Assembly (NCBI RefSeq): GCF_003325355.1
Contig: NZ_CP030850.1
Location: 3,286,001-3,350,000, forward strand
Length of the DNA stretch: 64,000 nt
Direction of reading: 5' to 3'
Source of the DNA: Runella rosea
Lineage (GTDB): Bacteria > Bacteroidota > Bacteroidia > Cytophagales > Spirosomataceae
In this document: in pieces, positions 1-64,000 of the stretch
How positions within the stretch are numbered: position 1 is the stretch's first letter
How the letters are laid out: each line of letters starts with the position of its first letter
Notes under the pieces: model-generated
Told to the model about the DNA's origin: nothing
Databases searched by the model: none
What the model saw: only the letters and a program-made list of their open reading frames with translations
Made by a program: the position numbers and the translations under genes

Positions 1-468
1 GCAAAGATAGCACGCCAAAAAGTGGAAATCTTTAAACCCGCCATTGATAAACGTTACCATGACCTCGACATTGTTTCTCACAACGAAAATTCGATTCGTT
101 CGACCCCCGTCAACACCTCCGAGGAGATTTTACTCTTTGCTGGGGACTGCGACGTGGTGGGCATCGACGAAGCGCAATTCTTAGACAACAATCTCGTCGA
201 GGTCTGCAACAAACTTGCCAGCAGCGGCAAACGCGTCATTGTGGCGGGCTTAGACATGGATTTTGCGGGCAAGCCTTTCGGTCCTATGCCCCTGTTGATG
301 TCTATTGCCGAGTACGTTACCAAAGTCCACGCGGTATGTGTTGTCTGTGGAGAAGTAGCGCAATATTCATACCGAAAAGTCACTTCTCAAGATAAAATTC
401 TCTTGGGCGAAACCGATTCTTACGAAGCGCGCTGCCGGAGATGTTATACGCTGGGGGAATTGGCGTGA
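1..468 (+). CDS. tdk: Thymidine kinase, 5' end missing
   Basis: This gene would phosphorylate thymidine to dTMP with ATP in the salvage pathway. The reading frame is open from base 1 (AKIARQK then VEIFKPAID), so the start and the P-loop lie upstream of the window and a GTG at 22 is not the real start. Visible are the family's IDEAQF motif (Walker B-like, about 50 codons in), the GLDMDF segment, and four zinc-binding cysteines as CVVC and CRRC near the C-terminus. The type II thymidine kinase family is about 190 residues, so roughly 40 N-terminal residues are missing. Neighbour 507-1748 follows after 38 bp and is unrelated. Confidence 0.93.
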
Positions 469-506
469 TTATTGCCACAAGAATCTTCATTAACTAAGTT
501 GAACTG

Positions 507-1748
507 ATGCGTCTTTCTTTCCATACCCTAGTTTTTTTTGCCGTTTTTCAGTGGCTCACTTCAACCTCCGCGCAGGCACAGGGCTACTTGCTGCTTTCAG
601 GAAAAGTCATTGACAAATCGACCCAAAAGCCCATTGCACACGCGTATGTGGGCATGATGAGCAAAAGTACCGGCACGCTGACCAACGAGGATGGCCAATT
701 TTTTTATCGTTTTCCACGCATTGCCATCGACTCTGCGGTGGTAGTAGCCGTGATTGGCTACAAACCTTTTCGACAAAAAGCCTCGGCCTATACCCTGAAC
801 CAAAAAGACGTGGTGATAGAACTCGAACCCGCCACTCCACGGCTCGTAGACAGCTCTTTCATCAAGACTTTTGAAGCCCGAAACTTGGTGTCGGACGCGT
901 TGGGAAAGATAAAGAAAAATAATCCCCAAACGCCTTATTTACTCAATGGTTTTTACCGCGAATCTCTCCAACAAAACGGCGAATACGTCGACATTCGGGA
1001 GGCGGTGCTGCAATCCGAAAAAGACCCTCGCCCCAAGATTTTGGTTCCAGAGAAAGTAAAGGCCCTGAGAGGCCGCCAATTTTTAAGCGAGAATCGTTCG
1101 AAAGCACTCGAAGGATATTCATTCCCCAACGGTGCCACGATTGTGACGCATTCGATTGACGTGGGCATTCCCGAATACCTCGACGGCAAAAACCTGTACG
1201 ATTATGTGTACGAACTGGATGATACCATCGCCTATTATCTTGACAAGCAGGTATATCGGGTACTTTTTCGGCCCGTTAACGCAGGTATTAAAGCGGCGCG
1301 TACGGGCAGCATCAGTATCAACGCCGCCGACTCAGCCATCATCCGAATTGAGTATGATTTTACGGCCGAAGGCGTCAAAGATGTGCTCAAAACGGGCGCG
1401 TCCGACAAGGTTTTTGGCAAAACCAAACGTGACACCAAACGCGTCTATACCTGCATCAACTATAAGCCCTTTGCGGGAAAATGGTATTTGCAGGATTATC
1501 GAATGCTGCTTGATACGCAGTTTGAGCAGAACAAAGTCCAAACCTTGGGAAGCATAAAACTACAATTTGTCACCACCGAAATTCAGAAAAGCAACGGGAT
1601 GCGCATCCCCGAAACGGACGTATTGATTGATACCGAGAACTTCTCTCCGCAGGTCATTCCTAAATACGACGAAGTCATCTGGGGAAACTTCAACTTCATC
1701 ATTCCCTCCGAAGCCATGCGGCAGATTGTGAATACGTTGGCGAAGTAG
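507..1748 (+). CDS. Secreted carboxypeptidase-like regulatory domain protein
   Basis: A 413-residue protein with a Sec signal peptide (residues 1-24, ending SAQAQG). Residues about 28-110 form a carboxypeptidase-regulatory-like beta-sandwich (LSGKVIDKSTQKPIAHAYVG, then TNEDGQF), the domain often found at the N-terminus of SusC/TonB receptors and in many Bacteroidota envelope proteins. The remaining 300 residues have no catalytic motif that I recognise and look like a beta-rich domain. The function is unknown; it is likely periplasmic or outer-membrane associated. A hairpin at 1782-1805 follows the stop, so it appears to be transcribed apart from the next gene. Confidence 0.75.
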   Translation: MRLSFHTLVFFAVFQWLTSTSAQAQGYLLLSGKVIDKSTQKPIAHAYVGMMSKSTGTLTNEDGQFFYRFPRIAIDSAVVVAVIGYKPFRQKASAYTLNQKDVVIELEPATPRLVDSSFIKTFEARNLVSDALGKIKKNNPQTPYLLNGFYRESLQQNGEYVDIREAVLQSEKDPRPKILVPEKVKALRGRQFLSENRSKALEGYSFPNGATIVTHSIDVGIPEYLDGKNLYDYVYELDDTIAYYLDKQVYRVLFRPVNAGIKAARTGSISINAADSAIIRIEYDFTAEGVKDVLKTGASDKVFGKTKRDTKRVYTCINYKPFAGKWYLQDYRMLLDTQFEQNKVQTLGSIKLQFVTTEIQKSNGMRIPETDVLIDTENFSPQVIPKYDEVIWGNFNFIIPSEAMRQIVNTLAK

Positions 1749-1781
1749 GTTAGGTTGTCACTTACAAAATAGGTAAATGAG

Positions 1782-1805
1782 AGGGCTGCAAAATTTTGCG
1801 GCCCT
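1782..1805 (+). terminator. Near-palindromic terminator hairpin
   Basis: AGGGCTGCAAAA faces TTTTGCGGCCCT with a single mismatch and almost no loop, 33 bp after the stop at 1748, followed by a short T-rich stretch. It argues that the next gene starts at 1852 and not further upstream. Confidence 0.6.
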
Positions 1806-1851
1806 TTCATGTTTAAAATCTTTATTTTTAGGGGCAATTAATCTTCATCCA

Positions 1852-3825
1852 ATGAAACTACTCCTTTTACCCCTGTTTTGCCTTGTGGGCACAATGGCCC
1901 TCGCCCAAACCCCCACCATTCAGCAATCCATTTCGATGAAAAGCGTGGGTAGCCCCCAAATCTCTCCCGATGGCCGTTGGGTGGCGTATACTGTCACAGA
2001 AACCAATTGGGAAGAGAATGCCTACGAGACCGAAATTTGGTTGACCAATACCGCTACCGGCGAGAAATACCCACTGACCAACTCTAAAAAATCAAACAGC
2101 AGCCCCGTCTGGTCGCCCGATGGCAAAACGCTGGCCTTTCTCTCCACCCGCGATGATAAAAGCCAAATTTACGTCATCCATCCGCAGGGTGGCGAGGCCA
2201 AAGCGCTCACCAAATTTGAAACGGGCGTATCGTATTTTGACTTTTCGCCCAACGGCAAATCTATTGTGTTTGCGGCCACCGTACCCGATTCCAAAGCGTT
2301 TAAAGAGCGCATAGAAAAATACAGCGATTACGAAGTGGTGCAGCAGGATTATAAAATGACGCATCTCTACATCTTGCCCGTTTCGGACACCGCCACCAAG
2401 CTCCCCACGCCCAAAGCCTTGACGAAAGGGACGGATTTTTCGGTGGGCAGTTTTTCTTTTTCCCCCGACGGCACAAAAATCGCGTTTGATGCCACCAAAA
2501 ACCCTGACTTGATTAACAGCCATACGGCTGATATTTACGTACTTACTTTGTCCGACACCACTGCCCGGAAGATTGTTTCCACGAAAGGCCCCGACAATAA
2601 CCCCGTTTGGTCGCCCGATGGAAAGCAAGTTGCGTTCGTAACGGCCAACGAAGATGAATTCTTTTTTTATGCCAACCGCCTCATTGCGAGCGTTCCGAGC
2701 GAAGGAGGAGCCCCGACTGTTTTAAGTCAGAGTTTTGACGAAAACGCGGGGTTATTGGATTGGTCGAGCGAAGGAATTTGGTTCAGTGGCTTGCAAAAAA
2801 CAACGTCCCATTTATTTTTACTGAATCCGTCTACTAAGAAGTTTACCAAAATCACGCAACCTGATAATATCATCGGCAATCAGTTTTCGTTCACCAAAGA
2901 CTTCAAACAAATCGCTTTTGTGATGGCTTCGCCCAATCAAATGGGCGAGATTGCGGTTTCGAGCATTCCCGCTTTTGTGCCCAAAATCCTGACGCAAATG
3001 GGTGACCAACTCAAACCCTACAAAACGGCCACCCGTGAAGTAGTCAGCTGGAAATCCCGCGATGGGGCCACAATTGAAGGCGTATTGATCAAACCCGCCA
3101 ATTATGACCCTACCAAGAAATATCCGCTTTTGGTGGTGATCCACGGCGGCCCGACGGGCATCGACATGCCGAGTATTACCGCCGACCGTTACTACCCCAT
3201 TGAATTGTTTACGGCCAAAGGAGCGCTGGTGCTGCGTCCAAATTACCGTGGTTCGGCGGGCTATGGCAAAGCATTCAGGGCATTAAACGTTCGAAATTTG
3301 GGCGTAGGCGACTATGACGATGTCATTTCGGGCGTTGATTTTCTGATCGGAAAAGGCATGGTCGATAAAGACAAAGTAGGGGCCATGGGCTGGAGTCAGG
3401 GTGGCTATATTTCGGCGTTCATCACCACATTTAGCGACCGTTTTAAAGCAACCTCGGTCGGGGCAGGAATTTCCAACTGGGCTACCTATTACCAAAATAC
3501 GGACATTACGCCTTTTACTCGGCAATACCTCAAAGGTACCCCGTGGAATGACCCCGAAATTTATAAGAAAACGTCCCCCATTTCATACATCAAAACCGCC
3601 AAGACACCGACACTCATCCAGCACGGTGAACTGGACCGGCGCGTGCCGATTGCCAATGCCTACGAATTGAGACTGGCGTTGGAAGACAACAACGTACCCG
3701 TCAAAATGGTGGTTTACAAAGGCTTTGGCCACGGCATCACCAAACCCAAACAGATGAGACAGGTTATGGAAGAAAACCTACAATGGTTTGGGAAATGGGT
3801 CTTTGGCGAAGAAACGAAGAATTAA
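1852..3825 (+). CDS. S9 family peptidase (prolyl oligopeptidase-like)
   Basis: A 657-residue secreted serine peptidase. The ATG at 1852 is chosen because it gives a clean signal peptide (MKLLLLPLFCLVGTMALAQ); an upstream frame back to 1777 would run through the preceding terminator. The first ~370 residues are a WD40-like propeller with repeated SPDG motifs. The C-terminal alpha/beta-hydrolase carries the nucleophile elbow GWSQGG, an Asp in the ELDRRVP segment and the His in GFGHG. S9 enzymes of this layout (dipeptidyl or acyl-aminoacyl peptidases) cut short peptides. It precedes an M20 dipeptidase by 51 bp on the same strand, so the two may form a peptide-degradation pair. Confidence 0.9.
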   Translation: MKLLLLPLFCLVGTMALAQTPTIQQSISMKSVGSPQISPDGRWVAYTVTETNWEENAYETEIWLTNTATGEKYPLTNSKKSNSSPVWSPDGKTLAFLSTRDDKSQIYVIHPQGGEAKALTKFETGVSYFDFSPNGKSIVFAATVPDSKAFKERIEKYSDYEVVQQDYKMTHLYILPVSDTATKLPTPKALTKGTDFSVGSFSFSPDGTKIAFDATKNPDLINSHTADIYVLTLSDTTARKIVSTKGPDNNPVWSPDGKQVAFVTANEDEFFFYANRLIASVPSEGGAPTVLSQSFDENAGLLDWSSEGIWFSGLQKTTSHLFLLNPSTKKFTKITQPDNIIGNQFSFTKDFKQIAFVMASPNQMGEIAVSSIPAFVPKILTQMGDQLKPYKTATREVVSWKSRDGATIEGVLIKPANYDPTKKYPLLVVIHGGPTGIDMPSITADRYYPIELFTAKGALVLRPNYRGSAGYGKAFRALNVRNLGVGDYDDVISGVDFLIGKGMVDKDKVGAMGWSQGGYISAFITTFSDRFKATSVGAGISNWATYYQNTDITPFTRQYLKGTPWNDPEIYKKTSPISYIKTAKTPTLIQHGELDRRVPIANAYELRLALEDNNVPVKMVVYKGFGHGITKPKQMRQVMEENLQWFGKWVFGEETKN

Positions 3826-3876
3826 ATCTTAAAAACTGAGCTTTTACTCTTATTCATTATTATTACTCCTAACTTA

Positions 3877-5412
3877 ATGAAAAAAATACATTTATCCCTC
3901 TGTATATTCTCCCTGATTTCCCTTACTGCCGTGGCTCAGCCCAAGGCTGACTTGGAAAGTATTGTCCAAAAGCACGTCAAAAATTATTACGGCGACCTGT
4001 ATGATTTTATGGTTTTGCCGAGCAATGCGCATATCAAAGAGCAAATTCAACCCAACTTGGATTGGCTAAAAAAAGCCTTTGAGAAACGCGGATTCAATAC
4101 AGAAGCCCTGCCAACGGACGGACATCCTGTTTTTTTTGCCGAAAAGAAACCCACTACCCCGACCACTGGGCCGCTCAAAACATTATTGTTTTACATGCAT
4201 TTTGACGGCCAGCCCGTAGAGCCCGAAAAATGGCAACAGGAATCGCCCTACAAGCCCGTCCTGAAAAAACGCGGTGCCAACGGCCAATGGGAAAAAATAG
4301 ACTGGAACAACCTACAAACGGGCTACGACCCCGAATGGCGCATTTTTGCCCGGGCCGTTTCGGACGATAAAGGACCGATTTTGATGTTGCTGGCAGCGTT
4401 GGACATGATGCAGAAGGAAAGCATCAATTCACCCTACCACATCAAGGTAATCTTAGACAGTGAGGAAGAAATTGGTGCTCCACACCTGGCCGAAACCGTA
4501 AAGAAATACAAAGAGAAACTCGCCGCCGATTTTCTAATGGTAATGGATGGCGGCAGGCACCTCTCCAACGAGCCTACGCTTACGTACGGCTGTCGAGGCA
4601 TTGCCACCATTACGCTGACCACTTATGGGCCAAAAACACCACAGCACAGCGGGCATTATGGCAATTATGCCCCGAATCCTGCGTTGCGCATGGCGCAGTT
4701 GCTGGCCTCCATGAAAGACGAAGACGGCCGCGTGACGATTCCGGGGTATTATGACGGCATCAGCATCAACGCCGATGCCCGCAAAATTCTGGCGGCGGTT
4801 CCCGACAGCCCCGAAAATATCAGGCAAAAATTAGGCTTTGCTGCGCCCGATAAGGTAGGGGCCAATTATCAGGAAGCGTTGCAATACCCTTCTCTCAACA
4901 TTCGGGGGTTGGTTTGTGCTAATATCGGAGAAAAAGCCAACACCATCGTACCAGAAGAGGCCATTGCCGAAATAGACCTGCGTCTGGTTCCCGAAACCGA
5001 CCCCGACCGCCTCGTTTCGTTGGTAAAAAAACACATCGAAGAAAAAGGTTACGTTATTTTGAATCGGAAACCCACCGATGAAGAACGCCTCAAATACCCT
5101 AAAATCGTCACCCTTACCGAACGGGAATCCAGAATGCTACCTTTCCGGACCGATTTTGGCATTTATCCCGACCGCTGGCTGACGGCTGCCATGATGCGCA
5201 CTTTTGGCAAAGAACCCATCAAAATACGCATGACGGGCGGCTCCGTGCCGATTGTGCCCTTTTTAAGAGAGTTGAATTTGCCCGCTATTCATGTACCGAT
5301 GGTCAACATGGACAACAATCAGCACGCCGCCAATGAAAATTTACGACTGGGCAATTATGTGGAAGGAATAAAAACGTGGATGGCGATTTTGACGCAGGAG
5401 CAAGTAAAATAA
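3877..5412 (+). CDS. M20 family dipeptidase, secreted
   Basis: A 511-residue zinc dipeptidase with a signal peptide (residues 1-20, ending AVAQ). Metal-site motifs of the M20/M28 clan are present in order: YMHFDGQPV (His and Asp), a SDDKGP Asp, then DSEEEIG with the catalytic and metal-bridging Glu pair, and a late His in NNQHAANEN. Family members hydrolyse dipeptides or N-acyl amino acids. It lies 51 bp after an S9 peptidase on the same strand, which fits stepwise peptide use. A strong hairpin follows directly (5417-5459). Confidence 0.9.
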   Translation: MKKIHLSLCIFSLISLTAVAQPKADLESIVQKHVKNYYGDLYDFMVLPSNAHIKEQIQPNLDWLKKAFEKRGFNTEALPTDGHPVFFAEKKPTTPTTGPLKTLLFYMHFDGQPVEPEKWQQESPYKPVLKKRGANGQWEKIDWNNLQTGYDPEWRIFARAVSDDKGPILMLLAALDMMQKESINSPYHIKVILDSEEEIGAPHLAETVKKYKEKLAADFLMVMDGGRHLSNEPTLTYGCRGIATITLTTYGPKTPQHSGHYGNYAPNPALRMAQLLASMKDEDGRVTIPGYYDGISINADARKILAAVPDSPENIRQKLGFAAPDKVGANYQEALQYPSLNIRGLVCANIGEKANTIVPEEAIAEIDLRLVPETDPDRLVSLVKKHIEEKGYVILNRKPTDEERLKYPKIVTLTERESRMLPFRTDFGIYPDRWLTAAMMRTFGKEPIKIRMTGGSVPIVPFLRELNLPAIHVPMVNMDNNQHAANENLRLGNYVEGIKTWMAILTQEQVK

Positions 5413-5416
5413 ACAC

Positions 5417-5459
5417 GCGTCGGACGGGCTGGGCGCCCCCGTTCAAAACCGTCTGACGC
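5417..5459. terminator. Bidirectional hairpin between convergent genes
   Basis: GCGTCGGACGG (5417-5427) pairs with CCGTCTGACGC (5449-5459) with one G/T mismatch. It fills the 47 bp between the convergent stops of the M20 dipeptidase and the GtrA gene. No long T-run follows on either strand, so a terminator role is inferred from position and symmetry. Confidence 0.55.
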
Positions 5460-5981
5460 TTAGTCTTTACCTAAATGTAACGCCGCTTTGGCGCGGTCGT
5501 AGAAACCTGTGCTTTTGAAAGTAAAGGTTTTGTGAAGTATGTAATTGCTGACAAAACTCAATCCCATTCCTACCAGCGTAGAAGATGCCTCAGTGACGTT
5601 AACATCCTTGTATTTTTCAGGAATAAAACCGTATGGAATTTTATAAATATAATCGTTGGAATCTGAAGAGTGCAGGATTTTGAGCGTTAAAGCCGCAAAA
5701 CCAACCGTAATTCCGAAAGAGATACAGGCTACAATACCAAATTTCACCATCTCACGGCGGGTTTTATTGGTATTACGAGCATCAAAAGCAAACATTTTGG
5801 TGAGTACAAAGCCCACGATGAACGAAACAATGTAGCCCAACGATACTGACGTAAAAAAATCAACGTAGTTACGAAAAAAACTGCCTGCTACAAATTGTAC
5901 CGTTGCGCCAGTGCCTGCAATCAAAAAATATACGATGAGGTCTTTAAAATTGAATAGTGTTGATTTCTTCTTCACAAGCAT
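5460..5981 (-). CDS. GtrA family membrane protein
   Basis: A 173-residue protein with four hydrophobic segments (about residues 15-35, 42-62, 85-108 and 135-155), matching GtrA-like proteins in size and pattern. Members are thought to flip or assist transfer of polyprenyl-linked sugars during cell-surface glycan synthesis. Charged loops such as TNKTRREMVKFG lie between segments 2 and 3. No glycosyltransferase sits beside it here, so the substrate is unknown. Confidence 0.82.
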   Translation of the reverse strand: MLVKKKSTLFNFKDLIVYFLIAGTGATVQFVAGSFFRNYVDFFTSVSLGYIVSFIVGFVLTKMFAFDARNTNKTRREMVKFGIVACISFGITVGFAALTLKILHSSDSNDYIYKIPYGFIPEKYKDVNVTEASSTLVGMGLSFVSNYILHKTFTFKSTGFYDRAKAALHLGKD

Positions 5982-6134
5982 AAAATAAGGCCACTTTCAT
6001 CAAACAAATGGCATGAAGCAGCGGATATGAAGGCACAAAATAAACGCATTTCGAATACGGTCGCAAAAAACCTTCTCCTTTTTTATCTATCGGTCTTTGG
6101 TATTTCTATTTTTTTTGGCAAAAACCATAAAAAG

Positions 6135-6189
6135 AAAAACAGTTTCCGACAATTCAATGCAAAAGCACTCAAAGCCGAAAACTGTTTTT
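6135..6189 (-). terminator. Terminator downstream of the M56 gene
   Basis: AAAAACAGTTT (6135-6145) pairs with AAACTGTTTTT (6179-6189). Read on the minus strand the stem ends in a T-rich run, 21 bp after the stop at 6210. The loop is long (33 nt), which lowers confidence. The remaining bases between 5982 and 6209 hold nothing else that I could support. Confidence 0.45.
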
Positions 6190-6209
6190 TTAAAGAATTT
6201 ACCCGATGT

Positions 6210-8285
6210 TTATTTTTTTCTGGGCGGCGTAGGAGCGGCAGGGGCCACGGGTTGCCCTACGCTCGCGGGAGGCCGTACCGCCTTGGGCGTTTGAGTACGA
6301 ACGCGTGGCGTAGACTCAGCAGGTGGTGGCGGTGGCGACACCTTTCGGGGCGCTCTTGCTCTCGCTGGCTCAACAGGTGGCGGTGGAGGCGGATAGGCAC
6401 GAATCATTTCGACAGAGTGAAAGTCCATTTCGCGTGAATACTTCTCATTAAGTTCTTCCAATTCCCGCATTTGATTTTCCAGTTCCTCCACGGGTTTCCG
6501 AACCGTTTTCAGTTGCTGCCGCAGCTCTCCCAGTTGTTGGTTCAGCTGCTGCATCTGCGTTTCGCGCTGCTTGATTTGGTTTTCAAACTCGTCGATTTCC
6601 TTTTCAACTTCGGCCGCTGATTTTTTTACTTTTTGACCTTCCTGATACATGGTCTTATTTCGTTTTTCAAGCACTTGGCTTCGCTCTTCGGCGACCTTGT
6701 TCTTTTTCCATTCCAACACCTCCATTTTTCGTTCCAACTCGCTGGTTTTGAATTCATGCTGTTCCATCTCCAATCGAAGGGCTTCCATTTTTTGGTGTTG
6801 GGGCTCCATCAATCGGTTGAGGCTGTCCATTCTACGGTGATGATACTGCATTTTACGTTCATCAATGGTATCAGAAAAAGCGACTGCAATGGCGTCAACA
6901 ATGGGTTGGGCATCGGCCAATGCTTGTTCAGATATAGCATCCAATTGGTCATCTGCAATGCTTATATTTTCAAAATCAATGTGAGAAAGCCCGTCTGCCA
7001 AGGCCGCCATTCCTTGATGAAGACCATTTTCTGCATCGGTAAGGCGAGCTAAAATGGCTTTTTGCTCAGAATTTTTGATGCTTTCGAGCGTGATTTCTCC
7101 ATTGTCAAGCTTCTCTTTTAGTTTCTGTAATTCAACAACTTCCTTCGTAGATAATTGGCGTTGTTTCCAGGTCACTTTTGTGAGCTTTCCAGTTTCATCC
7201 AATTCAATTTTTACGTCTTTAGATGTCTGACTGATATTCTTGGCTTTGGGAGTTTTGGGCTTATCCGTCGGCTGAAACGCATACACCGATACCCCAAATA
7301 CCAACAGCACCAGCAAAACCAACGCATTTGGACTCATTCTCCGCTGCGGTTTTTCGGGCACCCCAAGTACCCGGCGCACACGCTGCAACATGACCCCTTT
7401 TTTGGATGCAAAGGCCATGGCCAACGCAGGTGACTGACGAAACGCCTCCACTTCAGCCAACGCCCGGGCAAAGGCCACCTTGTCGCCACAAATCTGAATC
7501 GCTACGTCGTCACAGCTATGCTCACGCTCAATACGCACCCGGGACGACACCCACCAAAGCGCGGGATGGAAAAAATACACCACTTCAACCAGCGATTGCA
7601 GGAGATTGACCAAATAGTCGTACCGCTTCACGTGGGCCAATTCATGCGCCAGAATCGCCTCAATTTGCTTGGTACTCAAGCCAGTCGCCAGTCCAACGGG
7701 AAGCAAAACAACGGGGCGAATAAAGCCAATCACTACGGGTGTGCTTACCCGTACCGACTCAAACAAATGCACCGTTGAGCGAATGTTGAGCGCAGTGGCA
7801 ATCCGCCGAAACATCTCCTGAATGCTCGACTCGGTCAGTCGAATCCCTTCTGCCTTCAGTTGTTGTACATACACCCAACTCCCCACCAGACGCAGCAACA
7901 ATACCGACGCGCCAATGACCCAAAACAATACAATGGTCTCCAGATGGCTCTGCAAAAACCACAAAGTCTGCTTGTACCAAGGCAAGGAAATCATCACTTG
8001 CGAGCCTTTTGTCATCAAAGGCTGGGTAAATTGGGTCACTTTAGGAAGAGACGCCTGCAATACACGGGGTTGATAATACAACGCAAATGTGGCCACCGAG
8101 GCCGCTACTTGCAACGTAAGCGCACCAATACCCGTCCAATAACGGCTATAACTCGCTTTTCGACGCAGCAAAAACAAAATTCCTGCGGCCACTAGAGCAA
8201 TGGCAAACCCCTGCCAAACGGCATGGAGGAGCATCCAGCCAAAAGCTTCAATAACGGGTTCTGAGGATAATGAGAAAAGTTTCAT
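6210..8285 (-). CDS. M56 family metallopeptidase (BlaR1/MecR1-like)
   Basis: A 691-residue membrane zinc peptidase. Hydrophobic segments occur near residues 12-40, 52-70, 115-140 and 315-335. The site HELAH (214-218) plus a downstream Glu in REHSCDD (about 254-260) is the M56 gluzincin signature. In BlaR1/MecR1 systems the peptidase cleaves the BlaI/MecI repressor. No penicillin-binding sensor domain follows; instead there is a long charged coiled coil (about residues 470-640) and a Pro-rich tail of P, A and V residues, so the stimulus is unlikely to be a beta-lactam sensed directly. Its start overlaps the stop of the blaI-like gene by 4 bp (ATGA), showing translational coupling. Confidence 0.9.
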   Translation of the reverse strand: MKLFSLSSEPVIEAFGWMLLHAVWQGFAIALVAAGILFLLRRKASYSRYWTGIGALTLQVAASVATFALYYQPRVLQASLPKVTQFTQPLMTKGSQVMISLPWYKQTLWFLQSHLETIVLFWVIGASVLLLRLVGSWVYVQQLKAEGIRLTESSIQEMFRRIATALNIRSTVHLFESVRVSTPVVIGFIRPVVLLPVGLATGLSTKQIEAILAHELAHVKRYDYLVNLLQSLVEVVYFFHPALWWVSSRVRIEREHSCDDVAIQICGDKVAFARALAEVEAFRQSPALAMAFASKKGVMLQRVRRVLGVPEKPQRRMSPNALVLLVLLVFGVSVYAFQPTDKPKTPKAKNISQTSKDVKIELDETGKLTKVTWKQRQLSTKEVVELQKLKEKLDNGEITLESIKNSEQKAILARLTDAENGLHQGMAALADGLSHIDFENISIADDQLDAISEQALADAQPIVDAIAVAFSDTIDERKMQYHHRRMDSLNRLMEPQHQKMEALRLEMEQHEFKTSELERKMEVLEWKKNKVAEERSQVLEKRNKTMYQEGQKVKKSAAEVEKEIDEFENQIKQRETQMQQLNQQLGELRQQLKTVRKPVEELENQMRELEELNEKYSREMDFHSVEMIRAYPPPPPPVEPARARAPRKVSPPPPPAESTPRVRTQTPKAVRPPASVGQPVAPAAPTPPRKK

Positions 8286-8650
8286 GGCTGTTTTTCGATT
8301 TGGTCTAAGAGTTTACGAATTTCGTCGAGTTCGGCAGGAGTGGCTTTGTGATTGCCCAAAGCGTGCATGACCAGTTTGCTGGCCGAGCCGCGAAAGGCCG
8401 TGTCGACAAAGCGTTCGAGTAAGGTCGATTGTGTTTCTTCTTCGCTGACATTGGCGGCGTACACATGCGACCGCGCTTCTTCCAAACGCGTCAGAAGGCC
8501 TTTTTCGTGCATAATCTGCATCAGTTTAAGCGTAGTGGTGTAGCCCACATCTTTGTTTTGGGCGAGGCGCTCATTCACCTGCCGCACGGTACAGGGGCCT
8601 TCCTGCCAAAGTACCTGCAAAATTTCGAGTTCAGAATCGGTTGGTTTCAT
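8282..8650 (-). CDS. BlaI/MecI/CopY family repressor
   Basis: A 122-residue winged-helix repressor of the Penicillinase_R family. The N-terminus (SELEILQVLWQEGPCTVRQV) and the recognition segment DVGYTTTLKLMQIMHEKGLL match the family closely, and length is typical. It is followed with a 4-bp overlap by the M56 peptidase that would be expected to cleave it. Three near-identical palindromes lie 37-108 bp upstream and overlap the promoter, so the pair is probably autorepressed. No beta-lactamase gene is adjacent; target genes other than the operon itself cannot be told from this window. Confidence 0.93.
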   Translation of the reverse strand: MKPTDSELEILQVLWQEGPCTVRQVNERLAQNKDVGYTTTLKLMQIMHEKGLLTRLEEARSHVYAANVSEEETQSTLLERFVDTAFRGSASKLVMHALGNHKATPAELDEIRKLLDQIEKQP

Positions 8651-8686
8651 GGTTTTGTCATGCCGTTAGGCATTTATTTTTATCTA

Positions 8687-8758
8687 CGAACAATTTCGTA
8701 ACAAACATATACGAAGAGTTTCGTAATACCAAATTTTTTATACGAAATATTTCGTAGA
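8687..8758 (-). promoter_or_regulatory. blaI-M56 promoter with three BlaI-type operators
   Basis: Three palindromes of form TACGAAnnnnTTCGTA lie at 8687-8702, 8712-8727 and 8743-8758. On the minus strand a TTTGG -33 element (about 8734-8731) and TATGTTTG -7 element (8711-8704, matching the Bacteroidota TAnnTTTG) are separated by 20 bp. The middle palindrome sits between the two boxes, the proximal one overlaps the start region and the distal one lies just upstream. BlaI-family repressors bind similar short dyads, so these are almost certainly its operators. Confidence 0.82.
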
Positions 8759-8879
8759 TAAAACTTACCAACTCTCCAAGACATGGCAAGTTTGGGTTTT
8801 GCGGCTTTTTTACCCAATTTTACAGTCCTAAAATAGCTAACTGATTATTCATTCATTGTTAGCTTTTACGACTAAGAAA

Positions 8880-10133
8880 ATGACCACCACGATTGTTCCC
8901 CAACTCCAAGCTACGCAACAAGCTGCGGCCCAAGTGCGCCGTTTGACGAGTGAGCAAAAAACGACTCTCCTGAATCGTTTGGCTGACATACTGATTGAGA
9001 ACCAAGCCCATATCATGGCTGAAAACCAAAAAGATATGGAGCGTATGCCAGACGGAGACCCGAAAAAAGACCGTTTATTTCTCAACGAAAAACGCATTCA
9101 GGGATTGGCCGACAGCCTACGCGACGTGGCGCAATTGCCCGACCCGTCGGGGCAGGTAGTATTTGAACGGGAAATTGAACAGGGACTCAAACTCAAAAAA
9201 ATAGCCGTGCCACTGGGCGTGGTCGGGGCTATTTTTGAATCGCGCCCCAACGTGACCGTAGACGTGGCGGCGCTGTGCTTGCGCTCGGGCAATGCGTGCG
9301 TGCTCAAGGGCGGCAAAGAAGCCGATTTCTCCAACCGTTGTTTGGTAGGATTGATTCATCAAGCATTACAAGAAAACGGTGTGGACACCAACGCGGTAAT
9401 GCTGCTCCCAACCGACCGCCAATTTGTGATGGAATTGCTCACGGCTACGCGCTATGTCGATATTATCATTCCTCGTGGGTCAGAGTCTTTGATTCAGTTT
9501 GTGCGTAAAAATTCCCTGATTCCAACCATCGAAACGGGCGCGGGGGTTTGTCATGGTTACGTAGAAGCCACAGCTGATTTAACCAAAGCCCGCGACATTG
9601 TAGTAAATGCGCGTGTATCACGTCCGTCGGTTTGTAATTCAATGGATTGCGTAATTGTGGACAAAGCCATTGCGGCCACTTTTTTGCCGATGCTCAAAGA
9701 CGATTTTATCAAATGGAACGTAGAAGTATTTGCCGACGACGAATCTTATCCTTTATTTGAGCAAATGCAGTATCCTATGCTCCAACACGCCCAACCGCAG
9801 GATTTTGGGCGGGAGTTTTTGGATTACAAAATGGCCGTAAAAATCGTAGATGGCCTTGACGAAGCCCTTTCGCACATTCAAAATTATTCATCGCGCCACT
9901 CTGAGGCCATTGTTTCCCAGAACCAATCTGCCATTGACCGCTTCCTCCACGAAGTCGATGCAGCGGCCGTGTATGCCAATGCATCGACACGCTTTACCGA
10001 CGGTGGAGTGTTTGGACTCGGTGCTGAAATCGGTATTTCGACCCAAAAACTTCACGCACGCGGGCCCTTTGCCCTCGAAAAGTTGGTGACTGAAAAATGG
10101 GTGGTCGTGGGCGATGGACAGGTAAGGTGGTAG
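8880..10133 (+). CDS. proA: Glutamate-5-semialdehyde dehydrogenase
   Basis: A 417-residue enzyme that reduces gamma-glutamyl phosphate to glutamate semialdehyde with NADPH in proline synthesis. The ATG at 8880 is preferred over a TTG 24 bp upstream. Family motifs are PLGVVGAIFESRPNV, the nucleotide-site ALCLRSGNACVLKGGKE, and the catalytic Cys in RPSVCNSMDC. The C-terminus (GGVFGLGAEIGISTQKLHARGP) is typical. It is a single gene here without proB; proC lies 11 kb away on the other strand. Confidence 0.96.
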   Translation: MTTTIVPQLQATQQAAAQVRRLTSEQKTTLLNRLADILIENQAHIMAENQKDMERMPDGDPKKDRLFLNEKRIQGLADSLRDVAQLPDPSGQVVFEREIEQGLKLKKIAVPLGVVGAIFESRPNVTVDVAALCLRSGNACVLKGGKEADFSNRCLVGLIHQALQENGVDTNAVMLLPTDRQFVMELLTATRYVDIIIPRGSESLIQFVRKNSLIPTIETGAGVCHGYVEATADLTKARDIVVNARVSRPSVCNSMDCVIVDKAIAATFLPMLKDDFIKWNVEVFADDESYPLFEQMQYPMLQHAQPQDFGREFLDYKMAVKIVDGLDEALSHIQNYSSRHSEAIVSQNQSAIDRFLHEVDAAAVYANASTRFTDGGVFGLGAEIGISTQKLHARGPFALEKLVTEKWVVVGDGQVRW

Positions 10134-10180
10134 AATAGCTTAGCTTTTTATATAACCAAACGTTAAACCCTTAAGCCCAC

Positions 10181-11452
10181 ATGAAACACCTATTCTTGGT
10201 GGTTTCTTTTTTTTGTATGTCTGAAACCATTTTTGCCCAAAACAACCTAGCACAGCGCCTTTTCGACGCGCACGAGATGTTCAAAGAAAAAAGCGTGATA
10301 GAACGTCGGGCGTTTAAACATCGTCATTTGGTTCCCCTCATCGATAAGGCCAAAGCCAACCCCAATTTCAGCGTTACGGAGGCAGGTAAATCGTTTGAGG
10401 GCCGTTCAATCTTTCAGTTAAAATACGGCAAAGGCGCACCTCCCGTTTTGCTGTGGTCGCAGATGCACGGCGACGAAGCCACCGCTACCATGGCATTGCT
10501 AGATATTTTCAATTTTCTGAACGCAAGCGGCGATGGCTTTGACGATTTGCGCAAAAAGCTTCAGGAAAAAAGTACGCTCTATTTCGTTCCGATGCTCAAT
10601 CCTGACGGCGTGGAGCGTTGGCAACGCCGCACCGCGCAGGAAATCGACATGAACCGCGACGCGTTACGGTTGCAGTGCCCCGAGTCAAAACTGCTCAAAC
10701 ATCTTCAGCAGACCCTCAAACCCGCCGTGGGTTTCAACCTCCACGACCAAAGCCCGCGCTACAGCGTGGGCGAGTCCAAAGAAGTAGCCGCGATTTCGTT
10801 TTTGGCAACGGCCTATAACGAAGAGCGGACCATCAACGCTGTTCGCGAGCGCGCCATGCAGTTGATTGTGGGCATGAACCGTGAATTGCAGAAGTTTGTC
10901 CCCAACCAAGTAGCGCGCTATTCGGATGAGTTTGAACCTCGGGCCTTTGGGGATAATATCGCCAAATGGGGTACCAGTTTGGTGTTGATTGAATCAGGCG
11001 GATACAAAAATGACCCAGAGAAGCAGTATCTGCGCAAAATGAATTTCGTCGCCATTTTGACCGCGCTAGAATCCATTGCCGATGGCACTTACGCCCGCGA
11101 AAATAGAAACGATTACGAGAAAATTCCGCAAAACGCGCGCAACCACTACGACCTCATCATCCGAAACGCCAAAACTGAACTAAACGGCCAAACGTATACC
11201 GTTGATGTGGCCGTAAACCGCAACGAGGTAAACAACGCCGACGCCACCGCGTTCAGTTACCGCAGCAGCATCGAAGATTTCGGTGATTTGTCAGTCTTCT
11301 ACGGCATTGATGAGCTCGACGCCCAAGGTGCCATGCTCGTCGACGCCAAAGGCAAGCCGCTTGTGTTAAGATTGGGAGACCGAGGCAATTTTGAGCTTCG
11401 TTCCGACAAGAAAAGCTGGAAAGTAGAAAGCGGATTTTTGAAAAGTTTGTAG
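10181..11452 (+). CDS. M14 family zinc carboxypeptidase-like protein, secreted
   Basis: A 423-residue protein with a signal peptide (residues 1-20, ending TIFAQ). The zinc-site HxxE-type motif is seen in SQMHGDEATATMALLD and the third ligand region in NLHDQSPRY; PMLNPDGVERWQRR and the DMNRD segment match M14 enzymes. The likely catalytic Glu is in LIESGGY. Carboxypeptidases of this family remove C-terminal residues or cleave cell-wall peptides. The last 110 residues form an extra domain without a recognised motif. Confidence 0.87.
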   Translation: MKHLFLVVSFFCMSETIFAQNNLAQRLFDAHEMFKEKSVIERRAFKHRHLVPLIDKAKANPNFSVTEAGKSFEGRSIFQLKYGKGAPPVLLWSQMHGDEATATMALLDIFNFLNASGDGFDDLRKKLQEKSTLYFVPMLNPDGVERWQRRTAQEIDMNRDALRLQCPESKLLKHLQQTLKPAVGFNLHDQSPRYSVGESKEVAAISFLATAYNEERTINAVRERAMQLIVGMNRELQKFVPNQVARYSDEFEPRAFGDNIAKWGTSLVLIESGGYKNDPEKQYLRKMNFVAILTALESIADGTYARENRNDYEKIPQNARNHYDLIIRNAKTELNGQTYTVDVAVNRNEVNNADATAFSYRSSIEDFGDLSVFYGIDELDAQGAMLVDAKGKPLVLRLGDRGNFELRSDKKSWKVESGFLKSL

Positions 11453-11536
11453 TTCCATTAAAATACAGAAACTTATGTGCGGTGGGTTGCTTAAATCCGC
11501 CGCATGTTGTTTATTCCTAAACCTTTTACCATAAAA

Positions 11537-11896
11537 ATGAAAATACTAAAACTCATCCTAACGTACCTATTCGGTGCCTTCATGATTTTTGGGGGCGTAA
11601 ATCACTTTCTGAAGCCCGAAATGTACCTTCCTTTTATTCCGAGTTTTTTACCGGGCGCGGCCATCAACTATCTATCAGGAATAGTCGAAATCATCGTGGG
11701 TATCGGCGTTTTTATTCCTGCCTTTCGCTCGCAGTCTACCCTCGGCATTCTGGTGTTGATGTTACTGTTTCTGCCTTTGCACATCGTTGATGTATTCAAA
11801 GAAAATCCCGCCATCGGCAGTCATCAAATAGCGCTAATCCGTTTACCCCTGCAATTTGTATTGATATTATGGGCTTGGTTCATTCATAAAAAATAA
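11537..11896 (+). CDS. DoxX-like membrane protein
   Basis: A 119-residue protein with four transmembrane segments (about 5-22, 44-62, 70-88 and 98-117) and the DoxX-like signature FGGVNHFLKPEMYLPFIP. The ATG at 11537 is preferred to one at 11504 because it leaves the first helix at the N-terminus (MKILKLILTYLFGAF). The family is widespread; a biochemical role is not established. It ends 16 bp before the following phosphoesterase, which suggests cotranscription. Confidence 0.85.
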   Translation: MKILKLILTYLFGAFMIFGGVNHFLKPEMYLPFIPSFLPGAAINYLSGIVEIIVGIGVFIPAFRSQSTLGILVLMLLFLPLHIVDVFKENPAIGSHQIALIRLPLQFVLILWAWFIHKK

Positions 11897-11912
11897 TCGG
11901 ACGACATTGACC

Positions 11913-12896
11913 ATGAAAAGACGAACGTTACTTTCATCTCTCGCCTTGGCACCTTTAGCCATTCATGCTAAAAATACCCCCCAACCAACGCTTTCAGAAC
12001 GAGGCACTTTTGCCATTGATTCCAACCGAGTGCGTTTCTTCCACGCCGCCATTCGCGAGCGTTTTAGTATTCTGTTTGTGGCCGACACGCACCTGTTCAT
12101 TGATGATGCGCGCGGTGAACCTTACCGACAATACAGCGCCCGCATGGCCAAAGCCTATAACCAAACGAAGCATTTCCAGACGGGTGAGCCGACAAATCCC
12201 GAAAAATGCTTTCAAGAAACGCTGGCCATTGCCCAGAAAGAAAAGGTTTCGTTGGTGGCACTCATCGGCGACATCATGAGTTTTCCTTCCGAAGCCGCCG
12301 TTGATTGGGTAAGTCAACAATTAAAAACGGCCAATCTACCCTACGTCTATACCGCAGGGAACCACGATTGGCACTACGAAGGAATGTCGGGCTCGGCAAG
12401 GGAGCTGCGCGATACATGGACAAAAAAGCGCCTTTTTCCGCTCTATCAGGACGAAAATCCGCTGATGACGGTACGCGAAGTTAACGGCGTGCGTTTTGTC
12501 GTTATCGACAATTCTATTTATGAAATTTTGCCCGAGCAGTTGGCGTTTTTCCGTAAAGAAGTTGCCACGGGAAAACCCTTGGTTTTGATGGTTCATATTC
12601 CCTTGTACGCGCCCGAAAGAGGCATGGGATTTGGGTGCGGGCATCCCGAATGGAGTGCTAAAACAGACCGAAATTATGAGTTAGAGCGCCGTCAGCGGTG
12701 GCCAGAAGCTGGACACACCGAAGTAACCATGACTTTTCACAAAGAAGTAATGAAAGCGCCCAACCTGCTGGGAGTCTTTGCGGGACACACCCACAACCAA
12801 TCACTAGATGTAGTCAACGGTTTACCCCAAATCGTCACCAATCCCAATGCGACGGGGGCTTACTTAAAGATAGAATTTGTGCCCCAATCTAGATAG
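11913..12896 (+). CDS. Calcineurin-like metallophosphoesterase, exported
   Basis: A 327-residue enzyme. Start at ATG 11913 gives a signal with a KRRTLL twin-basic motif (MKRRTLLSSLALAPLAIHA), compatible with Sec or Tat export. Metallophosphoesterase motifs appear in order: VADTHLF (metal Asp and His), IGDIMSF, GNHDWHY, MVHIPLY and AGHTHN. The substrate is unknown. A second enzyme of the same fold with its own RR signal lies at 26537-27427, but the sequences differ too much for a recent duplication. Confidence 0.87.
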   Translation: MKRRTLLSSLALAPLAIHAKNTPQPTLSERGTFAIDSNRVRFFHAAIRERFSILFVADTHLFIDDARGEPYRQYSARMAKAYNQTKHFQTGEPTNPEKCFQETLAIAQKEKVSLVALIGDIMSFPSEAAVDWVSQQLKTANLPYVYTAGNHDWHYEGMSGSARELRDTWTKKRLFPLYQDENPLMTVREVNGVRFVVIDNSIYEILPEQLAFFRKEVATGKPLVLMVHIPLYAPERGMGFGCGHPEWSAKTDRNYELERRQRWPEAGHTEVTMTFHKEVMKAPNLLGVFAGHTHNQSLDVVNGLPQIVTNPNATGAYLKIEFVPQSR

Positions 12897-13058
12897 CTGC
12901 AATAGGGTGTAGATTTGACGATGGAATTGGGGCGTCCGCTTCCATTGTTTACTGTGGGTGAGCACTCCGATTTTGTCCGTTGCTTTTGCAACAACTACTA
13001 TACATTGCAATTCGTAAAAGGGATTTATATAGCTTTGTCCAAAATTTCAGGAAGCGTA

Positions 13059-13943
13059 ATGCATATTTTTCATTCCATCGCCGACCTACGCTCTTACTTG
13101 CGTTTACAACGCCAACAAGGAAAGACCGTCGGATTTGTACCCACCATGGGGGCATTGCACGAAGGACATTTGTCGCTCATCGAAGCCTCCAAAGCGCAAA
13201 ATGACCTTAGCGTTTGCAGTATTTTTGTCAATCCCATTCAATTCAATAATCCCGACGACCTCGCCCGTTATCCCCGCACCCTCGAAGCCGACTGTGCGAT
13301 GCTCGCTCCCGCAGGCTGTGATGCGGTCTTTGCACCGTCGGCCGAAGAAATGTACGGAAAGGCCAATGCGTCCAACGGTTTAGAACCGTCAAACGCCTAT
13401 AATAAACCCATATTAAAATTCGATTTTGGCCCATTAGAGCATGTAATGGAAGGGCAATTTCGGCCTGGGCATTTCAACGGAGTCGGAATTGTGGTGTCTA
13501 AGTTGTTCAACATCGTTCAACCCGACCGGACCTACTTTGGCCAAAAAGACTTGCAGCAAGTGGCTGTGGTCCGCCGGATGATGATTGATTTGGGTTTTCA
13601 GATTGAACTTCACTCCTGCCCCACCCTACGCGAATCCGACGGACTGGCGATGTCGTCCCGCAATCGAAACCTCATGGCGGAAGAGCGCGCCATTGCCCCG
13701 CATATTTTCAAGGGATTAACCTTAGCCAAAACGTTGTTGCTTTCGGGCCATACCCCCGCTGAAGTAAAGCGAGAAATCGCCGCGCATTTTGAGCAGCAAC
13801 CTTCGTTTCGGTTGGAGTATTTTGAGATTGTTGATGCCCATTCGCTTCAAACCATCGAGGCAATGGCCGACGCTGGACAAACGGCGCTTTGCATTGCCGC
13901 CCATTTGGGAAAAGTGCGTCTGATTGATAATGTGGTTTTTTAA
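13059..13943 (+). CDS. panC: Pantoate--beta-alanine ligase
   Basis: A 294-residue ligase that joins pantoate and beta-alanine with ATP in pantothenate (CoA precursor) synthesis. The ATG at 13059 is chosen because family homology starts there (MHIFHSIADLRSYL); 48 extra upstream codons are not family-like. Landmarks: FVPTMGALHEGHLSLI (HxGH nucleotide site), FGQKDLQQVAVVRRM and the SSRNRNL loop. panD follows 148 bp later, giving two consecutive steps of the pathway. Confidence 0.97.
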   Translation: MHIFHSIADLRSYLRLQRQQGKTVGFVPTMGALHEGHLSLIEASKAQNDLSVCSIFVNPIQFNNPDDLARYPRTLEADCAMLAPAGCDAVFAPSAEEMYGKANASNGLEPSNAYNKPILKFDFGPLEHVMEGQFRPGHFNGVGIVVSKLFNIVQPDRTYFGQKDLQQVAVVRRMMIDLGFQIELHSCPTLRESDGLAMSSRNRNLMAEERAIAPHIFKGLTLAKTLLLSGHTPAEVKREIAAHFEQQPSFRLEYFEIVDAHSLQTIEAMADAGQTALCIAAHLGKVRLIDNVVF

Positions 13944-14091
13944 CGTGAACTTTGCCCATTGATTAGCCGTTTTTCAGGTGATTAACCACATAGACATTTA
14001 GCTTATCACTCATTTTCAGCAAGCGAGCCGAGACATTGTTTTACAAACATTTTCTCAACGGTTTTACCACTGATTAATAACTTTTCTCAAG

Positions 14092-14445
14092 ATGTTTGTC
14101 ACATTATTCAAATCAAAAATCCACCGCGTTAAGGTCACTCAGGCAGAATTAAACTACGTTGGGAGCATTACGATTGATGAAGACCTGATGGATGCCGCAG
14201 GTATTCTGGAAAATGAACAAGTACACGTAGTCAACAATAACAATGGCGAACGGCTCATTACGTATGTCATTAAGGGTGAGCGCGGTACGGGCATTATTTG
14301 CCTCAACGGCGCGGCTGCCCGCAAAGCGCAGGTAGGTGATGTAGTCATTATTATTTCGTACGGCATGATGACTCAGGAAGAAGCAAAAACGTTTAAACCC
14401 AAAGTCGTTTTCCCTGACGAAAACAATAAAATAGTTGGCAGTTAG
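14092..14445 (+). CDS. panD: Aspartate 1-decarboxylase
   Basis: A 117-residue pyruvoyl enzyme that makes beta-alanine from aspartate, supplying PanC. It self-cleaves between Gly and Ser in the motif YVGSITID (residues 22-29), giving the pyruvoyl group at the Ser. [22 protein letters not shown] and DVVIIISY are further family motifs. The stop is 10 bp before the next start, so the flippase-like gene is probably in the same transcript. Confidence 0.97.
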
Positions 14446-14455
14446 CCATTTACCC

Positions 14456-15499
14456 ATGAAAAATATCCTTAAATATTGTCTTTCGCTGGCCATTGCGGGT
14501 GGCTTGATGTGGTACGTTTTTAAAGACATGGATTTGGCTGCTATGTGGGCTAAATTCGAAAATGCCAACCATTGGTGGCTTATTCTGGTGACGCTCTTTA
14601 CCATTATTGCCGCCTGGAGCCGGGCCTATCGTTGGAATATGCTACTTGAGCCCCTGGGTTTTAAACCCTCTTCATTTGACTCCACCGTGGCGGTATTTAC
14701 GGGCTATTTTGCCAACCAACTCATTCCCCGGGCGGGAGAGGTGACGCGGTGCGGCACGCTCAATCGGCTAGAACGGGTGCCCGTCAATGTCAGCTTTGGG
14801 ACGGTAGTAGCCGAGCGGGTGTTTGATGTCATTAGCCTTCTAGCCCTCATTGGCTTGGCTTTTATACTGGAATTCAACCGGTTGAGTGACTTTTTTATGA
14901 GTCTTTTTGGTGAAAAATTGGGGATGGGTTCGAGCAACGGCTCTGGGCGAATAGTCCTTTTGGGCAGCGTGGCAGTACTGGGAATAGGCATTGCGGTAGC
15001 GGCTTGGTGGTTTTATCGTAACAACGCCGAACGGCTGCGTCAGAATTCTCTTTTTGCTAAAATCGAAGGATTTGTGCTGGGATTGGTGGAAGGACTCTTG
15101 AGCGTTCGTAAACTTCGGAATCCGTGGGCGTTTGTTTTTCACACGGTTTTGATTTGGACAATGTACCTGCTCAGTTCCTACGTGTGCTTTTTTGTACTCC
15201 CCGAGTCGTCCCATCTTACCCTTCTGGCGGGATTGACCGTTCTGATTATGAGCGGCTTGGGAATGTCGGCACCTGTTCAGGGTGGCATTGGGCCGTACCA
15301 TATTCTGGTCAGTAGCGCGCTCGTGCTGTACGGATTATCCAAAGAAAATGGGCTGGCATTGGCCACGTACATCCACGGCACCCAAATGATTCTGATGTTG
15401 TTGTTAGGCGGTATTGCGTTTATTATCACCCTGGTCAAAAGCCCCAAAGCCGAAAGTCAAACTTCACTTTCACATTCTATTTCAAACAAAAATGTCTAA
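14456..15499 (+). CDS. Flippase-like domain membrane protein (LPG synthase TM family)
   Basis: A 347-residue polytopic protein with about 8 hydrophobic segments and the lysylphosphatidylglycerol-synthase transmembrane signature: [24 protein letters not shown] near residues 85-110 and the late [19 protein letters not shown]. These domains move lipids or glycolipids across the membrane; there is no aminoacyl-transferase domain here. ATG 14456 is preferred to one at 14435, which would overlap panD. The stop overlaps the next start by 8 bp, implying coupling to the heptose-type nucleotidyltransferase. Confidence 0.84.
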
Positions 15500-15977
15500 T
15501 ACTGCCGACAAAATTATGTCATGGGAAGCCGGCGCCGCAGCCGCTCGCGCATGGCAAGCAGAAGGTAAAAAAATTGTTTTCACCAATGGTTGCTTTGATA
15601 TTGTCCACTTAGGGCATATCGACTATTTAGAAAAAGCCCGCAACCTCGGCCACAAAATGGTGCTGGGCCTAAACACCGACGCCTCGGTCAGCAAACTGAA
15701 AGGGCCGCTGCGCCCCGTGGTCAACGAGTACGCCAGAGCGCGTTTGATGGCCGCGTTGGAATTTGTGGATGCTGTCATTTTGTTCGGTGAACCCACTCCT
15801 TTGGAGTTAATTCAGACAATTTGTCCTGATATTTTGGTAAAAGGAGATGATTATACCCCCCAAAATATCGTTGGCGCGGATTTTGTCGTTGAAAGAGGAG
15901 GAGAAGTGTTGACCGTTCCGTTGGTTCAAGGTTATTCTACTTCTTTACTTATTGAGAAGATAAAAAAAGGCTATTAA
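15492..15977 (+). CDS. rfaE2: Heptose-1-phosphate adenylyltransferase-type nucleotidyltransferase
   Basis: A 161-residue protein with the HldE C-terminal (RfaE domain II) layout. It carries [21 protein letters not shown] with the HxGH nucleotidyl-transfer motif, and [18 protein letters not shown]. In LPS core synthesis this domain attaches AMP to heptose-1-phosphate, giving ADP-heptose. No kinase domain is fused, so the kinase must be encoded elsewhere. ATG 15492 overlaps the upstream gene by 8 bp and is the family start; an earlier ATG would place 26 residues inside the upstream gene. Confidence 0.9.
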
Positions 15978-16073
15978 CCCTGATTTTAAGTAGATTTTGA
16001 CGATTTTATGTTCTTGTTGATAGATACAAAAATCCATTAATCAACCTAAAATCAATAAATCTAAGACACAAAA

Positions 16074-16784
16074 ATGGGAGGTTTAATTCTTATTGGTATC
16101 GTATTCATGGTCATTGGGATGTTTGTCCAGTGGCGTCTGAAAAGCAAATTTACGGAGTACTCGCAGGTGGGATTGATGAACGGTATGAGCGGGGCCGAAA
16201 TCGCCGACCGTATGCTGCGCGACAACGGAATCTACGATGTGCGCATTACCCAAGTAGAAGGAATGCTTACCGACCACTACAACCCGGTTGACAAAACTGT
16301 CAACCTGAGTGCCGATGTGTATCATGGACGCAACGTTTCGGCGGCGGCCGTGGCGGCGCACGAATGCGGCCACGCAGTACAGCATAAAGTGGCCTACGCG
16401 CCGCTGAAAATGCGCTCGGCGTTGGTTCCGGTGGTACAAGTATGCAGCAATATCCTCAACATGTTCAATATGGCGATGCTGTTTATCGGCGGGTTTATAT
16501 TCTACAACCAAGGAATCGTGAGTACTACCCTTTTGACCGTTTTGGTCGTGGCCAACTTGGGTGTAACGCTCTTTGCTTTGATTACCCTTCCCGTAGAATT
16601 TGACGCCAGCCGTCGGGCATTGGCATGGGTAGAGCAGCGCGGCATCGTAAACCGCAACGAACACGTCATGGCCAAAGACGCACTGTGGTGGGCTGCCATG
16701 ACCTACGTAGTAGCGGCATTGGGCGCATTGGCCAACCTGATGTATTACGCCAGTATGTTGCTCGGAAGAAGAAGCGACGACTAA
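16074..16784 (+). CDS. YugP-type membrane zinc metallopeptidase
   Basis: A 236-residue protein with an N-terminal membrane helix (about 3-22) and three further hydrophobic segments between 125 and 230. The zinc site is HECGHAVQH (about residues 95-103), followed by a Glu in LPVEFDASRRAL that can act as third ligand. This matches the neutral zinc metallopeptidase family (Zn_peptidase_2). Its substrate is unknown. A terminator shared with the convergent neighbour follows 22 bp after the stop. Confidence 0.88.
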   Translation: MGGLILIGIVFMVIGMFVQWRLKSKFTEYSQVGLMNGMSGAEIADRMLRDNGIYDVRITQVEGMLTDHYNPVDKTVNLSADVYHGRNVSAAAVAAHECGHAVQHKVAYAPLKMRSALVPVVQVCSNILNMFNMAMLFIGGFIFYNQGIVSTTLLTVLVVANLGVTLFALITLPVEFDASRRALAWVEQRGIVNRNEHVMAKDALWWAAMTYVVAALGALANLMYYASMLLGRRSDD

Positions 16785-16805
16785 TTGATTAAAGAATAAA
16801 AAAAA

Positions 16806-16831
16806 AGCGGCTTTGGAGCCGCTTTTTTTTT
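16806..16831. terminator. Bidirectional rho-independent terminator
   Basis: AGCGGCT (16806-16812), loop TTGG, AGCCGCT (16817-16823), with an A-run before and a T-run after. It works for the YugP-type gene on the plus strand and, through the A-run, for the convergent T9SS cargo gene on the minus strand, whose stop codon touches it at 16830. Confidence 0.9.
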
Positions 16832-19800
16832 ATTCTATGACCTGTATCCAGCCTTTGCACTGGACCGTAGGCGTTACTTTTAATTGGTAAAAGTACGTGC
16901 CGTTCAAAACCCCTTTACCCCAATCATCGGGATAATTAGAATTGCTATACACTTGCTTTCCCCACCGGTTAAATACTTCAAGTTGGGCGTTGGGAATTCC
17001 AATGATGAACGTATCGTTTTTGCCGTCACCGTTGGGGGTGATGACATTAGGAATCTTATCTAAATTTAATACCGAAACCGTCTGTGTCACGGAGGTGGCA
17101 CAACCATAGGCCGAAAAAGCGCTGAGCGTCACCTGATAGGTGCCGTTTTGGGTATAAGTGGCAATTGCAGGGGTAGCGTTGGTGCTGCGTGTCCCATTTC
17201 CCAAATCCCACTCAAATTTTGCATTACCCGACGTTCTGTTAAAATACTGCAGCGTAGTGGGTTGCCCACAGGCGTAAACAGGCTCTATTTCGAAACGCAC
17301 ATTTTGCGGCCCTTGCTCTACATTGACGGTGACGGTTCGAACGGGGGTGCATCCGTCGGGGTACGTGCCCGTCACGGTGTAGGTAGTCGTTTGGGTAGGT
17401 TTCGCCACTGGGTTACGAATGGTAACATCCGATAAACTCGGCGAAGGAAGCCACGTAAATTTGGTTGCTCCTCCCTGCGCAAGGAGTTGTACACTCTGTC
17501 CTGCACAGATAATCGTATCGGGCACGACCTTAAAATCATTTTTAGCATCTTCAATCCTAACCGTTATACTTTTTTGGGGCAAACAACCATCGGCGTAAAC
17601 CCCCGTTACGGTGTACGTAGTCGTTTGGGCAGGTTTGGCAATGATGCGTGTTCCGACAGAATCACTCAAGGTCAATGCTGGACTCCAACGATAACGAGTG
17701 GCACTGCCCAATGCCGTCAGAACTGCACTTTGACCCACGCAAATCGTGGTATCTTTTAAAGCCTGAAAATCAGGTTTGTTATTATTTACTGTAACCGTCA
17801 CGTTGCGTTTGACAGTGCAATTAGAATCGGTAACGGTACAGATAAATTGCGTAGTAGCGTTGACTTTTGCGATGGGGTTGGCAATATTGGGATTACTTAA
17901 ACCCGCCGCTGGGCTCCATGAATACTTGATGCCTCCTTGTGCAAAAAGCGGCACGCCCACATTTGCGCAAACAGTGGTATCGCCACTCGCTTTTGCTTTT
18001 GAAACGCCCACTTTGATAATCTTGGTCACCACATCTTGCCCCCGACACACCAACGGATTGAATATGCGTAACGTGACACGGTATTCGCCGGGTTGATTAA
18101 AGGTATAGGTTGCTTTAACGGGGTCACGCGAGATGTTGTTACCCTGCACGTCCCAATTGTAGGTTCTCCCACCCACGCTGGTATTGATAAAATCAAGCGT
18201 CAGCGGAGCGCATCCAGACACAACACCTTTGGTTGACCCTTCGTAGGTATCAAAATCGGCCTTCATGCGGTCAATGTCAAACTTAAAAGCCGCGTTGTTA
18301 CAGTCAAGGCTATTCCGATTGACGGACCAAACATTGGGAGTCGAAGGGAAATTTGCTCGCCGACAAACGCAGGTAGCGTGGTAAATAACGCCATTTTTGG
18401 CAAAACGACTCGTTCCGCCATCTACGTGGTCGCCGTCGTCGCTGGTGACCGTACTCCCGATAAACGTTCCGTACAACAATGATTTGGCTCCTTTTTCGAG
18501 AATAGCAAGGTAAAAATTACTACCTGTGGTGGTACGCATAAACGCATCTTCGGTAGTAGGCAGCCCGATGGTACTGCTTGACAAAATATAACCGTTTCGG
18601 CTGTTCACAACACCTCCCCAGCCCGACAAGTAAATATTGCCACATTCATTGACCAAAAAAGCCGTAGGGGCAATATCTGGCGCTGCACGATTGGAACCGA
18701 TAGTAGTGGAAAATACAGTTGTGGAAAGATTTTTATCAAGTGCATGGACAAATTGGCCTGCGTTTGCCACATTATAAGTACCCGCCGTAGCAGGATATTT
18801 GCCGTTTGTAATTCCAAAAACGTGGGCATTTTCTTCGGCATCTACATCCACTAAATAGCCAACATCTGAACTATCGGTACCCAAATAAGTAATTTGGGCC
18901 AATTGATCATTGGCGAATTTAGCTAGAAAACCATCTTCCAACCCTGAAAGGGCTTTTTTAAAAGCGCCTGTTTTTACGGGCAAATTAGAACTTCGGGTTA
19001 CACCCGTTACGTAGACCGCCCCCGAAGGTGCCCACTTGATGCCGTAGGCCGCGTCGGGTGAGGTTCCGCCCAAATACGTACTCATGAGCATCGTTTTCAG
19101 GTCTGAGCTCAATTTGAATACGACCGCATCCTGACGGCCACCATACTGATTGCCGGGCGCGTTCACCAATGGAAAATTAGAGGAATTGGTCGAAGTAGCT
19201 ACGTAAACGTTGTCTTTGTCATCGACCACCACTTCTCCCCGAAATTCATCTCCGTAATTGGCCAACGCAAAATCAGGCGTGCGGCTGTATCCATCGCTCC
19301 CGTTTCCGCCCACGTAGGTGCTGCCCGTCAGCACACTCCCCGTAGAATTTAATTTCAGGACGAAAATATCCATGCCGTTGTTGAACTCAAATCCACCGAG
19401 GGGCATCACGGGGGTTCCGCCCCCAAAACGGGTTTGAAAAGCTCCTGAAGTAAGCGGAAAATTGAGGGATGATGTCGTTCCAAAAATCACTAATTCATCT
19501 TTGTTGTTCACAATCATGCTGTGCGGCACATCACAATCAGAACCACCAATGTACGTGCCATACAATAAACGCGTACCATCGGGACTGAATTTAAGCAGTC
19601 CAATGTCTACTTGATTTCCAGGCCCACCTATTTGTCGTTGAAACGCCCCCGCCGTAGTGGGAAAAATCCCCATTGAGTGCGTCGTGCCCACCGAGTACAG
19701 GTTTCCCTGTGCATCGTAGGTAGCGGCGTGGCCGAAATTATTGGCGTAAGAGCCCGAAAACGTCGAAAAAACCAGTTCTGGGTCAATGGTCAACGGGGCC

Positions 19801-20504
19801 GAACGGTCATAGCCTTTCGGAAAATCAAACGAAAGATATTCGCCCTCTAGCCGGTACTGCGTGGCTACTTCCTTGCTACGTTGGTTGATTTCCTGATACG
19901 TGTAAGGCTTTGCTTCTTTGAATTGGTTGACCGTAGTGACCACTGCCAGCTCGTTGTTGACTAGTTTCAGCTCTTTGCTGCCCACGTAGCGCATTTTGAT
20001 GCGCGAAGCATCGGCATTGGGAGCCACCAAAAATTCATATTTGAGCGTTTGCCGAAAGGCATACATTTTGAAGTCGATGCCCGGGTACACATCACGGTAA
20101 ATTACCTCCCCAAACGACGCCACATTGGACGCCCAACGGTTGGGGTCATTGCCCAAAAAGTAGTTGTATGTGGCGGGATTTTTGTGTTGTTCTTCTACGT
20201 TAAACGTAGGATTTGCCCCCTCAAAAAGCACTTCCACGGCGTGCCCGTTTAGCGCCTCTGTTTTGCGGGCATTGGGCGCACCCTTTCGGGCGTGAACGCT
20301 TTTCAGCGCCTCTTCTTCAAAGAAGACATACATCAATGATTTTTCTTTCAGCAGCAAATACCCTCCCGGTATTTCGGCGCAATAGCGCACGGCGGCATCC
20401 CACTGTCCCTGATTTCGCACAAATCGAACCGCGGCGGAATTTTGCGCCATCAGCCCGCCAGTAATTCCCAGAAATAGTAAGGTAATACGTAAAATTTGCT
20501 TCAT
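16830..20504 (-). CDS. Large secreted T9SS type B cargo protein with SBBP and PKD repeats
   Basis: A 1224-residue exported protein. Order: signal peptide (1-20); a DUF7948-like N-terminal region beginning FVRNQGQWDAAVRY (about 28-230); a propeller-like SBBP region with repeated STYLGG/TYIGGS motifs (about 240-720); a PKD domain (about 760-830, TYNWDVQG and GEYRVTLRI); three Ig-like repeats of about 75-85 residues, each with an ATTQF/TTTYTVT ending; a second PKD; and a gliding-motility/T9SS sorting tail starting NVITPNGDGKNDTF and ending in a Gly-Thr-Tyr-rich strand. The tail would send it through the type IX system to the surface. Its role may be adhesion or surface glycan contact (inference). 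Confidence 0.88.
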   Translation of the reverse strand: MKQILRITLLFLGITGGLMAQNSAAVRFVRNQGQWDAAVRYCAEIPGGYLLLKEKSLMYVFFEEEALKSVHARKGAPNARKTEALNGHAVEVLFEGANPTFNVEEQHKNPATYNYFLGNDPNRWASNVASFGEVIYRDVYPGIDFKMYAFRQTLKYEFLVAPNADASRIKMRYVGSKELKLVNNELAVVTTVNQFKEAKPYTYQEINQRSKEVATQYRLEGEYLSFDFPKGYDRSAPLTIDPELVFSTFSGSYANNFGHAATYDAQGNLYSVGTTHSMGIFPTTAGAFQRQIGGPGNQVDIGLLKFSPDGTRLLYGTYIGGSDCDVPHSMIVNNKDELVIFGTTSSLNFPLTSGAFQTRFGGGTPVMPLGGFEFNNGMDIFVLKLNSTGSVLTGSTYVGGNGSDGYSRTPDFALANYGDEFRGEVVVDDKDNVYVATSTNSSNFPLVNAPGNQYGGRQDAVVFKLSSDLKTMLMSTYLGGTSPDAAYGIKWAPSGAVYVTGVTRSSNLPVKTGAFKKALSGLEDGFLAKFANDQLAQITYLGTDSSDVGYLVDVDAEENAHVFGITNGKYPATAGTYNVANAGQFVHALDKNLSTTVFSTTIGSNRAAPDIAPTAFLVNECGNIYLSGWGGVVNSRNGYILSSSTIGLPTTEDAFMRTTTGSNFYLAILEKGAKSLLYGTFIGSTVTSDDGDHVDGGTSRFAKNGVIYHATCVCRRANFPSTPNVWSVNRNSLDCNNAAFKFDIDRMKADFDTYEGSTKGVVSGCAPLTLDFINTSVGGRTYNWDVQGNNISRDPVKATYTFNQPGEYRVTLRIFNPLVCRGQDVVTKIIKVGVSKAKASGDTTVCANVGVPLFAQGGIKYSWSPAAGLSNPNIANPIAKVNATTQFICTVTDSNCTVKRNVTVTVNNNKPDFQALKDTTICVGQSAVLTALGSATRYRWSPALTLSDSVGTRIIAKPAQTTTYTVTGVYADGCLPQKSITVRIEDAKNDFKVVPDTIICAGQSVQLLAQGGATKFTWLPSPSLSDVTIRNPVAKPTQTTTYTVTGTYPDGCTPVRTVTVNVEQGPQNVRFEIEPVYACGQPTTLQYFNRTSGNAKFEWDLGNGTRSTNATPAIATYTQNGTYQVTLSAFSAYGCATSVTQTVSVLNLDKIPNVITPNGDGKNDTFIIGIPNAQLEVFNRWGKQVYSNSNYPDDWGKGVLNGTYFYQLKVTPTVQCKGWIQVIE

Positions 20505-20585
20505 ACAGAAAAAACGAAAATGCAGCTTTTAAATTACGAAGAATAATGACTTTGGCGTTGAAAAAGCCCGATTACTTGCTGTTTT

Positions 20586-21389
20586 CTATCCTTTTGACAA
20601 TTCCTTCGCCCGACGCTCGGCCGCCAAGATTCCCGTTTGAAGGGTTTTGGACAAATCGCCCGCTTCAAATTCCCGTAAAGCCGCTTCCGTAGTGCCGCCT
20701 TTTGACGCCACAGCCTTGATTAAGTCATCCAAACTTTTGTCGGCATTATTGATTAAATGAAACGAGCCCAACATAGTTTGTTTGACCAAAAGCGTCGCCA
20801 ACGACTCTTCAAAGCCCATTTTCTTGCCCGCCTCGACCATCGCTTTGACCAAATAATAAAAATACGCCGGACCGCTACCACTCAGGGCCGTTACGGCATC
20901 TAGCATGGATTCGTCTTCCAAAAACACCGAGCGCCCCGTGGCGTTGATGAGGTTATCTACTTTCAACAATTGCGCAAAACTCAACTCCTTGGCTGCCGAG
21001 AAGCCCGTGATACCCATTCCAAGCATGGCGGGGGTATTGGGCATGGCCCGAATCACCAGCCGATGGTCAAGTTTTTCCTGAATATTCGCAATCGGAATCC
21101 CTGCCATAATCGATAATATCACCTGCTGTGGCTGTAATACTTCGCGCAACGCATCCTGCACCGCCGCAAAATCCTGCGGCTTGACCGACAGAATCACAAT
21201 ATCGTACTCTCCTATGTGCGCACTGATGGTTTCAATTACCACACCCGTGTTTTCGGTACGGAGGGTTTCGGCGCGGTCGGCGCTTTTTTCAATCAAAAGA
21301 AGGTTCTCTTTTTTGACAAGATCATACTGCAAAAACGATTTGGCAAAGGCCATGCCCATGTTTCCGCAACCTACAATAGCAATTTTCAT
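20586..21389 (-). CDS. proC: Pyrroline-5-carboxylate reductase
   Basis: A 267-residue enzyme that makes proline from pyrroline-5-carboxylate using NAD(P)H. ATG 21389 gives MKIAIVGCGNMGMAFAKSF, the Rossmann glycine motif at the very N-terminus; a longer frame upstream is not family-like. AMPNTPAMLGMGITGF and ALSGSGPAYFYYLVKAM are conserved, as is the C-terminal VASKGGTTEAALREFE. It is transcribed away from the ptuA-like gene, with a 98-bp divergent spacer. Confidence 0.95.
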   Translation of the reverse strand: MKIAIVGCGNMGMAFAKSFLQYDLVKKENLLLIEKSADRAETLRTENTGVVIETISAHIGEYDIVILSVKPQDFAAVQDALREVLQPQQVILSIMAGIPIANIQEKLDHRLVIRAMPNTPAMLGMGITGFSAAKELSFAQLLKVDNLINATGRSVFLEDESMLDAVTALSGSGPAYFYYLVKAMVEAGKKMGFEESLATLLVKQTMLGSFHLINNADKSLDDLIKAVASKGGTTEAALREFEAGDLSKTLQTGILAAERRAKELSKG

Positions 21390-21487
21390 TGGTTCGGGGT
21401 AAAAATTGGTGGTTAAAGCGCAAAATTGGGGATATTTTGGCAATAAAACGCGATTTTGAGTAAGTTTACAAAAAAGATACCGCACGC

Positions 21488-22717
21488 ATGAACCAGGAAA
21501 TCGAAGGGGTTTATTTGAGTAAAGTCACCATCAAAAACTTTAACTGCTTTCGGGGCGAGCAAACGATTTCGTTTACGCGTCCCGATGGCCGCTATCAACA
21601 ATGGAATGTCATTTTAGGAAATAATAATACAGGAAAGACAACGATCTTGAGGTTGTTAAGTGGGTTAGTAGACAGCAAAAAAATAAAAATGTTTTTTCCT
21701 TTAGTACCTCAAATCAAGATTTACATAGACCGTCTTATAAGTAAAGATGTTGTAGCTGCAATTTCCTTACAGACATTAAACAACAATGAACTAATTCAGG
21801 TTGAGGATTATCCTTCACGGCTTGACTCCAAAACGATACCTAAAAAAATACAAATCTATGGGTATGGCACTTCCCGGAGAATGTCCACAACATCCATCTC
21901 TGAAGATTCCAGTGTAGATTCTATTGAAGGTCTATTCCAAGACAATCACGAACTTATAAATGCCGAAGAATGGCTCTTACAACTTGACTACGGCGCTAAA
22001 AACGGAATTAAAAACGCTGAAATCGTATTAAATAAGCTTAAAACGGTTCTGACCAGCGGCCTTTTACCAGATGTCAAAGCAATAGAATTAAAGTCAGAAT
22101 TGAATCCTGAAACCAACAGTATCAAGAACTACGCGCTGTTTGAGACAGATTATGGTAATGTTCGTTTGAAAGACTTGGGTTACGGATATCAGGCAACGAT
22201 GGCTTGGGTCGTAGACCTAGCCAAAAAATTATTTGAAAGATACGCTTCGTTAGACAATCCTCTCACGGGGGCTGCCATTGTGTTGGTGGATGAAATCGAT
22301 TTGCACTTACACCCCGATTGGCAACGGCAGGTTATCAGCCATTTAAGCAACATTTTCCCCAATGTACAATTCATCGTCACGGCGCACAGCCCTCTGATTG
22401 TACAATCGGCAGACAATGTCAATTTGATTATTTTAGAAAAAGGGAAAGATAACCAAACGCACATTCGGCAGGAATTCGGCACGTTTAAAGGGTGGACGGT
22501 AGAAGAAATTTTGCAGGATTTGATGGGACTTGGTGATAAAACCCTGTCAGACACCTACTTGAGCCTTCTTTATCAATTTGAAGATGGACTTGATACCGAT
22601 AATTATGAAAAAGCGAAGGCAGCTTATGATGAACTTTTACTGATTCTTCACCCCCAAAGCAGCCAACGTAAATTACTAAAATTACAGTTGGGAGCCATTG
22701 CCCCTACCACCGTATGA
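21488..22717 (+). CDS. ptuA: Septu-like AAA/SMC-type ATPase (PtuA)
   Basis: A 409-residue ABC/SMC-type ATPase. Walker A is GNNNTGKTT (44-52), with a signature-like segment LKDLGYGYQATMAW (228-241), Walker B IVLVDEID (264-271) and the H-loop TAHSP (298-302). The next gene is a TIGR02646-type HNH protein joined by an ATGA overlap (22714-22717); this ATPase plus HNH pair is the organisation of Septu anti-phage systems, where PtuA forms an assembly that controls PtuB nuclease activity. It is shorter than many PtuA proteins, with no coiled-coil arm visible. A generic OLD-like or RloC-like role without defence cannot be excluded. Confidence 0.82.
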   Translation: MNQEIEGVYLSKVTIKNFNCFRGEQTISFTRPDGRYQQWNVILGNNNTGKTTILRLLSGLVDSKKIKMFFPLVPQIKIYIDRLISKDVVAAISLQTLNNNELIQVEDYPSRLDSKTIPKKIQIYGYGTSRRMSTTSISEDSSVDSIEGLFQDNHELINAEEWLLQLDYGAKNGIKNAEIVLNKLKTVLTSGLLPDVKAIELKSELNPETNSIKNYALFETDYGNVRLKDLGYGYQATMAWVVDLAKKLFERYASLDNPLTGAAIVLVDEIDLHLHPDWQRQVISHLSNIFPNVQFIVTAHSPLIVQSADNVNLIILEKGKDNQTHIRQEFGTFKGWTVEEILQDLMGLGDKTLSDTYLSLLYQFEDGLDTDNYEKAKAAYDELLLILHPQSSQRKLLKLQLGAIAPTTV

Positions 22718-23463
22718 TTCGATTGGAAGATAAACCCTGCCCTGTCGAATTGACGGAGGAATTAATGGCACAATTGACCGAAGAATACCGACAAACGGGC
22801 AAAAGCGTCTGGAAAAAGGAATTCATTGCAGAGCAATTATTGGCCATATCAAACGGAAAGTGCTGCTTTTCAGAATGCCGATTGGAGGAAGAAGGAAAAT
22901 ATCCTGAAGTAGAACATTTTGCACCAAAATCATTGTACCCTCAGGACGTGGTAAAATGGGAGAACTTATTGCCCATCAGCAGTGCCTGTAACAAAAGCAA
23001 AGGTGACCACGATACGCGAAAAGAGCCAATTATTAACCCTCGTTACGAAGACCCGAAGGAACACTTTTATTTTCAAGGGTATCGTTTCAAACCTAAAACA
23101 CCAAAAGGGCATTTGAGCATTGAAGTTCTCAATTTGAATGATCGAACTCTGTGGGTCAATAAACGCTTTGAAATTGGAGACAAAGCAGTAGAAAGATTGG
23201 AAGAAATCAGTAAAAAGCTCCAAGAATATGACCAAAGCTTTTCAAAATCAACTCCTAAACGAAACTCTATCGTTCGGCAATTACGAAACCTTTTTCACGA
23301 AGGAACTCCCAAAGCCGAATACAGCGCTGTTGTAGCCTCCTATTTGCTCAATGACGATGATTTTCAGGTTGTAAAAGACCTGATGCAAAAAAACAATCTC
23401 TGGGATGAGGAATTTGAAAGCTTAGAAAAGCAACTAAAATTCTGCGCCTTGGATGTTCGATAA
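22714..23463 (+). CDS. ptuB: Septu-like HNH endonuclease (PtuB, TIGR02646-like)
   Basis: A 249-residue nuclease candidate. The HNH region lies near residues 50-110: GKCCFSEC (two possible metal cysteines), EVEHFAPKS with the catalytic His 68, NLLPISSACNKSKGDH with Asn 84 and downstream His 99, then KEPIINP. The C-terminal 130 residues are Lys/Glu-rich and helical. Start codon overlaps the ATPase stop by 4 bp, so the subunits are made together. In Septu it would cut DNA (or tRNA in related systems) when released by the ATPase; the target here is unknown. Confidence 0.83.
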   Translation: MIRLEDKPCPVELTEELMAQLTEEYRQTGKSVWKKEFIAEQLLAISNGKCCFSECRLEEEGKYPEVEHFAPKSLYPQDVVKWENLLPISSACNKSKGDHDTRKEPIINPRYEDPKEHFYFQGYRFKPKTPKGHLSIEVLNLNDRTLWVNKRFEIGDKAVERLEEISKKLQEYDQSFSKSTPKRNSIVRQLRNLFHEGTPKAEYSAVVASYLLNDDDFQVVKDLMQKNNLWDEEFESLEKQLKFCALDVR

Positions 23464-23583
23464 CCCAAATCATAGTCGAATTTTTCCGGTTCGTCGCAAA
23501 TTGGAAATAATTTTAGCAGAGGTAGCCTAAACTTCTGAAATTTGACCTAATCAACAAACAATAACCATTTGCCTGACCAAATA

Positions 23584-26451
23584 ATGAAAAAGTATTTACT
23601 ACTTCTCCTGTTAGGAGGGCTTTCTCCCGCGCTTTTCGCCCAAAAGAAAGCAAAAAAATCGGCTTCGCCTCCCCCGCCGACGGTTGTCAAAAAACCGCTC
23701 ACCCACGATGTCTACGATTTTTGGAAAGACATTCCCGAGCGGGTCATCAGCAACAATGGGCAATGGTTTGGCTACGCGCTCAATCCGCAAGAAGGCGATG
23801 GAAAAGTGGTATTTCACAATCTCACCACCCATCAAGCCGACTCCATAGCCCGCGGCGAAGGATTGAAGTTAAGCACGGATTCGGAGTTTGCCGTTTTTAA
23901 AATAAAACCCCAACTCGAAGCAACAAAGGCGGCAAGGCGCGCCAAAAAGAAAAAAGACGAACTGCCCAAAGACTCGTTGGGGATTTATGCACTCGCTTCC
24001 AAAAAGTTGGTCAAATTTCCAACGGTCCAGTCGTTTAAACTGCCCGAAAAAGGCAGCGATTGGGTAGCGTATTTAGGCGAAAGCCCCAAAGTAAAGCCCG
24101 ATACCACCAAAAAAGCCCCGAGCAAACGTCCCAAACGGGAATCTGACGAAAACGGTTACCGCTTGGTAGTGAGACAATTAAAAAGTGGAACTGAAAAAAT
24201 ATTCCCGTTTGTGACCGAATACGAAGTAGCCAAAAATGGCAAACGCCTCGCCTTCGCTTCTACGGGTGCCGATTCTACCAAAACGGGCGTTTATGTTTTT
24301 GAACCCGCCACCAATCAACTCACCCTGATTCACACGGGCGTGCCAAAGCATAAATTCAAGAAATTATCCTTTGACGAAAACGGCGACCAACTCGCTTTTG
24401 TGGCCGATTTGGACACCAATTCCAAAGTTCAGATTCGTCTGCCAAAGTTATTTCACTGGAAATCAGGAGATGCTACCGCTACCCGTTTGGCCGACGAAAC
24501 CACGCAACCCGCCGCGCAGGGCTGGCTCATAAGCAGCGAATACACGCCTAAATTCTCCAAAGACGGGGCAAAATTGTTCTTCGGAACTAATCCTAAACCC
24601 ATTGTTCAGGACACCACGCTCCTCAACGAAGAAATCGTGAACGTGGAAGTGTGGCATTGGCAAGACACAAAACTCCAAACCCAACAAAAAGTATCGCTGG
24701 AGAGGGACCGCAAAAAATCGTATTTGGCGATGGTCAACCTCATTGATAAAAAATTAGTCCAATTGGGCAGCGAACTCATTCCAGAGGCCGAGTTAATCAA
24801 TGAAGGAAACAGCGATTTTATCGTCGGCCATTCCGACATTCGCTATTCTAATCAGCACTGGGACTGGAACCCCAAAGAAGATGCGTACCTCATCAGCACC
24901 CGCGACGGTTCTAAAACCCTGCTCAAAGAAAAAATCCAAGGGAATGCGCGCGTATCGCCCGAAGGGAAGTATTTGTACTGGTTTTCCAACCCCGACACCG
25001 CTTGGTTTGCGCACGATATTGCGGCCAATAAAACCATCCAATTGACCAACAATAAAGCCGTCAAATTTGCCGACGAGGAAGACGATCATCCTGACTTTCC
25101 GAATCCTTACGGCATTGCGGGCTGGACCAAAGGCGACCAGTCGCTGTTGATTTACGACCGTTTTGATATTTGGCAAATTGATCCACTAAATCCTAGTAAT
25201 GCTAAGAAACTAACCAACGGTCGGGGCTCCAAACAATCGCATCGTTATGTACGATTGGATGCCGAAGAACGGAATGTTGATTTGTCTAAGCCCATGCTAC
25301 TGAGCACAGTCAACGAAACCACTAAGCAGTCGGGTTTTGCCCAGTTATCTCCCACTTTGCAGGTGACAAAGTTGTACGAGGGTGATTTTAGCGTCGGCAA
25401 TCTTGTGCTTAAGGCCAAAAATGCCGACCGTTATCTGTTCACAAAACAAACCTTCAAAGAATATCCCGATTGGTACGCAACCGACGGAAGTTTCAAGAGC
25501 ATCACCCAGGTCACCAATGCCAATCCTCAGCAGTCCAACTACCTGTGGGGCTCGGTCGAAATTGTGAACTGGAGAGCAGGCGACGGCACGCCATTGCAGG
25601 GATTATTGTACAAACCCGAGAATTTTGACTCGACCAAGAAGTACCCAATGATGACGTACTTTTACGAGAAAAACGCCGATAATTTACACACCCACTACGC
25701 ACCGCGTCCCATCCGCTCGTACATCAATTTCTCCTATTTTGTGAGCAATGGCTACTTGGTCTTTGTTCCGGATATCGTGTACAAAACGGGCTATCCAGGC
25801 CAAAGTGCCTACAATTGCATCGTACCCGGCGTATTGAGCATGATCGACAAAGGATTTGTTGACAAAGACAAAATAGGCATCTCTGGCCACAGCTGGGGAG
25901 GCTACCAAACGGCCTATTTGGTTACCCAAACCAACCTCTTCAAAGCCGCCGAAGCGGGCGCTCCAGTAGCCAACATGACGAGCGCTTACGGCGGAATCCG
26001 TTGGGATACAGGACTTTCTCGCCAAGCGCAGTATGAGCGTACCCAGACCCGTATTGGGGGTACACTATGGGAAAAACCCATGCAATACCTCGAAAATTCG
26101 CCGCTTTTCCACGCGCCCAAAATCCAAACTCCCGTGCTCATGATGCACAATGACGACGACGGTGCTGTGCCTTGGTACCAAGGAATTGAGTTTTATATGG
26201 CGTTGAAACGTCTGGACAAACCCGTTTGGATGCTGAACTACAACGGCGAAAAACACGGCTTGACCAAACGCCAAAACATGAAAGATTTCGCGGTTCGTTT
26301 GTATCAATATTTTGACCATTACCTCAAAGATGCCCCCGCACCTTCGTGGATGGCGGAAGGCTTGCCGTTGGTCGAAAAAGGAATCAATCAGCACTTAGCA
26401 CCTGCCAAAGTAAGTGGAGGTTCACAATTGGGCGGCGGAAGCGAGAAATAA
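23584..26451 (+). CDS. S9 family peptidase (prolyl oligopeptidase), large form
   Basis: A 955-residue secreted peptidase. ATG 23584 gives a signal peptide (MKKYLLLLLLGGLSPALFAQ); a TTG at 23569 is rejected. A short Lys/Pro-rich linker (residues ~20-38) precedes a long propeller. The hydrolase domain has GHSWGGYQTAYL (nucleophile Ser), an Asp in MHNDDDGAVP and His in GEKHGL. The protein is much longer than the S9 enzyme at 1852-3825 because of a larger propeller. Surrounding genes do not suggest a specific substrate. Confidence 0.9.
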   Translation: MKKYLLLLLLGGLSPALFAQKKAKKSASPPPPTVVKKPLTHDVYDFWKDIPERVISNNGQWFGYALNPQEGDGKVVFHNLTTHQADSIARGEGLKLSTDSEFAVFKIKPQLEATKAARRAKKKKDELPKDSLGIYALASKKLVKFPTVQSFKLPEKGSDWVAYLGESPKVKPDTTKKAPSKRPKRESDENGYRLVVRQLKSGTEKIFPFVTEYEVAKNGKRLAFASTGADSTKTGVYVFEPATNQLTLIHTGVPKHKFKKLSFDENGDQLAFVADLDTNSKVQIRLPKLFHWKSGDATATRLADETTQPAAQGWLISSEYTPKFSKDGAKLFFGTNPKPIVQDTTLLNEEIVNVEVWHWQDTKLQTQQKVSLERDRKKSYLAMVNLIDKKLVQLGSELIPEAELINEGNSDFIVGHSDIRYSNQHWDWNPKEDAYLISTRDGSKTLLKEKIQGNARVSPEGKYLYWFSNPDTAWFAHDIAANKTIQLTNNKAVKFADEEDDHPDFPNPYGIAGWTKGDQSLLIYDRFDIWQIDPLNPSNAKKLTNGRGSKQSHRYVRLDAEERNVDLSKPMLLSTVNETTKQSGFAQLSPTLQVTKLYEGDFSVGNLVLKAKNADRYLFTKQTFKEYPDWYATDGSFKSITQVTNANPQQSNYLWGSVEIVNWRAGDGTPLQGLLYKPENFDSTKKYPMMTYFYEKNADNLHTHYAPRPIRSYINFSYFVSNGYLVFVPDIVYKTGYPGQSAYNCIVPGVLSMIDKGFVDKDKIGISGHSWGGYQTAYLVTQTNLFKAAEAGAPVANMTSAYGGIRWDTGLSRQAQYERTQTRIGGTLWEKPMQYLENSPLFHAPKIQTPVLMMHNDDDGAVPWYQGIEFYMALKRLDKPVWMLNYNGEKHGLTKRQNMKDFAVRLYQYFDHYLKDAPAPSWMAEGLPLVEKGINQHLAPAKVSGGSQLGGGSEK

Positions 26452-26471
26452 CGCACCCCAAAAAGTAGCAC

Positions 26472-26505
26472 AAAAAAGGCGACCTTGAAAGAGTCGCCTT
26501 TTTTT
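26472..26505. terminator. Terminator after the large S9 peptidase
   Basis: AAAAAAGGCGAC (26472-26483) pairs with GTCGCCTTTTTTT (26493-26505) around a 9-nt loop. It lies between the convergent stops of the S9 peptidase (26451) and the phosphoesterase (26537), with A- and T-runs on both sides, so it can act in both directions. Confidence 0.88.
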
Positions 26506-26536
26506 ATAATTATGCACCTTTCGGTATGTTAATAAC

Positions 26537-27427
26537 CTAAAAAGTATGAGCATGATAGGTGTTCACTACGCTCCCATCACTGTACAGGTCAATGATGGCA
26601 TAGCCAGGAGGTGTTTGAAGATAGTAGTATTTTTTCGCTGAATTTTTGTCGCCCTCTTCCCACCAAAAACCGCTTAATGCACCATTGCAGAAATATTGAA
26701 CGTCGTTATAAACCACTCGGTCCACCAAATGAATATGCCCGCTGACGCAGGTTTTGATTTTGTCTTTGTGTTGGTAGAACAGATTAACAATGTACTTAAA
26801 ATCGGTATGCATGCCACCCCCATCAAGGTTGGTACACGCCGCCAGCAACGGGTAATGACTCATTACCAAAACAGGGGTATTGAGGGGAAGCTTAGCTAAA
26901 TCAGCCTCCAACCATGCTCTTTGTTCATCATCCAAAGAACCACCCTTGTTATTGCTGTCCAACACGATGAAATGCCAGCCTTTTTTGTCAAAACTATAAT
27001 ATCGTTTCGGCATTTTCAGTTGCTGGACCACATGCTCTTTGCCATACATTTCATGTTGTGGCGAAGGAGCCGCCCACCACATGTCATGGTTGCCAAGGCA
27101 ACTGTAAAGCTCATATTCACCCAACAATGCCCGACAATCTTTCCAAATCCGCCATTGTTCATCTACCCGTTCACGAGTAATATTTTGATAATCAGCGGCA
27201 TAAATCGTATCGCCACCATTCAGGAAGAAATCAGGCTTGTGTTTTTTGATTTCATCAATGCATCTTCGAAAACGATTGGGCGCATCATGTTCGGGGCGGA
27301 TATGTATATCGGTAATATGGGCAATCCGTAATATCCTTTTTCGGGCATTGGCCTCCGTAGTTGTATCGCCTACCGACAACGTGACGGCAGACAATCCGAT
27401 GTTTTTTATTGACTCTCTTCGATTCAT
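26537..27427 (-). CDS. Calcineurin-like phosphoesterase with twin-arginine signal
   Basis: A 296-residue enzyme. The N-terminus NRRESIKNIGLSAVTLS resembles a Tat signal. Metallophosphoesterase motifs are AHITDIHI, NGGDTIY, LGNHDMWW, MSHYPLL and SGHIHLVD, giving a full two-metal site. The substrate is unknown. Its start is 2 bp from the MoxR gene stop on the same strand, so both are probably in one transcript. Confidence 0.86.
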   Translation of the reverse strand: MNRRESIKNIGLSAVTLSVGDTTTEANARKRILRIAHITDIHIRPEHDAPNRFRRCIDEIKKHKPDFFLNGGDTIYAADYQNITRERVDEQWRIWKDCRALLGEYELYSCLGNHDMWWAAPSPQHEMYGKEHVVQQLKMPKRYYSFDKKGWHFIVLDSNNKGGSLDDEQRAWLEADLAKLPLNTPVLVMSHYPLLAACTNLDGGGMHTDFKYIVNLFYQHKDKIKTCVSGHIHLVDRVVYNDVQYFCNGALSGFWWEEGDKNSAKKYYYLQTPPGYAIIDLYSDGSVVNTYHAHTF

Positions 27428-27429
27428 AG

Positions 27430-28386
27430 TTACCTTCCGATGGCTACCTTCCTTAAAATTGAATCAATGACGTAGCGCGTCGTTATGCCATCGGCTTCGG
27501 CTTCGTAGTTGAGCATGATTCGGTGATTGAATACGTCGGGGGCCGCTTCTTTTATATCTTCTGGAAGCACATAATCACGACCCGCAAAATACGCCAACGC
27601 TTTGGCGGCCAAGTTAAGCTTGATTGTCCCGCGGGGCGATACGCCAAACTGCATGTACCGGGCTTCGTCACGCAACCCATAATCTAGCGGACGGCGCGTA
27701 GCAAAAACCAGCTCTACAATGTAGTTTTCTAAGGTTTCGGAAAGCGTAATCTGGTTGATTCCGTGGCGAATTTGCGCAATATCTTCCTTGGTCAGAATTG
27801 CTTTCGGCTCGTAGTTATAATCCAGATTTGACATCCGGCGCATTACTTCCATTTCTTCAGTTTTGCTGGGATAATCCACAAAAACTTTCATCATAAAACG
27901 GTCCAACTGCGCTTCGGGCAGAGGATAGGTTCCTTCCTGCTCTACGGGGTTTTGGGTAGCCAACACAAAAAACGGACGGTCGAGGCGAAAGGTATCTTCG
28001 CCGATGGTGACCTGCTTTTCCTGCATTGCTTCCAACAACGCTGATTGCACCTTAGCTGGTGAGCGGTTGACCTCATCGGCCAAAATCATATTGGCAAAAA
28101 TGGGTCCTTTTTTTACTTCATAATCGCCCAATTTGGGTTTGTAAATCATGGTGCCGATGATGTCGGCGGGAAGTAAATCGGGTGTAAACTGAATACGTTG
28201 GAAATCTAGATGCAATACCTTAGCCAAAGTATTGACCGTAAGGGTTTTAGCCAATCCAGGTACGCCTTCCAACAAAATATGCCCCCCCGTACATAATCCT
28301 ATAAGCAGTCGATTGATAAGGTTTTCTTGCCCCACAACCACTTTCCCCATTTCCTCAAAAATCTCCTGTATTTTTTTCTGTGGCAT
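27430..28386 (-). CDS. MoxR family AAA+ ATPase
   Basis: A 318-residue AAA+ protein. Walker A is GVPGLAKT (about residues 40-47), Walker B ILADEVNRSPAKVQSALLEAM, sensor 1 is ATQNPVEQEGTYPLPEAQLDRF, and the C-terminal lid is present. MoxR ATPases act as chaperones for cofactor insertion or with VWA-domain partners, often beside DUF58 and VWA genes. None of those partners is adjacent here; the downstream neighbour is the phosphoesterase 2 bp away, so its client is unknown. Confidence 0.93.
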   Translation of the reverse strand: MPQKKIQEIFEEMGKVVVGQENLINRLLIGLCTGGHILLEGVPGLAKTLTVNTLAKVLHLDFQRIQFTPDLLPADIIGTMIYKPKLGDYEVKKGPIFANMILADEVNRSPAKVQSALLEAMQEKQVTIGEDTFRLDRPFFVLATQNPVEQEGTYPLPEAQLDRFMMKVFVDYPSKTEEMEVMRRMSNLDYNYEPKAILTKEDIAQIRHGINQITLSETLENYIVELVFATRRPLDYGLRDEARYMQFGVSPRGTIKLNLAAKALAYFAGRDYVLPEDIKEAAPDVFNHRIMLNYEAEADGITTRYVIDSILRKVAIGR

Positions 28387-28614
28387 TTGGTTTCAAAGTA
28401 AGTGTAAGATGTAAAGTTAGGAATTAGCTGTTTTTACACCTTATTTTCTTACGTTTTTTCTGCATTCTCTGTTTTTCAAAGGCAAAAAACACCTTTTTCC
28501 TGCTCTTTACCCACGAGATATGCCCTGAAACCGTGTTATTTATAAACCTTACACCCATACCCAATCGACCTACTCCCGCCGCAACGCTCTGCATAAACCC
28601 CATTGGTTCAAGCA

Positions 28615-29163
28615 CTAAGCCATTGACTCTGCGCAGTATAATGTAAGCATCCTACTGGTATCATCCAAATTATCAGTTTGCGCTACAGCTAGCTGTATAC
28701 GCTGTAAAAATTCCGAGTAAATAGGCGTAATAAAGTCGTCGTGCTTGGAAGTCAAAAGTGTGTGGATACGTAATTTCCCCTCTTCTATTTCTTTACCAAA
28801 TATACTTTGACAACTCATCTCATACAATTGCTTTTTTAAAAGCTTTTCGGTCAAAGAAAATGCCGTATCTGTTTTTGAGATCAACTCTTGAATTTCTGAT
28901 TCGCATCTAAGCCCTGTCTGGGTTTCGTTTCGAAGCGCATATTTAACAAAACAGCAGGACACTTCCCCTACCAAGTATATATCGGTTATTTTTTCCCGTT
29001 GAATCGTTTTTTTGACCGCTTTCAAGAAGTTGGGATCATCAAAATAGAAGACCGAGGCAGGCGCAGTAAGAAACAAAACGTCCCCGTAGTGTTTGGTAAT
29101 AAACCTTTCCATTTGGCAAAACGGACACACCAGAAACAACTGATTTTGGGGCTTAGCGTTCAT
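28615..29163 (-). CDS. Unknown protein, weakly beta-carbonic-anhydrase-like
   Basis: I do not recognise a clear family. The 182 residues begin with a CPFCQMERF motif (a CxxC, possibly redox or metal). A segment IYLVGEVSCCFVKYALRNE sits where beta-carbonic anhydrases have their HxxC zinc region, and YEMSCQSIF ... EEGKLRIHTLLTS resembles the last strand and helix of that fold; however the classical Cys-Asp/Arg and His-Cys pairs are not convincingly present. The N-terminus has no signal peptide. It is preceded by a strong hairpin (29189-29215) and then by the small gene 29223-29462. Confidence 0.5.
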   Translation of the reverse strand: MNAKPQNQLFLVCPFCQMERFITKHYGDVLFLTAPASVFYFDDPNFLKAVKKTIQREKITDIYLVGEVSCCFVKYALRNETQTGLRCESEIQELISKTDTAFSLTEKLLKKQLYEMSCQSIFGKEIEEGKLRIHTLLTSKHDDFITPIYSEFLQRIQLAVAQTDNLDDTSRMLTLYCAESMA

Positions 29164-29188
29164 GATTAGTTCTTGACATTTTAATTTA

Positions 29189-29215
29189 GGGTTGTGCCCC
29201 CATAGGGCACAACCC
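29189..29215 (+). other. Strong 11-bp hairpin followed by a T-run on the plus strand
   Basis: GGGTTGTGCCC (29189-29199) pairs perfectly with GGGCACAACCC (29205-29215), loop CCATA, with a T8 run on the plus strand. The flanking genes run on the minus strand, so as a terminator it would act on antisense transcription. On the minus strand it could instead be a processing or attenuation hairpin between two genes. Confidence 0.6.
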
Positions 29216-29222
29216 GTTTTTT

Positions 29223-29462
29223 TTAGCCGATTTCAATTTCAGCATTCAAATCACACTGTTTTTGCGTGATTATGAGCTGTTTTGCTTCATAGAAATCCTG
29301 AAGGAGCTTTTTAATACGATTTTCACGCATTTTTATATCCTCTTCGTTATCACTTTTTTCAATTTTACTTTCATGAAACTTGATTTTTACGTGAACCAAT
29401 TGCGTAAGAATATCAAGCGCCTCAGATTGAGTAAAATTGCCTTTAAGAAGTTGGATGTTCAT
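29223..29462 (-). CDS. Small hypothetical protein
   Basis: A 79-residue charged, helical protein (many Lys, Glu and Asp, with a long run of heptad-like residues between 15 and 65), suggesting a coiled coil. I do not recognise it. It starts 18 bp downstream of the icd stop on the same strand, so it may be expressed with icd or with the unknown gene at 28615-29163. The chance that it is not a real gene is moderate. Confidence 0.45.
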   Translation of the reverse strand: MNIQLLKGNFTQSEALDILTQLVHVKIKFHESKIEKSDNEEDIKMRENRIKKLLQDFYEAKQLIITQKQCDLNAEIEIG

Positions 29463-29480
29463 GATTGAAAGAAATTAATG

Positions 29481-30917
29481 TTACTGCCCTTGCCCCAAAG
29501 AAAATGCAGGCTTTCCGTCAAAAGCATACAGGTTTTCAGTCTTGACGACGTCAATGCCTTTTTCGTGAGCCGCGCCTAACAGGTGAATGATTTGTTGTTT
29601 GTCTAAACTCTTTCCTTCGAGAGGCTTAAAGCGGCAACGCCAATGGTCGGTGCAGAATGTTTCGGAAAATCCATCTGGCCATACTTTGATGCCACGATTG
29701 GTAATCATACTAATTTGTACCTCAGAGGTGTTGATTTGTTGTACTTTTTCCGCCAGTTCGTCTGCACTGCTTCCAGTCCAATGTACAAATAAATCTACGC
29801 CCAGCAGCTCTTTTAATTTGGGCGCTTTGCGTTGGTATTTAGGTAAGTTGAGGGCCGCGCCATTGGCGTAGCTAACCGCTTTGAATTGAGATGGTTTTTG
29901 CCCTAAGTTACCAATCACTGCTTCCGCAAACTCTTTGGTTCCTACTTTTTGTTTGCTGATTCCTTCTTTAAAAATGTCATAGGTATGGATGCCATCTTCA
30001 ATCGTTTTTAGCCACGCATTTTGTACTTTTTCTGCCACCTCGGTTTGTCCGATATGATTCAGCATCTGTATCGCCCCTTGCAGCAACCCCGACGGGTTCG
30101 CCAGATTTTGTCCTGCCCTGCGCGGAGCAGAGCCATGAATGGCTTCAAACATGGCACATTCTTCGCCAATATTTGCTGAGCCAGCCAAACCTACCGAACC
30201 TGCAATTTGAGCAGCGACATCGCTCAGCACATCACCGTACAAGTTGGGCATCACAATCACATCAAAAACCTCAGGTGTATCGGCCATTTTTGCCGCCCCA
30301 ATGTCAATAATCCAATGCTCATTCTCGATGGTGGGATACTCTTTGGCAATCTCATCAAATACCTGATGAAACAATCCATCCGTTTGTTTCATGATGTTGT
30401 CTTTGGTAAAGCAAGTGACTTTTTTTCGTCCGTACTGTTTGGCGTACTCAAAAGCATAGCGAACAATTTTTTCGCAGCCCGGACGGCTAATAAGTTTAAG
30501 GCACTGAACCACTTCATCGGTTTGTTGGTGTTCTATTCCTGCGTATAGGTCTTCTTCATTTTCCCTGACAATGACAATGTCCATCTCGGGGTGTTTGGTC
30601 TTCACGAAGGGATGTAAACTAACGCAAGGACGGATGTTGGCATATAAGCCCAAAAACTTTCGGGTGGTTACGTTCAAACTTTTGTATCCGCCTCCCTGAG
30701 GTGTTGTGATGGGAGCTTTGAGAAAAATTTTGTTCTTGCGGATGATATCCCAAGATTCTTTTGCAATCCCCGCTGTATTGCCAGCTAGGTACACTTTTTC
30801 GCCTACCTCTACTTCATCAATTTCAATTTGAGCTCCTGCGGCTTTAATAATAGACAGAGTGGCATCCATAATTTCAGGCCCAATGCCATCGCCTTTTGCT
30901 ACGGTAATTCTTTTCAT
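29481..30917 (-). CDS. icd: NADP-dependent isocitrate dehydrogenase
   Basis: A 478-residue TCA-cycle enzyme that oxidises isocitrate to 2-oxoglutarate. ATG 30917 (MKRITVAKGDGIGPEIMDATL) is preferred over an earlier in-frame start. Family motifs: APITTPQGGGYKSLNVTTRKFL (substrate site), ANIRPCVSLHPFVKTKHPEMDIVIVRENEEDLYAGIEH and NLYGDVLSDVAAQIAGSVGLAGSANIGE, with AIHGSAPRRAG. The long C-terminal extension fits the Thermus-type dimeric enzymes. A LysR-type gene is transcribed away from it with a 93-bp spacer, so regulation by that LysR is plausible but inferred. Confidence 0.93.
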   Translation of the reverse strand: MKRITVAKGDGIGPEIMDATLSIIKAAGAQIEIDEVEVGEKVYLAGNTAGIAKESWDIIRKNKIFLKAPITTPQGGGYKSLNVTTRKFLGLYANIRPCVSLHPFVKTKHPEMDIVIVRENEEDLYAGIEHQQTDEVVQCLKLISRPGCEKIVRYAFEYAKQYGRKKVTCFTKDNIMKQTDGLFHQVFDEIAKEYPTIENEHWIIDIGAAKMADTPEVFDVIVMPNLYGDVLSDVAAQIAGSVGLAGSANIGEECAMFEAIHGSAPRRAGQNLANPSGLLQGAIQMLNHIGQTEVAEKVQNAWLKTIEDGIHTYDIFKEGISKQKVGTKEFAEAVIGNLGQKPSQFKAVSYANGAALNLPKYQRKAPKLKELLGVDLFVHWTGSSADELAEKVQQINTSEVQISMITNRGIKVWPDGFSETFCTDHWRCRFKPLEGKSLDKQQIIHLLGAAHEKGIDVVKTENLYAFDGKPAFSLGQGQ

Positions 30918-31010
30918 TACTTGATCGGTTTTTGATTGACGGCACAAAGGTCTGTACTGGTTTTCATAAGTTTTTATTTAACTTTGCTATCATTATCATA
31001 AATATTTTTT

Positions 31011-31934
31011 ATGAACTATACCCTCAATCAGCTAAGAGTTTTTCTAAAAGTGGCCCAAACGCTGAGCGTTACCAAGGCAGCAGAGGAGCTACATTTAACC
31101 CAACCAGCGGTTTCGATTCAGCTCAAAAACTTTCAGGACCAGTTTGAAGTGCCTTTGATAGAAGTCATAAACAAGAAAATTTATGTTACTGATTTTGGGA
31201 AAGAAATAGTTGAGGCTGCCGATAAAATTCTGAATGAAGTCTATGCCATTAATTATAAAATGCACGCCCACAAAGGACAACTTACTGGGAAACTCAAGCT
31301 ATCGGTGGTATCAACAGGAAAATACATTGCCCCTTACTTTATTGCCGATTTTATCAAACAACATTCTGGAATTGAACTACTTATGGATGTCACTAACAAA
31401 GCCCAAGTAGTAGCAAGCTTAGAAAAAAACGAAGTGGATTTTTCGTTGGTCAGTATAGTACCCGAAAATCTAAAGATTGAAAAAATAGAGTTAATGCAAA
31501 ATAAACTGTACTTAGTGGGAAATTCAGAAATGAACTACGGGGCAAGTCACTATGATAAAAGTATTTTTGAGACCATACCGCTTATCTATCGAGAGCCAGG
31601 TTCGGGGACGAGGAATGTGATGGAAAAGTTTATTATTCAAAATAACCTTCCGGTACTCAAAAAGATGGAATTAACTTCAAATGAAGCCGTTAAACAAGCC
31701 GTTATTGCAGGGCTAGGTTATTCAATAATGCCTTTAATTGGCATTAAAAATGAGTTGGTCAACAAACAACTGCAAATCATTCCCGTTGAAGGCTTTCCCA
31801 TAACATCTACCTGGACTTTGATTTGGTTAAAAGATAAAAAGCTATCGCCCGTAGCTGATGCCTATCTTAATTACCTCAAAAAAGAAAAGCAAAATATTAT
31901 TAATGTTAAGTTTGCTTGGTTTGAGAATTATTGA
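31011..31934 (+). CDS. LysR family transcriptional regulator
   Basis: A 307-residue regulator. Winged-helix N-terminus: LRVFLKVAQTLSVTKAAEELHLTQPAVSIQLKNFQDQ. The remainder is a periplasmic-binding-like effector domain with REPGSGTRNVMEKF (a CbbR/CysB-like loop). It is divergent from icd, the usual place for a LysR controlling its neighbour. Upstream a TAACTTTG (30979-30986) matches the -7 element, but I saw no TTG at the correct spacing. The next LysR is 93 bp downstream; the two share only the general family pattern. Confidence 0.93.
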   Translation: MNYTLNQLRVFLKVAQTLSVTKAAEELHLTQPAVSIQLKNFQDQFEVPLIEVINKKIYVTDFGKEIVEAADKILNEVYAINYKMHAHKGQLTGKLKLSVVSTGKYIAPYFIADFIKQHSGIELLMDVTNKAQVVASLEKNEVDFSLVSIVPENLKIEKIELMQNKLYLVGNSEMNYGASHYDKSIFETIPLIYREPGSGTRNVMEKFIIQNNLPVLKKMELTSNEAVKQAVIAGLGYSIMPLIGIKNELVNKQLQIIPVEGFPITSTWTLIWLKDKKLSPVADAYLNYLKKEKQNIINVKFAWFENY

Positions 31935-32027
31935 GCTTGTAAGAAGCCGATTTTTGCAAAATCATCAAATTTGCTCGTTGTTTTCAAATTCCCTTTACTT
32001 TGTACATCAACCCAAGCTTTTTATCCC

Positions 32028-32924
32028 GTGTCTGATTTCCGCCTGAAAGTTTTCAACAGTGTTGCCCAACACCTGAGCTTTACAAAAGCCGCTGGCGAGT
32101 TGTTTATTACGCAACCTGCCGTTACTAAGCACATTCGCGAACTAGAACAACAATACGGCACAAGGTTGTTTGAACGAAAAGGCAATGCCGTTTTTCTCAC
32201 CCCTGCGGGCGAATTACTCAAACGCTACGCAGGTCAGATTTTACACCTGTATCAGGAGGCGGCCTTTGAACTTAGCACCCTGCAATCGAAGCACAGCGGC
32301 ATTCTTCGGTTGGGTGCGAGTACAACCATCGGGCAATACCTCATTGCACCCCTCTTGGCCAAATATTACGAAAAATTCCCCCAAATAGAGTTGTCGTTGC
32401 TCAACGGAAATACCGAGATGATCGAAAATGCCGTTTTATCGCATGCCATTGATTTGGGGGTGGTGGAAGGGAAAAAACATCATTCTGGCATCAAATACGT
32501 GGATTTTATGGACGATGAACTCGTGGCCGTAGTACACAGCAACAGCAAATTGGCGCCTTTGGAAGAAATTAGCATTGAGCAGCTTACCCAAATTCCGCTG
32601 GTGCTGCGGGAGCGCGGCTCGGGTACGTTGGAAGTCATTGAAAGCGCCCTGAAAGAACACAATTTAAAACTATCTTCCCTCCAAATCATCATGCATTTGG
32701 GTGGAACAGAAAGCATCAAATCCTTTTTGGAACACGCCAATTGTATGGCGTTTTTGTCTATTCGCTCCATTCAAAAAGAACTGATTACTGGCCAATTGAA
32801 ACTTATTAAAGTGAAGGACTTGGTGCTTTTAAGGAAATTTTGGTTGATTCATTTACAGGGCCAACCCGAGGCTATGGCCGAATCATTCATGCGTTTTGCA
32901 TTTCGCGAATACAGCAGAAAATAA
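32028..32924 (+). CDS. LysR family transcriptional regulator
   Basis: A 298-residue regulator read from GTG 32028 (VSDFRLKVFNSVAQHLSFTKAAGELFITQPAVTKHIRELE), since residues before it are not LysR-like and the frame has no ATG nearby. The winged helix is residues 3-60 and the effector domain follows, with RERGSGTLEVIESAL. A TTACTTTG lies just upstream (about 31996-32003) with a TTG 20 bp before it, a plausible promoter. Its target is unknown; the convergent cytosine methyltransferase is separated by a three-way hairpin element. Confidence 0.9.
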   Translation: MSDFRLKVFNSVAQHLSFTKAAGELFITQPAVTKHIRELEQQYGTRLFERKGNAVFLTPAGELLKRYAGQILHLYQEAAFELSTLQSKHSGILRLGASTTIGQYLIAPLLAKYYEKFPQIELSLLNGNTEMIENAVLSHAIDLGVVEGKKHHSGIKYVDFMDDELVAVVHSNSKLAPLEEISIEQLTQIPLVLRERGSGTLEVIESALKEHNLKLSSLQIIMHLGGTESIKSFLEHANCMAFLSIRSIQKELITGQLKLIKVKDLVLLRKFWLIHLQGQPEAMAESFMRFAFREYSRK

Positions 32925-32947
32925 GCGGGCAGACATTGTTCTTTGAT

Positions 32948-33003
32948 GGGTACATTGGGTTGCTCACAACCCAATCGTTGGTTTTGAGAAACCAACAGTA
33001 CCC
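32948..33003. other. 56-nt three-way-junction inverted repeat
   Basis: An outer stem GGGTAC (32948-32953) with GTACCC (32998-33003) encloses two perfect hairpins: ATTGGGTTG (32954-32962)/CAACCCAAT (32967-32975) and GTTGGTTT (32977-32984)/AAACCAAC (32989-32996). Only two bases at the junction are unpaired. No T-run follows, so a standard terminator is unlikely. It lies in the gap between convergent genes and could be a REP-type repeat, an RNA or a protein-binding cruciform. Confidence 0.7.
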
Positions 33004-33074
33004 GTGCCTCCACTGTCGCTCAGCTCTGCCGCGTGACGACTATTCAAAGGCCTCTAGCCGCTGTATCTGAAAAA

Positions 33075-34121
33075 TCAGGGAATAATTCGCTCTACAATTT
33101 TCTCGGCAGTGGCTCGGATAGCAGGCACCGCTACCGAATTTCCAAATTGCTTATAGGCCGAGGCGTCTGCCACTACAATCTTAAATTCATCGGGAAAGCC
33201 TTGCAGGCGGGCCCATTCGCGAGGGGTCATTTTTCGGATGCCTTCGCGATTCACCTCACCTTTGATTTTGGTCATGGGTGTATAATCCGTAATTCTAAAG
33301 TCGTACACCAGATTTCGTTCACGGCCCATTCCGCCCACCACAATGGCATTGGCAATGGCATCGTCGGCGATAATTTCATAGCCAAAACCATTGCCTTTAT
33401 TGGCATGGCGTTGTTTATGGTTAATCAACGTCTGTAAATACTGGGTAGATAAGTAATATTTAGCCGACACGGGCAACGTCTCTTTCACGTCTTCAAACGC
33501 CACTGGAATGCCCAACGGCTTGGGGTATTCAAAATCATTAATGTATAAATCCTCCCTAAAACCCACTATAAAGATGCGCTCCCGATTCTGCGGCACCCCA
33601 AAGTCTTTGGCATTCATCACTTTGGGTTCGGGCACATAATATCCCAAATCTTCGCGCAAGGTGGCTAAGATTGTTTTGAGGGTTTGGCCTTTGTCGTGAT
33701 TGATGAGTCCTTTGACGTTTTCCAGAAAAATGGCTTTGGGTTTTTTACGGCGGATAATATCGGCCACGTCGAAAAACAGCGTTCCACGCGTGTCCTCAAA
33801 CCCGCCGCGCCGCCCCGCAATGGAAAAGGCTTGACAGGGAAAGCCTCCACACAAAATATCGAACCCATCCGGAATTTGACTTTTGGTTTCTTCTTTGGTA
33901 ATGTCGCCAAAGGGTACTTCACCAAAATTAGCTGCGTAGGTCTTCTGCGCCTGTGGGTCCCATTCGCTGCTGAACACACACTGACCACCGAGGGATTGCA
34001 GAGCCATTCTGAACCCGCCGATACCAGCGAATAAATCTATAAAGGTAAAAACGGGTTGGGGTACGGAAGGGAAAGGAATATTTTCAGCCTCGTTTAGACT
34101 GATTTTTTCGGTTACTGTCAT
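33075..34121 (-). CDS. DNA (cytosine-5-)-methyltransferase
   Basis: A 348-residue C5-methyltransferase. Motif I FIDLFAGIGGFRMAL (27-41), the Asp/Glu of EWD (53-55), the catalytic Cys in GGFPCQAFS (92-100), ENVKGL (134-139), QNRERIFIVGF and the C-terminal FGNSVAVP are all present and uninterrupted. A variable target-recognition region lies about residues 215-310. The recognition site cannot be read from the sequence. xisI and the broken xisH are 110 bp upstream on the same strand, which may make it part of a restriction-like cluster (inference); no clear restriction endonuclease is present. Confidence 0.93.
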   Translation of the reverse strand: MTVTEKISLNEAENIPFPSVPQPVFTFIDLFAGIGGFRMALQSLGGQCVFSSEWDPQAQKTYAANFGEVPFGDITKEETKSQIPDGFDILCGGFPCQAFSIAGRRGGFEDTRGTLFFDVADIIRRKKPKAIFLENVKGLINHDKGQTLKTILATLREDLGYYVPEPKVMNAKDFGVPQNRERIFIVGFREDLYINDFEYPKPLGIPVAFEDVKETLPVSAKYYLSTQYLQTLINHKQRHANKGNGFGYEIIADDAIANAIVVGGMGRERNLVYDFRITDYTPMTKIKGEVNREGIRKMTPREWARLQGFPDEFKIVVADASAYKQFGNSVAVPAIRATAEKIVERIIP

Positions 34122-34230
34122 CGATTACTGCTTTTCGTCTTTGACTGCAAATAGCTAAACTTTGTCACGGATTGCAACAAAATTATGAAAGGGTGAGCTA
34201 ATTTGCCTTTGTAAAGACGGCCTAATAAGT

Positions 34231-34581
34231 TTATGCCACCGCATACCCTTCAAGATAAGGGCGAACCGCAGGGGCTTGGAAACCAATCACAATATCGCTT
34301 TTCGGAATTCCGTATTTTTGTAGTTTTTCAGCGATACGAAGATCGGTGCCATCATGTTGAAGCCATACTTTACCATCCGGCTTAACATCAATATGAATGA
34401 AAGAAGCATACGTCCATCCACTGTTTATTTTAGTCCAACCTACCCCAAAGTACAAATAATGCCCGTGTTCGTCGTCTGTAATTAATTGATTTTCTACTCC
34501 ATTTTCAATCATAGGCGACAATCCAGCCACTTCTTCAACGATTTTAGGGGCTATCTGTTTGTATTCTGTTAACTTATCCAT
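34231..34581 (-). CDS. xisI: XisI family protein
   Basis: A 116-residue protein matching the XisI family, first known as a partner of XisH in excision of the fdxN element in cyanobacteria, later seen widely in XisH-XisI gene pairs. Conserved features: DEHGHYLYFGVGW, IHIDVKPDGKVWLQHDGTD and IVIGFQAPAVRPY near the C-terminus. It starts 13 bp inside the end of xisH, the usual pair overlap. Reading frame is intact although its partner is interrupted. What the pair does in non-cyanobacteria is not established; toxin-antitoxin or nuclease roles are inferred. Confidence 0.88.
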   Translation of the reverse strand: MDKLTEYKQIAPKIVEEVAGLSPMIENGVENQLITDDEHGHYLYFGVGWTKINSGWTYASFIHIDVKPDGKVWLQHDGTDLRIAEKLQKYGIPKSDIVIGFQAPAVRPYLEGYAVA

Positions 34582-34988
34582 TGTTTAATTTCAGGTTCTA
34601 TTTCATCGAAAATAAGCATCTTAACATCAAAAGACCGAGCAACATCCATAAAGAATGCATCATCGAAAAATCGCTCATAAAAACCAACAGGAACGGCAAG
34701 ATATAACACCCGTTCAGGATCATTTATTTTTAATGCTTTCCAATAAAGCAAAAACTGCCCAAGTGCATCTTCAAAGTTATCCAGATCAGAATTTCCGACA
34801 AAACTTTTAATTTCAATGGCAATTTTTTGATTTGCTTTTTCCGCCGCTATGATTTCACGCTCCGCTCCCAAGTCGATGTAACCACGCCGCCGCCCCATTA
34901 TAATTTTATAGGGATCATGCGTAATTTGCTAGTTTTCATTTATCAAAGCTAGCTTAACCAACTCATGAAAAATATCTTTGGCGGCCAT
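34569..34988 (-). pseudogene. xisH: XisH family nuclease-like gene with an in-frame stop
   Basis: Reading from ATG 34988, codons 1-19 (MAAKDIFHELVKLALINEN) match the XisH N-terminus. Codon 20 is TAG at 34931-34929, exactly where the family has a conserved Trp (TGG) before ITHDP; a single A at 34930 instead of G explains it. After it the frame continues QITHDPYKI, GYIDLGAE and AIEIKSFVGNS to a normal end, overlapping xisI by 13 bp. The PD-(D/E)xK-like residues (Asp in IDLGAE, Glu and Lys in EIKSF) remain. An ATG at 34898 could give a 109-residue N-truncated protein. A true nonsense mutation is more likely than a sequencing error, but I cannot tell. Confidence 0.85.
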
Positions 34989-35101
34989 ACCATCTCTTTT
35001 GTTGTTTTACCAAATTTACACTCAAATCCTGCATAAAAAAATCCCCTTTGATTTCGTTTTAACTGAAATTCAAAAATGAATGCATTTTTATAAAAACAAA
35101 T

Positions 35102-36265
35102 TTATTTTTCTACCAACACTTCCATTGCCGCCTGCAAATACATTTCCGAATCCTGCTTAAAGTAGGGGCCTACCTTTTGCGGGGCTTCTTTGTGGCCTAG
35201 CCGCACTACCACCGCATTTTTGGCGGGAATCGCCCAGATGAGTTGTCCCAACAAACCGCGCATACTGACCGTTTGAAGGTCTTTGTAAGGTTGCATCCAA
35301 AACTGATACCCGTAGACTTCAATGGGCTTACCAGTTTTAGGGTCAATGACTCCTTTAGCGGGGCTTAGGGCTTCGGTCATGTATTTTTCGGAAGCAATTT
35401 GGCGGCCTTTCCAATTCCCTTTCCAGAGCATCAGGTGCCCGAATCGGGCATAATCGCGCGCGGTGGGGGCAAAACAACAAAAGGCTTTTTCGCGGCCTTT
35501 GGGTTTGTCGAGCATCCAGTAGGCATCTGTTTCGCTACCGATACGCTGAAATATTTTTTCGGAAGCTAGGTCGGCTATTTTTTTGTTGTACACTTTTTCC
35601 AATACTAAGCCCAGAATTTGGGTGTCGCCACTGCGGTATTCAAATTCTTTACCAGCAGGTTTTTCTACGTTCAGGCCGTCGATGACATCGGCCATGTCTT
35701 CGCCGTAGTAGCCGTAGGCATTGTTGCTAAACACCCCACGGTCTTTTTCGTGCCAATCCAGTCCACTACTCATGGTCAGGCAGTGACGCAGCGTAATTTT
35801 CGCCTTTTCTCCTTCGCGAAACGAGTCGATGTAATTAGAAATCGGCTCGTCCAACCCTCTGAGTTTATTTTCGTACAACGCCACTCCCACCAGCATCGAA
35901 ATAATACTTTTGGCGGCCGAAAAAGATTGACTCAGGGTTTTAGCGTCAAAATCTTCCCAGTATTTTTCATAAACCAATTTACCATCTTGAAACACCAAAA
36001 AAGCCGTTGTCTGGTATTTTTCTAGCGTATCCATGAGGTTTTTGGAAATTACCGCTTTGTTAAAATTAGAGTCCAGCGGCCAAGGTTCAGGAAGAGTGGA
36101 AGCCAATACCTGACGTTTAGGGTGGTGCTTATAATCCAAAATATCCACTTCTCCGCGCTGCACATAATTACGAATATGAACAAACGGCGGCGTGTAGGTC
36201 AGGCCCGCGCCCAAAAGCAATAAGCCGCCCAAACCAAAAAGTAAATTACGAAATAGCCTTTTCAT
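35102..36265 (-). CDS. Serine hydrolase (class C beta-lactamase-like)
   Basis: A 387-residue membrane-anchored enzyme: hydrophobic N-terminal segment 6-22, then a beta-lactamase/PBP fold with SxxK at S116-A-A-K119 (in SFSAAKSI). A Tyr-containing loop FEYRSGDTQI takes the YxN position. The C-terminus (GQLIWAIPAKNAVVVRLGH) is typical of the family, although the usual KTG is replaced by IPAKNA. Such proteins act as esterases or peptidases on cell-wall or small ester substrates rather than on antibiotics. No linked genes help. Confidence 0.85.
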   Translation of the reverse strand: MKRLFRNLLFGLGGLLLLGAGLTYTPPFVHIRNYVQRGEVDILDYKHHPKRQVLASTLPEPWPLDSNFNKAVISKNLMDTLEKYQTTAFLVFQDGKLVYEKYWEDFDAKTLSQSFSAAKSIISMLVGVALYENKLRGLDEPISNYIDSFREGEKAKITLRHCLTMSSGLDWHEKDRGVFSNNAYGYYGEDMADVIDGLNVEKPAGKEFEYRSGDTQILGLVLEKVYNKKIADLASEKIFQRIGSETDAYWMLDKPKGREKAFCCFAPTARDYARFGHLMLWKGNWKGRQIASEKYMTEALSPAKGVIDPKTGKPIEVYGYQFWMQPYKDLQTVSMRGLLGQLIWAIPAKNAVVVRLGHKEAPQKVGPYFKQDSEMYLQAAMEVLVEK

Positions 36266-36367
36266 ACAATCTAAAAGTAAGTAGTGCGGTAGTTCTTTGC
36301 TGAACCAAGTTTAGGTAAGGTTAGGAGCAAAACGTCTTTAATGAAGCAAATATAAACGCTGTATTTC

Positions 36368-37360
36368 ATGAAATATCTATTCGTCGCTGTGTTATCTTTT
36401 CTCTGTGCAGCGCAGAGCATCTCTCAGGAAACCTACGCCGAAAAATTGGGTTATCCCAAAGGCAAAAAAATCATCATTTTTCACATTGACGACGCTGGGA
36501 TGTCGTACGAAGCCAATCAGGGAACGATTCTGGCGATGGAAAAGGGCGTGGCCAACTCAACCAGCGTGATGATGCCCTGCGGCTGGGTGCCCGCCTACAT
36601 GAAATACGTGCAACAACACCCCACCACCGACGCGGGCGTTCACCTTACGTTGACGTCGGAATGGAAAGGCTACCGCTGGTTTCCGATTTCAGGGCGCGAA
36701 AAAGTCCCAGGGCTGTTGGACAAAGAAGGCGCCATGTGGTCAAACGTCGGTGACGTGGTGAAGCACGCCACTCCCGACGAAGTGGAGATCGAAATTCGCG
36801 CCCAAATTGCGCGTTTCCGCGCCTTTGGGGTAGAGCCATCACACATCGACTCCCACATGGGCACGCTGTTTGGCTCGGCGGCTTTTACCGAGCGCTACAT
36901 CAAAGTAGGAATACAGGAAAAAATCCCCGTGATGCTTCCAGGCGGTCACGCCACGTTGATTGCCAAAGAGCGCAACAGCCCCGCGCAGGAAATTCAGCAG
37001 TTTCAACAAATCGGCAAGATGCTTTGGAACGCGGGATTGCCCGTTTTGGATGATTTATTTGCCGATACATACGGTTGGAAACTCTCGCCCGAAACACCTA
37101 ATACGGAAGAAAACCTGCGAAAAATGAAAACCGAAAAGTACATTGAGTTGTTGAAAGAGGCCAAACCGGGCATTACGATGGTGATTATGCACTGCGCCGC
37201 CCCGAGCGAAAACTTCAAAGAAATCACTGATTCATGGCCTACCCGCTACGGAGACCTATACGCAATGCAGGATCCAGCACTCAAAAAATTCATCGAAAAA
37301 GAAGGCATTATCCTTACCACTTGGCGCGAAATGCGCGAACGCCGCGCCAAGGTGAAGTAA
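36368..37360 (+). CDS. ChbG/HpnK (YdjC)-family carbohydrate deacetylase, secreted
   Basis: A 330-residue protein with a signal peptide (1-19, ending QSISQ). Metal-site motifs IFHIDDAGMSYEAN (two Asp), HLTLTSEWK, HIDSHMGTLF and VIMHCAAP match YdjC-like deacetylases, which remove acetyl groups from chitooligosaccharides or hopanoid sugars. Signal peptide shows a periplasmic role. The upstream neighbour is a divergent serine hydrolase with a 102-bp gap. Confidence 0.87.
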   Translation: MKYLFVAVLSFLCAAQSISQETYAEKLGYPKGKKIIIFHIDDAGMSYEANQGTILAMEKGVANSTSVMMPCGWVPAYMKYVQQHPTTDAGVHLTLTSEWKGYRWFPISGREKVPGLLDKEGAMWSNVGDVVKHATPDEVEIEIRAQIARFRAFGVEPSHIDSHMGTLFGSAAFTERYIKVGIQEKIPVMLPGGHATLIAKERNSPAQEIQQFQQIGKMLWNAGLPVLDDLFADTYGWKLSPETPNTEENLRKMKTEKYIELLKEAKPGITMVIMHCAAPSENFKEITDSWPTRYGDLYAMQDPALKKFIEKEGIILTTWREMRERRAKVK

Positions 37361-37393
37361 AAAGGAACCGCAAAATGTTAAACTGAAGTAACC

Positions 37394-37432
37394 GTAAAAC
37401 CGCAAAAGTGAGCTATACTTTTGCGGTTTTAC
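37394..37432. terminator. Perfect 16-bp hairpin between convergent genes
   Basis: GTAAAACCGCAAAAGT (37394-37409) pairs with ACTTTTGCGGTTTTAC (37417-37432), loop GAGCTAT, in the 77-bp gap between the deacetylase stop and the FG-GAP protein stop. The symmetry and A/T-rich stem ends suit a bidirectional terminator. Confidence 0.8.
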
Positions 37433-37437
37433 ATTTA

Positions 37438-40400
37438 TTATTTAGCAGTTTTTCGGCTAAAAAAATACGTTTGAACCTTCCCGTTGTTTACCCCAAAAAT
37501 GAATTGATTCCCTACGGTTTGTACATCACGTACGTCTCCTTTCAACGCCAATCCTGATTGGTCTTGCCGCAAATATTCAAAATCTCCTTTGCCGTTTCCT
37601 TTGAATACAATACCTTGGTTTGCGTCGGTTTTTCCGATACGAATCCGGAAGTTGGATTGATTTCCTGCCAATAAAATGTCCGTTTTTCCATCCCCGTCAA
37701 AATCTGCCGTAGCAATGGCGTAGATGGGTGACGTTTGGGCCGTCAACGGCAAGGGTTTAAAGGTTAATCTTCCTTTTTCGTTCATTAATATTCCCGTTCT
37801 CAGCTCGTTGACCTTAAGTTTTACGGCACGTGCCGACCATTCTTGACCCAGCACTTCTTCGGCGGTGGCGGTTGAATAGGATTTATAGTCGATAAAATTT
37901 TTACGTAACGGTGCCAATTGCTCCAAAGCTTCATCGCGCCCCGCCAACGGATAGACTTGCCCCTGATTAAAATAGGCAATAAATGGGTCGAGGCGGCCAT
38001 TTTGGTCAAAATCGTCGTAATACAACGTCATTGGTTGCTGGTTAGTAGCTTTTAAAGCAGTGTTCAATCCCACATTTCCCACCACAAAATCAACATCCCC
38101 ATCTCCGTCCAAATCTGCGGGAGCAATCCGGCTCCAAAGCCCAACGGAAGGCACGGTAGAAAGTGTAAAATGCAAACCCTTTTTCTGATTTTCCAACACT
38201 TGAATCGGTTTCCACTCAGCCGAAACGATGAGGTCAGGGGCGTTATCTGTATTTATATCAGCCACGGCAACATCCGTAACCAACCCCAAATCCCATTTTT
38301 GGGCAATGACAAAATGACCTTTTCCATCGTTTTGTAACAGGTGACTTTCGGTCGCGTACGGGAAATTTGCGGTTTGGACTCCACCTCCCAGAAATAAATC
38401 CATATCACCGTCGCCGTCGGCATCAAAAGCTTCCACGCAGGTTTTGTTGAGCATAATTTCGGGGATTTGCCCCATCAGACTGCGACTAAATGCACCTTTG
38501 CCGTTGTTGAGATAGAGGCGGTCCTGAAGTTGGGCGTAGTTTACGTCGTATTCGCCGCTGACCACGTACAAATCCAAATCGCGGTCACCATCGGCATCAA
38601 AAAACACTGCATCGCGATCTTCAAAGGCTTTGTCGGCCTCAAAAGCGGGTTGAGTGTTTGGCGTAAAAAGGCCGCTATTTGTTTGCAGAAATAATTGTCC
38701 CGCTTGGTCGGTCGCTCCGCCCACGTATATATCTTCCAAACCATCGCCGTTTACATCGCCTTTGGCCATTCGAGGGCCGCCCGAGGAATAAAGGTACGGC
38801 AGCAGAATCTGCGCGTTGAAATCAATAGCGGGGTTTTCATGGTGGGTAAAATTCAGGACATTTGTTTCTTTGAAAATTGGTTTCTCCTTTGGTAAAAGCA
38901 GTGAGGGCTCAAAAGGCACGGCTTTATTTTCTTCCACCAAGTGTGTTTTGTTCAACGCAACTGAAGTCAGTAATTGACTCTTATTACTCGGCCAAAGTAC
39001 CCGAACAGAATCTATTTTTGGGGTTTTACCCAAACCAAAATGAAGGTCGTCGTACATGCAGGCCTGAAATCCACGCGTGGGCGTAAACTCCTGGTATTGA
39101 ACCTGTCCGTCGGCATACACGTACACTTTCGCACCTATACCAAACGCGTTTGCTCCATCGCCTTTCAGTTTGATTTTGACAAAATTCTGCGGTTGCTGTT
39201 CTTGTTGCTGATTTTTGTAAAGGCTTGTCGGCTCGTTGGTATTGCACGTAATGAGGTCAATATCACCATCTAGATCAAAATCCGCATACGCCGCCCCGCA
39301 CGCGATAATGGAATGTTCAAAACCCCATTCTTTAACCTTGTTAGCAAACTGAACCTGATTGCCTTTTGCCGTTTCATTTTTAAAAACATAGTGGTGCGTG
39401 GGCGTAGCGGGCATTTTTTGAAGGTGGTCCAACAACGATTTTCGGGATTTCTTTCCTTCTCCATTCATTTGCTCATCGGCATAATATTTCACAAAATCCA
39501 AATCAGTATAATCCCGCACAAAACCGTTGGAGACAAACAAATCTTTCAGCCCATCGTTGTCAAAATCAGCCAACAACCCCGCCCAACTCCAGTCCGTCGC
39601 CTGAACACCCGCCAATTGACCCACTTCGGCGAAGAGCGGATATTCTAGGCGGGCCTGCCCTGAGAGATGGTTCCCCTTTTCCATGTTCCGTGTTCCGTGC
39701 TCCGTCATCCCCTGGTTCATCTGCAACATATTACGCATATTCTGCCAATGAAACCCATTTTCGAGCATTGCCTGTTGCACATTCCAGTTGTCGGGCCACG
39801 ACAGTATTTTCTGACGACGGTTATCTTCGGGTAGCATATCGGTCGTAAAAATATCGGGCAACGCGTCATTGTTGACATCCGCAATATCTACGCCCATCGT
39901 TGAGTACGAAAAATGCCCCATCATCTCCTTTCCTCTTTCCGAAAACGTTCCGTCGCCGTTGTTTAAATAAGCATAATCCTCTTCTACATAGTCATTACAC
40001 ACGTACAAATCGGGTTTGTTGTCGCCGTTAAAATCACCTGTCGCAATGCCCAACCCAAACCCCAGCGCATTGCTGATGATGCCCGCTTCTTTGGTCACAT
40101 CGGTAAAATGTCCACCGTCGTTTCGATATAACCTGTCGCCTGCATCGGCGTCAAATTCCTTTTTGAGGTAGGCTGCCTCCTTGCGTTGATACCCACGCAG
40201 GTTATGATTCAGCACAAATAGATCCACATCTCCGTCGGTATCGTAATCAAAAAACAGCCCTTGGGTAGAGTACCCCGCATCCGCAATACCATAAGCTTCG
40301 GCTTGCTCCCTAAACTGGACTTCTTTTTGTGATTTATTGGTGGAACCAAGGTTAATAAACAGTTGATTTTTGCGTTTTTCAGCGGGAAAACTACCCGAAT

Positions 40401-40794
40401 AGCACACATAAATATCCAGCCAGCCATCCGCATTTACGTCGGCGAGCGTCACCCCCGTTTTCCACGAACCGGTACGCCCCGCTACACCCGCCTGCTCCGT
40501 AACATCATCAAAGTGGAGATTTCCTCGGTTGATAAACAGTTTATTAGGCACCTGATTTCCCGTCAAATATACATCGGGCAGACCATCATTATTAAAATCG
40601 CCTACGGCTACCCCGCCACCATTGTAGAAATACTCGTAGGCCAGAATATTAGCCGTTTCGGTTTCGGTCAACTGATTGGTAAACGTAATTCCTGTGTCGG
40701 AAGCGTCAAGTCGTTCAAAAAGTGTAGGATCCGATTGACAGCCACTCACAAACAGCAAGGCCACCAATCCGATTCCCCATTTATTTTTCATCAT
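37438..40794 (-). CDS. FG-GAP/VCBS repeat lipoprotein with ASPIC/UnbV region
   Basis: A 1118-residue exported lipoprotein (signal with LFVSGCQS lipobox at Cys ~18). ATG 40794 or 40791 gives the clean signal; one at 40806 adds four residues. Many Ca-binding FG-GAP repeats are visible (DFNNDGLPDVYLTGN, DVNADGWLDIYV, DFDNDGLKDLFV, DTDGDVDLFVL), two propeller blocks separated by an ASPIC/UnbV-type segment (about residues 530-600: FGIGAKVYVYADGQVQYQEFTPTRGFQ, VRVLWPSNK). Such proteins sit on the cell surface and bind polysaccharide or other ligands. A heptamer repeat (39681-39708) lies inside the coding region. Confidence 0.85.
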   Translation of the reverse strand: MMKNKWGIGLVALLFVSGCQSDPTLFERLDASDTGITFTNQLTETETANILAYEYFYNGGGVAVGDFNNDGLPDVYLTGNQVPNKLFINRGNLHFDDVTEQAGVAGRTGSWKTGVTLADVNADGWLDIYVCYSGSFPAEKRKNQLFINLGSTNKSQKEVQFREQAEAYGIADAGYSTQGLFFDYDTDGDVDLFVLNHNLRGYQRKEAAYLKKEFDADAGDRLYRNDGGHFTDVTKEAGIISNALGFGLGIATGDFNGDNKPDLYVCNDYVEEDYAYLNNGDGTFSERGKEMMGHFSYSTMGVDIADVNNDALPDIFTTDMLPEDNRRQKILSWPDNWNVQQAMLENGFHWQNMRNMLQMNQGMTEHGTRNMEKGNHLSGQARLEYPLFAEVGQLAGVQATDWSWAGLLADFDNDGLKDLFVSNGFVRDYTDLDFVKYYADEQMNGEGKKSRKSLLDHLQKMPATPTHHYVFKNETAKGNQVQFANKVKEWGFEHSIIACGAAYADFDLDGDIDLITCNTNEPTSLYKNQQQEQQPQNFVKIKLKGDGANAFGIGAKVYVYADGQVQYQEFTPTRGFQACMYDDLHFGLGKTPKIDSVRVLWPSNKSQLLTSVALNKTHLVEENKAVPFEPSLLLPKEKPIFKETNVLNFTHHENPAIDFNAQILLPYLYSSGGPRMAKGDVNGDGLEDIYVGGATDQAGQLFLQTNSGLFTPNTQPAFEADKAFEDRDAVFFDADGDRDLDLYVVSGEYDVNYAQLQDRLYLNNGKGAFSRSLMGQIPEIMLNKTCVEAFDADGDGDMDLFLGGGVQTANFPYATESHLLQNDGKGHFVIAQKWDLGLVTDVAVADINTDNAPDLIVSAEWKPIQVLENQKKGLHFTLSTVPSVGLWSRIAPADLDGDGDVDFVVGNVGLNTALKATNQQPMTLYYDDFDQNGRLDPFIAYFNQGQVYPLAGRDEALEQLAPLRKNFIDYKSYSTATAEEVLGQEWSARAVKLKVNELRTGILMNEKGRLTFKPLPLTAQTSPIYAIATADFDGDGKTDILLAGNQSNFRIRIGKTDANQGIVFKGNGKGDFEYLRQDQSGLALKGDVRDVQTVGNQFIFGVNNGKVQTYFFSRKTAK
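39681..39708 (-). repeat. Four degenerate heptamers (CCRTGTT-type) inside the FG-GAP gene
   Basis: Plus-strand units CCATGTT, CCGTGTT, CCGTGCT, CCGTCAT follow one another in the coding region for the TEHGTRNMEK stretch. A change of one unit would shift the reading frame. The same kind of array occurs at 47938-47965 and 48027-48054. Confidence 0.6.
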
Positions 40795-40961
40795 TAGGTC
40801 AATCATTTAAAGCATCAAAAATACGATACTCCGCACGATATTTTACCCGTTCTGCATTTTATCCTACCCATCTGCGCTTTCCCGAATAATCAAATATCGG
40901 CTCTCTCTGCTCGAAACTCGAAAGAAGCGTTTATTTTTGCCCAAAATCTACCGCTTTTCTG

Positions 40962-41942
40962 ATGCGTCTTGCCTTTACCATTTGTACATTCAGTCACTTA
41001 GCACAAGCCAAAACCATGGCCGACAGCCTTGTGAGGCATAATCCCGAGTATCAGGTTGTGATTGGGCTTTTTGATAAAATTAACCATCGGGACGTTTCTT
41101 CGGTTGCGAACTACCATCTTGTTGAAATTAATAAGGAACAGATACCTGACTTTGAATCGCTTTTTGACCGCTATACCCCTTTTGAATTGAGTTGTTTGGC
41201 CAAGCCTTATCTGGCCAGTTGGTTGCTAAATAAATATCCTGCAGTCCAAAAACTGCTTTATTTCGATTCTGACATTCTCTTTTTCGACAGTCTGAACGCC
41301 ATCGAAGATGATTTAGAAAACCACAGCATCGTCATTACGCCCCACGTTACAACGCCCATTACCACGGAAGGCCTACCCCGCTTACGTAGTTTTCTCAACG
41401 CTGGGCTCTACAATGGCGGCTTCTTTGCCCTGCGCCGCAGCGAAGAATCCTTGCACTTTCTGAATTGGTGGCAAGACCGCGTTTGGCACGAAGGCTACCA
41501 TGATTTTGCCGAAGGGATGTTTGTGGATCAACTGTGGCTCAACTACGTGCCGCTGTTTTATCCAGCAGCCCTGATCAGCAAAAACCTCGGCTACAATGTG
41601 GCCTACTGGAACATGCACGAGCGAAAAATAACGCATGAAAAAGGCCGTTTTTGGGTAAATAATACGTCTCCATTGCTGTTTTTTCATTTCAGCGGGTATC
41701 ATCTCTCCTACCCCGACGATATATCGGTGCATCAGAATAGATATACTTTTGCCAACCGTCCCGACGTAAAACCATTGTATGACGTATATAAACAGGCATT
41801 AATTGATAACCGAGATGCTGATTTTCGTTCTTTGCCCAATGCCTATCACAATCCTTCCTACTTTTATCAAAAAAACAAAGCCCTCAAACGCCTAATCGTT
41901 GCGGGATGCCGAAGTTTACTTCGATTATTAAATGCATCCTAA
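40962..41942 (+). CDS. Glycosyltransferase-like protein (nucleotide-diphospho-sugar fold)
   Basis: A 326-residue protein with N-terminal Rossmann-like start FTICTFSHLAQAKTMADSL and a DxD metal motif in LLYFDSDILFF (about residues 105-115). The segment FLNAGLYNGGFFALRRSEES resembles GT8-type transferases. It probably adds a sugar in surface glycan or LPS synthesis; donor and acceptor are unknown. A TATTTTTG (40932-40939) upstream resembles a -7 element. The next gene, a GT2 enzyme, follows after 45 bp. Confidence 0.8.
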   Translation: MRLAFTICTFSHLAQAKTMADSLVRHNPEYQVVIGLFDKINHRDVSSVANYHLVEINKEQIPDFESLFDRYTPFELSCLAKPYLASWLLNKYPAVQKLLYFDSDILFFDSLNAIEDDLENHSIVITPHVTTPITTEGLPRLRSFLNAGLYNGGFFALRRSEESLHFLNWWQDRVWHEGYHDFAEGMFVDQLWLNYVPLFYPAALISKNLGYNVAYWNMHERKITHEKGRFWVNNTSPLLFFHFSGYHLSYPDDISVHQNRYTFANRPDVKPLYDVYKQALIDNRDADFRSLPNAYHNPSYFYQKNKALKRLIVAGCRSLLRLLNAS

Positions 41943-41987
41943 TCATTTCATTTTCAGTACATTTATCAAATAACTATTTCCTTTAGT

Positions 41988-43004
41988 ATGTCTACCAATA
42001 AATCACTGATTTCCGTCGCCTTGTGTACTTACAATGGAGAGCGGTTTTTATGGGAACAATTGGAGAGCTTAGCCCGTCAAACACAACTGCCTGATGAACT
42101 AGTAGTTTGTGACGACTGCTCTACGGACCATACGGTAGATTTAGTGCACAAATTCGCGCTGACTGCCCCTTTCAAAGTGCGTGTTTTTGTGAATGAACAA
42201 CAAGTAGGTGTCACCAAAAATTTTGAAAAAGCATTGATTCAATGCACGGGAGACATCTTGTTTCTATGCGACCAAGATGATGTTTGGCACCCCGAGAAGG
42301 TTACGCGTATGGCGGCATTTCTGACGCAAAATCCGTCCTTAAATGTCGTATTTTCAGACGCTCTTTTAATCAATGAACAAGGAGAACCCTTTCAGACTAC
42401 GTTTTGGGATGTTGTACGGCTGCAACCACTCCAACTGCAACAATGGCGAGAAGGAGAAAGCATTAGGGTTATGCTCATCGGCAACCGCGTTGCAGGCTGT
42501 ACCATGGCCCTCCGCAAATCATTTCTGAATCAACTGCTTCCTTTTCCCCTCGATATTCCTGATTTTCTGCACGATACATGGATTGCTTTTGTGGCGTCGG
42601 TTTTGGAACAAATCCAATTCATCCCCGAACCTCTCGTGAATTACCGACAACATGCCGCCCAGCAAGTGGGCACCCGACCGAAAAATTTAGCCCCCCTGAG
42701 CCTAACACAGCGGTTGGCAAGGCCGCATCAGCAAAAATTGATTCCGTACCAACAACGGCAGCGCGAATTGCAGACCCTGTATAACCACTTACAGCGCGTC
42801 GTCCCGAAAGGAAACAAAAACTTGAAAATAGTGGAAGAAAAACTTCATTTTTTGACCGTACGGGCCAATCTTTCTGGCAACAGGGTACTGCGCATTATAC
42901 CCGTTTTTAAGGAATGGATCAGAGGAAGCTACCACTATTTTGCCGATCAGGATACTACACCAAGGGGTATTTTTATGACGGCCCTCGGGGATGTCTTAGA
43001 ATAA
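41988..43004 (+). CDS. Glycosyltransferase family 2
   Basis: A 338-residue GT-A enzyme. The N-terminus SVALCTYNGERFLWEQLESLARQTQLPDELVVCDDCSTDHT carries the GT2 start and UDP-sugar Asp residues; DQDDVWHPEKV is the DxD-like region. Rhamnosyl- or other surface-glycan transferases have this form. It follows the GT8-like gene by 45 bp and is convergent with the GT9/DUF5672 pair, so the four genes form a small glycan cluster. Confidence 0.93.
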   Translation: MSTNKSLISVALCTYNGERFLWEQLESLARQTQLPDELVVCDDCSTDHTVDLVHKFALTAPFKVRVFVNEQQVGVTKNFEKALIQCTGDILFLCDQDDVWHPEKVTRMAAFLTQNPSLNVVFSDALLINEQGEPFQTTFWDVVRLQPLQLQQWREGESIRVMLIGNRVAGCTMALRKSFLNQLLPFPLDIPDFLHDTWIAFVASVLEQIQFIPEPLVNYRQHAAQQVGTRPKNLAPLSLTQRLARPHQQKLIPYQQRQRELQTLYNHLQRVVPKGNKNLKIVEEKLHFLTVRANLSGNRVLRIIPVFKEWIRGSYHYFADQDTTPRGIFMTALGDVLE

Positions 43005-43025
43005 AACAGCTCCGTTTTGGCGTGG

Positions 43026-44225
43026 TTACAACACTTTGTTTTCGGTGGTAATTTTCGACACAATCAATTGCCGCACTTCAAGGGTTTCGATTTTTTCACG
43101 GTAATGTACCGTGACGTTTCGACGTACATAAGCTGCATTCTTACTTAGAAAATGCGTATGAAAAAGCAATACGGGATAATTAGCAATAGGAAAGAAAGGC
43201 AGTCCTGAAGCTTTATAAATGGTAATTGTTTCACAAAAAATGCAGCACAGATGTTCGGGAAAAGAGTCCAAAGTAAGTGCATACTCCGCTTTTGTGGATA
43301 AAAAAGCCAACTCCTGAATGGATAATTTTTTTGAAGCATCAATGATTTTTTCTAAAAATTGAGACGCCGTTGCCCGACCAATCCCCTTCACAATTTGCGC
43401 CGACAGGTCGGTTTGTCCACACAGAACCACAGAATAATCCGACTTTTCAAGCACTTCTTTCAAGACATTCACCCAAAATGAATTCGGCATTTGGCGGTGA
43501 GGCTCTCCCGTTTCGGGAAACAACAAGATGTAGGGTTTATTAATCGTCAAAGGCAATTTTGATTGAATCTGCTCCCACGTGATTGACGCATCAATGGTAA
43601 AATAAGGCACCACCTCTTCCAGCCTTGTATCAATTCCCATTTCTTTTAGCAGAGCCTCGTATGCCTCAAAATGGTGATAGTTGCCATCTTTCTGCGGGAT
43701 TTCCAACTCAACATCCAAAAAACCACCCATACCACGCCGATTAAAACCCACTGCTTTTTTGACATTCGTAAAAGGCAACACAAAGTGAGACACCCCGTAA
43801 GAGGTACGAACATCTAAATAAAAATCGTAGTGCTCATTTCGTAAAATAGGTAGCGCTTGCTGAAATGTTTGGTAATGCCGTTTGAGTTTTTGCCAAATGC
43901 CAATCTTGCTTCGATTACTTAAATAATGATCAATAACCAGCGTATGACGAACGTAAGGATTGTGTTCATTGACTGCTTTGCACCAACTCGGCGAGATTAT
44001 ATCAATGATTGCCTCGGGATATTTTTGGCGAATAATGGGAAACAAATACGAAACCGTCAGGGCGTCGCCCATGTGGCCTAATGAAGCAATAAGCACTTTG
44101 GGAGCGGCAGAAAACGGCTCTTTTTCCCGCTTACGATAAAACCACCGCACGTAGATATCAATGAAGAAATCCAGAATGCGTAGTGGAATGGTCTCGCGAG
44201 GGGTACCGCTGTAATGCCGCTTCAT
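43026..44225 (-). CDS. Glycosyltransferase family 9 (heptosyltransferase-like)
   Basis: A 399-residue protein with the GT9/heptosyltransferase layout: KVLIASLGHMGDALTVSYLFPIIRQKYP near the start (after ~35 residues of a basic N-terminus), an alpha/beta middle, and LLFPETGEPHRQMPNSFWVNVL plus VVLCGQTDL in the C-terminal domain. It would transfer heptose or a related sugar in LPS core synthesis. Stop and start of this gene and the DUF5672 gene upstream are 3 bp apart, so they are cotranscribed. Confidence 0.87.
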   Translation of the reverse strand: MKRHYSGTPRETIPLRILDFFIDIYVRWFYRKREKEPFSAAPKVLIASLGHMGDALTVSYLFPIIRQKYPEAIIDIISPSWCKAVNEHNPYVRHTLVIDHYLSNRSKIGIWQKLKRHYQTFQQALPILRNEHYDFYLDVRTSYGVSHFVLPFTNVKKAVGFNRRGMGGFLDVELEIPQKDGNYHHFEAYEALLKEMGIDTRLEEVVPYFTIDASITWEQIQSKLPLTINKPYILLFPETGEPHRQMPNSFWVNVLKEVLEKSDYSVVLCGQTDLSAQIVKGIGRATASQFLEKIIDASKKLSIQELAFLSTKAEYALTLDSFPEHLCCIFCETITIYKASGLPFFPIANYPVLLFHTHFLSKNAAYVRRNVTVHYREKIETLEVRQLIVSKITTENKVL

Positions 44226-44228
44226 GCG

Positions 44229-45041
44229 TTATAGTTTATGTCCAAACTTTTCAAAATGGGGTTTCCAAAAGTCTAATTCGTGAATATCCCATGCATGGCA
44301 TCCAAACGGGAGTTTATTCCCATTTAAAATGAAGGCTTTGGAAGGCAAATCTTCCACCGAAAAACGAAGCGCCTTGCGCCAATGGGGTAAACGGACTTGT
44401 CGAAAATACCGATTCATTTCAATGCAAAAGAAAACGTCTTCGTTGTAAAATGACCCTTTCTTTGCCAAATACTCTTCAATTTTAGGGCGATTGTTGCGCA
44501 CAATGTCCAGCATTTTTTGGACTTTTCGCAACGAAAACCCGCCATTGCCAACCGTAAATTTTATTGTTACATCCAGCGGTTGATTATTACGTTGCTTGTC
44601 GCGCAAATCAAACCAAATCGCCAGTTGTTTTTTGAGACCAAAAATAATGCGGTCGGTCACAGAACTAAAATCACGCTCGATTCGCCAGGGCGCTCCGATG
44701 TAATCATATCCTTGTTGACACCATTCCAAAAGCTCGTCGCGAAACACAAAGGCATCCAATTGGTAAATCAGGATGTATTCGGAGTCGCTGAAACGTTCAT
44801 AAAACTCCGCCGAAAGCATTAATCGATTGTACGTCTGAACGCTCTTAAAGTAATCGTCATCAAAGTTTTCTACTTTCAGTTGCGGATATTCCCCTAATAC
44901 ATACGAAATATCCAACGAAAAGGGTTTTATGATAACAATGGGATGTTCTTTTAGTACCTGTAGTCCCTGCGTAAACGAGATTTTTTCGTGCAAACTGAAA
45001 ACAGACTTGTACAAGGGAATTACAACGGTAACAGGCTTCAT
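44229..45041 (-). CDS. DUF5672 family protein, probable glycosyltransferase
   Basis: A 270-residue protein of the DUF5672 type: VTVVIPLYK at the N-terminus, YILIYQLDAFVFRDEL (a DxD-like segment), YDYIGAPWRIER, TVGNGGFSLRKVQKML and NEDVFFCIEMN followed by FGCHAWDI. Related proteins look like glycosyltransferases although activity is not established. It leads the minus-strand pair with the GT9 gene and is divergent from atpA with a 384-bp gap. Confidence 0.83.
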   Translation of the reverse strand: MKPVTVVIPLYKSVFSLHEKISFTQGLQVLKEHPIVIIKPFSLDISYVLGEYPQLKVENFDDDYFKSVQTYNRLMLSAEFYERFSDSEYILIYQLDAFVFRDELLEWCQQGYDYIGAPWRIERDFSSVTDRIIFGLKKQLAIWFDLRDKQRNNQPLDVTIKFTVGNGGFSLRKVQKMLDIVRNNRPKIEEYLAKKGSFYNEDVFFCIEMNRYFRQVRLPHWRKALRFSVEDLPSKAFILNGNKLPFGCHAWDIHELDFWKPHFEKFGHKL

Positions 45042-45425
45042 ACCACCTTATTTTGTCTAAAAAAAAATTTAAGGAGGCAAAAGTAAGCTAAAGGTAAAAC
45101 AAAAACCCATTCTAAAATAAAATTTTACCGATACATCGATTGGTTTTGCATCAATTAGCACAACAATCGGTTGGTCGATATGTTTGTAATCTTCACCTAA
45201 TAAAACCCCTATTTGAGGCATTTGGGGCATCTACCGGGACTTTAGCAAAAAATTGTATATTTTTTATAAAGACCGATGCTAACAAAGCAAATTTATCACT
45301 AATTTTGCGGCAAATTTAAACGTAGTTGTAAGCGAAAGACGGAGGTTATTCCATTTTAAATACCCAAAGACCCGCCACAATTCACGAATCGATTATTAAT
45401 ACTAAACAATAAACACAAACATACT
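45042..45425. other. 384-bp divergent intergenic region upstream of atpA
   Basis: No gene was seen here. The stretch is AT-rich and must hold the promoters of the DUF5672 gene (minus) and atpA (plus). TAATTTTG (45300-45307) and TATGTTTG (45179-45186) resemble plus-strand -7 elements but neither has a convincing TTG element at 19-21 bp. The last 60 bp before atpA are A-rich, as is common for leaders here. Confidence 0.5.
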
Positions 45426-47003
45426 ATGGTAGCTGTAAGACCGGATGAGGTTTCGGCGATACTTCGGGAGCAATTGGCCGGTGCAAAAACCGACGCCCAA
45501 CTCGAAGAAGTAGGTACGGTACTGCAAGTGGGCGACGGGGTAGCTCGTATCTATGGCCTAACAAAAGTACAAGCGGGTGAATTGCTCGTATTTGAAAATG
45601 GCCTAAAAGCCCTTGCTCTCAACTTGGAAGAAGACAACGTTGGAGCCGTATTGCTCGGTGAGTCAAACGAAATCAAAGAAGGCGATACCGTAAAACGTAC
45701 TGGCGAAATCGCATCCGTTAAAGTAGGAGACGGTATCGTAGGACGTGTAGTAAATACATTGGCCGAACCTATCGACGGGATGGGGCCTATCCAAGGTGAA
45801 ACCTTTGAAATGCCCGTAGAGCGCAAAGCACCGGGGGTAATTTACCGCCAGCCAGTGACTGAGCCGCTTCAAACGGGTATCAAAGCCATCGACGCCATGA
45901 TTCCAATCGGTCGTGGTCAACGCGAGTTGGTGATTGGTGACCGTCAAACGGGTAAAACAGCCGTTTGTATCGATACCATCATCAACCAAAAAGAATTTTA
46001 CGACAAAGGCGAGCCAGTCTATTGTATCTACGTAGCCTGCGGTCAGAAAGCCTCTACCGTTAAGCAAGTAGAAGCTACCCTCCGTCGATACGGCGCCATG
46101 GATTATACGGTCATCGTAGCAGCCTCTGCCTCTGACCCTTCACCCATGCAGTTCTTTGCTCCGTTTACGGGTGCGGCCATTGGTGAGTACTTCCGCGATA
46201 CGGGCCGTCCTGCGTTGGTGGTATATGATGACTTGTCAAAACAAGCCGTTGCTTACCGTGAAGTATCCCTGTTGCTTCGTCGTCCTCCGGGCCGTGAAGC
46301 TTATCCCGGTGACGTTTTCTATCTCCACAGCCGCTTGCTAGAGCGTGCCGCCAAGATTACGACTTCAGATGAAATCGCTAAAACCATGAACGATTTACCT
46401 GCTTCGTTGAAAGACAAAGTGAAAGGTGGAGGTTCATTGACGGCCCTTCCGATCATCGAAACACAGGCGGGTGACGTTTCGGCCTATATTCCTACCAACG
46501 TAATCTCTATTACGGATGGACAAATCTTCTTGGAATCCAACCTGTTTAACTCAGGTATCCGCCCAGCCATCAACGTAGGTATCTCGGTATCTCGCGTAGG
46601 GGGTAATGCGCAAATCAAATCCATGAAGAAAGTGGCGGGTACGCTTAAGTTGGACCAAGCCCAGTTCCGTGAATTGGAAGCATTTGCTAAGTTTGGTTCT
46701 GATTTGGATGCCTCTACCAAGCTGACGATTGAGCGCGGTCGTCGTAACCAAGAAATCCTCAAACAAGGTCAATTCTCTCCCGTAAGCGTTGGCGACCAAG
46801 TAGCCATCATTTACGCTTCTATCAACGGTGTGCTCGACAAAGTGCCCGTATCAAGAGTAAGAGAGTTTGACACGGAGTTTATCAATTTATTGAAAGCCGT
46901 TCATCCAGAAGTACTTCCAAGTTTGGCTGCTGGTAAATTGGATGACTCTGTCACCGATATCATTAAGAAAGTTGGTCGCGAATTAGCCGCCAAATACGCA
47001 TAA
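45426..47003 (+). CDS. atpA: F0F1 ATP synthase subunit alpha
   Basis: A 525-residue alpha subunit. P-loop GDRQTGKT (about residues 171-178), [18 protein letters not shown] and the ATP-synthase signature region with [15 protein letters not shown] are all present; the N-terminus [14 protein letters not shown] is typical. It forms the catalytic hexamer with beta, partly by non-catalytic nucleotide sites. In most Bacteroidota atpH precedes atpA and atpG follows. Here no atpH is upstream, and an unrelated methyltransferase lies between atpA and atpG. Confidence 0.97.
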
Positions 47004-47012
47004 TTGAGCTAA

Positions 47013-47930
47013 ATGTCGCGCATCAAAGAAATCGTCAAGGCTACGCCCCTCATCGGGGACGTAGCCCGATTTATCGGTAAGTACCGCACTCGGGTTCCGG
47101 CGGGGCACTTTTACAGCCCCATCGTGTCCGTAGATGAAGTACGTAAACGTGAAGCACAGATTTATCCCGCGCCCCCGCGCACTCTGCCGGGCCTCGACCT
47201 CCGCGAAGCGGAACAGGTAGCGTTGATGAACACGTTCGCAAAATCGTACTTCCCGTCGGTGCCTTTTACTGATACTCCCCAAGACGGCTTTCGGTATTAT
47301 TTTGTCAATAAGTATTTCATCCACGCCGACGCCACCACGCTCCACTGCATGATGCGGCACTTCCGCCCCAAGCAAATCATGGAAGCAGGGTCGGGATTTT
47401 CGTCGGCGGTGATGTTGGATACCAACGAGCGGTTTCTCAATCAAAGCGTAAAATTTACGTTTATTGAGCCTTATCCCGACCGTTTGTATTCGTTGTTGAC
47501 CCCCGCTGACCGTCAGCAAACGACGATTTTTGAAAAAACGTTGCAGGATATTCCCGTCGAGTATTTTGAAAAACTGGCCGAGAACGATATTCTTTTTATC
47601 GACTCTACCCACGTATCAAAAACGGGAAGCGACGTCAATTACTTTTTGTTCGAAATCTTTCCACGCCTCAAACCGGGCGTCATCATTCACGTTCACGACG
47701 TATTTTATCCGTTTGAGTACCCCAAAGCTTGGGTTATCGACGGCAACGGGCGTTTTGGCTGGAATGAAGCCTACAGTTTGCGCGCGTTTTTGATGTATCA
47801 GGATACGTTTGAGATATTGTTTCACAATGATTTCCTCCAAACGTTTCATGCCGATTGGCTGGCCGAAAATATGCCCACCTACGCCACCCGTGGCCGTGGT
47901 TCGAGTATTTGGCTGCGCAAAGTCAAATAA
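47013..47930 (+). CDS. Class I SAM-dependent methyltransferase inserted in the atp operon
   Basis: A 305-residue protein. The SAM site IMEAGSGFSSAVMLD (about residues 122-137) is a motif I with a Glu/Gly pattern, then FIEPYPDRL and the post-motif DILFIDSTHVSKTGSDVNYFLFEIFPRLKPGVIIHVHDVF match the Methyltransf_24 fold. A basic N-terminal region of ~100 residues is extra. It starts 9 bp after the atpA stop and ends 132 bp before atpG. Its substrate is unknown; a link to ATP synthase is not expected, and relaxed regulation of atpG from the gap is possible. Confidence 0.82.
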   Translation: MSRIKEIVKATPLIGDVARFIGKYRTRVPAGHFYSPIVSVDEVRKREAQIYPAPPRTLPGLDLREAEQVALMNTFAKSYFPSVPFTDTPQDGFRYYFVNKYFIHADATTLHCMMRHFRPKQIMEAGSGFSSAVMLDTNERFLNQSVKFTFIEPYPDRLYSLLTPADRQQTTIFEKTLQDIPVEYFEKLAENDILFIDSTHVSKTGSDVNYFLFEIFPRLKPGVIIHVHDVFYPFEYPKAWVIDGNGRFGWNEAYSLRAFLMYQDTFEILFHNDFLQTFHADWLAENMPTYATRGRGSSIWLRKVK

Positions 47931-47937
47931 AAAAGTG

Positions 47938-47965
47938 TACAGTTGCCAGTCAACAGTTTACAGTA
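47938..47965 (+). repeat. Degenerate heptamer array after the methyltransferase
   Basis: TACAGTT, GCCAGTC, AACAGTT and TACAGTA follow each other without gaps, 7 bp after the methyltransferase stop. The consensus NACAGTT is clear in three of the four units. Confidence 0.55.
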
Positions 47966-48026
47966 AAGGCAAGCCTTTGCATGAATCAAAAAAGTAAGTT
48001 AAGTTAAAATAGATTTATCCCCCAAG

Positions 48027-48054
48027 GATAACTATTAACAAATAACAGATAACT
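48027..48054 (+). repeat. Degenerate heptamer array upstream of atpG
   Basis: GATAACT, ATTAACA, AATAACA and GATAACT are consecutive, ending 8 bp before the atpG start codon, where they would lie in the ribosome-binding region. Change in unit number would alter leader spacing. Confidence 0.5.
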
Positions 48055-48062
48055 GTAAAAAA

Positions 48063-48953
48063 ATGGCTTCATTAAAAGAAGTTCGCAATAGAATCACGTC
48101 GGTTAACTCGACGCAACAAATCACGAAGGCCATGAAAATGGTGGCCGCCGCTAAGCTTCGCCGTGCGCAAGACGCCATCATCCAGATGCGCCCTTACGCC
48201 AAGAAGTTGGGCGAAATGCTCGCTACGGTATCGGCAGGAACCGAAACCGCCGCCGAAAGCCCTTACAAGCAAGTGCGCACCGTCGAGAAAGTGTTGATTG
48301 TCACTGTTACCTCCGACCGTGGACTTTGCGGTGCTTTCAATACCAACGTCATCAAAGCCGCCGTGGCCCTCATTCAGGAAAAATACGCGACGCAAGCCGC
48401 CAAAGGCAACGTAGAAATATTGGCTTTGGGTAAAAAAGGCGGCGAGGCATTTTTGCGCCGGGGGTTCAAGGTAAATACTGACTTCATGGATGTGTATACC
48501 CGTTTGAGCTTTGGTGTGGTGAAAGAAGCGGCCGAAAGCATCATGGCCGATTTTGAAGCTGGCAAATACGACGCCGTTGAAGTGGTGTTCAATGAGTTCA
48601 AAAACGTAGCCACCCAAATCATCCGCGCCGATCAGCTTTTGCCGATTCCAGAAGCGAAAAATGATTTGAAAACGGCCACTACGTCTAACGTTAACTATAC
48701 TTTTGAGCCTTCGGAAGAGCAAATCGTGACCGATTTGATTCCTAAAACACTCAAAATCCAGTTGTACCGCGCGGTGCTCGAATCCAACGCCTCTGAGCAC
48801 GGAGCACGAATGACCGCGATGGACAAAGCAACTGACAACGCCCAAGAGCTCATCAAAGCCCTGCGCTTAGAATACAACCGCTCGCGCCAAGCCGCCATCA
48901 CCAAGGAAATCCTGGAGATTGTCGGTGGGGCCGAAGCGCTTTCACAAGGGTAA
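48063..48953 (+). CDS. atpG: F0F1 ATP synthase subunit gamma
   Basis: A 296-residue rotor subunit, with typical N-terminal helix (ASLKEVRNRITSVNSTQQITKAMKMVAAAKLRRAQ), the central DRGLCGAFN segment and the C-terminal helix SRQAAITKEILEIVGGAEAL. It would link catalysis in alpha/beta to the c-ring. The end of this gene and its terminator are copied at 50055-50166. The following hairpin (48976-49012) is 13 bp and perfect. Confidence 0.96.
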   Translation: MASLKEVRNRITSVNSTQQITKAMKMVAAAKLRRAQDAIIQMRPYAKKLGEMLATVSAGTETAAESPYKQVRTVEKVLIVTVTSDRGLCGAFNTNVIKAAVALIQEKYATQAAKGNVEILALGKKGGEAFLRRGFKVNTDFMDVYTRLSFGVVKEAAESIMADFEAGKYDAVEVVFNEFKNVATQIIRADQLLPIPEAKNDLKTATTSNVNYTFEPSEEQIVTDLIPKTLKIQLYRAVLESNASEHGARMTAMDKATDNAQELIKALRLEYNRSRQAAITKEILEIVGGAEALSQG

Positions 48954-49008
48954 TTTCGAGTACTCTTTCAATAACAGCAAACAGCCCGCTTCGATGAAAC
49001 GGGCTGTT
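48897..49008 (+). repeat. Direct repeat copy A: atpG 3' end plus terminator
   Basis: From ATCACCAAGG in codon ~279 of atpG to the end of its terminator. The same ~112 bp recurs at 50055-50166 with only a few differences, mostly in the 12 bp after the stop. Copy A is the functional gene end because it is joined to the gene body. Confidence 0.88.
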
Positions 49009-49012
49009 TGCT
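48976..49012 (+). terminator. atpG terminator
   Basis: AGCAAACAGCCCG (48976-48988) pairs perfectly with CGGGCTGTTTGCT (49000-49012) around an 11-nt loop, 22 bp after the atpG stop. No strong T-run follows, so it may work partly as an RNA-stabilising hairpin. Confidence 0.7.
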
Positions 49013-49168
49013 TATGGAATTAAGCATTTTGTAGATACAAATAAAGGGGCCTAAATCGTATCAATGAATTGCTAATGCATTTTCTTAACGTTATTTTACT
49101 ACTCCATTTTAAAATTTCCTCCTCTAGCTCCTTTTCAAACATATTCCTGATTCGATCAGCCTCTGTAC

Positions 49169-49777
49169 TTAAAGCTGAACAAGCATCTGTACCTGTAACG
49201 AAACCTTTGAGGCATTATACCTGGGAAGTATAGCATTGTTGGGTTTGGGCGCTACTTCTTTTTGCCATAAGGGCTGTATGATCCAACCCACCCTTGAAGT
49301 AGGTTTATAAATAACCCCAGCACCAATAGTAAGATCGAAAGCTGTAGCAAATTTAGGCCTTGCTAGGGCAATATCTAGGTAAACTGAACGAGATGAAAGA
49401 ACTCCCCCGGCAGAAAAATACGGAGACAAAGCACGATCAATTATCTTGTAGTTTATCAATACAGGAATATTCCAATGATTACTTTTATATAGATTTTCAT
49501 TTGGAGTTGTTCTTCGATAGTTAATCCTGTGATAATTCATCCCCGTTGAAATCGACCACTTGGGAGTTACAAAATAGTGCCCCATTACACCTAACAAGGG
49601 CCCATAGCCTTTATCGCGAACAGCAGGAATATCAAAATAGTTATTTGCTGTTACAGACCCATGGATAATACCTATCACAGGAGCAATAGCAAAATGACTC
49701 TGTCCCAGTACCCTGTTTACGTTTATCCATGTGAATAAAAATAAACAGACAAACAGTGCTTTCTTACCGGTTTTCAT
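49169..49777 (-). CDS. Outer-membrane beta-barrel protein
   Basis: A 202-residue protein with a signal peptide (1-25, ending RVLGQ). Alternating aromatic strands (YGPLLGVMGHYFVTPKWSISTGMNYHRI) and GGV/GAGV turns suggest an 8- to 10-strand barrel of the porin/PorT-like group; the C-terminus VSLQVQMLVQL fits a membrane strand. Function unknown. Upstream it has a leader copied from the region before 54055-55137 (see 49804-50037). The gene itself has no close copy here. Confidence 0.72.
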   Translation of the reverse strand: MKTGKKALFVCLFLFTWINVNRVLGQSHFAIAPVIGIIHGSVTANNYFDIPAVRDKGYGPLLGVMGHYFVTPKWSISTGMNYHRINYRRTTPNENLYKSNHWNIPVLINYKIIDRALSPYFSAGGVLSSRSVYLDIALARPKFATAFDLTIGAGVIYKPTSRVGWIIQPLWQKEVAPKPNNAILPRYNASKVSLQVQMLVQL

Positions 49778-49803
49778 AGCTATAACGATTAGTTTTAGTT
49801 CTG

Positions 49804-50037
49804 TTTTTCATAAATCTGTGTTTAAATGGTTAACTGATTGTTTAGAATGTAGCATCGGCGGACCGTCTGAAAAAGTCACCGCAGCCGTCCAAAGTCGTGG
49901 TGGCTTTTTCTTTTTGAACTCACTATTGCGCAATAGTCAGGGGCAAATCTCCGTAAAAGATTTTTGCCGCGCCTCAACCCTAGGGTGAATTTTTCTCCAC
50001 CCTAGAGGCGATAATGGGCCATTTCCAACAAAAATTT
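49804..50037 (-). repeat. Leader/terminator block, copy 1
   Basis: It matches 55131-55352: a relic ATGAAAAA start, a TTTAAATGGTTAA segment, a hairpin with AAAAAGTCACC facing GGTGGCTTTTT, the palindrome ACTATTGCGCAATAGT (49922-49937), and the inverted repeat CTAGGGTG (49980-49987)/CACCCTAG (49998-50005). It then includes about 30 bp of a LuxR 3' end before identity stops near 50037. The two copies differ by only a few bases from 49867 on, so the duplication is fairly recent. Confidence 0.88.
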
Positions 50038-50054
50038 TTGAAGATGTTACATCT

Positions 50055-50166
50055 ATCACCAAGGAAATCCTGGAGATTGTCGGTGGAGCCGAAGCGCTTT
50101 CACAAGGGTAATTTCGAGTAATAGTTCCTATAACAGCAACAGCCCGCTTCGATGAAGCGGGCTGTT
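50055..50166 (+). repeat. Direct repeat copy B: atpG 3' end plus terminator
   Basis: An orphan copy of the atpG 3' end. It begins inside the gene (ATCACCAAGG), keeps the stop codon and the terminator-like hairpin, and stops near 50166. It has no gene body upstream, only a LuxR 3' remnant. It adjoins the end of the minus-strand gene at 50188-50829, whose transcript may now use its hairpin. Confidence 0.88.
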
Positions 50167-50167
50167 G
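50137..50167. terminator. Perfect 14-bp hairpin downstream of the beta-barrel gene
   Basis: CAACAGCCCGCTTC pairs with GAAGCGGGCTGTTG around GAT. It belongs to the atpG-end copy B but sits 21 bp after the minus-strand stop at 50188, so it may terminate that operon. Confidence 0.6.
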
Positions 50168-50187
50168 GGGTATTATGAATCACCGCA

Positions 50188-50829
50188 TCATCTCCGCTCT
50201 TTCCCTCCAAACAATCTTACCCCTAATGAAAGCCCAAGGGTATTTCCGTAAAAAAGATGTTGAAGTTTATCTCCCTGATTAATAAATGTAATCTGTTCAT
50301 AATGAGTGAGTGCTTTTGTATAAAAAGCCTCTATTCTGACGCGCCTGTATTGATACCCCAAACGCGCATTGATGCCCCATTCAACCCCCTGAGCTTCATT
50401 TTTTGCCCTTGTCTTTGTAGCCAGCAAGACATTCATCTCAGGACCTACACTCACAAAAGCCCCTTTATACATAAACCCTACCCTGCCGCTGACTCCTGCA
50501 TACCTGTAGGTATTGTAAGCGAATATAATATCACTATTGCTCGGGTCTTCGTACTTATTTTCTCTTTGCTGAAAATACAGGTCGGTATCTATAAATAACC
50601 AACGGCTCACCGGAAGCGTAGCCCACGCTCCCACCTGAAAACCGTTTGAAACACCCACACCGCGCAATTGACCATTATAATTACTCGGCCTGTTAATTAT
50701 TTTTGTACTCATCCTGTTGGCCCCTGCTTTCAGGCCAAACGAAAATCCATCGGTTACCTGGGCGTAACTACCGGTGCCGGTCAACAATAAGCCGGCAAAT
50801 GCACAAATCAGACTTGGTACTGTTTTCAT
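50188..50829 (-). CDS. Outer-membrane beta-barrel protein
   Basis: A 213-residue protein with a signal peptide (1-23) and a barrel-like pattern: FSFGLKAGANRM, a GVSGRVGFMYKGAFVSVGPEMNV strand pair and the C-terminal LGLSLGVRLFGG. It is the third gene of a run with the TonB receptor (51655-54027) and the DUF4249 lipoprotein, 4 bp after the latter. It may help the receptor's cargo pathway (inference). Confidence 0.72.
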   Translation of the reverse strand: MKTVPSLICAFAGLLLTGTGSYAQVTDGFSFGLKAGANRMSTKIINRPSNYNGQLRGVGVSNGFQVGAWATLPVSRWLFIDTDLYFQQRENKYEDPSNSDIIFAYNTYRYAGVSGRVGFMYKGAFVSVGPEMNVLLATKTRAKNEAQGVEWGINARLGYQYRRVRIEAFYTKALTHYEQITFINQGDKLQHLFYGNTLGLSLGVRLFGGKERR

Positions 50830-50833
50830 GGAA

Positions 50834-51658
50834 TCATTGTTTTATGTTGACTGTAATGGTATCAATGCTGCAGGCACCCACAAAGCCGTAGCCGTTTTGA
50901 ATGTTATTTTTAACCGGCAATACCTCCGCAAACGTATCCTCATTGTACGAGTCATATTCACGCAGGGAGCGATAATAGTCGTAAGTGGCGGCGGAGAGGT
51001 GATACAGATACACTTTTACCTGATTTGCCCTAATCGTTTGATTATTGCCTGCTTCTTTGAGTAAAAACAGGCGGGAGATGATTTTCTTTGTTTGATTGTC
51101 AAAACTCAAATCGTTCATCAACGCATCCAGCGGTATTTTATAGATACTTTCGTTGGTCAACGGCACGCCGTCTTTGACCGCGATCATTTTGTAGGCATAA
51201 TAATCTGCGCCCGATACATCCCGAAAAGCCAGGTTAATGGACGCCTCTGTTTGTTGTTTCGTATACACGGCCGAGACCTCACTCATCGTTAGCGCACTCG
51301 GAAGGGGCTCGGGTACAGCCAAGGCTTTTCCCAATGCAGGATGCTGTACCTCTACCGTAAGATTATCGGTATACTTCCAATTGCTGTCTGACATATACAG
51401 ATCGGCACCCTTTTGTAATACCGCCCACGGCATTCCATTCGTTTGCAGACTTACCGTCGCTTCCAGAAGCGGAGACGTGGGATTGGATTGCAGCACGGGC
51501 AGCGTTTTGGTCACATAAACGCCCACGCCCACATTAGAAACCACGCCATTCACGACCAACTTCTCAGGAGAAGACGGCAACTTGACGTTTTTGGTTGAAA
51601 TGACTTCGCAGGAAATGATTCCGCAAGCCAGCAAAAGCACCGGGAAACTACGCATCAT
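50834..51658 (-). CDS. DUF4249 lipoprotein
   Basis: A 274-residue protein with lipoprotein signal (LLLACGIISCEV; lipid Cys about residue 17) and the DUF4249 pattern (KLVVNGVVSNVGVGVYVTKTLPV early, then strands LEATVSLQTNG). DUF4249 proteins are usually encoded next to a TonB-dependent receptor with a carboxypeptidase-regulatory domain, as here; their joint role is unproven but probably import at the outer membrane. Start overlaps the receptor stop by 4 bp. Confidence 0.84.
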   Translation of the reverse strand: MMRSFPVLLLACGIISCEVISTKNVKLPSSPEKLVVNGVVSNVGVGVYVTKTLPVLQSNPTSPLLEATVSLQTNGMPWAVLQKGADLYMSDSNWKYTDNLTVEVQHPALGKALAVPEPLPSALTMSEVSAVYTKQQTEASINLAFRDVSGADYYAYKMIAVKDGVPLTNESIYKIPLDALMNDLSFDNQTKKIISRLFLLKEAGNNQTIRANQVKVYLYHLSAATYDYYRSLREYDSYNEDTFAEVLPVKNNIQNGYGFVGACSIDTITVNIKQ

Positions 51659-54027
51659 CTGAATTTATAAGCAATACTTATGGACGGTAATATCGGAAAG
51701 ACGGAGGCCGATCTTATGACGTTTCGACGTTCAAGCGGCCGATGCTGCTCATCGGTAATGACTTCCACCGCCGGATACAGTCGATACGTATTTTTCCGAC
51801 TGTAGAGGTTATACACGTTGAGGTTGATTTCCCAATAACGCCCTTTGGTTAAAAAATATTTTTTTGTCAACCCAACATCCAATCGGTGATAATCGGGGTA
51901 TTTTCCATTGTTTTTTTGGTCATACACAACGTATTCAGGCACCAGCGGATTGGCGGCGATCCTACCGGCCGGCAGATCATAGCGTTGTCCGCTGTAATAC
52001 ACCCACAAAAAAGACAGTTGCAGGGTCTTACTCATTTTATAGACACCATTGAGGTTGAGGATATGACGGCGGTCGTAGAGATCATTAAACCATTTGCTTT
52101 CGTTCAGTTCGTCATAGTGTCGTTGGTTCCGCGATAAGGTATAATTGACTCCCCCGGACCAACGTCGAAAGCTTTTTTCAGCGGTCAATTCCAGTCCGTA
52201 GGCCCGTCCTTTGCCTCCCGACAGGGTATTTGCCTCCCAACGATAATACAGGTAAGGATCGCCATAGTAATAGCGGTACATGCTCAGATTCTGCATTTGT
52301 TTATAATAAGCCCCAATGCTGTACTTAAACGTTTGCCCCGGGCGCGACTGCGACCAACCGACGGCGTACTGCCACGAGGACTGCGGCAAAATACCCGGTG
52401 TTGAAGGCACCCACGTGATTTTATCCGTTAATCCTCCGCTTTTTACCAGCGCGTGGTTGTACTGAATCATCCGGGTGGCGCTAAGCTGAATGCTTGCATT
52501 GTCTGTCCGGTACGTAAGCGATGTTCTGGGTTCAAGCCCTTGGTAATTCACCTGCTTTGTTTGAAAATACGAGTACCTTGCCCCGACATTCCATTGCATT
52601 TTGGAGGATAGGTTTACCATCAAACTGCCAAATACTCCGCCCTCCAAAGCCGAAGCGGAGGCTTCTTTAAGCGACACAGAATCCTGATTTTCTTCTTTCC
52701 GACGGTACGAAACGGGCTCATAGGTATGGTGAATGAGATCGGCCCCCAGTTTTGCTTTGACGCCCGAAGCGACGGTCCAATCAGCCAGAAAATTGGCGGA
52801 TACGTCCTGTATTTTTCCGTTGCTGATGGTATAAATTTCACTGATCTTCGTAAATGTTTTTTCCGGTTTCATCCACGGTTTGGGCTGAACGGTAGCTACC
52901 CTGAACATCGTCGATCCTTCATTGTACCGAAACGCGTATTGTGTAAAATGAAGCCCCGTTTGAAGAAAAAGGCGTGAACTCAGCACATGGTACGAACGTA
53001 CCGAAAGCAATTGGTTGGTTAATCGGCGAAGGTTATGATCGACGTTGGTTCCAAAGAGCGAGTTTTGAAGTACCTCGTAATAATCCACTCCCCGATAATA
53101 ACTCAAAAACAGCTTATGATTCTGATTGAAGGAATGATTGAGCTTTACATTAAGGTCATAAAAATTATACCCTAAAAAATTCCCCTGCTCATGGTTCTGA
53201 ATGGCTTTTTTCTTACCCAAATTAAAGAGATTCAGATACGCACTGCGCCCGGTCAGCAATAAAGAAGTTTTATTGGTTTTGATGGGCCCCTCCAACGAGA
53301 ACTTGGCCGAAACAACGCCCACTTCCGCCTTTCCTTCCCACCGATTTTTATTGCCTTCCCGAAAAGACACATCCGTCACCGAAGAAAGTCGCCCGCCGTA
53401 TTCTACCGGAAAATCTCCTTTATAAAAATGCACCCGCTGCACCGCATCAGGATTGAAAAGCGACAGGAAATTAAACAAATGCCCGACACTGTAGATGGGT
53501 GCTCCATCCAGATAATACAGGTTTTGATCGTTGGCCCCTCCCCGTACGTTGATCCCCGATGAAAGTTCGCTGCCGGCCGCCACCCCGGAAAAAATACTGA
53601 TGGCTTTCAGCAGGTCTTTCTCCCCTCCCACACTCGGCAGATTGTTGAGCAGTGTAGGCGTAAGGGTCACAAGATTGGGCTGAAGGGTGGGTTGATAACT
53701 CGCCCTGACCTCCACCTCCTGCAACGTTTGAGGCTTCAAATAGAGCCTTAAGACGGTATCTTTGGTGATGTATACCTGTTGGGCCTCGTAGCCAACCAAT
53801 GAGATTTGGAGAGCAACGGGCAGTTTGTTCGGAATAACATTAAAGTACCCGTACCGATTGGTGGTCGTAAAGAGCTTACGGGTACTGTCGACAATCGTTA
53901 CGGAGGTCAGGGGCTCATTCGTCCCTGCCTCCATAACGACTCCTTTGACCACTATCTTTTGAGAATAGGCTTCATTGAGCAAGCCTCCTCCCACCAAAAC
54001 ACCCACCATCCATTTCCAAAAACGCAT
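51655..54027 (-). CDS. TonB-dependent receptor with N-terminal regulatory domain
   Basis: A 790-residue outer-membrane receptor. Order: signal peptide (1-22); carboxypeptidase-regulatory domain (about 25-110, KGVVMEAGTNEPLTSVTIVDS); plug (about 115-220, with ISIFSGVAAGSELSSGINVRGGANDQNLYYLDGAP); beta-barrel to the end with YRLDVG/NLYSRKNTYR strands. The TonB-box equivalent is not evident. Paired with DUF4249 and a small barrel in one operon; the cargo is unknown. Confidence 0.9.
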   Translation of the reverse strand: MRFWKWMVGVLVGGGLLNEAYSQKIVVKGVVMEAGTNEPLTSVTIVDSTRKLFTTTNRYGYFNVIPNKLPVALQISLVGYEAQQVYITKDTVLRLYLKPQTLQEVEVRASYQPTLQPNLVTLTPTLLNNLPSVGGEKDLLKAISIFSGVAAGSELSSGINVRGGANDQNLYYLDGAPIYSVGHLFNFLSLFNPDAVQRVHFYKGDFPVEYGGRLSSVTDVSFREGNKNRWEGKAEVGVVSAKFSLEGPIKTNKTSLLLTGRSAYLNLFNLGKKKAIQNHEQGNFLGYNFYDLNVKLNHSFNQNHKLFLSYYRGVDYYEVLQNSLFGTNVDHNLRRLTNQLLSVRSYHVLSSRLFLQTGLHFTQYAFRYNEGSTMFRVATVQPKPWMKPEKTFTKISEIYTISNGKIQDVSANFLADWTVASGVKAKLGADLIHHTYEPVSYRRKEENQDSVSLKEASASALEGGVFGSLMVNLSSKMQWNVGARYSYFQTKQVNYQGLEPRTSLTYRTDNASIQLSATRMIQYNHALVKSGGLTDKITWVPSTPGILPQSSWQYAVGWSQSRPGQTFKYSIGAYYKQMQNLSMYRYYYGDPYLYYRWEANTLSGGKGRAYGLELTAEKSFRRWSGGVNYTLSRNQRHYDELNESKWFNDLYDRRHILNLNGVYKMSKTLQLSFLWVYYSGQRYDLPAGRIAANPLVPEYVVYDQKNNGKYPDYHRLDVGLTKKYFLTKGRYWEINLNVYNLYSRKNTYRLYPAVEVITDEQHRPLERRNVIRSASVFPILPSISIAYKFR

Positions 54028-54054
54028 AGACTCAAAAAATAGTTAATTGTACTG

Positions 54055-55137
54055 TTAGGGGCAACCATATGTGAATTCACTCACACCTCCTGTAGAATAC
54101 GTATTCCAACCCACTCCTCCTGCCTCTACATAAGAATATTGCTGTGAAGAAACCGATTCAGGGTCCAGCACATTCGTAAAATCAAGATAGGCATCGTATG
54201 TTATATCAGTCCAAGTATTTGAATAGTTACAATTTACATACTTCTGACCTTCAAAAGGATACGGGGAATAGGGCGGATTAATAAATTTTACGTAAAGATA
54301 GAAACTTGCTTTTAGCGTATTAGCAGTGCTATAGTTAACCCAATTTCCCCAAACATTCTTTTTCTCAGGATAACCTAAAACTCGAATTGTCCATTTTAAG
54401 GTATATAGTGTCTGCCCTAAGTGATTTGTTCCCGACGGGAACCAGTAATTTGCTGTTTGGGTAGAGGCGGTAGCTTTCCGATCTCCATTTTGAGTTACAC
54501 TTGTATTAAAATAAGTACAACTGGCCAATTTTGCATTATTCACACTTGATACAGTATTATTTAACAGCATCAACTGCTTAGAGTTTTGATTTCCTTTGAC
54601 AGTAGTAAGACTACCATCGAAAGCTATCTTTTGTTGATTTTCGCCAAAGCTGTATAACATCTTTCCTATATACACCAGCCCTTGTCGATTAATAAAATGA
54701 TTTATAAAGGAATCACCTGCTTTCGGTTTTAATCTTCCATTTTCGCCTGTTTTCACTATATCCTGGTTCTCAGCATAAATAGAATCATACTCTGACTTAT
54801 TAGTAGCTGCTGATAATTTCTGCACTACTTCGGAATATTGTTTTGCATAGCTTTGAAAATTACCATTTTTCCAAAATAAACTCCTTTCCTCAATTGTTGC
54901 GGATTGGATTGCATCCCATGTTTTTTGAAAAGATTCCAGATTTTTAAAATGTAAAATACCCTGCTTCACATCATAAAGCCCTGAAATTGATTCATCAACC
55001 AGATTTTTATCATATTCTGCACGATTGTGAACAGTAGGAGTTATTTCATTCTTTAAATCCTCTGGCTTTTGACATGAGGTAATGTAGAGTAAAATACCCA
55101 ATAAGTAAATGTGGCGATAGTTAAAGAACTTTTTCAT
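54055..55137 (-). CDS. Hypothetical lipoprotein upstream of the TonB operon
   Basis: A 360-residue protein read from ATG 55137 (MKKFFNYRHIYLLGILLYITSCQKPEDLK), a lipoprotein signal with the Cys at about residue 22. An upstream frame reaching 55248 runs through the hairpin leader and is rejected. No family recognised: an acidic helical N-terminal half follows, then a beta-rich half rich in Tyr, Asn and Trp. It is 27 bp before the TonB receptor gene, so it probably leads the operon. Its leader block is the one copied at 49804. Confidence 0.6.
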   Translation of the reverse strand: MKKFFNYRHIYLLGILLYITSCQKPEDLKNEITPTVHNRAEYDKNLVDESISGLYDVKQGILHFKNLESFQKTWDAIQSATIEERSLFWKNGNFQSYAKQYSEVVQKLSAATNKSEYDSIYAENQDIVKTGENGRLKPKAGDSFINHFINRQGLVYIGKMLYSFGENQQKIAFDGSLTTVKGNQNSKQLMLLNNTVSSVNNAKLASCTYFNTSVTQNGDRKATASTQTANYWFPSGTNHLGQTLYTLKWTIRVLGYPEKKNVWGNWVNYSTANTLKASFYLYVKFINPPYSPYPFEGQKYVNCNYSNTWTDITYDAYLDFTNVLDPESVSSQQYSYVEAGGVGWNTYSTGGVSEFTYGCP

Positions 55138-55352
55138 AAATTTGTACGAGTTTAAATGGTTAAAAAATTGTTTGAACTGTCTGAAAAAGTCACCGCAGCC
55201 GTCCAAAGTCGTGGTGGCTTTTTCTTTTTTTAACTCACTATTGCGCAATAGTCAGGGGCAAATCTCCGCAAAAGATTTTTGCCGCGCCTCAACCCTAGGG
55301 TGAATTTTTCTCCACCCTAGAGGCGATAATGGGCCATTTCCAACAAAAATTT
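55131..55352 (-). repeat. Leader/terminator block, copy 2 (parent site)
   Basis: The block covers the start codon of 54055-55137, its leader with the AAAAAGTCACC/GGTGGCTTTTT hairpin (55184-55194 with 55213-55223), the palindrome at 55237-55252, the hairpin CTAGGGTG (55295-55302)/CACCCTAG (55313-55320) that overlaps the LuxR stop codon, and the last 36 bp of the LuxR gene. It is the likely parent of copy 1, because here it lies between intact genes. Confidence 0.85.
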
Positions 55353-55622
55353 GTGAAAACCATCCTTCCCTGCTACCCCCAATTTTGAAATAAGGTTGTT
55401 TTTGTGGGTCTTTACGGTGGCGATGCTTACCTCCAAAGCCGTTGCTATGTCGGCATTGGTGCGGCGTTGGATGGCATAGTAGAGCACTTTTAGCTCCTGC
55501 GGCGTGAGCGCAATCGACCTGCGTTGCAGAAAGGTATTCAGTTGTTTCAGTTTTTCCAACTCCTCGGCAGGGGAGTCAGCGGCTGTTTTGTTCGGCATTC
55601 GATATTTATTTAAATAGCTCAT
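55317..55622 (-). CDS. LuxR-type HTH protein without a receiver
   Basis: A 101-residue protein that is just a LuxR/NarL-type helix-turn-helix (SIALTPQELKVLYYAIQRRTNADIATALEVSIATVKTHKNNLISKLGV). No receiver or ligand domain precedes it; the first 30 residues are charged. Close in sequence to the 93-residue protein at 55739-56020. The stop codon is inside a hairpin. Its job may be to control the TonB operon directly downstream (inference). Confidence 0.85.
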   Translation of the reverse strand: MSYLNKYRMPNKTAADSPAEELEKLKQLNTFLQRRSIALTPQELKVLYYAIQRRTNADIATALEVSIATVKTHKNNLISKLGVAGKDGFHKFLLEMAHYRL

Positions 55623-55738
55623 TTATAAACCATTACTTGCACAGATTCTCTCTAAGCAGGCATGGCATTGATTAAAATGAGTTTTTCTAAACGTTGAAAA
55701 AATAATGATAATGCTGCGTATCAGCACCAACTGTTGAA

Positions 55739-56020
55739 CTACAAAATAGGGGGTACATTTTGGGCGGCATGAAACAAAAATTGTTGCAAGCCCGCCTTTC
55801 CTTCCACACCGAGCTTAGCGATGAGGTTGTTTTTGTGCTTCTTCACCGTACAGATGGCCGTGCCCAATTGATCGGCTATCTCCCGATTGTTCCTGCCTTC
55901 TTTGGCCCAATACAGCACATTGAGCTCCTGTGGGGAGAGAAAAATAGATTGGCGGAGCAGAAAAATATCTAATCTGTTCAATGGGTCGAAATGGTCTGGT
56001 TGCGGGCACTGGGCTGTCAT
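55739..56020 (-). CDS. LuxR-type HTH protein without a receiver, paralogue
   Basis: A 93-residue protein with the same build: SIFLSPQELNVLYWAKEGRNNREIADQLGTAICTVKKHKNNLIAKLGVEGKAG. About half of the aligned positions are identical to the protein at 55317-55622, so the genes look like an old tandem duplication. The (ATAG)7 repeat is 58 bp upstream of its start, which could tune its expression. Confidence 0.85.
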   Translation of the reverse strand: MTAQCPQPDHFDPLNRLDIFLLRQSIFLSPQELNVLYWAKEGRNNREIADQLGTAICTVKKHKNNLIAKLGVEGKAGLQQFLFHAAQNVPPIL

Positions 56021-56468
56021 CTTTTTTGATTTTTAGATACTTAAACCCTTTCTGAGGTGTTCATCGGCAACCTCTACCATAGATAGATAGATAGATAGAT
56101 AGATAGCATCTGATGAACAGCCTTTCGGCACGGGCTGTCAATAATTCGTTCATCAAGAAGCAGGGTAGAAGAGCTGTACGCCCATAAACGTATAGCGTGC
56201 CAAATATAAACTGGTTTTTTTGAGAAAAACAAATAATAGTTATCAAACGGTGTATGAGGGTTGATAGCAGCCTTTTACTCTCTAATACAAGCCAAATTGC
56301 CCCGTGACTTATGGGTATAAAAGCCGCGCAAATTGTTTTTTTAGGATAAAATTATCTTTACTTCCTTTTCCGTTTTTACTTTGTAAATAAACTACCCATT
56401 CAAAGCGTACTGAAGCACTTAGCATTTTCTTAACACCCCAATCAAAACCTTTTTAGCCATTCGCAAGT
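56021..56468. other. 448-bp divergent intergenic region with microsatellite
   Basis: It lies between a minus-strand LuxR gene and the plus-strand LCIB gene. The only features seen are the (ATAG)7 repeat and, near the LCIB start, TTACTTTG (about 56388-56395), which resembles a -7 element. A frame of 61 codons across the repeat on the minus strand is low-complexity and not believed. Confidence 0.6.
56079..56106. repeat. (ATAG)7 tetranucleotide microsatellite
   Basis: Seven uninterrupted ATAG units, 58 bp upstream of the start of the small LuxR gene. Tetranucleotide tracts of this length commonly vary by strand slippage in bacteria and alter promoter spacing or frame. An in-frame stop just upstream of the LuxR ATG shows that any effect would be on transcription rather than a fused coding frame. 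Confidence 0.93.
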
Positions 56469-57215
56469 ATGAAAAAACGAGAAAAATTAGCGATAATAAG
56501 AAATTATTATCCCAATGCCGTCACCACGATTGATAGTGTAAACAAACTCATCGACTTTCTGGAAGAGCATTTAGATTTAGAGCCTGGCCAAATCATGTTG
56601 GCCGACAGTATTTGCAGCGACGATGTAAACGCCATTCAGTATCCATCCAGAGCGCACGAGTTTTTGGGGCCTTTCAAAATGGGCGGCTTGGATGGTTTTC
56701 CTTTTACGGGCCTTACGGGCATGGGGGCCTTTGCCAGCCACGTACCCGACGAAGGTGCGGTCTTTATCTATTACGGCCCCCACATCGGCATCACCAAAGA
56801 CGGAGTTATCGGTGAGATTAAGCGCATCGGTCAGGCAAAAAATTCGGGATGCTGCGGAGCCGCCAAAGGTGCGCTCAACAAACTGGTGAACAATCAAATT
56901 GTGGAAGGCAACGTGACCGAAATGGACTTCCAAATGAACACCATTGAGCAAATATTGCTCCGCCAAAAAGACCGAATACTCAGCGCCGCCGTACCACTTT
57001 ATGAAGCAACCGAAGTAATTTATGAGGCCATTGACCAACGTATTCATGAATTGGTCGAAAAAACAAACTACCACTGTAAGTACGTAATACTGTTTGGCAC
57101 CATCCTCATCAACAGCGATTCTGACATGGGGTCTTATACCAGCGCAAAACGTTTCGACATTATTGATTTGGCCACCAAAGAAAAAAAGAGCGTCTTGGAT
57201 TACTACGACAACTAA
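56469..57215 (+). CDS. Theta-type carbonic anhydrase (LCIB/C-like)
   Basis: A 248-residue enzyme of the limiting-CO2-inducible B/C family (theta carbonic anhydrase), which interconverts CO2 and bicarbonate with zinc. Zinc ligands by family comparison: Cys 49 and the following Asp pair in SICSDDVNAIQYPSRAHE, His 105 in IYYGPHIGI, Cys 128/129 in NSGCCGAA. EFLGPFKMGGLDGFPFTGLTG is the family core. No signal peptide, so it is cytoplasmic. It stands alone upstream of a LytTR gene; a role in CO2 supply for anaplerotic carboxylation is an inference. Confidence 0.8.
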   Translation: MKKREKLAIIRNYYPNAVTTIDSVNKLIDFLEEHLDLEPGQIMLADSICSDDVNAIQYPSRAHEFLGPFKMGGLDGFPFTGLTGMGAFASHVPDEGAVFIYYGPHIGITKDGVIGEIKRIGQAKNSGCCGAAKGALNKLVNNQIVEGNVTEMDFQMNTIEQILLRQKDRILSAAVPLYEATEVIYEAIDQRIHELVEKTNYHCKYVILFGTILINSDSDMGSYTSAKRFDIIDLATKEKKSVLDYYDN

Positions 57216-57656
57216 GCAATAACAATTGAAATTGAACGGGGCCGTCGAGAGCGTACAATTGTATGTATCGGCGGCCCTAAATTTTGAAAGACCCGCATCG
57301 TTCATCCCCCAACTGAGCTTGCTCCAAGCAGTCTGTCTTTTCTTCCCCTTGCTCAGCCGTACTTGGTCATTCTTCCACCACAGTCAGTTGTACTTTTTGG
57401 CATATTTTTCTCAACGCCGTTCTCTACAATTGAGCACTCCAAAACGAGTGCTTAACATCGACTTTTTCTTTATCAACAGACCAATAAGGTAAAAAACTGC
57501 AAAAATTAGAAAAATAAAGACCTTTTTAGGATAAAAATACCGGAATTCCAGTATTGCGCCTTGCCTAATCTTGTATGAAATTTGGGTATTCAAATCTTTG
57601 CCCTACTTCATTAGAATCTTTACCCTACTATTTTAAAAACTTTAGCATTGATTATT
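57216..57656 (+). other. 441-bp intergenic region without a clear gene
   Basis: Between the LCIB gene and the LytTR gene. An 88-codon frame near 57226-57492 has poor composition and no homology that I recognise. The last 120 bp before the LytTR start are AT-rich and may hold its promoter. I see no hairpin terminator of note. Confidence 0.5.
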
Positions 57657-58007
57657 ATGAATCCACAACTATTCATTTCTGCAGATTTAGGCCATCAGCA
57701 TCTCTTTTCATTCGACTTGGAAAGTATAGTGCGTTTGGAAGGTGTTCGAAATTACACCCGCTTTATCCCCGCAAAAGGGCAGCCCGTCATTACCTGCCGG
57801 TCGTTAGGTCTCTACCTTGAACAGCTCCCGCAACAATTTGTACGGGTCCACAAGAGTTATGTTATCAACAGTCGGTATATTTTGGGCATAAACCCCCACA
57901 GTCATTCTATTTTGATGACCGACGGCACTTCTATTCCCATTTCAAGGCGAAAGCGAACAACTATCATGCGCCTTTTGGGGAAGTCCCGTTTAAAATCAAC
58001 GACTTAG
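57657..58007 (+). CDS. LytTR DNA-binding protein without a receiver
   Basis: A 116-residue protein that consists of a LytTR DNA-binding domain only (SIVRLEGVRNYTRFIPAKG, then FVRVHKSYVINSRYILGI and ISRRKRTTIMRLL). ATG 57657 is preferred to a TTG 9 bp upstream. Such receiver-less LytTR proteins often respond to membrane or metabolic cues. The next gene, a NarL-type response regulator, follows 81 bp later. Neither has a kinase beside it. Confidence 0.87.
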   Translation: MNPQLFISADLGHQHLFSFDLESIVRLEGVRNYTRFIPAKGQPVITCRSLGLYLEQLPQQFVRVHKSYVINSRYILGINPHSHSILMTDGTSIPISRRKRTTIMRLLGKSRLKSTT

Positions 58008-58088
58008 CTACCATCCTATTTATTTTTGAGAATCAATTTGACTTTATATCAAAAAAGATTCTATATTTTCAGGAAAAAGTACCTTCCT

Positions 58089-58733
58089 ATGCGCGTATTG
58101 TTGGCAGATGACCACCTGATTTTGCTTGAAAGCTTGGCAGCTCTCTTAGAAAAAAAAGAAGGGGTTCAGATTGTTGCCAAAGCAACGAATGGCTTGGAAG
58201 CGCTCCGTCTAGTGGAAGAGGTACCCATAGATATCGTCGTTTCTGACCTCAATATGCCTCTTTTGAGTGGTATTGAGTTTACTATTCGTGTGAAGGAACG
58301 ATTCCCTCATATAAAGGTAATTTTGCTGACCATGGTGGAAGATGCCTCCCAGATTCGGGAAGCTATTCAGGCGGGAGCATGTGGATATATTCTAAAAAGT
58401 GCCTCCCCCGACGAATTGCGAAAGGCTTTGACTGAAGTTGGCGAAGGAAGGCGATATTTTAGCCGCGATATAGAAAAACAACTGTCTTCTATTCCCAATC
58501 CTGACGTCCCCAATGGCCACGAAATCGTGGACGGAGTGCCGCATTTAACCAAACGAGAAATCGAAGTTATCCGGTTTATCGTACATGATTTTTCCAGTGA
58601 AGCCATTGCCAAACAATTGAATGTCAGTATCAATACCATTGAGACCCACCGCCGAAATATCTTCAAAAAACTACGTCTGAATACCGTAGTCGGCTTGGTA
58701 CGATTTGCCATTAAGCACAAGCTAATTGACTGA
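58089..58733 (+). CDS. NarL/FixJ-type response regulator
   Basis: A 214-residue two-component regulator. Receiver with acid residues at DD 7-8 (LLADDHLILLES), phospho-acceptor Asp 53 in VVSDLNMPLL, and a Lys in YILKSASP; the LuxR-type HTH is LTKREIEVIRFIVHDFSSEAIAKQLNVSINTIETHRRN. ATG 58089 is preferred to 58026, because the receiver begins there. No sensor kinase gene is close, so it is an orphan in this window. Confidence 0.93.
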   Translation: MRVLLADDHLILLESLAALLEKKEGVQIVAKATNGLEALRLVEEVPIDIVVSDLNMPLLSGIEFTIRVKERFPHIKVILLTMVEDASQIREAIQAGACGYILKSASPDELRKALTEVGEGRRYFSRDIEKQLSSIPNPDVPNGHEIVDGVPHLTKREIEVIRFIVHDFSSEAIAKQLNVSINTIETHRRNIFKKLRLNTVVGLVRFAIKHKLID

Positions 58734-58762
58734 TAATCAACGACGCCAATTCAATCGGCCAA

Positions 58763-59746
58763 TTAATTCTTTATCTTCGGCCTTATCAATCTTGCCAGAA
58801 ATTCCTGATGCAGGACGTTACAGTAAGGAGATTCAGGGAAATCTTCTTTAAACCGTTCCAACAACTTTCCCGCAACCGTGTATTCTTTCTCGGGTGAAAA
58901 ATGCGCCAACGAAAATGCCCTCTGTACGGTTTTAGCAAGCATCAATTCTCGGGTTTGGGGAAATTTACGTAGTCCTTCATAGATCGAATTATACCTTCCT
59001 TCCCACACCGTACTGTCGATCTGTACAACGGCATTTCGGTTCATAAAAGGCCCTGGTAAAAAACCCAGCCACCGCGAATACAACGCCTCGCGGTAAATAT
59101 CCGAAATAAGGGCTTCATCGTCCATCGTTTTCAGGCTAATCGACTCATTTTTGGAAGCTTCACCCAAACTCCGAAGGTAGGCTTGTTTGCGTAAATATTT
59201 TTGTCCTTCCAAAGACGCCAAAACGTACGCATTAATCTCTCGGTTTGTGGTATCCTGCTCACGTTGAAAACGTTCTGCCGACTGAGTAGCAAGATCATTG
59301 ATAACAAACGAATAATCTTCCAACGACATGTGTTGAAAGAGGGGTTTGCGCAGGAGAGAATCCTGCCCCAACAACAAACTCCCGTACAAAAACTGGTGTA
59401 AACGAGCCGTTGGGCCTTTTACGACCGGAAGAGACGACCGGCTAGGGTTGACAAAATAAAGGGTGTCGTTGGGTTTGAGCAAAAAATCAACGCGGTACCC
59501 CAAACATTCAACCGTTACTTTTTGGGGCGATTCAATACATAAATCGGCTTTAAAACAGCCACTTTCGTCGGTACGCTCTTTCAATACAGCTTCGGGGTCG
59601 TACGGAGAAAAGCCCAAAGGGGTATCCAAAAAAATCTGATACTGCGAAGAAGGAAACCCCTCAAAATAGCCTTGAATATGCACATTTGGCTGGGCAAAAC
59701 TCCGCAAACAGCCAATAAGCAAAAGGAGTAAATACCGCATGGTCAT
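58763..59746 (-). CDS. Hypothetical secreted protein (DUF4369-like N-terminus)
   Basis: A 327-residue protein with a signal peptide (about 1-18, MRYLLLLLIGCLRSFAQ; an in-frame ATG lies 6 bp upstream). The first 120 residues (VHIQGYFEGFPSSQYQIFL, KERTDESGCFKADLC) resemble the DUF4369-type N-terminal domain found before TlpA-like thioredoxin domains. No thioredoxin motif (CxxC) follows. The rest is charged and helical. Its start is 6 bp after the dehydrogenase stop, so the two are probably cotranscribed. Confidence 0.6.
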   Translation of the reverse strand: MTMRYLLLLLIGCLRSFAQPNVHIQGYFEGFPSSQYQIFLDTPLGFSPYDPEAVLKERTDESGCFKADLCIESPQKVTVECLGYRVDFLLKPNDTLYFVNPSRSSLPVVKGPTARLHQFLYGSLLLGQDSLLRKPLFQHMSLEDYSFVINDLATQSAERFQREQDTTNREINAYVLASLEGQKYLRKQAYLRSLGEASKNESISLKTMDDEALISDIYREALYSRWLGFLPGPFMNRNAVVQIDSTVWEGRYNSIYEGLRKFPQTRELMLAKTVQRAFSLAHFSPEKEYTVAGKLLERFKEDFPESPYCNVLHQEFLARLIRPKIKN

Positions 59747-59752
59747 GTCTGT

Positions 59753-62662
59753 TTAACTACGTAAAGCTTCCCACAAAATCTCAATCGGATGTTTGGCTTT
59801 TCGCCCAGTACCATCTTTAATCTGATGGCGGCAACTCGTGCCTGGCGCGGCAATAATGACCTCTTCGGGCTGTTGACGTACCGTAGGAAAAAGCACCAAT
59901 TCACCCACTTGCATCGACAAATCATAATGCTCCTCTTCGTAGCCAAAAGACCCCGCCATGCCGCAGCAACCCGAAGGAATCAACTGAACGGTATAATTTT
60001 CGGGCAATGACAGCATCTTTTTGCTCGGCGTCAGCGACGACAAGGCTTTTTGATGGCAATGCCCGTGCAATTTAATGGTTTTTTGTTCATTCGTAAACTG
60101 TTGACGATGAATACGTTTTACATCTATTTCTCGCGCAATAAACTCTTCAAACTGCAGGGCATTTTTGGCTAATTTTTGGGCGGCTTCCTGAAGTTCATTG
60201 GGGACCAAATCGAGGTATTCATCCCGAAAAGTCAAAATAGCGGAAGGCTCAATACCAATCAGAGGGGCATTGTCAGAGATGACATCCTTGAGCATTTCTA
60301 CGTTCTGAATCGCTATTTTCTTTGCCTCTTTCACCAAGCCCTTTGAAAGATACGTCCGGCCGCTTTCGGAGTGCTTGGGAATGATGACTTCATAGCCTAG
60401 TTTTTCGAGCAATAAAATCGCTTTCTGGCCTATTTCAACGTCGTTGTAATTTGTAAATTCATCGCAGAAAAGATACACCCGCTTACCTCCGCTTTGTGTT
60501 CTGGCCTTATGCCAATCTTTAAGGGTTGTTTTTGACAACATTGGCATGGTTCGGTCGGGGTGAAAACCCACCACTTTGTTGGCGATGCGCCGCAGTGATT
60601 CATTGCCAAAAATGGAATTATACGCCCACGGTGCAATGCTTGCCAAACGCATCTGTTGCGAAAAATTGGCAATCAACCGCGACCGAAACGGCACTCCGTT
60701 TTTATCATAATAGCTTTGCAAAAACTCCGCCTTCATCTTGGAAATATCCACGCTCGACGGGCACTCCGATTTGCAACCTTTACAGGATAAACAAAGGTCC
60801 AAAATCTCCTTGGTTTCTTCGGCACTGGCATTGACCGAAGACGATTCAGTATAAAAATGACGCAGCATATTGGCGCGGGCGCGGGTTGTGTCGCGCTCAC
60901 GCCGCGTTGCCATGTAGCTTGGGCACATGGTCCCTCCAGTAATGTGCGTTTTACGACAATCGCCCGAACCACTGCACTTTTCGGCCAATCTTAACAAGCT
61001 TTCTTGTTTTGAAAAATCAAAAACTGTTTCGATATGAGGGGCTTTTTGGTCGGGCTGATAACGCAGGAATTCGTTCATCGGCGGTGTATCCACAATTTTC
61101 CCCCGATTGAATACTCCTTGCGGGTCAAACAAATTTTTTACTTCCCGAAACAACCCATACACTTCCTCTCCCATCATAAACGGAATAAACTCGCCGCGCA
61201 GGCGGCCGTCGCCGTGCTCGCCCGAGAGCGAACCATTGTATTTTTTGAGCAACATGGCCGTATCTGCCAAGATAGCCCGAAACTTGGCCTTACCTTCCGA
61301 AGTTTTCAGGTTAACCATCGGCTCCACGTGCAGCTCGCCAGCTCCTGCATGGGCGTAGTACGAAGCATGTACTTGGTGTTTTTTGAGCACTTCGCCCAAA
61401 TCTTCGATATAATTCGGCAAATCTTCCACCGCTACGGCGCAATCTTCGATGAGGTTGACGGGCTGTAAATCGCCAGGCAAGTTTCGAATCAGGCCCAAGC
61501 CTGCTTTGCGCACATCCCAAGCTTTTTTGGATTCATGGCCAAACAACAACGGATACGCATAACCTAGGCCGTTGAGCTTCAGTTCAGCCACCAATTTTGC
61601 CGCCGTTGTTTCTACTTCTACGCGGGTTTCCGCACCAAATTCCACCATGAGCATCGCCGCGGGATCACCTTCAATAAAAAAGCGATTGTGACGGTATTCG
61701 TTGTGCTCTTTGGTAAAATCCATGATGTATTTATCCACCAACTCCGACGCCAACGGCTGGTGTTTCATTGCGATACCGTTTGCCAGCAGTGATTCATGCA
61801 GCGAATGGCAATGCACACACAGCAACCCAAGCTCGGCGGGTGGTAAGGGCAAAAGGTTGAGTTTGGCTTCGGTAATAAAACACAGCGTTCCTTCTGAGCC
61901 CGCAATAAGTTTGGGGAGATTCAAGCCGCCGTTCGGTACATCAAGCAGCGCGTCAAGCGCGTAGCCTGAATTACGGCGGGTGACCGTTTTTTTTGGAAAT
62001 TTCTCCCGAATAAGTTTTTGATTGCCTGCGTCTGTCAAAAGTGAAGTAAGGCCTTGCTCAATACGCTCCCGCAGAGAATCTGCTTGATTGGGGATCGATT
62101 GTTGGCCAAAAACCACCTCGCTTCCATCGCTTAATAAGGCTTTAACTTCCACTAAATGGTCGCGGGTAGCGCCCCAACTGATGGAGTGTAGCCCGCATGA
62201 GTTATTACCAATCATCCCACCAATCATGGCACGGTTAGCAGTAGACGTTTCGGGTCCGAACATCAAACCGTAGGGCTTCAAGACCACATTGAGGTCGTCA
62301 CGAATCACACCCGGCTGCACGCGCACCCAGCGTTCGTCCGCATTTATTTCGAGGATTTTGTCAAAGTATTTAGAAATATCCACCACAATTCCCTCACCTA
62401 CCACTTGGCCCGCAAGGGAAGTTCCCGCCGCGCGCGGAATCAGCGTGAGGCCATGCTCGACGGCAAACAAAATGAGTTTTTGAATATCACTGATTGTTTT
62501 CGGTAAGGCTACCGCCAGCGGTGTTTCCTGATATACAGAAGCATCGGTTGAGTACAACCGCCGAATGGCTTGGTGGGTAACCGAATTGTCAAAATAGAAT
62601 TCTCCCTCAAAATCAAGGGTTAATTGTTGAAAAGGAAGTTGAGTAGGTGTAGCGTAAAACAT
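59753..62662 (-). CDS. FAD-linked oxidase with Fe-S and CCG domains (Dld/YdiJ-like)
   Basis: A 969-residue fusion. Order: FAD-binding PCMH domain (about 45-190, LIPRAAGTSLAGQVVGEGIVVDIS), FAD-oxidase C-terminal domain (to about 540), a 4Fe-4S region with SGSGDCRKTH, TGGTMCPSYMATR and CLSCKGCKSECPSSVD (about 570-680), and CCG/heterodisulfide-reductase-like motifs GHCHQKALS and SGCCGMAGSFG near the end. Such proteins oxidise D-2-hydroxy acids such as D-lactate or D-2-hydroxyglutarate and pass electrons to quinone or Fe-S partners. Substrate cannot be fixed from sequence alone. Confidence 0.9.
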   Translation of the reverse strand: MFYATPTQLPFQQLTLDFEGEFYFDNSVTHQAIRRLYSTDASVYQETPLAVALPKTISDIQKLILFAVEHGLTLIPRAAGTSLAGQVVGEGIVVDISKYFDKILEINADERWVRVQPGVIRDDLNVVLKPYGLMFGPETSTANRAMIGGMIGNNSCGLHSISWGATRDHLVEVKALLSDGSEVVFGQQSIPNQADSLRERIEQGLTSLLTDAGNQKLIREKFPKKTVTRRNSGYALDALLDVPNGGLNLPKLIAGSEGTLCFITEAKLNLLPLPPAELGLLCVHCHSLHESLLANGIAMKHQPLASELVDKYIMDFTKEHNEYRHNRFFIEGDPAAMLMVEFGAETRVEVETTAAKLVAELKLNGLGYAYPLLFGHESKKAWDVRKAGLGLIRNLPGDLQPVNLIEDCAVAVEDLPNYIEDLGEVLKKHQVHASYYAHAGAGELHVEPMVNLKTSEGKAKFRAILADTAMLLKKYNGSLSGEHGDGRLRGEFIPFMMGEEVYGLFREVKNLFDPQGVFNRGKIVDTPPMNEFLRYQPDQKAPHIETVFDFSKQESLLRLAEKCSGSGDCRKTHITGGTMCPSYMATRRERDTTRARANMLRHFYTESSSVNASAEETKEILDLCLSCKGCKSECPSSVDISKMKAEFLQSYYDKNGVPFRSRLIANFSQQMRLASIAPWAYNSIFGNESLRRIANKVVGFHPDRTMPMLSKTTLKDWHKARTQSGGKRVYLFCDEFTNYNDVEIGQKAILLLEKLGYEVIIPKHSESGRTYLSKGLVKEAKKIAIQNVEMLKDVISDNAPLIGIEPSAILTFRDEYLDLVPNELQEAAQKLAKNALQFEEFIAREIDVKRIHRQQFTNEQKTIKLHGHCHQKALSSLTPSKKMLSLPENYTVQLIPSGCCGMAGSFGYEEEHYDLSMQVGELVLFPTVRQQPEEVIIAAPGTSCRHQIKDGTGRKAKHPIEILWEALRS

Positions 62663-62790
62663 TGGGACGAATCATTTGTGCAAATGTAATTTAAAATCAG
62701 ATTGGGCGTACCTTTGTCTCCCTTTACGGATAAACATTCAACCTCTGGGTGTACCTTAAATTATTTACCAAAAACAAGAATTTTACAAAA

Positions 62791-63624
62791 ATGCCTGCTA
62801 CTTATATTGAAACACGCTTAACGCTCAATCCAGACTATAACGACATTTTAATGGCTGAATTGGCTGAGATTGGCTACGAATCTTTTGTCGAGTCCAACGA
62901 CGGTATCTCGGCGTATATTCCCGACACCAGCTTTGACTTAGACGCTCTCCAGCAAATCGTTGAGCGGTATCAATCCATGACGGCCATTACGTTTGAATCC
63001 CAACAACTCGAAACCAAAAACTGGAACGAAGAATGGGAGCGCAATTATCAGCCGATTGAGGTGGCGGGCAGAATTCGGGTACGTGCTTCTTATCACACGC
63101 CCGACCCCGCGTTTGAGTACGACATCGTAATTGACCCCAAAATGTCGTTTGGAACGGGGCATCACGAAACCACTACGCTGGTGATGGAACAGCAACTTTT
63201 GCTCGACCATCAAAAAAAATCGGTGTTGGACGTGGGAAGTGGCACGGGAATTTTAGCCATTCTGGCCGAGAAACTCAGCGCTAACCGACTCACTGCCTTT
63301 GACATTGAAGAATGGGCCTACCTCAATGCCGTAGAAAATGCCGCCATGAATGGCTGCACGCACATCCATGTTTTTCAGGGAACGATTGCCGATTGCCCCA
63401 CCGCTACGTATGATATTGTACTGGCCAACATCAACCGAAATATTCTGTTGCAGGAAATTCCTACCTATACAGAATTTTTGGTCAATGGCGGAACGCTGAT
63501 GGTCAGCGGGTTTTATGAATTTGACATTGCCGATATTGTTCAAAAAGCCGAAGAAGTAAGTCTTCGATTAGTAGCCCAAAAAACCCTCAATCAATGGGCG
63601 GTTTTAAGATTTGAAAAACCATGA
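62791..63624 (+). CDS. prmA: Ribosomal protein L11 methyltransferase
   Basis: A 277-residue enzyme that trimethylates ribosomal protein L11. ATG 62791 is preferred over a GTG 42 bp upstream because the family start is ATYIETRLTL. FGTGHHETTTLVME, the SAM motif VLDVGSGTGILAILAEKL, and VLANINRNILLQEIPTY are conserved. TACCTTTG (62709-62716) upstream fits the -7 consensus without a clear -33. The stop overlaps the next start by 4 bp (ATGA). Confidence 0.94.
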   Translation: MPATYIETRLTLNPDYNDILMAELAEIGYESFVESNDGISAYIPDTSFDLDALQQIVERYQSMTAITFESQQLETKNWNEEWERNYQPIEVAGRIRVRASYHTPDPAFEYDIVIDPKMSFGTGHHETTTLVMEQQLLLDHQKKSVLDVGSGTGILAILAEKLSANRLTAFDIEEWAYLNAVENAAMNGCTHIHVFQGTIADCPTATYDIVLANINRNILLQEIPTYTEFLVNGGTLMVSGFYEFDIADIVQKAEEVSLRLVAQKTLNQWAVLRFEKP

Positions 63625-64000
63625 AAATAAGCATTTTAGGATGCGGCTGGCTGGGTCTTCCGCTGGCCGCACAACTTGCCCGAGAAGGGCACACCGTAAA
63701 AGGAAGCACGACGAGTGTCGAAAAATTGGCCGTTTTGCGCGCCCTTGAGATTGAACCCCTATGGCTCCAACTTACGCCAGAACCCAAAGGTATTGGCTGG
63801 GATTATTTGATGGATTGCGACGTGCTGGTTGTCAACATTCCTCCACGACTGGAGCGTGCAGGGCCAGATTTTCACACGGCCCAAATACGCCATTTGATAG
63901 AGTTGGTAAAAGATAGCCCCGCCCAAAGGGTCATTTATATCAGTTCAACCTCCGTTTATCCTGAGCTCAACCGGGAAGTAAAGGAAGAAGATGTGGTTTA
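63621..64000 (+). CDS. NAD(P)-binding nucleoside-diphosphate-sugar epimerase-like protein, 3' end missing
   Basis: The first 126 residues. MKISILGCGWLGLPLAAQLAREGHTV is the Rossmann nucleotide motif and VIYISSTSVYPE is a short-chain dehydrogenase/epimerase feature (Ser-Thr-x-Tyr region). It starts inside the prmA stop (ATGA), so it is in the same transcript. It may be an SDR or YeeZ-like protein; the window ends at base 64000 before the C-terminal half. Confidence 0.8.
   Translation, partial: MKISILGCGWLGLPLAAQLAREGHTVKGSTTSVEKLAVLRALEIEPLWLQLTPEPKGIGWDYLMDCDVLVVNIPPRLERAGPDFHTAQIRHLIELVKDSPAQRVIYISSTSVYPELNREVKEEDVV

What the first reader, a model, noticed from the sequence alone, without database searches (positions are those of the whole stretch)
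34569..34988. xisH is broken by a single nonsense codon at the conserved Trp
From ATG 34988 the minus strand reads the full XisH N-terminus, a TAG at codon 20 (34931-34929), then the rest of XisH in the same frame with no frameshift. Homologues have Trp before ITHDP, so TGG to TAG explains it. Everything else (the PD-(D/E)xK-like Asp, Glu and Lys, and the overlap with xisI) is intact, which points to recent loss, or to a shorter product from ATG 34898.
Basis: partly seen in the sequence, partly recalled or inferred. Interest (0 to 1): 0.7.

Follow-up and report, generated by a model that had tools for sequence, protein, structure and literature searches.

The report
Broken nuclease gene, intact partner kept
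A small two-gene cassette recently acquired by this bacterium has lost its probable DNA-cutting gene to one stop codon while its partner stays intact, and the same one-sided loss recurs in relatives and in cyanobacteria, as expected of a toxin and its antidote.

Summary
Confirmed: xisH (34569-34988, minus strand) is open except for a TAG at codon 20, a column that is Trp in 57 of 57 intact relatives; xisI downstream is intact. An active shorter product from ATG 34898 is unlikely: it would lack four invariant residues, the first helix and the first two strands.

The larger result is a directional pattern. In 222 genomes of the family, 17 loci have broken XisH beside intact XisI, 11 have intact XisI without XisH, and one has intact XisH beside broken XisI. 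In 24 cyanobacterial genomes the counts are 22, 32 and 0. Pooled 39:1, p about 1e-9. On a XisI tree the XisH-lost state needs 21 changes and does not cluster.

The window's cassette is a recent arrival: in its nearest relatives the slot holds the relic of another two-gene module.

Best reading: XisH is a harmful PD-(D/E)XK-type nuclease and XisI its antidote, so XisH dies first. This is inferred: toxicity was not tested and no control gene pair was run.

The parts
34569..34988 (-). xisH, broken: XisH frame (PF08814) with one in-frame stop
34929..34931 (-). TAG at codon 20; the column is Trp in 57 of 57 intact XisH
34896..34898 (-). internal ATG (Met31) proposed as a start; not conserved in relatives
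34231..34581 (-). xisI, intact, 116 aa (PF08869); overlaps the xisH end by 13 nt (34569-34581)
34185..35112 (.). segment with no match in the slot of G002, G011 and G012 (flanks 90-93% identical DNA); G+C 0.37-0.40 over most of it against 0.45-0.50 in the adjoining 1.2 kb and 0.6 kb; no flanking duplication found
33075..34121 (-). C5 cytosine methyltransferase (PF00145); conserved flank, present in relatives without xisHI
35102..36265 (-). beta-lactamase-family hydrolase (PF00144); conserved flank

Best explanation
xisH-xisI is a small mobile cassette that works like a toxin-antidote pair. XisH is a PD-(D/E)XK-type nuclease that is costly or dangerous to the host. XisI, translated from an overlapping frame, restrains it or makes it safe. 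The cassette spreads horizontally. Once resident it decays mainly in one order, XisH first and XisI afterwards, because the reverse order would leave a free nuclease. In this genome the cassette arrived on the terminal branch and XisH has already been killed by one nonsense codon, leaving an orphan XisI. Shown: the lesion, the recent arrival, the one-sided and repeated loss. Inferred: that XisH is harmful alone and that XisI neutralises it.
For: One-sided loss in two phyla: family, 222 genomes, 17 broken XisH with intact XisI against 1 the other way, plus 11 intact XisI without XisH and no intact XisH without XisI; cyanobacterial order, 24 genomes, 22 against 0, plus 32 XisI-only; pooled 39:1, p about 1e-9, and intact partner missing for 80 of 215 XisI but 1 of 136 XisH. 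By my reading 8 of the 17 and at least 13 of the 22 are large deletions, truncations or a 16-nt insertion. Losses recur: the label needs 21 changes on a 77-row XisI tree, at least 11 by starred branches. Sister species G009 and G010 carry the same xisHI locus with different lesions. Catalytic Asp, Glu and Lys invariant in 57 of 57; the model of an intact relative (pLDDT 93.9) matches XisH structures 2INB and 2OKF (E about 1e-15) and, weakly (E 0.001 to 0.2), several nucleases: nickase N.BspD6I, Bax1, Cas4, BamHI, McrBC, Avs3. Cassette behaviour: recent arrival in a slot where relatives hold a DUF6932 module or its relic; 38 plasmid records with XisH, 13 on plasmids predicted conjugative. A published genome has four xisH and seven xisI (PMC4853749, passage read).
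Against: No toxicity or neutralisation data. G225 has intact XisH beside XisI with an in-frame stop. XisI whose XisH is gone has longer end branches (median 0.322 against 0.147, p = 0.015), which fits slow decay but could mean a new role. No control gene pair was run, so I cannot say how unusual such asymmetry is for overlapping pairs. 7 of the 17 family lesions are single-base by my reading and may include sequencing errors. Loci count genes, not events, and the tree has few columns. The weaker fold matches also include non-nucleases (Rab5, MamM). In Nostoc PCC 7120 xisH and xisI are required for fdxN-element excision (PMC4874684, passage read), which a plain toxin model does not explain.
Confidence: 0.55

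Rival explanations
1. XisI has a function of its own, such as a recombination directionality or regulatory factor, and XisH is a dispensable accessory, so XisH decays while XisI is kept.
For: XisI-only loci are common (11 in the family, 32 in the cyanobacterial order). Between XisI copies with broken or absent XisH, dN/dS is 0.05-0.24 in the 25 of 40 listed pairs that could be computed (dS mostly above 1). PMC4853749 calls XisH a likely endonuclease and XisI a recombination directionality factor (passage read).
Against: XisH-lost copies do not form lasting clades: 21 changes against a shuffled mean of 22.4. XisI evolves faster once XisH is gone. No recombinase is among the 25 commonest Pfam families of 102 flanking proteins. 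It does not explain why intact XisH is almost never found without XisI (1 of 136).
Confidence: 0.25
2. The lesion in the window is not a real loss: an assembly error, TAG readthrough, or a working N-truncated XisH.
For: It is a single-base lesion with all else intact, and no reads were available.
Against: The genome is of high quality. The two other copies of this XisH type in the genus are broken in other ways, one by a large deletion. The truncated form lacks four invariant residues and the first helix and strands. TAG also ends 6 of 39 open frames of 250 codons or more in the window (mechanical list).
Confidence: 0.12
3. xisH with the neighbouring C5 methyltransferase was a restriction-modification pair that lost its nuclease.
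For: The methyltransferase is the next gene on the same strand.
Against: The methyltransferase sits beside the same hydrolase in G002, G011 and G012 without xisHI; the related xisHI of G009 and G010 lie elsewhere.
Confidence: 0.03

Closest known systems
XisH/XisI of the Nostoc PCC 7120 fdxN element (PF08814/PF08869; relatives of known structure 2INB, 2OKF, 2NLV, 3D7Q)
   Same: Same two families; the XisH profile matches 2INB and 2OKF at E about 1e-52 over full length, the XisH model at E about 1e-15; XisI matches 2NLV and others.
   Different: The immediate neighbours here are a hydrolase and a methyltransferase, not a recombinase or nif gene; XisH is broken.
Type II toxin-antitoxin modules
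   Same: Two small overlapping genes, one nuclease-like, patchy, mobile, on plasmids, toxin-like gene lost first.
   Different: No toxicity or neutralisation shown. No PADLOC hit for either protein at E 1. The putative toxin gene comes first.
Restriction endonuclease with an orphaned methyltransferase
   Same: PD-(D/E)XK-type motif beside a cytosine methyltransferase.
   Different: The methyltransferase is independent of xisHI in relatives.

Membership tests
XisH (PF08814) | Profile match above the curated cut-off | tested here: met
   108.2 bits against 25 for the part after the stop; 151.3 bits over the whole frame with one stop
XisH (PF08814) | Intact open reading frame | tested here: not met
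   TAG at codon 20
XisH (PF08814) | Invariant Asp and Glu-x-Lys | tested here: met
   Asp39, Glu59 and Lys61, 57 of 57 in relatives
XisI (PF08869) | Profile match above the curated cut-off, intact frame | tested here: met
   111.1 bits against 25, 116 aa
fdxN-type excision system | Recombinase and excisable element alongside | tested here: inconclusive
   Immediate neighbours are a hydrolase and a methyltransferase. Among 102 of 109 flanking proteins of 57 other loci no recombinase is in the 25 commonest families (210 families, 25 shown). XisF was not searched.
Type II toxin-antitoxin | Toxin-like gene not found without its partner | tested here: met
   1 of 136 intact XisH lacks intact XisI; 80 of 215 intact XisI lack intact XisH
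Type II toxin-antitoxin | Toxin harmful alone, neutralised by partner binding | not testable with these tools
   Needs expression and binding assays
Type II toxin-antitoxin | Horizontal, patchy, plasmid-borne distribution | tested here: met
   47 of 222 family genomes have a XisH match (46 over the cut-off); 38 plasmid records; replaced slot
Restriction-modification pair with the adjacent methyltransferase | Nuclease and methyltransferase inherited together | tested here: not met
   Methyltransferase without xisHI in the same slot in G002, G011 and G012

The most novel reading that the evidence does not exclude
XisH-XisI, annotated as fdxN-element excision factors, is in the main a widespread toxin-antidote (nuclease-inhibitor) module of cyanobacteria and Bacteroidota, spreading by horizontal transfer and decaying XisH-first. 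The fdxN role would then be a domestication of a selfish or defence pair.
Probability: 0.5. Interest if true: 0.75.

Novelty: new variant of a known kind. Interest (0 to 1): 0.55.

Why it matters
What xisHI does in genomes without an fdxN element is open: a 2009 paper says the function in nonheterocystous strains is still to be disclosed (PMC2674450, passages read), and a 2016 paper that the roles are unclear (PMC4874684, passage read). A strict order of gene loss gives a cheap test of a toxin-antidote role and predicts what a bench assay should show. I found no toxin-antidote reading of XisHI in the held library (searches; open-licence papers only, seen as listings and some passages).

Tried and rejected
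Rejected: working N-truncated XisH; restriction-modification with the neighbouring methyltransferase; transposon insertion (no flanking duplication or terminal repeats seen); the sigma-70 and terminator scan found nothing above shuffles (Bacteroidota promoters are not covered). One apparent exception, G103:C382 XisI, was re-read as a natural C-terminus like that of L023 and moved to the intact class; without that change the pooled count is 39:2. Two cyanobacterial XisI-only loci at contig ends (G246:C134, G248:C91) were left out of the 121. Set aside because neither gene is intact: family 9, 7 and 1 loci; cyanobacteria 19, 6 and 2. G245:C161 XisH is cut only near its C-terminus and may work; without it the pooled count is 38:1. 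G101:C167 starts at a contig edge but also carries internal stops. The first XisI tree (78 rows, 22 changes, 14 forced) and branch test (p = 0.005) included one truncated XisI, L135; the report uses the repeat without it (77 rows, 21 changes, 11 forced, p = 0.015). dS between G000, G009 and G010 is mostly saturated, so timing rests on the slot tree, not on dN/dS.

PHROGs, NCBIfam and PADLOC gave nothing informative for XisH or XisI. Phage records: no match; viral contigs: 2. The script stopped with an error after making its sets; one search finished it.

Full report
Observation. The minus-strand frame 34988-34569 reads as XisH with one internal TAG at codon 20 and no frameshift. The part after the stop scores 108 bits against Pfam XisH and the following gene, which overlaps it by 13 nt, 111 bits against XisI. 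No other copies were found in this genome. The stop lies in a column that is Trp in 57 of 57 intact XisH proteins from the loci then fetched; the other columns invariant in all 57, including Asp39, Glu59 and Lys61, are intact.

Is a shorter product likely? A start at ATG 34898 (Met31) would lose Asp5, His8, Trp20 and Asp25, each invariant in 57 of 57, and Met31 itself is Leu, Ile, Val or Ala in 48 of 57. In the AlphaFold2 model of an intact relative (L022, mean pLDDT 93.9) the first helix (residues 2-16) and first two strands (20-23 and 26-30) lie in the lost part. I judge an active truncated protein unlikely. A relative of another genus, G174, has TAG at the same Trp; Trp codons are prone to nonsense mutation (established knowledge), so I read this as parallel.

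Where did the cassette come from? The genes on both sides, a beta-lactamase-family hydrolase and a C5 cytosine methyltransferase, lie next to each other in G002, G011 and G012 without xisHI; in G003 the slot holds a DUF6932 gene (PF22014) and a small ORF, relics of which remain in G002, G011 and G012. A tree of the two flanking genes is (G003,((window,G002),(G011,G012))) with all five inner branches starred. So the window's segment 34185-35112 replaced the relic after the split from G002. It has no match in those slots. Its G+C is 0.37-0.40 over most of its length against 0.45-0.50 in the adjoining methyltransferase gene and the near end of the hydrolase gene, though the far end of the latter falls to 0.41. 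The loss of XisH is younger still. Related copies in G009 and G010 of the same genus sit elsewhere, downstream of a shared 417-aa gene (proA by recall), and are also broken: G010 by a stop at another codon, G009 by a large internal deletion. So the 3 copies of this XisH type that I found in the genus are all broken, each differently.

Is that general? I paired XisH and XisI matches in 222 genomes of the family (47 with XisH, 46 with XisI). At first count: both intact 65; XisH broken, XisI intact 17; XisH absent, XisI intact 11; XisH intact, XisI broken 2; XisH intact, XisI absent 0; neither intact 17. One of the two exceptions is a natural C-terminus, leaving one, G225. As a replicate I took 24 genomes of a cyanobacterial order (20 with XisH, 22 with XisI): 69, 22, 32, 0, 0 and 27. 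Fetching the DNA of the 22 showed XisH remnants in each, away from contig ends. In the family, several XisI-only loci keep XisH pieces beyond the gene overlap (G003, G004, G010, G005:C158, G104:C111). By my reading 8 of the 17 and at least 13 of the 22 lesions are large deletions, truncations or a 16-nt insertion, which a sequencing slip is unlikely to make; 7 of the 17 are single-base and 2 carry more than one small lesion. Against an expectation by gene length, 39:1 has p about 1.3e-9; intact XisI lacks intact XisH in 80 of 215 cases and intact XisH lacks intact XisI in 1 of 136. These count loci, not events; on a XisI tree of 77 rows the lost label needs 21 changes (11 forced by starred branches; few columns, many forks open) and is as scattered as shuffled labels (mean 22.4).

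What does it mean? One-sided loss follows if XisH without XisI is harmful, or if XisI is useful alone. The scatter at the tips and the longer end branches of XisI once XisH is gone (median 0.322 against 0.147, p = 0.015; broken class no different from intact, p = 0.62) favour the first: orphan XisI is a passing state. Constraint between XisI copies with broken or absent XisH (dN/dS 0.05-0.24 in 25 of 40 listed pairs, the rest saturated) could predate the losses. XisH has the conserved Asp and Glu-x-Lys expected of PD-(D/E)XK nucleases (PMC4853749 places xisH among them, passage read). Its model matches the XisH structures 2INB and 2OKF and then, weakly (E 0.001 to 0.2), AF2093, the nickase N.BspD6I, Bax1, Cas4, BamHI, Avs3 and McrBC, mixed with unrelated GTPases and MamM. 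XisI gives a confident single-domain model (pLDDT 94.3) that could not be searched. In the 102 of 109 flanking proteins scanned from 57 loci no Pfam family occurs in more than 4, most of the commonest are housekeeping, and 3 are Uma2. 38 plasmid records carry XisH and 43 XisI. This is toxin-antitoxin behaviour. It remains an inference: nothing here shows that XisH is toxic or that XisI binds it.

Against known work. Passages read: XisH and XisI are required for fdxN-element excision and their roles are unclear (PMC4874684); XisH a likely endonuclease and XisI a recombination directionality factor, with four xisH and seven xisI in Thiomargarita Bud S10 (PMC4853749); cotranscription with hoxW in Lyngbya and unknown function in nonheterocystous strains (PMC2674450). 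The structural paper behind the second statement (PMC5094899) is not held. The only held paper with both XisI and antitoxin names antitoxin in an unrelated reference.

Verdict. The lesion is real in the assembly and the loss recent; as a single pseudogene it is ordinary. The repeated, ordered loss in two phyla is the result of interest and makes a toxin-antidote role for XisHI directly testable.

Noticed in passing
L124:1199-1214 (G206) and L127:1716-1731 (G222): Two divergent broken XisH genes carry the same 16-nt G+C-rich insertion at the same codon, inside the catalytic Glu-x-Lys motif. The pattern CCGGGNCGCCGGNGCG is a dispersed repeat: 16 of 18 genomes searched, 1 to 51 copies each, reversed control 1 in all, none in the window's genome; some copies lie in close inverted pairs.
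   Followed up: partly
L237:2638-3359: In G003 the slot between the hydrolase and the methyltransferase holds a DUF6932 gene (GS..DxD, nucleotidyltransferase-like by recall) plus an 86-aa ORF without a Pfam match; relics of the ORF in G002, G011 and G012. The slot looks like a turnover site for small two-gene modules.
   Followed up: partly
L121:1350-1352 (G174:C241): A second XisH in another genus has TAG at the same invariant Trp codon as the window.
   Followed up: partly
L114, L126, L129: Three XisH frameshifts fall just before the catalytic motif, in or near short homopolymer runs; slippage or sequencing error, not resolved.
   Followed up: no
A3 (102 flanking proteins): Three of 102 genes next to xisHI are Uma2-family putative restriction endonucleases, another PD-(D/E)XK-like family (by recall).
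   Followed up: no
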